Below are positions 1 to 30,724 of a stretch of 30,724 bases of DNA, piece by piece. This DNA is from a virus, in the IMG/VR virus record IMGVR_UViG_3300035670_000934, positions 1 to 30,724 of that record. One strand, 5' to 3'. The notes under the pieces were generated by a model that searched no databases, was not told where the DNA came from, and saw only the letters and a program-made list of their open reading frames with translations. Each line of letters starts with the position of its first letter. The first letter of the stretch is position 1. The position numbers and the translations under genes were made by a program.

Positions 1-773
1 ATCCAATCCCCGCTGGACAATTCGATGTCCGGCCGGGCGACTGAATATTGCCAACCGGATGGCGGTGTTATTTCTGCCAACTTTTCGGCAGGCAATTCGG
101 TTGGCGCATTGTTGTCGTGGATGCGATTCAAGCCTGGATGTGGTGCCCGAAAATTGGAATCCGACAGCGTCGGGGTTGGTGGAGTAAATGCGGGCGTCTG
201 ATAGCCTGGGTTCCCCGGATACCAGTCCGCAGGCATGAGAAAGCAAGAGCACCACTCGGACACATTCATCATGTAAGGCAGCATAGGGGTTGAGCCGTAG
301 TATGTTTGTGCCCGCCCAAACACTCTGGCGATAAACCCGCTGTTTCGTTTGCTTGTCCAGCTCATTGATGTAGCAACGCCGTGGACATATTGCCATTCAT
401 CCCAAGAGGATGTCTGTGCGCCCCATTTCTGTGCATTGATCCACGACGTGGTTCCCCAGATTATGTTTGGAGGCCCGCTGACAGGCCAGTCGGTGTTACA
501 CGCCTCGACCGTCCCAAAGCACTCCAGCTTGTTCATGTTGTGCGGATAGTAGGAGATGTCCCAGTAACAGCTCGGTTTAAACTCAAGTACCCACGCTTCG
601 CGCGGGTCTTGCGAGGCCGGATCCCTGGCTACGATCGCTACGAACGGCTCTACGCCGAGTTTAAAATATGGGTAGTAGCTTTGCTCTGAGCACTGAGCTA
701 AACCTGCGACAAGCCAAGACCACACCATCACACACGCCACGACCACCGCGACCGACCGACTTGCGAGTTTCAT
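1..773 (-). CDS. Secreted protein of unknown function, 3' end beyond window
   Basis: An open frame of 257 codons runs from ATG at 773 to the left edge without a stop, so the gene is partial. GGAGG at 781-785 sits 7 nt before the ATG. Residues 1-27 form a clear signal peptide: Lys2 and Arg6, then a Val/Ala-rich core, ending near Ala-Gly-Leu-Ala. A Cys follows at 28, but the residues before it do not fit a lipobox well. The mature part is rich in Trp, Tyr and Cys and has a Thr/Pro linker near residues 205-215. I do not recognise the family. It is the last visible gene of the leftward early operon, after a small HTH gene. An exported product here could be an envelope-acting cargo protein or a lysis-related protein; neither is shown. 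Confidence 0.75.
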   Translation of the reverse strand, partial: MKLASRSVAVVVACVMVWSWLVAGLAQCSEQSYYPYFKLGVEPFVAIVARDPASQDPREAWVLEFKPSCYWDISYYPHNMNKLECFGTVEACNTDWPVSGPPNIIWGTTSWINAQKWGAQTSSWDEWQYVHGVATSMSWTSKRNSGFIARVFGRAQTYYGSTPMLPYMMNVSEWCSCFLMPADWYPGNPGYQTPAFTPPTPTLSDSNFRAPHPGLNRIHDNNAPTELPAEKLAEITPPSGWQYSVARPDIELSSGDW

Positions 774-847
774 AACGAAACCTCCGTGAACAAAGAGCCA
801 CAAGTTCTTGAACTGGCCCAAGTCCTAGGAGGTTCGATGTCGCTTTG

Positions 848-1057
848 TCAAACAGGTTCGCCACCTTTCCACGCAGTGCGTTTTCCCCAGCGTACGGCGG
901 CTTGGCGAATGCAGCGGTAGACGGTGCACCGATGGACGTCGAGCTTCTTGGCGATCTGGCCGTACTTCAGAAGGAACTCGCCGTCTCCGTCCAGCTCTCC
1001 AGCCAGACGCAGGATCGTGTCGACCTGCTCCTCGGTCAGTTTCCTGCCTGACGTCAT
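848..1057 (-). CDS. Small helix-turn-helix protein
   Basis: The protein is 69 aa, from ATG at 1057 with an SD-like GAGGAGG about 9 nt upstream. Residues about 33-56 (YGQIAKKLDVHRCTVYRCIR) read as a helix-turn-helix of the Hin/homeodomain-like type, with the usual pattern of a short helix, a turn and a recognition helix. The N-terminus (KLTEEQVDTILRLA) would form the first helix of a three-helix bundle. It probably binds DNA. It lies near the end of the early operon, so it could be a late-gene activator or another regulator; the target is unknown. Confidence 0.65.
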   Translation of the reverse strand: MTSGRKLTEEQVDTILRLAGELDGDGEFLLKYGQIAKKLDVHRCTVYRCIRQAAVRWGKRTAWKGGEPV

Positions 1058-1062
1058 GGTGC

Positions 1063-1278
1063 TCAGTCCTCCTCGGGTACCACACGCATCTTGACGGGGA
1101 TCTTCCCGCCTTCCCCTTTGAGCAGGTGCAGCAGCTGCACGCCAGCATCCGGCGTCAGCTCGAACTCCACGGCAAACCCATCACGCAATTCTTCGAGCAA
1201 CGCTTGAGCCATGTCCATGGTGGAAGCGGCTTGGCCCTGCAGCTGGTCGAGCCGTCCGCGTAAACGACGCATCCCCAT
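1063..1278 (-). CDS. Small phage protein, unknown
   Basis: The protein is 71 aa, from ATG at 1278 with an excellent SD (AGGAGGTGA, about 1282-1290). The N-terminal half (residues 3-33) is helical and could form a coiled coil. The C-terminal half is predicted to be mixed strand and helix (VEFELTPDAGVQLLHLL). No motif was recognised. Its start lies inside the 3' end of the upstream membrane-protein frame (overlap 98 nt), which is unusual in this otherwise tidy operon. The strong SD favours this gene as the real one of the two. Confidence 0.6.
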   Translation of the reverse strand: MGMRRLRGRLDQLQGQAASTMDMAQALLEELRDGFAVEFELTPDAGVQLLHLLKGEGGKIPVKMRVVPEED

Positions 1279-1414
1279 CGGTCACCTCCTGATCTCGAAA
1301 GTCATCCTCATCAAACAACAAGCACCACACGGCGATCAGCGGAACGCACGGCACCACGACCGCCAGCACAGCCGCGAAACACATCCAGCACAGCAGGTCC
1401 TTCGCGTATCGCAT
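1181..1414 (-). CDS. Putative small membrane protein
   Basis: The frame is 77 aa, starting at ATG 1414, which overlaps the TCA stop complement of the upstream gene (ATGA coupling), with GGAGGAG about 10 nt before it. Residues 8-34 form a strong hydrophobic segment rich in Cys, Val and Ala, followed by an acidic patch (FDEDDF). The rest is low-complexity and overlaps the next gene in another frame. The start signals and the membrane segment support translation. The tail after about residue 45 looks like read-through of out-of-frame sequence, so the true product may be only a short membrane peptide with a poorly conserved tail. Confidence 0.45.
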   Translation of the reverse strand: MRYAKDLLCWMCFAAVLAVVVPCVPLIAVWCLLFDEDDFRDQEVTDGDASFTRTARPAAGPSRFHHGHGSSVARRIA

Positions 1415-1674
1415 CAGTCCCGGCTCCTCCTTCGCGTCACCAAGCCCATGTTCGGGCTGGGCACTTCGGTGATCTCCAACTCATCGCCGTGACCCTCCTG
1501 GCTCGCGAGCTTGTTCCGCGTCCAGTTCTGGCGAATGCGTTCGCATGCCTGGCGGATCTCCGCCTGGGTCGGTTCGTAGGCCTTCGCCGACCCACAGCAA
1601 CGCGGGCACTTCGTCCAGGTCCGCGCGTCCCAGGTGTATTCGCAGACGTCGCAGGTCGTCAGGATGTCGTCCAT
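1414..1674 (-). CDS. Zinc-ribbon protein
   Basis: The protein is 86 aa. ATG 1674 was chosen because it follows the upstream stop (1676-1678) by one base and has GGGAGGAG about 10 nt before it; the longer frame to 1782 is only overlap with the upstream gene. Cys8, Cys11, Cys23 and Cys26 form two CxxC pairs, a compact zinc ribbon (CDVC ... CPRC). The remainder (residues 34-60) is helical and charged. Zinc ribbons of this size in phages are usually nucleic-acid or protein-binding adaptors. It lies directly after the putative resolvase/nuclease gene, with coupled translation, but no specific role can be assigned. Confidence 0.65.
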   Translation of the reverse strand: MDDILTTCDVCEYTWDARTWTKCPRCCGSAKAYEPTQAEIRQACERIRQNWTRNKLASQEGHGDELEITEVPSPNMGLVTRRRSRD

Positions 1675-1675
1675 G

Positions 1676-2050
1676 TCAGCTGAACTCCTCCCGCTCCCAG
1701 AGGCCTGCCTTGGTGAGCGTGTACCCGACCCAATGGAACTCCGGGAATCGCTCGGCCGCGGTCTTGATCTTGATCTTCGCATCGTCCTCCCAGCCGCCGC
1801 CGCCTTTGACGTCGATCAGCTCGAGCTCGAGGTCTGCCCGCAGGACCAGGAAGTCGGGCGTGTAGTGGACCGCGACGCGCTTCCCGGTCGCGCCCGGGAC
1901 GATGCAGAACTTGAGAGCCTCGTAGTGGTAGCCGAGGATCTCGCCGGCCGCTCGGAGAGAAAACAACCGCTCCGCGAATTTGGCCTCGGTGCGATTCATG
2001 ACGCCCTTGGGCGTTGAGCCGAGTCGGCCGCGTGCTCGCTGGAATCTCAT
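1676..2050 (-). CDS. PD-(D/E)XK nuclease, DUF1064-like (possible junction resolvase)
   Basis: The protein is 124 aa from ATG 2050, which overlaps the stop of the replication gene (ATGA, 2047-2050) and has GGAGG just upstream; a longer frame to 2281 is a shadow of that gene. Glu22 lies in an N-terminal helix, Asp66 in YTPDFLV, and Asp80 and Lys82 in ELIDVKGG. This spacing is that of a PD-(D/E)XK nuclease core, and the order resembles the DUF1064 phage family. Such proteins sit beside phage replication genes and are thought to process branched DNA. The adjacent replication and annealing-type genes agree with that. The family assignment is from memory of the motif pattern. Confidence 0.65.
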   Translation of the reverse strand: MRFQRARGRLGSTPKGVMNRTEAKFAERLFSLRAAGEILGYHYEALKFCIVPGATGKRVAVHYTPDFLVLRADLELELIDVKGGGGWEDDAKIKIKTAAERFPEFHWVGYTLTKAGLWEREEFS

Positions 2051-2880
2051 GTCACGTCCTCCGTTGGTTGCAGTGCGCGAGCCAGCTGCTCTTTGAGTGT
2101 CAGCTCGGACGAATCGATCTGTGGTCGTTTGCCAAGTTCCCCCAACAAACGCCTTGTGCGTGCCTTCTCCTGTGCGGCGACCTTTTCCTCCTGGCCATTG
2201 CTGGATCGCTCCGGCCAAGTCCCATGTGTCAGCCGCCAGTGCAACGCCCCAATGTTCCAGGCACCGCCAGAGGCCTGCCATTCATCCACCGCCGCGCTGA
2301 CGCTTTTGGGAGTCATCCCCAGAGCCTTCGCTCCATCGACCGCACCGCGAACGTCGCCCATGTCCAGCTTGCGGAGTCGTCGCTCGGCTTCCTCCCAACC
2401 GTCAGAACCTCCCCCTCCTCCTTCCGGCGAAGCGGAAACAGATGCTGCGATCGGCGAGGGGGTAGGGGGAGGTTCTTGTATTCTTCTCTTCTCTTCTCTG
2501 GTCACGCTTTTGTCACGATGCGCGCGTGACATTATTGGGACACGCGCGTGACGCTTGCGATCAGCAGCAAGTGCTCTTACCTTCGAGCCTTGCGACAAAT
2601 GGCGGTCGAATTTCGCGATCTCAAGACCGTCTTTTTTCTCGACTAACCAACCCACATTAACCATCGCTCGAGCGAACCCTTGCGCGCCTATGTAGCGATC
2701 AATGAACAAAAGTGTCACGCCAGGCGCGTGACACGATGAGAGCTGTTGATCGCACCATCGCCAGAAGCGGATGAGCTTGCCGACAACCTCGTCCTCAGTG
2801 ATTCCGAGGTGCGCAGCGACGGCGATCACCTCGGGTTTTTCAGGAAGCGTCAGTTCGACCTTGATCCAATCACCGGCCAT
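2047..2880 (-). CDS. Phage replication protein, DnaD/O-like
   Basis: The protein is 277 aa from ATG 2880, with GGAAGGA about 10 nt upstream and a 4 nt gap from the preceding gene. Residues 1-95 (starting MAGDWIKVELTLPEKPEV) form a winged-helix-like domain of a type I associate with phage replication initiators that load helicase. Residues 120-160 are a basic and then Pro/Gly-rich linker. The C-terminal part (about 160-235) contains GMTPKSVSAAVDEW and a Trp-rich helix typical of DnaD-like C-terminal regions. It most likely opens or marks the phage origin and recruits the host helicase. No origin iterons were recognised in or near the gene. A generic transcription factor is a less likely alternative. 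Confidence 0.55.
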   Translation of the reverse strand: MAGDWIKVELTLPEKPEVIAVAAHLGITEDEVVGKLIRFWRWCDQQLSSCHAPGVTLLFIDRYIGAQGFARAMVNVGWLVEKKDGLEIAKFDRHLSQGSKVRALAADRKRHARVPIMSRAHRDKSVTREEKRRIQEPPPTPSPIAASVSASPEGGGGGSDGWEEAERRLRKLDMGDVRGAVDGAKALGMTPKSVSAAVDEWQASGGAWNIGALHWRLTHGTWPERSSNGQEEKVAAQEKARTRRLLGELGKRPQIDSSELTLKEQLARALQPTEDVT

Positions 2881-2884
2881 ATCG

Positions 2885-3868
2885 TCAGTCCTTCCCGTTC
2901 GACCGCGGTCCTCGCGCGTCCCGGATCTGCTCGCGGCGCCAGTCGCACCACTCCATGAGCGTCAGTTGATCCTCGTCGGTCGTGAGCAACGCCGCTGCCG
3001 CCTTCTGGTACTCGTCCACGTCGCTGATCTGCTCCTTGGCCTCCAGAATCGCCTGGATGCCACGGAAGAGCGCCTGAGCCGCCGTGGGCTCTGCTGGCTT
3101 CTCCGGCTCAGCAGCCGCCTCCTGAGCGGCCTCTGGCTCGACAGGGTCCTCCAGCTTGGCAACGGACTCTCCTTCGAGTGTGGGGGCGTCCATGTCGGCC
3201 TGCTCCGCAATCCAGTCCGACCCGGTGAGACGCGCGAAGATCTTCGCGAAGAATTTGCGGCGCGCCTTTCCCAACACAGCGTCCGCACCCATCCCGGCGT
3301 TCTCGACCACGGGGATGCGGTAGTCGCCCTCCGACGTGTGGGCACACTGCAGTTCCTGCGGCACGCCGTTCAATCGCCAGGTGGCGCGCATCGACACCAG
3401 GACGTGGCTGGCTGAAGTCGTGCGTGTCGGGACGCCTTCGCTCACCTCGAGGTGCGTCAGGCCCGGCCACTCCCGCACCGCACGCTCGAAGTAGGCCTTC
3501 GTCAAGTAACAGCGACCCACCAGTACGTTCATCTCGTTGCCGATAATGCTGGCGCCGCGGAGCATACCCTCAATCACAGCGTCCCGGATGACGCCTTCTC
3601 CGTAGGGCTTGACCTCCTTGCCGTTTTTGTCCACGGCTCCTGGTTTGCGGTCGGTCAGGAATCCCAGGGGCGTGTTCGCCAGGGCCATGATGTCCTGCAT
3701 CAGCGGACCGGTCAGGTGCTTGCGGATCGTCTGCATTCCGTTGGCCAGGGCCAGCGTTCGGCGGATCGGCGAGAGTTTTTGCAGCGTGGCCAGGCTGCAG
3801 TCCTGGCAGGCTTTCTCGATCTCGATGATGACGTTCTCTTCGACCTTCTTGATAATGGCTGTGCTCAT
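2885..3868 (-). CDS. Candidate recombination / ssDNA-annealing protein
   Basis: The protein is 327 aa from ATG 3868, which overlaps the upstream stop (ATGA). The most telling stretch is residues about 193-220 (GADAVLGKARRKFFAKIF, then RLTGSDW). It resembles the GKA-x-RK...LTG pattern I associate with phage RecT/Erf-type annealing proteins, but I cannot confirm this. The N-terminal half is helical. Residues 225-270 are an acidic, Ala/Glu/Pro-rich linker, and a helical C-terminal module follows. Position supports a role in recombination, because it precedes the replication protein and the DUF1064-like nuclease. It could also be an unrelated phage scaffold for replication. Confidence 0.4.
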   Translation of the reverse strand: MSTAIIKKVEENVIIEIEKACQDCSLATLQKLSPIRRTLALANGMQTIRKHLTGPLMQDIMALANTPLGFLTDRKPGAVDKNGKEVKPYGEGVIRDAVIEGMLRGASIIGNEMNVLVGRCYLTKAYFERAVREWPGLTHLEVSEGVPTRTTSASHVLVSMRATWRLNGVPQELQCAHTSEGDYRIPVVENAGMGADAVLGKARRKFFAKIFARLTGSDWIAEQADMDAPTLEGESVAKLEDPVEPEAAQEAAAEPEKPAEPTAAQALFRGIQAILEAKEQISDVDEYQKAAAALLTTDEDQLTLMEWCDWRREQIRDARGPRSNGKD

Positions 3869-4146
3869 GCCGTATCCTGTGCGTGAAATACCTGTCGTTC
3901 AATGCGTCGTGCCTGTTTGAAGTGTGGGCAGTAGCGGCCTGTCTCCGGGCACCGCCCAGACATGCTCATCGTCCCGCCACAACAGCCGTCGCGATCAATG
4001 CGGTCGGTAACCTGCTGGTTGATCCAGCCGGAGGCCGCGTGCATCTCGACGTTGGTCAGTGGCCGCGGTGGATCGCCACGCAGCATGTTGCGGCAGGTCG
4101 GATCGGTGGCCACCTGGCGGCCGAGTTCGAGCAGTTCCGGAGTCAT
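3865..4146 (-). CDS. Small Cys-rich protein, unknown
   Basis: The protein is 93 aa from ATG 4146 with GAGGAGG about 10 nt upstream. Both ends overlap neighbours by four bases (ATGA at 4143-4146 and at 3865-3868), which ties it into the operon. Cys18 lies in the N-terminal helical part. Cys55, Cys56, Cys66, Cys73 and His75 are in the C-terminal third and could bind a metal. No family was recognised. Confidence 0.6.
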   Translation of the reverse strand: MTPELLELGRQVATDPTCRNMLRGDPPRPLTNVEMHAASGWINQQVTDRIDRDGCCGGTMSMSGRCPETGRYCPHFKQARRIERQVFHAQDTA

Positions 4147-4280
4147 GGCTCTGCAACCTCCTCGTCGTCATCGCCGTCGTACCCCCAGTCATCCGCAACC
4201 ATCGGACACTCACACGGATGATCACCCTGCTCATCCGCTGGTTCCGCGTACACCCGCCCACATCTGCTACATTTCGCCAT
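4143..4280 (-). CDS. 45-residue zinc-finger-like protein
   Basis: A short gene from ATG 4280 to the stop at 4143-4145, giving 45 aa. AGGAG lies 7 nt before the ATG. Cys4-x2-Cys7 opens the protein and Cys23-x-Cys25 follows, so a small zinc site is plausible. The C-terminus is strongly acidic (DGDDDEEVAEP). It overlaps the upstream gene by 14 nt and the downstream start as ATGA. Its size, start signals and couplings make it a likely real gene. Confidence 0.6.
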   Translation of the reverse strand: MAKCSRCGRVYAEPADEQGDHPCECPMVADDWGYDGDDDEEVAEP

Positions 4281-4518
4281 TCCACAACTCCTGTTGTCCC
4301 TTGCACGGCCGCGCGGCCTTCATCCGTTTCACCGTGGCCATCTTGACCTCGCCCAACTGCACGCGAATCTCGTGGCACCAGATCCGGTACGGGTGATACC
4401 GCCGCATGTGGTACGGATACGCAGCTCGGAGAGCCGCCCGCAACGCCTTCCTGTCGTCGGTTCCGACCTTCGCGATCACCGCCGCAATGATCGGCCGCGC
4501 GTGGTCACGCCAGGTCAC
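4267..4518 (-). CDS. Basic 83-residue phage protein, unknown
   Basis: GTG 4518 is the chosen start. It overlaps the upstream stop as GTGA and has GGAGGTGG directly before it, while the longer frame to 4590 is a shadow. The protein is basic and rich in Arg, Trp, Tyr and His (for example YHMRRYHPYRIWCHEI). The first 35 residues look helical. No catalytic motif is visible. It may bind nucleic acid by charge, but that is only inference. Confidence 0.6.
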   Translation of the reverse strand: MTWRDHARPIIAAVIAKVGTDDRKALRAALRAAYPYHMRRYHPYRIWCHEIRVQLGEVKMATVKRMKAARPCKGQQELWNGEM

Positions 4519-4745
4519 GCTCCACCTCCAGCCGCTCGTATAGCATCTGATGTAATGATTTCGATGCCGCCACGGTGGCTGATCGTCCACAGCTTTGCGT
4601 CGGGATGCTCGGATTTGAATGCCCGAATCGCATCTTCGATATCAACAGCGATTACCCCGCAGTGAATGGTCACGGTGTAGCCGCTATCATTCTTGATCTG
4701 TCCCGTGATGCAAAACGCATCGCAGCGTCGTGGCATGGATGTCAC
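4515..4745 (-). CDS. Small phage protein, unknown
   Basis: The protein is 76 aa. The likely start is GTG 4745: it overlaps the upstream stop (GTGA) and has GGAGGTGGG a few bases upstream, almost the same arrangement as the next gene. An ATG at 4736 in the same frame is the alternative. The body reads as a small alpha/beta fold (TVTIHCGVIAVDIEDAIRAF, then AKLWTISHRGG). No known domain was identified. Confidence 0.6.
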   Translation of the reverse strand: MTSMPRRCDAFCITGQIKNDSGYTVTIHCGVIAVDIEDAIRAFKSEHPDAKLWTISHRGGIEIITSDAIRAAGGGA

Positions 4746-5095
4746 TTCCCACCTCCATCCGATTTCGCTCCGAACAACGCCTCACCCTTGGCCGTGGCCC
4801 ACTCCACCCACCTGGCGTTGTCGCACAACAGATCCTGCGGAGGCTGCTCGCCGAATACCTTGTAGGTGGCCATCTCCTCGTGCCTGCAGCCTTTGCCGCG
4901 ACTGCAAAAGATGACCCCACCAAGATCCTCGGTCTTGTAGTAGACCCAAGCCACCTCGCCCGCGCGGATCGTATCCGACAGCTGGTCGAGCGCGTCCACA
5001 TTCCCGGCCGCATCGATCACGACGCGCAGGAAGTACGGGGCACGCGACAGGGATAACCGTTTGCCTTCGGCCGGACCATCGAGAAATGTGATCAT
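4742..5095 (-). CDS. Small phage protein, unknown
   Basis: The protein is 117 aa from ATG 5095, whose first base is shared with the upstream TGA (TGATG coupling); the longer frame to 5215 is a shadow. The N-terminal half is strand-rich (MITFLDGPAEGKRLSLSRA). The middle holds Cys-containing VIFCSRGKGCRHEEM, and the C-terminal half has a helical segment around DNARWVEWATAKGEALF. No domain was recognised. Confidence 0.6.
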   Translation of the reverse strand: MITFLDGPAEGKRLSLSRAPYFLRVVIDAAGNVDALDQLSDTIRAGEVAWVYYKTEDLGGVIFCSRGKGCRHEEMATYKVFGEQPPQDLLCDNARWVEWATAKGEALFGAKSDGGGK

Positions 5096-5376
5096 CAGCT
5101 CACCGTCATCAGCCGTTCGAACTTGTAATACTCCTGCTCCCAGTCGCGATCCATCAGCATGGCCTGGCGGCAGCGGACCTTGTCCTTCACACGCATGACC
5201 ACCAGGAACTCCCACGGCTTGCAGGGAAATCGTCGAATGGACTCGCCAAAGGCTTTCGCGACCATGGCCCCTTCTGACCAGGCGTCAATGACGATTCCGC
5301 CGCACGGGCACCGCTGGTCGAGTGCCTCACCCTGCTTCACCCGATAAATGAAAAAGTGGTACTTGGCGGGCCACAT
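5095..5376 (-). CDS. Small phage protein, unknown
   Basis: The protein is 93 aa from ATG 5376, with GGGAGGT 7 nt upstream, and it begins 2 nt after the preceding stop. It contains RCPCGG near residue 25 and two further Cys. A strand-like WEFLVVMRVKDKV segment follows, then a charged helical C-terminus (DRDWEQEYYKFERL). It may form a small metal or disulfide-bearing fold. Nothing indicates a specific role. Confidence 0.55.
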   Translation of the reverse strand: MWPAKYHFFIYRVKQGEALDQRCPCGGIVIDAWSEGAMVAKAFGESIRRFPCKPWEFLVVMRVKDKVRCRQAMLMDRDWEQEYYKFERLMTVS

Positions 5377-5378
5377 CG

Positions 5379-5630
5379 TTACGACCTCCCGGTAGGCGTC
5401 ATGTTCGGCGACAGCAGGCTCTGGATCAGCTCCAACACCTGGTAGCACCCGTCGGCCTGGGCGTCGAGCTCGCGGGCGCGCTCCCGATCTTCGGCGGCCT
5501 CGTCGTTGTCGCGTTGGATGGCGCGGAGCGCGATGGCTCCGGCGTCCTCGCGCTTCTCCTCGATCATCTGCAGTACTTCGGCCTCGACCCGGCGGAGTGT
5601 GGCGTACAGGCGGTGGGAACGTTTATTCAT
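5379..5630 (-). CDS. Coiled-coil-like small protein
   Basis: The protein is 83 aa from ATG 5630 with AGGAG about 10 nt before it; the longer frame to 5705 lacks support. Nearly the whole sequence is charged and helical (LRRVEAEVLQMIEEKRED, then ERARELDAQADGCYQVLEL), which suggests one long helix or a helical hairpin. No family was recognised. Confidence 0.55.
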   Translation of the reverse strand: MNKRSHRLYATLRRVEAEVLQMIEEKREDAGAIALRAIQRDNDEAAEDRERARELDAQADGCYQVLELIQSLLSPNMTPTGRS

Positions 5631-5676
5631 GTCCTGAATCTCCTGCGGAAAGGGTGGAACACAGCGGATTACGCCG

Positions 5677-5760
5677 CTAGGTGGCCCTGGTAGATGGCAC
5701 GTCACTGAACATCACCAAGGCCACCCTGCGGAGCAACACCCTCCGCGCCTGCTGATTCAT
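5677..5760 (-). CDS. Possible 27-residue ORF
   Basis: ATG 5760 overlaps the stop of the DUF2303-like gene as ATGA, the same coupling used elsewhere in the operon, and the frame gives 27 basic residues before TAG. There is no recognisable motif and it fills an otherwise empty 126 nt gap. It may be a coupled micropeptide or simply chance. Confidence 0.2.
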   Translation of the reverse strand: MNQQARRVLLRRVALVMFSDVPSTRAT

Positions 5761-6515
5761 GAACGTAGCGTCGGAACGCCGTAGAAGACGGTGACGTTGT
5801 CAGGGGCTTCGCTCCGCAGTCGCTCCCCAATTTCGTTCTGCGCAGCGACGACCGCGTTTTCGATCTCGTCCGGGAGCGGCGTCAGATCGATTACGCAGCG
5901 TTGAACATCGATGTCCACGGACAAGCGAATCGTCGCGCGGAACAGCACGTCGGGGTTGGAGTAGACCAGCACCGTGGCGGTGATGAACTCGGGAATCTCC
6001 GAGCGGCCGGTCACCGCGGCATGCACGCCACGTCCCAGGGATTCGTCTCCATGGTTGAGCTTCGTGCCCCCTTCTTCCCGTTTCGTGAAATCGATCTGCC
6101 GGAAGATGGAAATCAACGTATCGTCGACGGCCCCGGCCAGGTTGCGTTTGAGAAACAAGACCAACGCCCGCTGATCGAAGGTCTTGGGAAGCTTTCGGAT
6201 CGCTTCGAACTGGTCCGAGTAACGCAGCTGCATACCGACCACCTCCAGCCGGTCGGCGTTATCGAACATGGCAACGATGCGATCCGAGTTGTGCCACACG
6301 GAGGCGGCGGCGCCTCCAAACGTCTCCACGGCTTCAAACAGGGACTGGAAAGTCTCCACGTTGCCCTCGAGCAGCGGGGCCGGAACGATCGTTTCCTTGA
6401 GAGTACCGGCGTGGGCCACGTATGCTTTGCGCGGATCGAATGCGTTGCGGAACACCTTGGGTTCTATGGACTTGACTGCCAGGCCACTGATGGCCTCCAC
6501 AAATTCCTTGAGCAT
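5757..6515 (-). CDS. DUF2303-like phage protein
   Basis: The protein is 252 aa from ATG 6515 with AAGGAG upstream. The overall plan resembles DUF2303 (YfdQ) proteins of phage early regions. A middle section contains a Trp and an Asn-Asp region (VWHNSDRIVAMFDNADR), followed by a Phe-rich helix (LVLFLKRNL). The C-terminal beta-rich part has a strand with Arg and Asp and ends near FYGVP. The function of this family is unknown. The gene lies between a strand-rich hypothetical gene and small genes of the early operon. The assignment is by overall pattern only. Confidence 0.45.
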   Translation of the reverse strand: MLKEFVEAISGLAVKSIEPKVFRNAFDPRKAYVAHAGTLKETIVPAPLLEGNVETFQSLFEAVETFGGAAASVWHNSDRIVAMFDNADRLEVVGMQLRYSDQFEAIRKLPKTFDQRALVLFLKRNLAGAVDDTLISIFRQIDFTKREEGGTKLNHGDESLGRGVHAAVTGRSEIPEFITATVLVYSNPDVLFRATIRLSVDIDVQRCVIDLTPLPDEIENAVVAAQNEIGERLRSEAPDNVTVFYGVPTLRS

Positions 6516-6619
6516 TGGTCAATCTCCTTGATCTGTTGCGTGGCGGAAAAAATGTGGGCAGTTTACGGAATCGTCGGGTCATGCCCAGGACCCTTCGCAC
6601 GGTGTGCGAGGTACGCGGC

Positions 6620-6952
6620 TCACTCGATCGTTTGTTGGTGGATGTTGTCGTCCGACAGGTCGTTGAACACGAGCCGTCCTCCTTTACGGAACCCGAAGCT
6701 GTAGGACTTCGAACGTCGCTTGGGGACGGTGCTGGTGACGTGGAACTTCCCGGACAGTGAGTCGAGCTGGCCTTGCTCGTCGCAGACCGGTTCGATCTGC
6801 AGTTCCAGCGACACCTTGCGGGTCTTGTTGTCCGCCGGGCGGTCCTCGCAATCGAGAGCCACCCGCTTCAGCTCGGACATGAAGGCCTCATTGATGCGGC
6901 CCCCATCCAGCTGCTCCATCAAACTCGCCAGGTTCAGTTCGTGCACGGTCAT
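6620..6952 (-). CDS. Hypothetical phage protein
   Basis: The protein is 110 aa from ATG 6952, overlapping the upstream stop as ATGA. It begins with a helical segment (residues 3-32), followed by alternating strands (KVSLELQIEPVCDEQG, then KFHVTSTV) and a basic KRRSKSYSFGFRKGG. No domain was recognised. Its place directly before the DUF2303-like gene suggests that the two act together, but nothing in the sequence shows how. Confidence 0.6.
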   Translation of the reverse strand: MTVHELNLASLMEQLDGGRINEAFMSELKRVALDCEDRPADNKTRKVSLELQIEPVCDEQGQLDSLSGKFHVTSTVPKRRSKSYSFGFRKGGRLVFNDLSDDNIHQQTIE

Positions 6953-7233
6953 CGATCGGTCTCCTTGGTGATCAGTTCGTACATCGTGACTCCAGTCGCG
7001 TGGTCCCGGGCGACGAGCGCGACGTTGTATCCGGCCGCTCTCAAATCAGAGATTCTTCCCGTATATTTCAGCGAGATTTGAGCCAGTTCCTTGTTGGTGG
7101 CGGGGCCTCGCTGCAGGCGCTCGAGGATGGCGAGGTTCTGCCCCGCCAGCCGCGGCTTCTCCGCCTTCACCAGGTGCGTGTCGCACGGGGCGATGCGGGG
7201 CGGCTGATCGAAGAGTGTCAGTTGCTCGGGCAT
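6949..7233 (-). CDS. Winged-helix-like small protein
   Basis: The protein is 94 aa from ATG 7233 with GAGGA upstream; the longer GTG frame to 7377 runs into non-coding sequence. Residues about 38-90 read as a winged helix: QNLAILERLQRG, a second helix with NKELAQISLKYTGRIS, LRAAGYNVALV, and a wing ending MYELI. This is the pattern of phage HTH proteins that begin MPEQLTLF. It probably binds DNA, with an unknown target. A weakly organised 215 nt region lies upstream. Confidence 0.55.
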   Translation of the reverse strand: MPEQLTLFDQPPRIAPCDTHLVKAEKPRLAGQNLAILERLQRGPATNKELAQISLKYTGRISDLRAAGYNVALVARDHATGVTMYELITKETDR

Positions 7234-7448
7234 GTTCAGTCCTCGCAAAACAGGCCGGCGTGACAGGCCGCCGGCGTCAACGTCATCGATGGAGCGTTCT
7301 GGCTTGACTCCCAGTTTGCCTTCCGCCCTGTCGCGGCTTACGTTGGTCGGGAATCGCTCAACCCCAGCGTGGCACACCCATCAGCACTCGCTCCATCTCG
7401 CCGGCCCGGAACGAATCCATGTCGGCCGACTATTCACAGGTAGGGTAT
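7234..7448. other. Non-coding gap in early operon
   Basis: This 215 nt stretch holds no convincing gene on either strand. The only open frames are under 25 codons or out-of-frame extensions of the winged-helix gene. A GGAGGTG falls at the end of the HNH gene but is followed only by an 18-codon GTG frame. No clear promoter or hairpin was seen. Confidence 0.4.
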
Positions 7449-7910
7449 TCACCTCCAAGTTGCGGGGGCCACTCCGCAATTCACTGAGCCCGTGACGTCG
7501 TCACTGGCCAAATACTCCTCGATACTCCGTTCTCGCCGCTGATTGTTGTGTGCTCGACACTCGATCATCCCGTTGGCCACGGTGAGATCCGCCCCAGCAC
7601 ACCGCGGAACGACGTGACCGCCTTCCACTTCATCGCAGCACGGTCCTTTGCCGCGATGCCGCCAGAAACAACCGTAGCCGTGGGCCGCGGCAATCTCCGC
7701 CTTCGTGCGCGCTGTTGCCTGCTTCCGCCAGGTCACGCACATCTCGATCACGTCCGACGTGGCCCACGGGAAGAACACGTCGTCGAACAACCGCGTGTAT
7801 TCCTCACGGACCTGCCTCGCGCGAGCCATCCGCGCGTGGTCGCTGATCGGATCGCCCTTCGGTTTCAGGCTGTTGATGGCGACCAGTAGCTTCAGCTCGT
7901 CGAATCGCAT
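7449..7910 (-). CDS. HNH-type endonuclease
   Basis: The protein is 153 aa from ATG 7910. An alternative in-frame ATG lies at 7829, and neither start has a good SD. The C-terminal half holds the nuclease signature: Cys90 and Cys91 in GPCCDEVEG, then GGHVVPRCAG, NGMIECRAHNNQRR. The His of GGH, the Asn of ANG and the His of CRAHN match the H-N-H order, and the Cys residues can hold a structural zinc. Phage HNH proteins may be homing nucleases or packaging partners of terminase. Here the gene is in the early operon, so a DNA-processing or homing role fits better. It overlaps the upstream small zinc-ribbon frame by 107 nt. Confidence 0.65.
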   Translation of the reverse strand: MRFDELKLLVAINSLKPKGDPISDHARMARARQVREEYTRLFDDVFFPWATSDVIEMCVTWRKQATARTKAEIAAAHGYGCFWRHRGKGPCCDEVEGGHVVPRCAGADLTVANGMIECRAHNNQRRERSIEEYLASDDVTGSVNCGVAPATWR

Positions 7911-8025
7911 GGTGGTTGATCCACGGAGGTTTTCGTCGCTCGAACTTCAGTAACCCGCCACACCGATGGCACCGGTTGGGTGCCTGGCCGGCGGTGAAGA
8001 ACTTCAAAGTGCAGCGGGTGCACAT
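7804..8025 (-). CDS. Putative small zinc-ribbon protein
   Basis: A 73 aa frame starts at ATG 8025, inside the last 22 nt of the methyltransferase gene. Cys2, Cys5, Cys19 and Cys22 form a textbook zinc ribbon (MCTRC ... RCHRCGG) in the first 25 residues, with a basic stretch after it. The second half overlaps the HNH gene and reads as low-complexity out-of-frame sequence. The N-terminal ribbon is unlikely to arise by chance, but no SD is visible. If the HNH gene starts at its internal ATG 7829 instead, the overlap almost vanishes. Confidence 0.4.
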   Translation of the reverse strand: MCTRCTLKFFTAGQAPNRCHRCGGLLKFERRKPPWINHHAIRRAEATGRHQQPETEGRSDQRPRADGSREAGP

Positions 8026-9431
8026 GGCGTAACGCCAGCCAGTCGGACCGTTGCCAGCTCCCAAAATCGCTCTCCTATCTCGATCCCAGTGAATCGCCGA
8101 TGTAGCTCGAGGGCCGCGTGCCCGGTGCTCGCACTTCCGCAGAACGGATCGACGACCAGGTCCCCCGGCTCCGACGCGCACGCTACGATCGCCCGCGTGA
8201 TGGCCAAGGGGATCTGCGTCGGGAAGTCCGGGATCCGCTCGGCGGCGTTGTCCACCAGGCGGGGAATCGTCCACACATCGTCCCAGAGCTTGCCGTCCGG
8301 ATCCGCGCGCTGATCGTTGTATTTGGCCTGGCGGTCCGACGGGCGCCGGATGTATCGGGACTCGGCATTGAACACGAATCGCTTCGGGTCGACCACGTAG
8401 TAGAAAATGTGCCGCGAACAGCGGTTGAAGTTGTTCACGCAGTTGATGCCGAAGGTCTCGTACCACTTGATCCAGGCACGGCGGTGGAGCCCGGCTTCAT
8501 TGAGCATGAGCGCGAAGTGTTCCGCCCACTCGTCGTTGATGATCACCCACAGGCTGCCGTCATCGGACAGGGCGCCAGCACACAGGTTGATCCACTGTTT
8601 GCACCAGCGGAGGTACTCGTCCTCGTCTAAGTCGTCTTCGATGCCGTCGTCGCCGTAGTCCAGCCCGATGTTGTAGGGGGGATCGGCCACGATGAGACGC
8701 GCGCCATGGATCTGCGGCAGTTCCTTCAGGCAGTCGCCCAGGGCGATGTGCCACTTGGGCTTCTCGATCTTGTCAGCGACCTCGGCCGCCTTCTTCCGCA
8801 AGGCGGTTTTCTTTTCCTCACGCTTGACGGCGCGGAATGCCGGGTCCACCTTCCCGGTCTTGTTCATCTGCTCTATGGCTTGAACGTTTCCCGAGTCGAC
8901 GACGGCCTTGGCCTTCTCGTAGCTCCGTGGCTTCATGCCCACGGTCGAGGCGACCTGGTCACGTGTGCGATTGGTCTCGTCCCGCTTAGCCTTGGGGCAA
9001 TTTGCCCCTTGCTTCGATTCACCGCGCCGTGTCTCTCCAGACTTCATCCCACCTTTTGCCGCGGCCTTCTTCTTCGCCTCCTTGTTCATGGCGGCGATAG
9101 CGCCCTCGATCCGTTGGCCCATCCTGACCGCCTCTTCCGGTGTGAAGTCTTTGCGACAGGTGTTCTCGTCATTTTCTGCCTGGGCATGCTTCAGTAATGT
9201 GTCGACCGAGACGGCCGTGAAGGTATCGATCTGTTCCCACCCGAGCTGCTTGCATGCCTCGAGTCGGCGGCGCCCGGCGATTAGCTTCATGCCGGAGTCG
9301 ATAACGACCGGCTGGAGCAGGCCGACCTCGCGGATGCTCGCGGCCAGTGCGTTGATGTCGCCGAGGTCTTTCCGAACTCGCTCGCCGCAGTCGATTTTGT
9401 CAATTTCGACGATGTCACGAATGATCGGCAT
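8004..9431 (-). CDS. ParB-domain DNA methyltransferase fusion
   Basis: The protein is 475 aa. ATG 9431 was preferred over the in-frame GTG 9437 because GAAGGAG sits 8 nt before the ATG. Residues 1-95 are a ParB/sulfiredoxin-like N-terminal domain with LIAGRRRLEACKQLGW at 50-65. A basic linker follows (115-220). The methyltransferase domain begins near 226: motif IV DPPYN at 250-254 and, near the C-terminus, the AdoMet site VVDPFCGSASTGHAAL. The order IV before I is that of beta-class amino-methyltransferases. It should methylate adenine N6 or cytosine N4 in phage or host DNA, with the ParB part perhaps giving site choice. No cognate restriction enzyme is adjacent, so it is probably an orphan that protects phage DNA or regulates genes. 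Confidence 0.85.
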   Translation of the reverse strand: MPIIRDIVEIDKIDCGERVRKDLGDINALAASIREVGLLQPVVIDSGMKLIAGRRRLEACKQLGWEQIDTFTAVSVDTLLKHAQAENDENTCRKDFTPEEAVRMGQRIEGAIAAMNKEAKKKAAAKGGMKSGETRRGESKQGANCPKAKRDETNRTRDQVASTVGMKPRSYEKAKAVVDSGNVQAIEQMNKTGKVDPAFRAVKREEKKTALRKKAAEVADKIEKPKWHIALGDCLKELPQIHGARLIVADPPYNIGLDYGDDGIEDDLDEDEYLRWCKQWINLCAGALSDDGSLWVIINDEWAEHFALMLNEAGLHRRAWIKWYETFGINCVNNFNRCSRHIFYYVVDPKRFVFNAESRYIRRPSDRQAKYNDQRADPDGKLWDDVWTIPRLVDNAAERIPDFPTQIPLAITRAIVACASEPGDLVVDPFCGSASTGHAALELHRRFTGIEIGERFWELATVRLAGVTPCAPAAL

Positions 9432-9534
9432 GGCCACGCTCCTTCATCCACCACCCATGCACCGCCGCGGTGGCCGCGAAGGCGCCCACGATCGACGCAC
9501 CCACTACTAACCCGAGAATGAACGCCCACTCCAT
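9415..9534 (-). CDS. 39-residue membrane peptide
   Basis: A short gene from ATG 9534 to TGA at 9415-9417. The SD AAGGAG overlaps the CsrA stop codon directly, at correct spacing. Residues 3-25 form a single membrane segment rich in Gly, Ala and Val, followed by Trp-Trp and a charged tail (MKERGHADHS). It overlaps the methyltransferase start by 17 nt, so translation of the two is probably coupled. No function can be assigned. Small phage membrane peptides include exclusion and lysis-control proteins, but nothing here is specific. Confidence 0.55.
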   Translation of the reverse strand: MEWAFILGLVVGASIVGAFAATAAVHGWWMKERGHADHS

Positions 9535-9545
9535 CGTTCTGCTCC

Positions 9546-9719
9546 TTATGCCGCGTCTTGGTCGCGTGTGTCGCGTTCCATCAGCTCGCCACGCAGCACA
9601 GTCACTTCCCGGGGAGCCTCGACCCCCACAGATACGCGGCCAGGTGCCGCGGCCAGAATGAACACCTTCGCGTCACCGATCTGAATCCACTCGCGTTCCC
9701 GACGTCCGAGTACCAACAT
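9546..9719 (-). CDS. csrA: Phage-encoded CsrA/RsmA RNA-binding regulator
   Basis: The protein is 57 aa from ATG 9719 with AAGGAG 8 nt upstream. It aligns along its length with CsrA: it opens MLVLGRREREWIQIGD and has VSVGVEAPREVTVLRGEL, which matches the family's conserved GIEAPREVxVxRxE stretch holding the RNA-contacting Arg. CsrA dimers bind GGA motifs in mRNA leaders and alter translation or decay. The familiar MLVLSR start is changed to MLVLGR. The gene is third in the early operon, suggesting early reprogramming of host or phage translation. The operon's own leader carries a hairpin with GGA in the loop. Confidence 0.88.
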   Translation of the reverse strand: MLVLGRREREWIQIGDAKVFILAAAPGRVSVGVEAPREVTVLRGELMERDTRDQDAA

Positions 9720-9742
9720 GGCTTCACTCCTTTGAAAACGAA

Positions 9743-9982
9743 TCATCCGTTGCTATTCGCGTGGCTCTCGATCCACGCGATCAGTTCGCTCGTGCGGTAG
9801 TACATCCGCTTGCCATTGCCGAGCCTGATCGGAGTGACCAGGCCGCTTTGGCGGGCCTCGATCAGCAAGTTGCGGCCGAGTCCCAGCCGTCGCATGCAAC
9901 CCTCTTTGGTGAGAATGCCGCCCGGGTAAACGTCGCCGAGGACGCGGGTGGTTTTGCGAATTGCATTCTCTTGCTTCGCCAT
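9743..9982 (-). CDS. Excisionase-type helix-turn-helix protein
   Basis: The protein is 79 aa from ATG 9982 with GAGAGGTG just upstream. Residues 24-70 match a MerR/HTH_17-like fold: LTKEGCMRRLGLGRNLLIEA, a turn, then a wing with IRLGNGKRMYYRTSELIAWIE. This is the usual pattern of phage excisionases and of small DNA-binding adaptors. A tyrosine integrase lies about 2.4 kb away in the opposite operon, so an Xis role is reasonable. A regulator of the divergent promoters is the alternative. Confidence 0.7.
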   Translation of the reverse strand: MAKQENAIRKTTRVLGDVYPGGILTKEGCMRRLGLGRNLLIEARQSGLVTPIRLGNGKRMYYRTSELIAWIESHANSNG

Positions 9983-9992
9983 GCCGCACCTC

Positions 9993-10250
9993 TCACAGAT
10001 CCGCGAATGGGTCGTTGGCCTTCAGCTCTCGCATCTTGCCAAGCCCAAGAATCTTCCCCTCGCGAATGCAGGTCTCCTCAAACAAGGCCCCGTCCTTCTC
10101 GCCGCGCACTGCCCGGCGGCGGAGGAACGTCTGGTAGTGGTTCATGCAAAGACCGCGGCGGGTTGCCGGGTCATCACACAACAGGCACTTGCAGGACCGT
10201 ACCCGCTCGGTGACTTGGTTCGCGATCGATCGCTTGAACGTGGTACTCAT
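9993..10250 (-). CDS. Cys3-His zinc-motif protein, first gene of early operon
   Basis: The protein is 85 aa. ATG 10250 was chosen because GAGGTGG is well spaced before it; ATG 10256 lies too close to that SD, and the frame to 10475 is only leader. Cys22-x2-Cys25-x9-Cys35-x2-His38 is a compact metal site (CLLC ... RRGLCMNHYQTFLRRR). The rest is charged and helical. The gene across the divergent control region (10529) encodes the same motif and a similar downstream sequence, so the two are paralogs. Position as the promoter-proximal early gene suggests a regulator, but DNA binding is not shown. Confidence 0.65.
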   Translation of the reverse strand: MSTTFKRSIANQVTERVRSCKCLLCDDPATRRGLCMNHYQTFLRRRAVRGEKDGALFEETCIREGKILGLGKMRELKANDPFADL

Positions 10251-10280
10251 TGACATCCACCTCGAGATTTGGGCGTAAGA

Positions 10281-10332
10281 CACTGGACGTGCCTCCAATG
10301 GAGTGCTCCTGCATTCCGTTTCACGTCCAGTG
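10281..10332 (-). promoter_or_regulatory. Leader hairpin: 11-bp perfect inverted repeat
   Basis: CACTGGACGTG at 10281-10291 is matched exactly by CACGTCCAGTG at 10322-10332, with 30 nt between. On the leftward transcript it would form a hairpin 31 nt before the first early gene. The loop has three GGA trinucleotides on the RNA strand (complement of TCC at 10294-10296, 10307-10309, 10315-10317), one as ACGGAA, and the stem carries a fourth. No U-run follows, so it is not an ordinary terminator. It could be a protein operator or a CsrA-responsive leader. Confidence 0.55.
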
Positions 10333-10395
10333 CAGGATTCCGTGAGCGGCTGCGTCGTGCTCGCATCCGAGGACCGCCGCTTAGTACATCGGCAG

Positions 10396-10423
10396 ATTCT
10401 ACTGTCGTATGTCGTCAAGTCAA
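10396..10423 (-). promoter_or_regulatory. Leftward early promoter
   Basis: On the minus strand, TTGACT (complement of 10418-10423) is followed after 16 nt by TAGAAT (complement of 10396-10401), a good sigma-70-type promoter. Transcription would start near 10389 and give a leader of about 140 nt that includes the 10281-10332 hairpin. It would drive the early operon. The direct repeats at 10426-10460 lie just upstream of its -35. Confidence 0.55.
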
Positions 10424-10425
10424 CA

Positions 10426-10460
10426 GTGAAGTTGCAGTGAAATGGTAAAGTAGCAGTAAA
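10426..10460. repeat. 16-bp direct repeats, candidate operators
   Basis: GTGAAGTTGCAGTGAA (10426-10441) and GTAAAGTAGCAGTAAA (10445-10460) agree at 13 of 16 positions with a 19 bp period. They lie just upstream of the leftward -35 box and about 70-100 bp before the rightward gene at 10529, the position expected for a switch operator. Confidence 0.5.
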
Positions 10461-10528
10461 GATTAGCCGCAACATATTAGTAGCAAAGGAGTTGTTGCAA
10501 AGAGAAAAAATTCAGGTAACGTTTCGGT

Positions 10529-10921
10529 ATGACAACGAAACAGGATCACGAAACAGAATCCGCAAAGAATGCGTGCCTAGCTTGCGGTCGGCACGACAAG
10601 CGATTGATTCGTGGGCTCTGTCCAGCGCATCACGCCCAATACCTTCGGGAGGTGGCAAAGGCTGTAAGCGAGGGCAAGGACGCGACGATTATCGATGCCC
10701 ACTTGATTGGGCGTGGATTACTGGCGCCTAGCAAACAAGGTAGGCGTTTGAAGTCTGGCGAGAATGTGTTCCAGAATGCCCTCGCGGAACTTTTTGGCGA
10801 AGGAAAGACCATTGATCATGTCGAGCTAGCCGAGCACATGGCCGAGCAGGCCGCCGACGAGCAGGCTGCCGAGAAGCCGCCCAGGAAGGGCAGGGCTGGC
10901 GCGAAGAAAAAGAAGACTTGA
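10529..10921 (+). CDS. Cys3-His zinc-motif protein with basic tail
   Basis: The protein is 130 aa from ATG 10529, with AGGTAA about 9 nt upstream. Cys16-x2-Cys19-x11-Cys31-x2-His34 (CLAC ... IRGLCPAHHAQYLR) matches the motif in the divergent gene at 9993-10250. Similarity continues after it (a GK, an Ile-x2-Gly and Leu-containing stretch), which supports paralogy. Residues 75-110 form an acidic helix, and the C-terminus is strongly basic and Lys-rich (KPPRKGRAGAKKKKT), suited to nucleic-acid contact. First in the rightward operon leading towards integrase, it may be the lysogeny-side regulator. No standard CI/Cro repressor is visible in the window. Confidence 0.6.
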   Translation: MTTKQDHETESAKNACLACGRHDKRLIRGLCPAHHAQYLREVAKAVSEGKDATIIDAHLIGRGLLAPSKQGRRLKSGENVFQNALAELFGEGKTIDHVELAEHMAEQAADEQAAEKPPRKGRAGAKKKKT

Positions 10922-10947
10922 ACACACCAATATTCCTGGAGTGACCA

Positions 10948-11799
10948 ATGACGACCAAGATCCCAGCCAAGGTGATGGATCGGTTCAACGCTAACATCGC
11001 GCAGTTTCAGAAGGTACTCCAAAACGCATACGATCGCGACGTCAACGAATCCGATACCGTGACAATCGTCAAGGACATGCTGGCGAGCGTCATGGGATTC
11101 GATAAGTACGAGGAAGTCACCAGCGAATACTCGATTCGCGGCACCTACTGCGACCTGGCCACGAAACTTGATGGCTCAGTGCGATACCTGATTGAGGTTA
11201 AGGCGATCGGACTGGCCCTGAAAGAAAATCACCTCCGGCAAGTCGTTTCCTACGGTTCATCCCAAGGCGTCCCTTGGGTGGTGCTGACCAACGGGATCAC
11301 CTGGGAGGTCTACCGGATCAAGTTCGAACAGCCGGTGTCGCATGAATTCGTGTTCGGGCTGAATTTCCTGGAGCTGAACACCCGCAAGTGCGAGGACATG
11401 GAGAAACTGTTTCTGCTGTGCCGCGAGGGCGTGCAGAAATCAGCGATCGATGATTTCCACGCGTTCACCCAGATCGTCAATCGGTTCACGATCGCGGCGA
11501 TCGTCACGTCGGATCCGGTACTCACAGTCATCCGTCGTGAGCTGCAGCGGCTCGAGCCCAACTCACGCGTGACCACAGAGGACATCAGTGCCATCCTGCC
11601 CGATGTGCTCAAGCGTGACGTGACCGAAGGCGACGAGGCCGTCGCCGCCCAGAAGCGGGTTTCAAAGGCCACCAAGATCCAGCTGAGAAAACGATCCGAG
11701 AAGTCGGCTGATTGCTCGGAAGGAGCGGAGTCCGATGACGAAATGCCCGACGCGACGGGGGAAGTCGACACTGAGCTGCTGCCGGGCGAAGAAAATTGA
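10948..11799 (+). CDS. Stand-alone HsdR_N-type (type I restriction) nuclease domain
   Basis: The protein is 283 aa from ATG 10948, GGAG 6 nt upstream. Residues 40-125 match the N-terminal nuclease domain of type I restriction HsdR subunits: VKDMLASVMGFD, EYSIRGTYCDLATKLDG with Asp69, YLIEVKAIGLAL with Glu83 and Lys85, HLRQVVSYGSSQGVPWVVLTNG with Gln98, and WEVYRI. These are the PD-(D/E)XK catalytic residues and the motif after them. No helicase motor follows; residues 130-225 are helical and 230-283 are acidic and disordered. Without HsdM or HsdS nearby it is not a full restriction system. It could be a nuclease against competing phages or a regulator. Confidence 0.7.
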   Translation: MTTKIPAKVMDRFNANIAQFQKVLQNAYDRDVNESDTVTIVKDMLASVMGFDKYEEVTSEYSIRGTYCDLATKLDGSVRYLIEVKAIGLALKENHLRQVVSYGSSQGVPWVVLTNGITWEVYRIKFEQPVSHEFVFGLNFLELNTRKCEDMEKLFLLCREGVQKSAIDDFHAFTQIVNRFTIAAIVTSDPVLTVIRRELQRLEPNSRVTTEDISAILPDVLKRDVTEGDEAVAAQKRVSKATKIQLRKRSEKSADCSEGAESDDEMPDATGEVDTELLPGEEN

Positions 11800-11821
11800 A
11801 CCGTTGAGTGATTTCGGACAG

Positions 11822-11849
11822 TTGACAGAGTACTGTACACTCGTATACT
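11822..11849 (+). promoter_or_regulatory. Rightward promoter before integrase operon
   Basis: TTGACA (11822-11827) and TATACT (11844-11849) are separated by 16 nt, near the sigma-70 consensus. The spacer contains TACTGTACAC, related to the TGTAC elements in the region after integrase. Transcription would begin near 11856 and read the 11943 gene and the integrase. Confidence 0.65.
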
Positions 11850-11880
11850 AACCACCGCAGCACCGAAGTATCACCGTGAT

Positions 11881-11937
11881 ATGGCACCCGGCTTGCCGGC
11901 CCCGTTAGCGCCGGCCGCTCATCAATTCCCCAGGTGA
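11881..11937 (+). CDS. Possible 18-residue leader peptide
   Basis: ATG 11881 opens 18 codons rich in Pro and Ala (MAPGLPAPLAPAAHQFPR) and ends in TGA inside the SD region of the next gene. It starts about 25 nt after the predicted transcription start and spans a GCCGGC/GCCGGC hairpin (11895-11915). There is no strong SD, so it may not be translated. Confidence 0.2.
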   Translation: MAPGLPAPLAPAAHQFPR

Positions 11938-11942
11938 GTGTC

Positions 11943-12431
11943 ATGCGTTCGGATCCGTTGCGGGCAGGGCGAGGAGACCTGCTCGAGTTTGAGTACCCCG
12001 AACGGAATCAGATCGGCGTTCGCGTTGTCTGGCGGCGCCGCACCATCTTGGTCGAGTCCGTCCACGACATGGCGGTCACCGCGATCGATCCCCGCGCCGT
12101 GCAGCTGCGGCCGTTGATCCGCCGCGGCCGGCACCTGGTTATCGGCTACGACCTCGAAGCCGGCCAGATGCGACGGTTCTACCGCGAGGCCATGCGGCAC
12201 GTGCGCAAGACGACCTGGCTGCAGCTGGCGTTGTTCGATCCTTGCGAGGAAGCACCGCGACTCCGCCGACCGCATGGACCGTTTGCCCCGACCAAGAAGG
12301 ATCGCTTGTTCCTGACCGACGTGATCCGCCACTACAACCGCATCACGGCCAGGCGTGGTGACATCTGGCTGAACCTCGGTGTGTTTCCTTGGGAGCCTGG
12401 CGATGAGCATTCGCGTCCTCCTGCGGCGTAA
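11943..12431 (+). CDS. Basic protein of unknown function, possibly WYL-like
   Basis: The protein is 162 aa. ATG 11943 is preferred over GTG 11934 because AGGTGAG lies directly before it at good spacing. Residues about 45-85 (HDMAVTAIDPRAVQLRPLIR, then GRHLVIGYDLEAGQMRRFYREAM) resemble a strand-turn pattern of WYL or related ligand-sensing domains. This is a weak resemblance. Otherwise the protein is Arg-rich, with LQLALFDP near 103. It overlaps the integrase start by 29 nt, so the two are co-translated. A directionality or regulatory partner of integrase is plausible. Confidence 0.5.
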   Translation: MRSDPLRAGRGDLLEFEYPERNQIGVRVVWRRRTILVESVHDMAVTAIDPRAVQLRPLIRRGRHLVIGYDLEAGQMRRFYREAMRHVRKTTWLQLALFDPCEEAPRLRRPHGPFAPTKKDRLFLTDVIRHYNRITARRGDIWLNLGVFPWEPGDEHSRPPAA

Positions 12432-13521
12432 ACCGGACCGCGACAACTACCAGATGTACTACGTCGATCAGCTTACCGGAGACGACGTGACCAAGTCGTC
12501 CGGCACGAGCGACGTCCGGAAGGCTGAGCGTGAGGCTGCGAAGTGGGAGGCCGAGCTCGAGGAGTACGGGGCAGTCAGCCAGGCGATGTCGTGGGAACAG
12601 TTCCGTGTGTACTACGAGGACACGCACCTGGCCACGAAGTCACCCAAGACCAGGAGCGTGGTGAACACCTCGCTCAACTGGTTCGAGAAGTCGATCGGCA
12701 AACCGAAACGCGTGGACATGATCGACTCAATGGTGATCGCGCGCGTGGTCACCGACTGGCGGCGGCGGAAGATCAAAGAGACGACGATCGCCGCCTACCT
12801 GCGAAGCCTGCGGGCCGTTCTGAACTGGGCTCACAAGATGCGGCTGATCCGGGAGCGGCCGGTGTTCGCGATGCCGGGAGGATCGTCACGGTTCATGCGC
12901 GGCCGCCCGATCAACACCAAGGAGTTCCGGCAATTGCTCCGCGCGTGCCGCCTGGAACGACCAGCCAACTGGCGGCAGTGGGTCCGGTTCTTCCGCGGCT
13001 TGTGGCTATCCGGCCTGCGGCTCGAAGAAGCGGTCAAGCTGTCGTGGACCGACCCGCCGCTACGTATCGACCTGGACGGCGGAAGGTACCCCCGGCTGGT
13101 GATTCACCACTACGGCCAGAAGTCACGCCGCGACGAGATCTCGCCGCTCGCTCCGGACTTCGCCACCTGGTTGCGCAGGACGCCGCCAGACGAGCGCACC
13201 GGCTTGGTATTGCCATTGATGTCGGCGTACCGGAAGAACTGCAGGCTGAAGAATTCCGCGAAGATCGGATCGTACCTGTGCGCGATCGGTGAGCGGTCCG
13301 GAATCGTCGTCAACGACGACGGGAAGTTCGTGAGCGCCCACGATCTGCGGCGATCGTTCGGGACCAGGTGGGCCGCGAAGGTGAAACCTCTCACGCTCAA
13401 GCGGCTGATGCGGCACGCGTCGATCGACACGACGCTGCGATACTATGTGGACCAAGACGCCGACGACGTGGCAGAGGAACTGTGGCTCAAAGACCTGGAG
13501 TACAAGGGCAGAAGTGACTAG
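12403..13521 (+). CDS. int: Tyrosine site-specific recombinase (phage integrase)
   Basis: The protein is 372 aa from ATG 12403, with GGGAG about 7 nt upstream; an extension to 12379 lies in the preceding gene. Residues 1-55 resemble the arm-binding N-terminal domain, and about 62-160 the SAM-like core-binding domain (WEQFRVYYEDTHL, AYLRSLRAVLNWA). The catalytic domain follows. Arg206 is in WLSGLRLEEAVKLSW, Lys240 in GQKSRR, His313 and Arg316 in SAHDLRRSFGTRW, His338 in RLMRHASIDTTLRYY, and the nucleophile is Tyr347 or Tyr348. All expected residues are present, so it should be active. Integrase makes and reverses the strand exchange between attP and attB. The repeat-rich sequence after its stop is the likely attP. 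Confidence 0.92.
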   Translation: MSIRVLLRRKPDRDNYQMYYVDQLTGDDVTKSSGTSDVRKAEREAAKWEAELEEYGAVSQAMSWEQFRVYYEDTHLATKSPKTRSVVNTSLNWFEKSIGKPKRVDMIDSMVIARVVTDWRRRKIKETTIAAYLRSLRAVLNWAHKMRLIRERPVFAMPGGSSRFMRGRPINTKEFRQLLRACRLERPANWRQWVRFFRGLWLSGLRLEEAVKLSWTDPPLRIDLDGGRYPRLVIHHYGQKSRRDEISPLAPDFATWLRRTPPDERTGLVLPLMSAYRKNCRLKNSAKIGSYLCAIGERSGIVVNDDGKFVSAHDLRRSFGTRWAAKVKPLTLKRLMRHASIDTTLRYYVDQDADDVAEELWLKDLEYKGRSD

Positions 13522-13544
13522 TTTTCGTCACCGCCAGAACGGCG

Positions 13545-13566
13545 TTTGTACCCCGCTTTGTACACT
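13545..13566 (+). repeat. TTTGTAC element pair, copy 1
   Basis: TTTGTACCCC (13545-13554) is followed 12 bp later by TTTGTACACT (13557-13566). The same pairing recurs at 13751-13772, about 206 bp away, with the TGTACCCC and TTTGTAC parts conserved. This is a candidate integrase arm site or repressor site. Confidence 0.5.
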
Positions 13567-13693
13567 TTTCGTCAAAAGCCCCGCAATACACCCAACCATT
13601 AAAGCCTGTTTTCGATGGCACAATCACGGTTATGCAACCCTTAGCATGGCGTTCTAAGTTTTCGAATCAGGCTGCTAACCATTCGCTTACCCT

Positions 13694-13724
13694 CCGTAAG
13701 CTGTTTTCGATTAATGCTTTACGG
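13694..13724 (+). terminator. Weak terminator-like hairpin after integrase
   Basis: CCGTAAGC and GCTTTACGG can pair around a 14 nt loop with one bulged base, followed by CTTTTGTTCC. The stem is short and the T-run is interrupted, so termination would be weak. It could equally be part of the attachment-site structure. Confidence 0.3.
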
Positions 13725-13750
13725 CTTTTGTTCCTCTCTCGTTTCGGCCC

Positions 13751-13772
13751 AATGTACCCCATTTTGTACCCC
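13751..13772 (+). repeat. TGTACCCC element pair, copy 2
   Basis: AATGTACCCC (13751-13760) and TTTGTACCCC (13763-13772) repeat the 12 bp-period arrangement of 13545-13566. About 17 of 22 positions agree between the two pairs. Confidence 0.5.
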
Positions 13773-13967
13773 AGCATGACCGCAAGCTAACCGTGCATCC
13801 ATTATATACTGGCCCGCTGACGGCAACTCAAGTGGCGCGGAGGTGATATATTGGCGGCACCGCAGTTGCAACACCGGCCCCGGGGAGGTCAACCCGGCTG
13901 GCGCGAGCCAGATGACGGCGGCCGTCGATCCGGGCCGGGCGGCCTTTCGCACCAGTGGAGGCAATCA

Positions 13968-14945
13968 ATGAAACTGAATGTGTTTGTCGTTTGCACGGTG
14001 CTTTCTGTATCCGTCGCTTCCAATGCTGGAGAACCGAGAACATGGACGTCGAAGGATGGTCAGTTCACGCTCGAAGCCGAACTAATCGGTTTTGGAGCCA
14101 AAGGCGTTAAGCTCAAGAAGAAGGATGGCAGCATCGTCAATGTCCTACCAAATGACCTGTCTGAGCAGGATAGAAAGTTCGCCAGAACTGAGTTCAAGAA
14201 AAACAGAGACCGACCGTCTTTCGGGTTCACGCACGTGAACTTGAACAAGTTCAAGACGGCTGTCAAGGACAAGGACTTAACGCTTCCGTCCAGCCGCATC
14301 GGGGTCGTTGTCGTGGAAGTGATCGAGAACTCGCCAGCGTCGATCGCTGGTCTTCAGACGGCCGACATTATCACACACATAAATGACCAACCTGTTACCG
14401 ACGTTGATCGCTTCACAGACATCGCGATAACGCTCGAGGTCGGGCAAAATTGCGAGATCAAATATTGCAGGCCAAAAGAAGACGGAAAGAAGGTCACATG
14501 GCCATCTTCGACATGCACGGTAACGCTTGGAGCTGCTTCAGAACTGGAGAAGTCCATCGAGGATCGCAAGTTGGCAGAAGCCAAGAAGTGCCCGCTCGAA
14601 ATCACGTCTGGAAATATCGTGGACAATATCATCGGAGTTCCGGATCTCGCCATCGAGCTGACGAACGTCTCGTCTTATGACGTTGTGGCGTATGTTGTTG
14701 AGGCCGAATGCTTCAATTCATTCGACGATCCAGTTAGGCGCCCAGGATCTAACAACATATTCCGAGGCATTGGCCAATCAACGATCGAGCGCCGCACATC
14801 TGATGCAGCCAAATGGCAGTTGAGCCTTCAGGATACCACGACGAGGGCAGTCGTCCGCGTCGTGCGAGTCAAACTCGCCAACGGCGATGAGTGGAACGAA
14901 GATCCGGACAATAAGGTGAGCGTGACAGTTCGAGCGGAGAAGTGA
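13968..14945 (+). CDS. Secreted SHD1 + PDZ protein (planctomycete type)
   Basis: The protein is 325 aa from ATG 13968 with GGAGG 7 nt upstream. Residues 1-20 are a signal peptide (MKLNVFVVCTVLSVSVASNA). Residues 22-70 (RTWTSKDGQFTLEAELIGF, LKKKDGSIVNVLPNDLSEQD) are an SHD1 domain, very common in planctomycete exported proteins. Residues about 100-190 form a PDZ domain with IENSPASIAGLQTADIITHI and a following VTDVDRFTDIAI helix. The last 115 residues are beta-rich. An in-frame TTG at 13851 has a perfect GGAGGTGAT before it, but using it would bury the signal peptide. The gene stands alone on the plus strand between integrase and the late operon, so it is probably lysogenic-conversion cargo taken from a planctomycete host. 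The substrate is unknown. Confidence 0.8.
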   Translation: MKLNVFVVCTVLSVSVASNAGEPRTWTSKDGQFTLEAELIGFGAKGVKLKKKDGSIVNVLPNDLSEQDRKFARTEFKKNRDRPSFGFTHVNLNKFKTAVKDKDLTLPSSRIGVVVVEVIENSPASIAGLQTADIITHINDQPVTDVDRFTDIAITLEVGQNCEIKYCRPKEDGKKVTWPSSTCTVTLGAASELEKSIEDRKLAEAKKCPLEITSGNIVDNIIGVPDLAIELTNVSSYDVVAYVVEAECFNSFDDPVRRPGSNNIFRGIGQSTIERRTSDAAKWQLSLQDTTTRAVVRVVRVKLANGDEWNEDPDNKVSVTVRAEK

Positions 14946-14980
14946 AGACGATCATCGACGAACGACTGCGGTAGTGCCTG

Positions 14981-15394
14981 TCAGCCAGTAGCTCGGCATC
15001 CCGTTCGCGATCTCTCCACAGCCAGCGTGATCATTCGCCTTGCCGCATTTTCGCTGATCGACTGTTCTCGCTTTTGCACGCTCGCGACGACAATCCCGAC
15101 CAACTCGTCCAGGTGCTTGAGACATCCGTCCGGCCCGAGCTTGTTCATCTTGGCGACGTAACTGCAGCAACCGCACCCCAGCATCTTTCGCAGCTCAGTG
15201 CCTGGACCGGGCGGAGGTGATGGACGGCGGGTAGATATCGGCTTGTTCTTCTGCCCCGGCCCGCGCCCTTCCTCCCAGGCGATCCAGTACCGCTGGTTTG
15301 TCTGGCAGAGACGTACCCAGGCGGCTGTCTTGTTCACCTGGTGCCGCTCACACCAGCCCGGCCCGGTGCACTGGCAGTCATTTACGTGGGACAT
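14981..15394 (-). CDS. Cys-rich phage protein, unknown
   Basis: The protein is 137 aa from ATG 15394, overlapping the upstream tail gene by 13 nt; it is the last gene of the late operon. Cys7, Cys9, Cys15 and His18 (CQCTGPGWCERH) form an N-terminal metal-binding-like cluster. A second cluster, GCGCCSY, lies near residue 73, with a later Cys and His. The middle is Pro/Arg-rich. A planctomycete phage-type protein is my impression, with no known activity. It is coupled to the cysteine-rich tail gene, which suggests a role in its assembly or folding. This is inference. Confidence 0.6.
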   Translation of the reverse strand: MSHVNDCQCTGPGWCERHQVNKTAAWVRLCQTNQRYWIAWEEGRGPGQKNKPISTRRPSPPPGPGTELRKMLGCGCCSYVAKMNKLGPDGCLKHLDELVGIVVASVQKREQSISENAARRMITLAVERSRTGCRATG

Positions 15395-17007
15395 ACGCCG
15401 TCCACTACGGTAATATAGAAATGGCCCTTGCAGAAGTTCTCGGTGATGGATGGATTGACGTTGCAGTCCTGCGGCGTTGATCCGTCCGGGCAGGGAGTAG
15501 TTTCTCCGATATCATCGCCATCGCAGCACCGTAGCAAGCAGCTATCACCCCAGGTATCCACGTCGTATTCGAGGTAGAACGGATCGCAGGTACTGTTGGC
15601 GTTTGGCCCCCAAGTCTTGATCACCGTGCCGCCGTTTACCAATGACAGTCTGTAGCTCGAGGCCGGCTCGCTGCCTGCATCACCTCCTGGGATACGCTCA
15701 ATCTGAAACTGCCCGGTAATGTGGTTACACGTCCACGTATCACTGATCCAGCGGCAGGGTGTCGCTCCAATCGCCAGGTTCACCACGTCGCCATCGATGT
15801 TGGCACACCCACCGTACTCGGGATCGTCGTGGAACTCCAAGCACATATCCAGCGGCGAGCAGTACCCATCGCACGAGCAGTCGCACGTTGGGCACTCGGT
15901 GTCGTGGTCGTAGTGCTCGATCTGGTACGCATCGTCAAAGATGGCAATGTCTGTTTCCGACTCATTCGACAGTGCGAAGTAGAGTTTGTCGTTGTAGTTT
16001 TCGTCGTGACATACCCGCACGGGATAAATGAACGACGACACCGCTGCCCGGACGTGATTCAGCCCGACACACAGTTCCATCGTGAATGACGTTGCATTGA
16101 GCGTGCCACTGACGCCGGTCGTCCCCGCACTGCTTTCGACTGGCCCCGACGCGTCTACCAGTGTCAGCACGGCTGAGTTGGAGGCACCCACCACAAGGTC
16201 TGCGGCGATCCACGATCCTTCTGTGCAGGCGTCATCGTAGAATGCGGTGATGCGATAGTGGGCACCCTCGGTCGGTGCCAAAATCTTCACCCGCATGATT
16301 CCAGTGCGAGGTATATCGTTGTCAGGTGATTTGAGCCAGACTACATACCCGGCATCATTGGCCCGCAAAACCATATTGCCGCTGGACGTGGGATACTCCA
16401 CGATTTCCCAGTCGCCGTCGCATTCGTCCCAGTCGGCACCCAGATCGGTGGAGGCAGTCCGCTCGAAGTCGTCCGATGCTTCCCAACAACCTTGTACGCA
16501 ACACTTTCTAATAATGAACATCACCGCACAAAGCAGCGTGCCAGTTCCTGGTGGCTTGTAGAGGATTCTCAGCGGCCCAGTATAGGAAGAACGTAGAATA
16601 ACCTCGCCAGCCTCGGATTCTGCGTATTCGTGACTACCACTGGACACATTCACCCATGCTACACCCGCACCGCTCATCTGTGCGCGGTCGATGGATCCGT
16701 CTGGAATATCCTGCAAGGCAATAGCGAACGGCCGCGTACCGTCCGGCGTGTCCCCGTCGAACCACAGCGATGTGCGAACAACGTCCGTCAGTAGAAAGTC
16801 GCTTACCTCTAGCACCTCACCCAGCCGAAGGTGACCGCCGGATGAGTTTTTCAGCTTGACGATATCCGTAGGGACGGGTTGATTGAAAGACGTGCCTGCG
16901 GTTCCCAGTTGTCTTGTCTGGCTGTAGTTGTTGGCGGCATCAATGATCGCGTTCCACAAACTTGCGGAACGTGGTAGCGGATCACCCGATGAGACTTTGT
17001 CAGCCAT
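15382..17007 (-). CDS. Cys-rich distal tail protein, candidate receptor-binding protein
   Basis: The protein is 541 aa from ATG 17007, 4 nt after the preceding gene. Residues 1-170 closely resemble the whole upstream protein (17012-17515), including DIVKLKNSSGGHLRLGEVLE and LWFDGDTPDGTRPFAIALQD. From about 178, DDFERTASTDLGADWDECDG begins a lectin-like beta-sandwich region (to about 340). Residues 375-541 are dense in Cys (CPTCDCSCDGYCSP, CLLRCCDGDD and others), so disulfides or metal sites are likely. An anchoring domain followed by a sandwich and a Cys-rich tip suits a host-contact protein at the tail end. No sugar-binding or enzyme site was recognised. Confidence 0.6.
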   Translation of the reverse strand: MADKVSSGDPLPRSASLWNAIIDAANNYSQTRQLGTAGTSFNQPVPTDIVKLKNSSGGHLRLGEVLEVSDFLLTDVVRTSLWFDGDTPDGTRPFAIALQDIPDGSIDRAQMSGAGVAWVNVSSGSHEYAESEAGEVILRSSYTGPLRILYKPPGTGTLLCAVMFIIRKCCVQGCWEASDDFERTASTDLGADWDECDGDWEIVEYPTSSGNMVLRANDAGYVVWLKSPDNDIPRTGIMRVKILAPTEGAHYRITAFYDDACTEGSWIAADLVVGASNSAVLTLVDASGPVESSAGTTGVSGTLNATSFTMELCVGLNHVRAAVSSFIYPVRVCHDENYNDKLYFALSNESETDIAIFDDAYQIEHYDHDTECPTCDCSCDGYCSPLDMCLEFHDDPEYGGCANIDGDVVNLAIGATPCRWISDTWTCNHITGQFQIERIPGGDAGSEPASSYRLSLVNGGTVIKTWGPNANSTCDPFYLEYDVDTWGDSCLLRCCDGDDIGETTPCPDGSTPQDCNVNPSITENFCKGHFYITVVDGVCPT

Positions 17008-17011
17008 AACA

Positions 17012-17515
17012 TCAACAACATTCGCCGGCGAGCATCACGGGGCAGAGTGACTCCCCTGTCCCTGGCTTGTAGAGAATTTGAATAGGGCCTGTATCCGCCG
17101 ATTGTAAAATCAGGCTCCCGCTCGTTACCTCTGCATATTGATGGGCGGCGCTGGTTACGTTCACCCAGGCGACACATACGCCACAGACTTGGGCACGGTC
17201 GATAACATCTTCGGGAATATCTTGTAGCGCGATTGCAAACGGACGAGTTGTATCCGGTGTGTCCCCGTCAAACCAGAGAGCCGTTCGGACGACATTAGTC
17301 AATAAGAACCCGGATATCTCCAGCACTTCGCCCAGCCGGACATGACCGCCCGATGAGTTCTTAATCTTGACGATGTCGGTCGGATTTGGAAGGGAACCTA
17401 TGGGATCAGGCTGGCCGAGTTGCCGCTGGGCGTACTCGTTCGCCACGTCGATGATGTTGTTCCAAAGGCTCGCCGACCGTGGGATCGGCTGGCCAGCAGC
17501 CACTTTGTCAGCCAT
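17012..17515 (-). CDS. Tail protein, short paralog of the next gene's N-terminus
   Basis: The protein is 167 aa from ATG 17515, 2 nt after the upstream stop. It aligns end to end with residues 1-170 of the following protein. Both open MADKV, and both share RSASLWN, IKNSSGGH-RLGEVLE, VVRT-LWFDGDTPD, TRPFAIALQDIP and a closing ILYKPG followed by Cys residues. It is a tandem duplicate lacking the lectin-like and Cys-rich extension. It may form a ring or collar with its larger copy, such as alternating subunits on the tail tip. No family name can be given. Confidence 0.65.
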   Translation of the reverse strand: MADKVAAGQPIPRSASLWNNIIDVANEYAQRQLGQPDPIGSLPNPTDIVKIKNSSGGHVRLGEVLEISGFLLTNVVRTALWFDGDTPDTTRPFAIALQDIPEDVIDRAQVCGVCVAWVNVTSAAHQYAEVTSGSLILQSADTGPIQILYKPGTGESLCPVMLAGECC

Positions 17516-17517
17516 CG

Positions 17518-18318
17518 TTATCCGAACCCCAGTCCCAAGGCAAGATCCACAGTCTCATACACGCGCTCGATGTAGACAAACTCCGGTTGTTTTACAGGCA
17601 GGGCTGTTGAGCTTGGTGTGTCGACGGCGTCCTTGTATTTGATCCAGGCCAGTTCGTGCCCATCCTTTTCGATCCCAGTCACCGCTCCGATAACTAAGCC
17701 AGTCGCATTGGACGACATGGCAAATTGATAGGTAACTTCCGTTTCCGCATCTGTTCCCTCTGATCCAGATGCCCCCAGGAAAAGCACCTCGCCGGCTGGA
17801 AATCCGAAGAACGGCGTACTGTTCACCATGCCTGTAATGCTCGCCAGGTACTTGATGCGAGCCACGGTGATGATTGCTGCAGGATGGGTAAAGTGCACGC
17901 TCATCTTGAGGGCAGGGATTACGATGTCCGTGCCGGCAACATCATCCATGTTCACGGCAATCAGCTGCTTGTAGTCGGGTGCTGTACCGGCCGGGTACTT
18001 TGCAACAGTTTCTTTGCTGGCGGAAATATGGATGGTACCGCCCGTCGTATCGAACGTGATGCGGTAGCTGCCGGACGTCGACTGTGCCGAGGCGTAAGGT
18101 ACAGTGATCTTCCAGACGGCGTACCCTACCGGATCGACCGAAACATCTTGTCGATACAACGTCCCGTTGATCGTTGCCACGATAGACGGTGTGGCGGCGA
18201 TGGCATACGCCTGCACGTAGCTTTCATCCGTCGATCCCGACGCCGTATAGATCGCCGTAAACGTCGGTGGCGACGTCGTCAGCTTGCGGGAGTCACGCGA
18301 TTCGGTAAATCGGAACAT
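17518..18318 (-). CDS. Distal tail / baseplate-like protein
   Basis: The protein is 266 aa from ATG 18318, directly after the tape measure stop. Most of it is Thr/Ser/Val-rich and beta-strand in character. Residues 118-190 include an Asp-rich strand (DDVAGTDIVIPAL) and GFPAGEVLFLGASG. A conserved-looking end (FVYIERVYETVDLALGLGFG) follows. Siphophage genes straight after the tape measure encode distal tail or tail-tip proteins, so position sets this call. The sequence alone does not identify the family. Confidence 0.55.
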   Translation of the reverse strand: MFRFTESRDSRKLTTSPPTFTAIYTASGSTDESYVQAYAIAATPSIVATINGTLYRQDVSVDPVGYAVWKITVPYASAQSTSGSYRITFDTTGGTIHISASKETVAKYPAGTAPDYKQLIAVNMDDVAGTDIVIPALKMSVHFTHPAAIITVARIKYLASITGMVNSTPFFGFPAGEVLFLGASGSEGTDAETEVTYQFAMSSNATGLVIGAVTGIEKDGHELAWIKYKDAVDTPSSTALPVKQPEFVYIERVYETVDLALGLGFG

Positions 18319-18320
18319 GG

Positions 18321-20069
18321 TTATGCGATCGTGAGCAAAGCGGAGAGTTTTTCCAGTGCCGTCTTCGACTGGACGGCTTCTTTGAGCTGCTTTTCTGCCA
18401 GTTTCTTTTGGTCCTCATTCACCTGCACCAGGCGATTCATCGGGCCACCACCCTGACCCATGGCCGCCAGGGCAGAAGATGAGAAGGTGGCGGCAGATCC
18501 CATAGATCCTCCCGCCCCAGTGTCCGGCTTAACGATGACAGGTTTCTTTTTACGATCCTCGCTTTCGCGGGCCGCGATCACCACGGCGGCCTTGGTGTGG
18601 GCATCGGCGATCAGTTTGCCGAGTTCATCTCGAGCGGCTGTCACTCCCTCCGTGGAACCAGCTCCGCGAGCTGCGGCCCGAGCCGCCAGCCCGGCTCCCC
18701 GCTCCGCATCACGGCCAGCCTTGGCATCCTGGAGTTCTTTCTGCTGCCGGGCGGTATCCTCAGCGATGATCCGCACCGCTCCGCCGATATCCGTCGTCTC
18801 ACTCAGGAGCCCCACCGCGGACAACGCCTTCTCGATCCAGCCCCACACAACGAGTAGTTTTTCGGCCAGCCAACCTACGAGACTGGCCCACTTGCTGCGG
18901 ATGCCGACAATGACTCCGTCGAAGATGGAAACCATCCCCGTCCACACCTCGTCCCACACGCCGAGCATGCTATTCCAGGAATTGAACAAGGCCAGCTTGG
19001 CTTCTTCCCAGGCCACCAGCACGCCGGCCCAGGCGATGGCTGCGGCTAACTTCCAGTCTCCGGCCGTGAAAGCATCCGAGATCCCGCCGATGATTTCCTG
19101 CACGAATCCAAACAGGCTGGCGAACTCGCCTTGCAGGAACGATGTGAGTTCCTGCCCCGTCTCGGTGAATGTCAGGAAGGCCGCGGTGGCCCCCACGATC
19201 AAGCCTACGAGGATCCCGATGGGCGAGAGGACAATCCCCAACACCGTCGCCAGGCCGCCCAGGGCCACGCCGATGAGCGAGATGGTGGCACCTAATCCGA
19301 CGAGAACGGATCCAAATCCCACGACGGCGATGGCCACCGCCGCAATCGTCACCACAAGTTGCCGGTGCTCCTGCACGAACGATATCACGACCGAGACGGC
19401 ACTCGCCATTTTCTCGGCCAGCCAGGTAACCGCTGGCGCCAGGGCCGCCCCGATCTGGTTGCTGACGCCTTTGAGCGTGGCCTTCACCTTGTCCATGGCA
19501 TCCCCAAGAGCGTCAGCCGCCGCCGCGTCCTCGTCGCTCATGACGACTCCCAGCCGCTGGGCCTCGTCCCGAAACTCAGCCAGGCCCTTGGAGCCCCCAG
19601 CCAGCATCGGCAGGAGCATCGTTCCCGACTTGCCGAATATCTTCATGGCTTCGGCAGCCCGCCGGGAAGGATCCGAAATGGCCATCAGCCGATCGGCGAT
19701 CGCCCCCATCTGCTCGGGCTTGAATCCACCCTTCTGCATCTTGCGGATGCCAGCCTCCAGCACCTCCATGCTGGCCCCGGTCTGGCCGGCGGCATACCCC
19801 AATTCTGAGAGCGTGGATGCACTCACGCCCGTGCGAGCCGACATGTCAGCCAGCACGGAACCGGCATCGGAAAACCCTTTGACCATCGCCCCCAGCGGTG
19901 CGAGCACTGTACCGCCCAGCCCCATCATCATCCCGCCGACCTTGGCGATCCCCATCCCGAATGACTGGAGCTTCTGCGAAGCGGCGTTGAGACCTTTCAC
20001 TAATGCAGACTGATCTACATAGAGCGAGACGTATGCCCGGCCGGCCTGGATATCCTGTCTACCTGCCAT
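18321..20069 (-). CDS. Tape measure protein
   Basis: The protein is 582 aa from ATG 20069. The first 220 residues are a conserved tape-measure start: coiled N-terminus, GGTVLAPLGAMVKGFSDAGS, MSARTGVSASTLSELGYAAG, LRKMQKG-like helices (here GIRKMQKGGF) and MLPMLAGGSKG. Residues about 225-320 hold several strongly hydrophobic helices (VVTIAAVAIAVVGFGSVLVG, LATVLGIVLSPIGILVGLIV). The rest is helical, with a Trp-rich stretch (residues 345-425) and a Lys/Glu-rich C-terminus. It sets tail length and passes into the host envelope at ejection. A rule-of-thumb estimate of 1.5 angstrom per residue gives roughly 85 nm of tail. Confidence 0.9.
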   Translation of the reverse strand: MAGRQDIQAGRAYVSLYVDQSALVKGLNAASQKLQSFGMGIAKVGGMMMGLGGTVLAPLGAMVKGFSDAGSVLADMSARTGVSASTLSELGYAAGQTGASMEVLEAGIRKMQKGGFKPEQMGAIADRLMAISDPSRRAAEAMKIFGKSGTMLLPMLAGGSKGLAEFRDEAQRLGVVMSDEDAAAADALGDAMDKVKATLKGVSNQIGAALAPAVTWLAEKMASAVSVVISFVQEHRQLVVTIAAVAIAVVGFGSVLVGLGATISLIGVALGGLATVLGIVLSPIGILVGLIVGATAAFLTFTETGQELTSFLQGEFASLFGFVQEIIGGISDAFTAGDWKLAAAIAWAGVLVAWEEAKLALFNSWNSMLGVWDEVWTGMVSIFDGVIVGIRSKWASLVGWLAEKLLVVWGWIEKALSAVGLLSETTDIGGAVRIIAEDTARQQKELQDAKAGRDAERGAGLAARAAARGAGSTEGVTAARDELGKLIADAHTKAAVVIAARESEDRKKKPVIVKPDTGAGGSMGSAATFSSSALAAMGQGGGPMNRLVQVNEDQKKLAEKQLKEAVQSKTALEKLSALLTIA

Positions 20070-20072
20070 GTC

Positions 20073-20501
20073 TCACCCTATTCTTCCACTATCGACCAGC
20101 GTCCGCAGCGCGCCGGCATCGTATGGTAGCGGTGGCGGCTCAGATCCGGACGGCGTGCATTCCAGCCAGCCCGTTCGGACGAAGTCCATCACCTGCCCGG
20201 AAGAAGCCGCCGAACCGAACAACGTAGCCTGTGCGACCACTAATTGACGCAGAGCCTGTAGGCGGCCCTCGGCCATCAATTCGAGTTCTCGCCAGGTGTA
20301 GGGTCGAGGATCGCATCCAACGACGCCTGCACATTGCCATATGCGGCATTCACTGCTCGTTCGATCGTCGCCGTCATCTTCCGGTCCAACTTCGCCTGGT
20401 CGATCTCCTTGATCTTCGCCGTCACAAGTCTCAGGGCTGCTGCCTGAACTTTCGCCTGACTCTCCACCGCCAGGGCAGCGTCGGGCCGGTGGAGGGAGTG
20501 G
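20073..20501 (-). CDS. Tail assembly chaperone -1 frame extension
   Basis: In the -1 frame relative to the upstream gene, an open frame of 142 residues runs from the slippery site to the stop at 20073. It begins with a Pro/Gly/Asp linker and then has CAGVVGCDPRPYTWRELELM, a pattern I know from short planctomycete-phage proteins (GxxPxPYTxREL). That motif lies upstream of the only ATG in the frame (20276, which overlaps the stop of the short form as TGATG), so a separate start there would cut it. A -1 frameshift at 20501-20507 would fuse 103 residues of the chaperone with this part (245 aa). Re-initiation at 20276 giving 67 aa is the alternative. Confidence 0.55.
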   Translation of the reverse strand, partial: PLPPPARRCPGGGESGESSGSSPETCDGEDQGDRPGEVGPEDDGDDRTSSECRIWQCAGVVGCDPRPYTWRELELMAEGRLQALRQLVVAQATLFGSAASSGQVMDFVRTGWLECTPSGSEPPPLPYDAGALRTLVDSGRIG

Positions 20502-20809
20502 AAAAAATCGCGCCACTCATCGAAGAAGGCGGCCTGAGCCACCAGGAGACACTCGGCCGTCATGGCCTGCCCGAACGCCGTGGCATCGGTATCCGAGCGT
20601 CCCGCCTGGACTTCCACCAGCAACCACAGCAGCTCCCAGAACTGGACCAGGTCCGTAGCCAGGACCACTTGCAGCGGCTGCCCTGCCACGTCGTGGGTCG
20701 GATCCAGCAGATCGTAGCGGCCGTCGCTGGCCGACCGGACCCGGAACACGTTGCCGATGTTCAGGTCGATCTGCCAACTGCGGCCGTCCCGATCTAGAAA
20801 CGATTTCAT
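20276..20809 (-). CDS. Tail assembly chaperone, short form
   Basis: The protein is 178 aa from ATG 20809, overlapping the upstream stop (ATGA); the frame to 20932 is a shadow. Residues 1-55 are strand-rich (MKSFLDRDGRSWQIDLNIGNV) and the rest helical. The position between tail tube genes and the tape measure is where siphophages keep a chaperone gene expressed in two lengths (lambda G and GT). The -1 frame is open across the second half of the gene. TTTTTTC at codons 102-103 (Phe-Phe after Asp) is in the right phase for slippage. Confidence 0.65.
   Translation of the reverse strand: MKSFLDRDGRSWQIDLNIGNVFRVRSASDGRYDLLDPTHDVAGQPLQVVLATDLVQFWELLWLLVEVQAGRSDTDATAFGQAMTAECLLVAQAAFFDEWRDFFHSLHRPDAALAVESQAKVQAAALRLVTAKIKEIDQAKLDRKMTATIERAVNAAYGNVQASLDAILDPTPGENSN
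20501..20507 (-). promoter_or_regulatory. Candidate -1 ribosomal frameshift site T TTT TTC
   Basis: The minus strand reads GA-T-TTT-TTC with TTT and TTC as zero-frame codons, an X-XXY-YYZ heptamer. The -1 frame has a TGA ten bases upstream of the heptamer's first codon and is then open to 20073, so the site lies at the very start of the usable overlap. No obvious pseudoknot was worked out. Confidence 0.5.
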
Positions 20810-21426
20810 GGGGTCGAATCCTGCATGATTACCAACTTGAGAGTGGCCGCCGCGGCCGTGTTGCTGTGGCTCGCAATTACATCGGTGATCGGATCGCCGG
20901 TGAACTTTGCCTGGGCGGCCGTGCCCGTCCACACCTGGGGCGTGTTGGCAACGAGATCAATCGTTTCCACCGTGGCTGGTGCGGAACTCTGGAAATCTAG
21001 GTTTCCGACACTCGTGGCCGTGGTGTCGGTGTACTCCAGGCTGCAGGCGAACATTTCCAGTTCGTCGCCATCGATCGCCGCGTTGATGTTCGTTTGCGGG
21101 CAGATCACGACTGTGGCATTGGCCGTCGCCGGGAAATCTGTCCCTGCTCCACCTTCCAGTGCAATCGCATTGACGGTCACGGTGACGGCTACCCCCAGAC
21201 GCTCGCCGCCAGTCCAGTAGACGTCGTACGTTCCAGTTGTCTGGCCGTGCCCGGCCGTCAGAGTTCCAGCCGCTGTATCCGCGTCCGTCTTCACCCAACT
21301 CCCGACCGCATGGGCAATCGGCAGTGTGACCTCGATCCCGCTGGCACTGTCGGCTGTAATGACTGCCGACTTGGCAATGTTGACGCCGGCTGCTGATACC
21401 GTCGTCCCGTAGGTTCCACTTGGCAT
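20806..21426 (-). CDS. Tail structural protein
   Basis: The protein is 206 aa from ATG 21426 with AAGGAGG 7 nt upstream. It is almost entirely Thr/Ala/Val-rich beta-strand sequence with few charges, typical of a virion surface or tail protein (for example VKTDADTAAGTLTAGHGQTTG and a later SVGNLDFQSSAPATVETIDL). It follows the tail tube gene and precedes the chaperone. It may be a second tube or decoration subunit. No domain family was recognised. Confidence 0.55.
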   Translation of the reverse strand: MPSGTYGTTVSAAGVNIAKSAVITADSASGIEVTLPIAHAVGSWVKTDADTAAGTLTAGHGQTTGTYDVYWTGGERLGVAVTVTVNAIALEGGAGTDFPATANATVVICPQTNINAAIDGDELEMFACSLEYTDTTATSVGNLDFQSSAPATVETIDLVANTPQVWTGTAAQAKFTGDPITDVIASHSNTAAAATLKLVIMQDSTP

Positions 21427-21447
21427 TGTCGCGCCTCCTTTTCGATG

Positions 21448-21858
21448 TTAGCTCCAGACAGGATTGCGGCCGTTGATGTCAGTCGGTGTAGCGGTGACCT
21501 TGATTCGCTGGGCATCTCGCAGGGCTTGCGATTCGTCCACGCTCACGACGAAGTCGCCATCGACTCCATAGCCCGCCGTCTTGTCCCGTGTACGGAAGGC
21601 AATGGCCGTGCCGCCCCAGGCCGCAGCGCGGACCGCGGCAATGAACGCATTCGTGTCTTGGTTGTTAATCTCGAATTCCAGACTGAACTTGGCGCCGGCA
21701 GGAGCGGTGATATCGATGTAGGTGCTGCGGTCGCTCACATCCGCTTCCATCGTTTCGATCTTGTACGACACGTCGCGAGCAATTGTCAGCTCCGTCGACG
21801 CCGTGCTGCCGGCGGTGCCCCAGTACAGCTTGCCTTCCAGACCCATGCGTTTGGCCAT
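21448..21858 (-). CDS. Major tail tube protein
   Basis: The protein is 136 aa from ATG 21858. It opens MAKRMGLEGKLYWGTAGSTA and continues with alternating strands and one helix (NQDTNAFIAAVRAAAWGG). Its ending includes VVSVDESQALRDAQRIKVTATPT. Size, fold pattern and position (after the tail completion genes, two genes before the tape measure) match siphophage tail tube proteins. The tube's inner ring would be built from hexamers of this protein. Confidence 0.7.
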   Translation of the reverse strand: MAKRMGLEGKLYWGTAGSTASTELTIARDVSYKIETMEADVSDRSTYIDITAPAGAKFSLEFEINNQDTNAFIAAVRAAAWGGTAIAFRTRDKTAGYGVDGDFVVSVDESQALRDAQRIKVTATPTDINGRNPVWS

Positions 21859-21870
21859 AGTTGTTTTTCC

Positions 21871-22263
21871 TTATTGCGTGATAGAGCCAGCAAAGTCGCC
21901 GGCGAAGTTATCGAGATCCCGTTCTAAAGCCGGCCCCATGAACGGTCGCTCTGGAAACGATTGACCCTTGTATGCCCCGCCAAACTCGTGAGCCTCTGCG
22001 GACACGCCGACCATTGAGGCGAGTGGACCGATGACCGCTCCATCCTTCGTCGCGCTGTACCGGATTGCCCGCCTGAGTTGACCTCGCTTTGTGTGCGGCG
22101 GATCGCCTGGTGACGATGGTTCTGCGGATCGCACGACGGACGACTGAGCATCTCGCATGATGCGAAACGCAGCTTTGGCAAAGACACGCCGAGCCGCTCG
22201 ATCAGCTGCTTCACGCACCCGACGAGAGTGGTCGACGATCTTGGTGATTGCGGCACTGAACAT
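21871..22263 (-). CDS. HK97 gp10-like tail completion protein
   Basis: The protein is 130 aa from ATG 22263, coupled to the previous stop as TGATG; the frame to 22344 is a shadow. The N-terminal half is a long basic helix (ITKIVDHSRRVREAADRAAR). The C-terminal half has the features seen in gp10-like head-tail proteins: PPHTKRGQLRRAI, AEAHEFGGAYKG and FPERPFMGPALE. These proteins close the neck between the head and tail. Confidence 0.65.
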   Translation of the reverse strand: MFSAAITKIVDHSRRVREAADRAARRVFAKAAFRIMRDAQSSVVRSAEPSSPGDPPHTKRGQLRRAIRYSATKDGAVIGPLASMVGVSAEAHEFGGAYKGQSFPERPFMGPALERDLDNFAGDFAGSITQ

Positions 22264-22742
22264 CAAACGGTCCTCGTAGCCAGAAACGTCAACCGCACAA
22301 AACCAAAGAACTGCCGCATCTGCCGCAGGTGCTTTCGGCTCCACCCAAGTTTGATCTCCGTCTCCTGCCAGATGGACATATTGGTGTCGGTCAACCGATC
22401 GACCATGAAGAATTCCGCGATCGCTTGGACAAGGAGCTTCAACGCGTCGATCTCGTCCGGATCCACGCGGCCTGTTGTCGATTCCTGGTCCGCCGTCCCG
22501 AAGCGGTACCGCACGCCGATGTCGATCTCGCAGGAGTACTCGACCTCTCCGCGTGCCTCCAATGATGTGGCAGGTCCAGTCTGCAACGGCACCACATCGA
22601 CGTGCAGCGTGTTAAGATCTTCCAGTGCCTCATCCCATTCGGCGTATGACCGGACAGCCGGCACGGGTACACCACCGAACGAGACGCCGGCCACCAGGGC
22701 GTCCTTCACCGCGTCGGCAATGTCAATGTCTACAGCGGCCAT
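22263..22742 (-). CDS. Tail terminator-like protein
   Basis: The protein is 159 aa from ATG 22742. The pattern is a helix (DIADAVKDALVAGV), strands (TLHVDVVPLQTG, EYSCEIDIGVRYRF), a long helix (PDEIDALKLLVQAIAEFFM) and a final strand (FFGFVRLTFLATR). This resembles the alpha/beta fold of gpU-type tail terminators. Its position between connector and gp10-like genes agrees. The call is from fold pattern and order only. Confidence 0.6.
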   Translation of the reverse strand: MAAVDIDIADAVKDALVAGVSFGGVPVPAVRSYAEWDEALEDLNTLHVDVVPLQTGPATSLEARGEVEYSCEIDIGVRYRFGTADQESTTGRVDPDEIDALKLLVQAIAEFFMVDRLTDTNMSIWQETEIKLGWSRKHLRQMRQFFGFVRLTFLATRTV

Positions 22743-22743
22743 C

Positions 22744-23115
22744 TCACGCTACTTTCTTCGTGTGGATCACGAGGAGAAGACCGTCGCTGTCGAGCGGGTC
22801 AAACTCCCTTTTCTCTCCCAGTGGCATCACTTCGAAAGTACAGGCCACTCCGGCAATCGTCTCCGCGATCTGGTCTCCTGCCCGCGGTACGATCACGGAT
22901 CCGGAAAGCACCAGGTCGGCGGCATGCACCAGGTAGTCGCGACTCACCACCGAGGTGCTGAACCCTTCGGCATCGACGACGTCGTATTGCTGCATGGTCG
23001 CCGTGGCCGTGATACTGGCGGAATTGGCACCTCGGGTGTAGGTGGCCGACACACCCGCATGGTCCTTGAGTTGTCCACCGAGCCAGGCGGCGCCATCTTG
23101 CAGGATGTTCGTCAC
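22744..23115 (-). CDS. Head-tail connector protein (gpFII-like)
   Basis: The protein is 123 aa from GTG 23115, which overlaps the stop of the radical SAM gene as GTGA, so it is translationally coupled to that gene. Residues 1-25 are helical (MTNILQDGAAWLGGQL). The rest is strand-rich, with VVDAEGFSTSVVSRDYLVHA, VPRAGDQIAET and a final FDPLDSDGLLLVIHT. The layout fits the small beta-barrel connectors that join head to tail in lambda-like phages. Confidence 0.65.
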   Translation of the reverse strand: MTNILQDGAAWLGGQLKDHAGVSATYTRGANSASITATATMQQYDVVDAEGFSTSVVSRDYLVHAADLVLSGSVIVPRAGDQIAETIAGVACTFEVMPLGEKREFDPLDSDGLLLVIHTKKVA

Positions 23116-24695
23116 GTCACCACCTCCGCCTGTTTCTCCAGCGTGGCACGGTACCGTCTGGCTCGCTCCACGATCCGCTCGTCGTGTTGCTGGTACTTGT
23201 CCCAGCGATGCGAGCAGTGTTGGCAGACTTTTGGAGCCTGGTCCGTCATTTTCTTCCCGACAATCGCCGGCAGCTGCTCACGCCAGACGCGGGCCAGCTC
23301 GGCGAAGTCTGTGGTGAAGACGTTTCCTAGGCTGCCCTGTCCCTGCCAGTCGTAGCAGCACAGGTGGTGATTGCCATGGTTGTCCAGGATGAACTCGACA
23401 AACGGACGGAGGCACGGCTGTTGGCGATCGGCAGGTTCGAGTTGCACCAACCGATCGTCGAGCTGAGCGTCCTCGCAGTATCTGGCGTTGATACGTTTAG
23501 CTGCCAGCCGATCAACCCCGCGTTTGCTCTGCTCGTTGTAGCCGGAGATCACGATCTGCTCAAACTGGCGGTATTGCTCGCATTCCTCGGGAATCAGCAT
23601 CCCGTTCGTCCAGAGAATGAACCTGGCTTGCGGAACCTGGTCCTTGATCCTGGCCATCAGGCCGAACATGCGATCTGCCTGCAGCAACGGCTCGTTGTAG
23701 TAGATCCAGCCAATCAGGCCGTTGAATCCCAGATCCTGATACGCGCGCACAGCGCAACCCACGATCGTGTCATCATCCAGTTCGCGGGTCGTGTCGAGCC
23801 GGCCGTACCGCTCCGGGTGCAGATTCGGACACTTATGGTGCACGTGCCCCAGGTTGCACTTGCTCCCCAACTCAAACTCAAGCATCTGCACGATGGCCAA
23901 TGGTTTTGCGTCGCGCTCCAACCGCCAACGTGACGCGGTCGCTTCGTCCCCATCGAGGTTGGATCCAGGATCGTGCCAGTTTGGATAGCCGCGGCTGCCC
24001 TCGTAGTGAGTCAATCGCACGCGGCTCGTGATCCAGGTGTTCGACCTACAGCCTCGCTCCCAGAGTTCACGCGAGAGCAGCCAGTCCTCCGATTCTCTTT
24101 GATGCACCCAGGCCCCGTCGCTGCCGCGAATCGCTCGCTCCGGAAAGCGGAAGATCGTCTTGAGGGAACCATCCTCATTGGTCTCGTGCCAGATCGGATG
24201 GCGCAGGTCGGCCACCCAGCAGCCGGTGTTGTGCAGCAGCGGGCGATCAGGATAGCCGGCCATGACGTTGTTGAACGTCGGTGGTAAGTCTCTCAAGAGC
24301 TCCCGCACAGTGAATCGCCGGTAAGCACCACGCCATGGGTTGGCTGGATCCCCGACGCCGCTACTCGTTGTCCCCGACTCATCCTTGAGCCGGTTGTGGG
24401 CTGACACAAGAACTGCCTGGCGGTTGTCCATTTCATCGAGCAGGATATCCAGCCAATATTGTTCCGGATCCGGGCTGGTGTCGCCGTGGAGCATTGCGAA
24501 GTGACTGACTTTGCCATTTTCGTAGAGGTTGATCGCGTCAAGCCAGCAGAGATTGAAGTCCTCAGCTCCAGAGAAGCCGATGCCTCCATTGAAGGGATGC
24601 ACAATGTGTCTGGCTGTCGAGTTGATCACGCCGGTTGTGGTTCCCCAACAAAAGTGCTTCCCTGGAATCGCGAGGTAAACGTGATAGGTGTTCAT
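23112..24695 (-). CDS. Glycosyltransferase-like + radical SAM/SPASM fusion protein
   Basis: The protein is 527 aa. ATG 24695 was chosen; the longer frame to 24899 lies in the neighbour. Residues 1-245 look like a glycosyltransferase A-type fold, with HFAMLHGDTSPD (65-76, acidic metal site near Asp72), the YWLDILLDEMD helix and a Trp/Arg-rich second half. Residues 270-425 are a radical SAM barrel: LEFELGSKCNLGHVHHKCP at 272-290, IYYNEPLL at 331-338, LWTNGMLIP at 361-369. Residues 428-494 look like a SPASM end: Cys428, Cys446, Cys447, then Cys491-x2-Cys494. His284 and His287 replace the usual Cys of CX3CX2C, with Cys289 nearby. It lies between the decoration protein and the connector and is coupled to the connector start. 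It may modify a peptide or virion protein. Confidence 0.7.
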   Translation of the reverse strand: MNTYHVYLAIPGKHFCWGTTTGVINSTARHIVHPFNGGIGFSGAEDFNLCWLDAINLYENGKVSHFAMLHGDTSPDPEQYWLDILLDEMDNRQAVLVSAHNRLKDESGTTSSGVGDPANPWRGAYRRFTVRELLRDLPPTFNNVMAGYPDRPLLHNTGCWVADLRHPIWHETNEDGSLKTIFRFPERAIRGSDGAWVHQRESEDWLLSRELWERGCRSNTWITSRVRLTHYEGSRGYPNWHDPGSNLDGDEATASRWRLERDAKPLAIVQMLEFELGSKCNLGHVHHKCPNLHPERYGRLDTTRELDDDTIVGCAVRAYQDLGFNGLIGWIYYNEPLLQADRMFGLMARIKDQVPQARFILWTNGMLIPEECEQYRQFEQIVISGYNEQSKRGVDRLAAKRINARYCEDAQLDDRLVQLEPADRQQPCLRPFVEFILDNHGNHHLCCYDWQGQGSLGNVFTTDFAELARVWREQLPAIVGKKMTDQAPKVCQHCSHRWDKYQQHDERIVERARRYRATLEKQAEVVT

Positions 24696-24703
24696 GCATG
24701 GTT

Positions 24704-24737
24704 CCCAAAAGCCGGCCGGCGGGGAGGCTCTTTTGGG
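24704..24737 (-). promoter_or_regulatory. Hairpin over the radical SAM gene's start region
   Basis: On the minus strand CCCAAAA pairs with TTTTGGG, and after a GA bulge GCC pairs with GGC. The 3' arm carries the GGGA that would act as SD for ATG 24695, only 8 nt after the hairpin. Translation start could therefore be held back by this structure. Confidence 0.4.
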
Positions 24738-24748
24738 TAGCACTCCCC

Positions 24749-24775
24749 AACCGGCCAACCAAGCAAAAGCCGGTT
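24749..24775 (-). promoter_or_regulatory. Second intercistronic hairpin
   Basis: AACCGGC (24749-24755) and GCCGGTT (24769-24775) pair around a 13 nt loop, just after the decoration-protein stop at 24787. There is no U-run, so RNA processing or stabilisation is more likely than strong termination. Confidence 0.35.
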
Positions 24776-24786
24776 GACGCGCAAAT

Positions 24787-25470
24787 TCAAGCCAGGTCGA
24801 TAGCCGCGGTTGTCCCGACCCAGGAGTTGTATCCTTCGGAGATAAACGTATCGATGGTGTTGACTGCCGCCACGACCGCGTTATTGGCGCCAGCACCATT
24901 GATCTGTTTGCCGACCGGAGGATAGATCTTCAGCGTCTTGTCGGTGTTCTGGTTGACCACGACACACTTCATGCCTGGCACACAGCTGGGCAGGATGACG
25001 CCCTTCGAGTTGTCGGCATTCGCCACAACCGTCGTGCCGTATTCCAGTTGTGTGGCGGTCGCGATGTTACCACCGGCCGCGTCAGCCAGATGCGTTTCGA
25101 CGAGATCCGCCGGCTGCTTGTTGAGTCGCGTCCGGACATAGCTCGCCGTATTGGCCGCGGCCGCCACGGCGATGCCGGCAAATGTGCCCACGGCGTTGGT
25201 CGCGGCGCCACTGGCGGCGGTGCCAGTGACTGGGGTTCCGCCTCCGTCCCAGAACACCGGTTTCCCGACCGTGAAGACGTCGCTGGATTTCGGCAGGTCA
25301 AAGACCCCTTCAACGTCCAGCGTCCCAGCCGTATTGGCTGCGATGTCTCCCGAACAAACACCAATCAGACCGGGGGCGAATTCAACCACATCGCCGGCGG
25401 TCTTAGCACTCGTCGGCGTGTAGTCAACGACATCTCCGACAGCTCGCTTGATGGCTGCAGTTTGCGCCAT
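24787..25470 (-). CDS. DUF2190-like capsid decoration (cement) protein
   Basis: The protein is 227 aa from ATG 25470 with AAAGGA upstream. Residues 8-115 follow the DUF2190 pattern: VGDVVDYTPTSAKTAGDVVE, a short GVCSGDIAANTAGTLDVEGV, then VFTVGKPVFWD and GTFAGIAVAAA with a closing RTRLN. The remaining 110 residues are a beta-rich extension (VVNQNTDKTLKIYPPVGKQI) that resembles surface or glycan-binding domains. The expected place is beside the capsid gene, which holds here. It would stabilise or decorate the head. Confidence 0.65.
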   Translation of the reverse strand: MAQTAAIKRAVGDVVDYTPTSAKTAGDVVEFAPGLIGVCSGDIAANTAGTLDVEGVFDLPKSSDVFTVGKPVFWDGGGTPVTGTAASGAATNAVGTFAGIAVAAAANTASYVRTRLNKQPADLVETHLADAAGGNIATATQLEYGTTVVANADNSKGVILPSCVPGMKCVVVNQNTDKTLKIYPPVGKQINGAGANNAVVAAVNTIDTFISEGYNSWVGTTAAIDLA

Positions 25471-25482
25471 GGCTTATTCCTT

Positions 25483-25782
25483 TCAGTTTGGGTCAATCTC
25501 TCGTCTTTTGGGTCCCCGCTTGTTCTGCGGGCTCGATTTCTTTGTCAGGTGATCCGGGTGCTGTCGCATCGTCTCGAACGCATCCTGTCGCTCGGGTTCC
25601 TCGAGCTCCGGCACGCGGGGTGATTCCTCCCCAGCCAGGATCGCCACCGGAGTCGGCGGCAGCTCGATAGCCCAATGACGGGCGATCAGCTCGAGGCCCA
25701 CCTCATCGGTGACCTCATGCACTTCGTCCTGCAGGAACCTGGGGGTCCCTGCACCGAGATTCAACAGCACTTTGATTCGCAT
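25483..25782 (-). CDS. Small phage protein downstream of capsid
   Basis: The protein is 99 aa from ATG 25782; GTG 25785 is also in frame. AAGGTGAT is well placed for the ATG. The N-terminal half is a small fold (MRIKVLLNLGAGTP, VTDEVGLELIARHWAIELP), and the C-terminal half is charged and disordered, ending in Lys/Arg-rich sequence. It may be a head or head-tail accessory protein judging by position. No motif was recognised. Confidence 0.55.
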   Translation of the reverse strand: MRIKVLLNLGAGTPRFLQDEVHEVTDEVGLELIARHWAIELPPTPVAILAGEESPRVPELEEPERQDAFETMRQHPDHLTKKSSPQNKRGPKRREIDPN

Positions 25783-25823
25783 CACGGATCACCTTGGTTT
25801 ATCAGGCCGCGGCGGCCAGCAGC

Positions 25824-27929
25824 TTAGGCCTCGCCCTTGCTCTTGATTCCGCAAAGGTACTCGGCCTGGTCGCAGCCGAAGTCGTGGTAACCGCGGAATT
25901 GGATACCGAGCGTATTGAAGTCGGCGTCCGAGCTCTCGACGGTCGGCGTCTGCTGCCCGTTCAGGAAGCTGACCACCATTGCCGGCAGGATCCGCGGACT
26001 GCGGAGCAGATACCAGATCTTGGCACCGTAGCCGGTGAACGCACTGTCGCTGAGCCAAGCACTCTTGACCGGTCGATACAGCCCGGCGAAGACGTTGGCA
26101 TTTGGGACGGATACGGAGGTGGCGGCGCCTCCGGTGTTGACGTTACTGGACTGGTAGATCTGCTGGGCGATCCAGAACAGTTCTGGCGGTACCAGCAGGA
26201 TTTCCGGGCGCCCACCGAGTCGAACAGCCTCGCCGGCGACAGCGGTTGGCTTCAGCTTGTCGAAGGCCGCAATGCCTTCCTGCAAGCCCACACCGTCCAG
26301 GCCGAGGTTCGCCGTCGAGGTCGCGATGTAGTTGACTCGCGCGGCGGTGAAGAACGCCGAGTTGTTCATGAACGCCGCCCAGAAGATGTTGTTGAACTTC
26401 GTGGCAGCACCGGCACCGAGTCGCGTCCGCAGATCGTCGAAGGCACCCATGTCGTCATTGATGATGTCCTGACGATCCAGGCCCAACATCTTGGCATAGG
26501 TCTTCGCCTGTCGCGTGTAGGACTCCTCGCCCAGCGTCCCATGCTTGATCTCGCCGCCCTTGGGGAGTGCCTCGTACTCGAGGGCGTCCGTAAGCCGATA
26601 GCTGGTCATCGACTTGAAGTCGGGAACGGACTTGACCTGGGAAATCTCCCGCCAGGTCTGGTCCGATTCCTCGTACCCGGCCAGCAATTCCTTGCTCGCC
26701 ACGTTCGCCAGGATCCCCGGCAGGCTGATCGTGGAACCCGAGGCCTGCATGTGACGAGTGGCCCGTTCCGGGAACGCATATTCCAACACACTCCGCAGAT
26801 TGCCGATGGTGATCGACTCGCCACGCCCAGCCTGGTAGCCATTCTGAATGGCGGCCATCATCAACATTTGTTTGATGCCATAGTGTCGCATGCCGGCTTT
26901 GTCCACAGCGTCGAGTACCTGCTCCGGATAGTGCTTCTCGACGTTGGGCAGACTGGCGGCCAGGCACAGAGCGGCCTCAAACACACGGGCGTCAGGGGCG
27001 GGCTTGCTGCGCGTCACGAAAACCCCAGCCTGTGTCCGAGTGTCCCGCATCATTTCCAACTCGAAGCGGTCTGGAGTCTCGCCACTGTCAACAGCCGCCT
27101 GGGCTCGCTCCTCGATGTGATCGATGAGCTGCGGAAACTGCTTCATAAACGACGTTGAGACGGTGCTTATCTGCTTCCGGCGTTCCGCCTCCAATCGGTG
27201 GGCATTGGCGAGATTGGAAATGTCTCCATCCCCCACCGTGACTTTCGGGGCGGGCTTCTGCTGGGCACTGAACTGGGCCTGCAGAATCCCCTTCTGCTTG
27301 TCGGTGATCGTTTCCGGGTCGAACTCGTTGGCGATCAGCCATTTCGAGAATTCATCCATCTGAGGTTCTCCTGCGGCTGATGCCGCGATTGCGACGGAAT
27401 TGCCTTCGTCTGCTCCGTTGCTGACGAAAGCCAGACCGATCAGTTGACTCTTGCGAGCGATATAGGCAGGCCCGGTGATGGTCTGCCCGTTTACGATCTC
27501 CACCTTGCCGGCGGCCAGCAGGCGAAGGTTGCGCAGTTCGGCCTCCAGGGAGACTTGCCATTGGAAGCCGTTGGAGGCACTCAACGCGACCTCGTCGCGA
27601 TACTGTGTCGCCGCGGACAGCACGCCGGATACGGCGAGCGTTTTCTTGTCATTGACGACATCGGTCGCGTGTCCAACGCGATGCTTCTTGTCGTGGTCCA
27701 GGTTGGCGACCACGTTCCGGACTGTGGACATTCCGGAGAGATCGATCACGATGGGCGCGTCCAATGGAGGCTGCACCGTGTAGGACGGAACCTTGCCTCC
27801 GCTGTAGGCGGTAGCGGCAAATGTTGGAGCCTGCGGCTGTCCGTCGTCGCCTTTCGAGGCTGTCACGGTCAACTCGCCACCCAGGATCTGCACGCCCTTG
27901 AAGTACGCTTTCACACAATGGACTCTCAT
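25824..27929 (-). CDS. Prohead protease fused to Mu gpT-like major capsid protein
   Basis: The protein is 701 aa from ATG 27929, overlapping the portal stop (ATGA). Residues 1-185 resemble a HK97-type prohead protease. Candidate catalytic residues are His79 in NLDHD and Ser127 in WQVSLEA, with the expected order and spacing. Residues 187-330 are helical and likely act as scaffold (DEFSKWLIANEFDPET, ANAHRLEAERRKQ). The capsid domain (about 340-700) matches Mu gpT-like heads: FKSMTSYRLTDALEYEALPK, YAKMLGLDRQDIINDDMGAF, FNNIFWAAFMNN, LLVPPELFWIAQQIY and a late IWYLLRSPRILPAMVVSFLNG. Protease and scaffold would be cut away during head maturation. Separate genes are more usual for these activities. 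Confidence 0.85.
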   Translation of the reverse strand: MRVHCVKAYFKGVQILGGELTVTASKGDDGQPQAPTFAATAYSGGKVPSYTVQPPLDAPIVIDLSGMSTVRNVVANLDHDKKHRVGHATDVVNDKKTLAVSGVLSAATQYRDEVALSASNGFQWQVSLEAELRNLRLLAAGKVEIVNGQTITGPAYIARKSQLIGLAFVSNGADEGNSVAIAASAAGEPQMDEFSKWLIANEFDPETITDKQKGILQAQFSAQQKPAPKVTVGDGDISNLANAHRLEAERRKQISTVSTSFMKQFPQLIDHIEERAQAAVDSGETPDRFELEMMRDTRTQAGVFVTRSKPAPDARVFEAALCLAASLPNVEKHYPEQVLDAVDKAGMRHYGIKQMLMMAAIQNGYQAGRGESITIGNLRSVLEYAFPERATRHMQASGSTISLPGILANVASKELLAGYEESDQTWREISQVKSVPDFKSMTSYRLTDALEYEALPKGGEIKHGTLGEESYTRQAKTYAKMLGLDRQDIINDDMGAFDDLRTRLGAGAATKFNNIFWAAFMNNSAFFTAARVNYIATSTANLGLDGVGLQEGIAAFDKLKPTAVAGEAVRLGGRPEILLVPPELFWIAQQIYQSSNVNTGGAATSVSVPNANVFAGLYRPVKSAWLSDSAFTGYGAKIWYLLRSPRILPAMVVSFLNGQQTPTVESSDADFNTLGIQFRGYHDFGCDQAEYLCGIKSKGEA

Positions 27930-29422
27930 GCCACGGGCTCCTCGATTTCGGTGTCAATTTCGGCCGCGTCTTGGGGTGCCGTAGGTGCTGGTGGAGGCGG
28001 CGGAGCGGCCGCGGGGTAATGTGTCTTCAGCAGGATTTCCCGCATCTCATCCACAGTGACTCCGTAGTCTTCCGCCATGGCCTGCAACTCGTCCTCGTAG
28101 TCCATACCGAGTTCCGAGTAGGCCCGTCGCAGTGACTTCATGCCATTGCGTAGAGCCATATCAGTAGCTCGGCCTTCTCCCTCACTGTCGATAACGGGAT
28201 GAGCCGGCCAGTCCCATTGATGAGCCGGCGGGATGTCGCGGCGGTCGACCATAATCGTCCACTCGCGGAACCAGGCGGCAAACAGTGGATCGAGCACCAG
28301 GTCATTGCAGTCGACTCGCTCGACGTTGATCTCTGAGCGGTAGCACAGCGTATCGAGCTTTCCGGAAGCGAAGCTGTAGGTCGATGAATCGCAAGCCGCC
28401 GCGTTGTAGGGCATGCTGATCGGGCGCGCCTGTTCGCTGACCAGCGCTCGGTTGAAATCGTTGTACTGGGCGTTGGGGTGTTCGCCTCGCATCTGCGTAA
28501 CGTCCCAGCCGGTTGGCAGGGCCATGGCCATGCGACGTTGAATCTCAAAACTCGTGCCGGCGATGAGCGACTCGGGTTCCTCGTCACTGGCCGGAGACAG
28601 CTTGGAATGGATCAGTGCCGAGATACTGGCAGCCGTCTCGGCAGATGCCACGGTTGCCTCCCGGAACCTGCGCCCCATGGCACCGGTCGGGAGGGTCGGT
28701 GTCAATTCAGGTATTGAGCGGTGCTGCCCTGGCCGCTCGAGCTTGAACCAGTGCAGCATTTGGTCGGCAGGAACCTGAATCGGTTGCTGGTACAGATAGA
28801 GCCACGATGACCCTGGGTGGTACGGCAGAACATCGTACCAGATCGGATTATTCCACTCGTCGAACCGGATGCCGTCGATGTACCCTTTTTCCGCATAGGG
28901 TAGATAAGGTGTCTGACATTGCTCAGTTTCGATCAGCACCATGTCAAGCGTAACGGTGTGGCTGATGTTCGGATTGGTAACCAGTACCGCGAACGCCTCA
29001 CCGTCCTGAGTCCGGGCGTGGCTCATGCACCAGAGCTTGCGGCGGAGCTGCATGGCCTGGGACCACGCATACCACTCCCGCTCAACTAACTGATTGAACG
29101 CAGTGCTGCCGGTGAGCATCCGCAGGGTCGGCCCGACACCCACAATCATGTTTGTGTGCGTGCGAACGATCCCGGCGTAATAGCCGTTTGATCCATGCTC
29201 GTATCGGCTGTTGCGAACCAGTTTCTGCCGGACTTCCCGGCTATTCGCACTATCAGCATCGAACGCGTCTGCGTGCAGCCAGTGGCCGTCCAGGTCACTG
29301 CCAGAGCGTGCCGCGTCGTAACTGGCCCGGACGATATGTGCATCCACTTCACGTCGTCGAACACCGTTATTCGGCTTGGCGACGATCGGCTCTTTCGTCA
29401 GCGGGTGGATGCGACTGGTCAT
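27926..29422 (-). CDS. Portal protein, lambda gpB type
   Basis: The protein is 498 aa from ATG 29422, overlapping the gpW-like stop (ATGA). Family features are YYAGIVRTHTNMIVGVGPTL (81-100), a Trp-rich helix after it, VPADQMLHWFKLERPGQHR (218-236) and IPELTPTLPTGAMG. Further on are FEIQRRMAMALPTGWDV, YNDFNRALVSEQARPISMPY and DCNDLVLDPLFAAWFREW. The C-terminus has a Pro-rich linker (AAAPPPPPAPTAPQ) and an acidic end. The portal forms the dodecameric ring at the packaging vertex, works with the terminase and connects to the tail. Confidence 0.9.
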   Translation of the reverse strand: MTSRIHPLTKEPIVAKPNNGVRRREVDAHIVRASYDAARSGSDLDGHWLHADAFDADSANSREVRQKLVRNSRYEHGSNGYYAGIVRTHTNMIVGVGPTLRMLTGSTAFNQLVEREWYAWSQAMQLRRKLWCMSHARTQDGEAFAVLVTNPNISHTVTLDMVLIETEQCQTPYLPYAEKGYIDGIRFDEWNNPIWYDVLPYHPGSSWLYLYQQPIQVPADQMLHWFKLERPGQHRSIPELTPTLPTGAMGRRFREATVASAETAASISALIHSKLSPASDEEPESLIAGTSFEIQRRMAMALPTGWDVTQMRGEHPNAQYNDFNRALVSEQARPISMPYNAAACDSSTYSFASGKLDTLCYRSEINVERVDCNDLVLDPLFAAWFREWTIMVDRRDIPPAHQWDWPAHPVIDSEGEGRATDMALRNGMKSLRRAYSELGMDYEDELQAMAEDYGVTVDEMREILLKTHYPAAAPPPPPAPTAPQDAAEIDTEIEEPVA

Positions 29423-29619
29423 GGGTAAGTCGGCACAATCCTTTGCTTGCGAATCCCAAAACCTTCGCGAGTTGCGGCGGTTTGGCTTTTCGCGTATTCG
29501 TCGGCTGCGATTTGGTCGGCGATTGGATGTTGCTCGACTGATTGATTGCCGACCTGCACCCGCTTCGGACCACGAGCGTTCGCATCAATGGCGTCGGCGA
29601 TATTGTCGGGAGTTGTCAT
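29419..29619 (-). CDS. gpW-like head-tail joining protein
   Basis: The protein is 66 aa from ATG 29619; its stop overlaps the portal start. The size, a helical N-terminus, the central strand pair around GPKRVQVGNQSVEQH and a following helix (IADQIAADEYAKSQ) match lambda gpW. In lambda-like phages gpW lies directly before the portal gene, as here. It binds the portal ring after packaging. Confidence 0.65.
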   Translation of the reverse strand: MTTPDNIADAIDANARGPKRVQVGNQSVEQHPIADQIAADEYAKSQTAATREGFGIRKQRIVPTYP

Positions 29620-29658
29620 GTCCAGATTGGACAGACTCAGAACCGCCTTTTGCCAGGG

Positions 29659-29889
29659 CTAGATTCCATCCGTGGAAACATCGCGCACAATTTGCTCGTG
29701 CGGCTGCCTGGTGAGGACCTTGTGCCCGCAGTTGCGACAGGCTCGGTAACGGAGAATGCGGCTCGAAAGCTGAATCACCTTGTAGCCCCGCAGATCGGTA
29801 CAGCCACACTGTGGGCACACAGGTGCCGAATGTCCTGCAGCCATTACCTCGGCCAATGAGCGCGGTTTGCCAACTGTGGGATCAAGCAT
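29659..29889 (-). CDS. Zinc-ribbon protein downstream of terminase
   Basis: The protein is 76 aa from ATG 29889, overlapping the terminase stop by 8 nt. Cys25-x2-Cys28 and Cys51-x2-Cys54 (CPQCGC, then CRNCGH) form a standard zinc ribbon with strands between. The ends are charged and flexible. Its place between terminase and gpW suggests an accessory packaging or head-gene role. It has no catalytic motif. Confidence 0.6.
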   Translation of the reverse strand: MLDPTVGKPRSLAEVMAAGHSAPVCPQCGCTDLRGYKVIQLSSRILRYRACRNCGHKVLTRQPHEQIVRDVSTDGI

Positions 29890-30724
29890 GTGCCGCCGCC
29901 TTGCCTTGCTTCATGAGATCACCAAGCGACTTAGGCTCCTTCTTCTCGGCAGCGACTTTCACCGCTCCGTTGGCCGTCACATTGATCCTGATCCCCTTCA
30001 TGTTCGCCGCGACGTCCGCGTAATACGAAGCGTCGAGCCAGTGCACGTTGTCGCTCTTGGCCTTCCAAAGTCGCCGCAGCGTGCCTTTGTGCACTTCCTC
30101 GATCTCGATCTCATTGGTGATGTGACGAGCGTAGGCATGGTGTCGCTTCTCATCGTCTGACATCCGATCCGGTCTGGCACTCGGCTGCCCGAACATCTGC
30201 AAGCTGCCGGGCCGGTTGGGGGCCGTCATCCACCGGTCATGCTCCCAAGCCTTCCAACGATCGGCATCCGCACACACGAGCCAGACTTTCTTCTGTCGAG
30301 ACATAAACCAGCCATCGCCAGGCTTCTTGTCGATGGTCTTCCGCTGCACTTGTGAGAAATTGGCCTGAGTGCACCCGCTGCTCTTGCCGAACCCCATCAC
30401 GGGCGCGATCCCCACACCGATTGCCAAGCAAGCCGCGTAAATAGCATCCGTCCGGTAGCCGGCGTCAATTAGGGTGAATCGATCCAGTTCGGCCTGTCGC
30501 CCGTCTGGCCAGCAATACTCCGTCGCCTTGAAGTCCTCCATACGTCCTAAGACGCCGCGGTATACAGCCTGGTCGACACCCTCGTCGGAACCATATACGG
30601 TCCCGTGAACTTCATGGACACCGTAATCAAGTACAAACCCCGAGCCATCGGCCTTCCACGCCCGCACCACCCAGTGCAAAGCGATCTTTCGCACGTCAAT
30701 CCCCTGGGTGATGAGCACACAATC
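29882..30724 (-). CDS. Terminase large subunit, GpA type, 5' end beyond window
   Basis: About 280 codons of the C-terminal part are visible and the frame is open to the right edge. GIDVRKIALHWVVRAW at the edge corresponds to the first nuclease Asp motif, and LIDAGYRTDAIYAACLAIG to the second acidic motif of GpA-type terminases. WFMSRQKKVWLV and NEIEIEEVHKGT follow in the usual order, and the end is Ala/Lys-rich. This is the nuclease domain that cuts concatemers; the ATPase domain should lie just outside the window. It heads the late operon. Confidence 0.8.
   Translation of the reverse strand, partial: DCVLITQGIDVRKIALHWVVRAWKADGSGFVLDYGVHEVHGTVYGSDEGVDQAVYRGVLGRMEDFKATEYCWPDGRQAELDRFTLIDAGYRTDAIYAACLAIGVGIAPVMGFGKSSGCTQANFSQVQRKTIDKKPGDGWFMSRQKKVWLVCADADRWKAWEHDRWMTAPNRPGSLQMFGQPSARPDRMSDDEKRHHAYARHITNEIEIEEVHKGTLRRLWKAKSDNVHWLDASYYADVAANMKGIRINVTANGAVKVAAEKKEPKSLGDLMKQGKAAAHA

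What the first reader, a model, noticed from the sequence alone, without database searches (positions are those of the whole stretch)
23112..24695. Glycosyltransferase-like and radical SAM-SPASM domains fused in one gene inside the head/tail operon
The sequence shows GT-A-like features (residues 1-245), a radical SAM barrel with NEP and TNG motifs, and a SPASM-like Cys set. The gene lies between a decoration protein and the connector, sharing a GTGA overlap with the connector start. SPASM enzymes are known to mature ribosomally made peptides and proteins. A virion-operon location suggests modification of a phage structural protein, or of a host peptide or glycan on entry. This is inference; no obvious small precursor peptide was found next to it.
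Basis: partly seen in the sequence, partly recalled or inferred. Interest (0 to 1): 0.75.

Follow-up and report, generated by a model that had tools for sequence, protein, structure and literature searches.

The report
Phage sugar-transferase fused to unusual radical enzyme
This uncultivated phage carries, among its head-building genes, one protein that joins a sugar-attaching enzyme to a radical-enzyme fold whose normally essential iron-binding cysteine is always a histidine, the mark of a hidden virus-only enzyme family that probably helps build decorated sugar coats on virus particles.

Summary
The gene lies on the minus strand, 24695-23112 (527 aa), between a head-decoration gene and a head-tail joining gene, with a real GTGA overlap. 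Residues 1-250 form a GT-A glycosyltransferase fold. Residues 268-500 form a radical-SAM-type barrel plus a twitch domain. The evidence is a confident model (pLDDT 94.9), full-length profile homology to BtrN (E 3.5e-17), and SPASM above the Pfam cut-off. The cluster motif is not CX3CX2C. It is C-x5-H-x2-C (C280/H286/C289): the central cysteine is replaced by histidine. The His is invariant in all 34 divergent relatives, which form one fully supported clade found almost only in viral contigs. All 18 cellular cousins with a readable motif have CX3CX2C. Pfam Radical_SAM does not detect the family. In 29 of the 34, the domain is fused to or next to a glycosyltransferase. Best reading: a two-part virion-glycosylation enzyme, in which the transferase adds a sugar and the radical-SAM-like domain tailors the sugar or its acceptor. 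Whether His ligates an active [4Fe-4S] cluster, and the substrate, are untested. By the superfamily's motif definition it fails.

The parts
23112..24695 (-). GT-A / radical-SAM-like-twitch fusion gene, 527 aa (P0002)
   Evidence: ORF and conserved start; five further full-length viral fusions plus L060
23946..24695 (-). N-terminal GT-A glycosyltransferase domain, residues 1-250
   Evidence: Foldseek COLGALT1/LH3/R699 and phage GTs; standalone homologs in about 50 viral loci
24480..24488 (-). HxD motif, residues 70-72, probable metal/nucleotide-sugar site
   Evidence: H70 and D72 in 42/42 GT rows (part of the column was in the search pattern)
24084..24089 (-). ED of SEDW motif, residues 203-204, probable GT catalytic acid pair
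   Evidence: 42/42 GT rows
23466..23894 (-). radical-SAM-type barrel, residues 268-410
   Evidence: BtrN profile match E 3.5e-17, model pLDDT 94.9, Foldseek
23829..23858 (-). non-canonical cluster motif CNLGHVHHKC (C280, H286, C289 = CX5HX2C)
   Evidence: C, H, C invariant in 26/26 rows and in 8 further members
23688..23696 (-). NEP motif (residues 334-336), counterpart of the SAM-binding GGEP motif
   Evidence: alignment A4 and BtrN alignment
23601..23609 (-). TNG motif (residues 363-365)
   Evidence: alignment A4; aligned with TNG of BtrN
23196..23414 (-). twitch domain with four auxiliary-cluster cysteines C428, C446, C491, C494 (residues 428-500)
   Evidence: Pfam SPASM above cut-off; all four Cys aligned with BtrN; 25-26 of 26 conserved
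22744..23115 (-). head-tail joining (connector) gene, GTGA overlap with the fusion gene
   Evidence: Phage_H_T_join_3 E 7.5e-30
24787..25470 (-). head decoration protein gene directly upstream, candidate substrate
   Evidence: phrog_122 E 2.6e-13; same order in relatives
25824..27929 (-). head maturation protease / major head protein fusion
   Evidence: phrog_4523 E 5.9e-56
27926..29422 (-). portal protein gene
   Evidence: phrog_21 E 1.8e-41

Best explanation
A bifunctional virion-glycosylation enzyme. Shown: a GT-A glycosyltransferase fold is fused to a BtrN-like radical SAM-type barrel with a four-cysteine twitch domain. The gene sits in a conserved slot between the head-decoration and head-tail joining genes. 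The C-terminal domain belongs to a deep, almost exclusively viral clade with an invariant C-x(3-5)-H-x(2-3)-C motif, and nearly all members are fused or adjacent to a GT. Inferred: the GT transfers a sugar from a nucleotide sugar to a head protein, the adjacent decoration or capsid protein being the prime candidate. The radical-SAM-like domain binds SAM at a [4Fe-4S] cluster held by two cysteines and one histidine, makes a radical, and oxidises, deoxygenates or epimerises the sugar (or the acceptor residue), as BtrN and DesII do on sugar-like substrates. The twitch cluster would take up the electron. The role would be a chemically diversified glycan coat on the virion.
For: Fold and homology. 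Invariant C/H/C in 34 divergent sequences found with scan patterns that did not include the motif. Cellular cousins 18 of 18 CX3CX2C, His clade a single 34-row group with 100/100 support. GT association: fused in 14, adjacent in 15 of 34, with different GT families and both domain orders (L073 is reversed; L063/L064/L066/L070/L072/L116 carry a different C-terminal GT). Background with the same two GT profiles is 3 of 455 genes. The slot in related phages holds the GT alone or the GT fused to a methyltransferase, so the GT is the constant part and the partner looks like a tailoring module. Virion glycosylation is reported for mycobacteriophages Che8 and Rita (cited in PMC11256854). BtrN chemistry: PMC9012708.
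Against: No direct evidence for cluster assembly, SAM binding or cleavage. Changing a cluster cysteine normally kills radical SAM enzymes (my knowledge), so the domain could be catalytically different or dead. No acceptor or sugar is identified, and no sugar-nucleotide pathway gene was seen among the window ORFs scanned. Some relatives lie in jumbo-like or other contigs outside a head operon (e.g. L135), so a head protein need not be the substrate everywhere. Five of 34 lack a GT identified directly next door.
Confidence: 0.5

Rival explanations
1. The C-terminal domain has lost radical chemistry (a pseudo radical SAM fold) and serves as a metal-bound scaffold or substrate-binding module for the glycosyltransferase; the C/H/C triad binds zinc or a structural cluster.
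For: The defining cysteine triad is broken. NCBIfam has a pseudo-SAM/SPASM model that 3 of 26 members weakly match. The scaffold idea fits the constant pairing with a GT.
Against: NEP, TNG, the D-x-R of the barrel and all four twitch cysteines stay conserved down to about 30% identity, which is unexpected if SAM binding and electron transfer were lost. His sits where the middle Cys aligns.
Confidence: 0.25
2. The radical-SAM-like domain modifies the protein acceptor itself (for example an amino-acid side chain that then receives the sugar), like a SPASM peptide maturase coupled to a GT.
For: Twitch/SPASM enzymes often act on peptides; the GT half resembles collagen hydroxylysine GTs, whose acceptor is a modified residue.
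Against: Nearest solved relative is BtrN, a small aminocyclitol dehydrogenase. Partners in sister genes are methyltransferases, i.e. glycan-type tailoring.
Confidence: 0.15
3. The enzyme remodels host surface glycans (lysogenic conversion, blocking superinfection) rather than the virion.
For: The window has a tyrosine integrase, so the phage may be temperate. A canonical cellular cousin lies beside GT2 genes.
Against: The gene overlaps and is ordered with late head/tail genes and held in that slot across many phages, which fits expression during virion assembly, not in lysogens.
Confidence: 0.1

Closest known systems
BtrN (butirosin 2-deoxy-scyllo-inosamine dehydrogenase; PDB 4m7s/4m7t)
   Same: Full-length alignment of barrel and twitch, E 3.5e-17; four twitch cysteines, E-P, TNG and R aligned
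   Different: BtrN has CX3CX2C (Cys16/20/23, PMC9012708); here CX5HX2C. BtrN is a stand-alone bacterial enzyme with no GT in the chain
DesII and other radical SAM sugar-nucleotide enzymes (PDB 8hzv)
   Same: Structural match; sugar-type substrate is the analogy proposed here
   Different: Weaker match; canonical motif and other auxiliary region (from memory)
Collagen hydroxylysine galactosyltransferase COLGALT1 / LH3 / mimivirus R699
   Same: GT-A fold of the N-terminal half
   Different: About 8-10% identity; no Pfam GT family above cut-off for this GT; HxD rather than DxD
Phage-encoded virion glycosyltransferases (mycobacteriophages Che8, Rita)
   Same: Phages whose capsid proteins carry glycans, with phage-encoded GTs (PMC11256854)
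   Different: No radical SAM-like partner is described there
HcgA/HmdA-type non-canonical radical SAM proteins (CX5CX2C; from memory)
   Same: Same loop spacing
   Different: Cys in the central place, not His; not compared by computation here

Membership tests
Radical SAM superfamily | Homologous partial (beta/alpha)6 barrel | tested here: met
   BtrN profile match E 3.5e-17; Foldseek BtrN, anSME, MoaA
Radical SAM superfamily | CX3CX2C cluster motif (three cysteines) | tested here: not met
   CX5HX2C in window; C/H/C in 34/34 members; no Pfam Radical_SAM match
Radical SAM superfamily | SAM-binding motif after strand 2 (GGEP-like) | tested here: met
   YYNEP aligned with YGEP of BtrN, E and P invariant; NEP was part of the scan patterns
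Radical SAM superfamily | [4Fe-4S] cluster and reductive SAM cleavage | not testable with these tools
   needs anaerobic biochemistry and EPR
Twitch (truncated SPASM) subfamily | C-terminal domain with four cysteines for one auxiliary cluster | tested here: met
   C428, C446, C491, C494 aligned with BtrN; 25-26 of 26 conserved
SPASM (two-cluster) subfamily | Seven-Cys motif CX9-15GX4C-C-X2-C-X5-C-X3-C-C | tested here: not met
   CX12GX4C present, but the later cysteines beyond C494 are absent; motif as given in PMC6231123
GT-A glycosyltransferases | GT-A Rossmann-like fold | tested here: met
   Foldseek hits to GT-A enzymes, probability 1.00
GT-A glycosyltransferases | DxD or equivalent metal/nucleotide-sugar motif | tested here: inconclusive
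   HxD invariant in 42/42 rows, partly biased by the search pattern; no Pfam GT family above cut-off for this GT
RiPP maturases | RRE domain and adjacent precursor peptide | tested here: inconclusive
   No RRE Pfam match and residues 1-250 are a GT; small ORFs next to the gene were not surveyed systematically

The most novel reading that the evidence does not exclude
A virus-specific class of radical SAM enzymes that build their catalytic [4Fe-4S]-SAM centre with Cys/His/Cys instead of three cysteines, dedicated to tailoring sugars that a partner glycosyltransferase places on virions. Histidine as a natural ligand of the radical SAM cluster would break the superfamily's defining rule.
Probability: 0.4. 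Interest if true: 0.88.

Novelty: new variant of a known kind. Interest (0 to 1): 0.72.

Why it matters
The three-cysteine motif is what defines and finds radical SAM enzymes. A broad, old, almost exclusively viral clade that keeps the fold, the SAM-site residues and the auxiliary-cluster cysteines but has histidine at the middle ligand position is invisible to Pfam Radical_SAM. It makes a concrete question testable: can histidine serve in the catalytic cluster, and does it change potential or chemistry? Its near-constant pairing with glycosyltransferases of many families points to an unexplored chemistry of virion glycans, placed in a swap slot next to the head decoration gene.

Tried and rejected
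Longer start at 24899 (595 aa): rejected, it overlaps the decoration gene and relatives start near residue 1. First structure model with 6 sequences: pLDDT 51.9, discarded; the 61-row alignment gave 94.9. Pfam Radical_SAM search of the record: nothing. Cultured phage records: no match for P0002 or for four relatives, three of the radical-SAM-like domain and one of the GT. A second location of CX3CX2C in the protein: none. Chance conservation of His: rejected, since the scan patterns covered other motifs and the tree has one deep group. Literature for CX5HX2C, CX3HX2C, CxxxHxxC or CX4HX2C: no paper in the library held, which is limited to open-licence PMC papers. Genome scan with A1 gave nothing. 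Metagenome contigs were not available. Repeats in the region: only chance-like short pairs.

Full report
Observation. The gene is on the minus strand, 24695-23112, 527 aa. The frame runs on to 24899, but that part overlaps the decoration gene and relatives start at or near residue 1. Its stop overlaps the GTG of the next gene as GTGA. The order terL, portal, protease/major head, decoration, this gene, head-tail joining protein is confirmed by profile. The window is a 30.7 kb virus record.

Domains. Pfam finds only SPASM, residues 428-494, above cut-off; Pfam Radical_SAM finds nothing in the record. A profile of 26 relatives matches BtrN over the whole barrel and twitch at E 3.5e-17. AlphaFold2 with 61 related rows gives pLDDT 94.9 and pTM 0.89. 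Foldseek then returns BtrN first (E 3e-10), followed by GT-A enzymes (COLGALT1, LH3, mimivirus R699) and further radical SAM enzymes (DesII, anSME, MoaA); viral matches are mostly GT-like proteins of phages and giant viruses. The cysteine set is that of a twitch domain: C428-x12-G-x4-C446, C491, C494, which align with the four cysteines of BtrN; BtrN's auxiliary cluster is held by four cysteines (PMC9012708, PMC6231123). The three further cysteines of a full SPASM set are missing.

The cluster motif. Strand 1 ends in LEFELGSKCNLGHVHHKCPN, where BtrN has MIEVEVNSQCNRTCWYCPN. The first and last cysteines match; the middle cysteine is a histidine, with two extra residues in the loop (CX5HX2C). 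In relatives the loop is C-x5-H-x2-C, C-x5-H-x3-C, or in L007 C-x3-H-x2-C. C, H and C are invariant in 26 of 26 aligned members and in 8 more found later, down to about 30% identity. The scans that found them used the NEP and CC-x-D regions or a GT motif, not this loop, so the histidine was not selected for. In 343 Planctomycetota genomes and Brachyspira the cousins are canonical: all 18 with a readable motif have CX3CX2C. A tree of 48 rows puts the 34 His-type sequences on one side of a branch with 100/100 support and a stem of 2.4 changes per site.

Distribution. No cultured phage record matches the window protein or four relatives. In about 85,000 genomes, two scans gave four loci: three of this family in MAG contigs and one canonical. 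Of the three, L083 lies beside a phage integrase and L084 carries the same gene as viral contig L022. The family is therefore essentially viral.

Partnership with glycosyltransferases. Of 34 non-redundant members, 14 are fused to a GT: the window type with the GT in front (window, L001-L005, L060), L073 with the same GT family behind, and L063, L064, L066, L070, L072, L116 with another GT family behind, two copies in L070 and L072 (Pfam Glyco_transf_7C in L070 and L072 above cut-off). Six more have a GT of these two families as the next gene (L007, L067, L069, L071, L077, L120). Nine more have a neighbour above a Pfam GT cut-off: Glyco_tranf_2_4/GT92-like (L062, L074, L078, L136, L137, L140), GT17 (L080), GT25 (L135), GT2 fused to a methyltransferase (L082). 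That is 29 of 34. With the two home-made GT profiles alone, the rest of the same contigs holds 3 GT genes in 455. The remaining five are L021 (GT 2.7 kb downstream), L081, L083, L132 and L139.

The slot. Between the decoration and the head-tail joining gene, related phages carry the same GT alone (for example L008, L014, L025) or fused to methyltransferases (L010; L018, where no decoration gene was recognised), instead of the radical-SAM-like domain. The GT is constant, the partner changes. This fits a glycan added by the GT and then tailored, either methylated or altered by radical chemistry.

Mechanism. Shown: architecture, homology, conservation, context. Inferred: GT activity on a virion protein; [4Fe-4S] cluster with two Cys and one His; SAM cleavage; sugar oxidation, deoxygenation or epimerisation, by analogy with BtrN and DesII. 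The main alternative is a cluster-less or non-radical scaffold domain. Against it stand the invariant His, NEP, TNG and twitch cysteines. By the superfamily's motif definition it fails membership; by descent and fold it belongs to the same group. I therefore call it radical-SAM-like and file it as a new variant.

Limits. The GT motif H-x-D conservation is partly biased by a search pattern that held HFAMLH; the same holds for NEP and CC-x-D. Coordinates of the model were not available, so the His geometry was not checked. The tree's His/Cys split compares viral sequences found with viral seeds to cellular cousins from one phylum plus Brachyspira, so canonical viral intermediates could have been missed. 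The literature library is limited to open-licence papers.

Noticed in passing
loci L008, L010, L014, L017, L018, L025, L027 (slot between decoration and connector genes): The same slot carries the GT alone or fused to a methyltransferase (Methyltransf_24 in L010, Methyltransf_23 in L018): a module-swap site for virion-modifying enzymes.
   Followed up: partly
L070:9944-12541 and L072:9629-12574: Single ORFs with the His-type radical-SAM-like domain and two galactosyltransferase-like GT domains, downstream of tail genes; L070 has a third GT next door.
   Followed up: partly
L001:6453-7625 and L002:6350-7405: Decoration proteins next to the fusion carry long Gly-rich repeats (GGAxxxxGGAG) that are absent from the shorter window decoration protein; possible glycan acceptors.
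   Followed up: no
L132:7288-8109: A caspase-like (Peptidase_C14) gene lies within 0.5 kb of the His-type radical-SAM-like gene.
   Followed up: no
window 13851-14945 (+): SHD1 plus PDZ domain protein, which together with the Pirellulales MAG copy L083 hints at a Planctomycetota host; a tyrosine integrase lies at 12379-13521.
   Followed up: no
window 8004-9437 (-): ParB N-terminal domain fused to an N6/N4 DNA methylase.
   Followed up: no
L091:1411-1944: A fragment in a Lentisphaerae MAG (same genome as L085) with CPMWKRHPRC, the same C-x5-H-x2-C spacing, probably a decayed copy.
   Followed up: no
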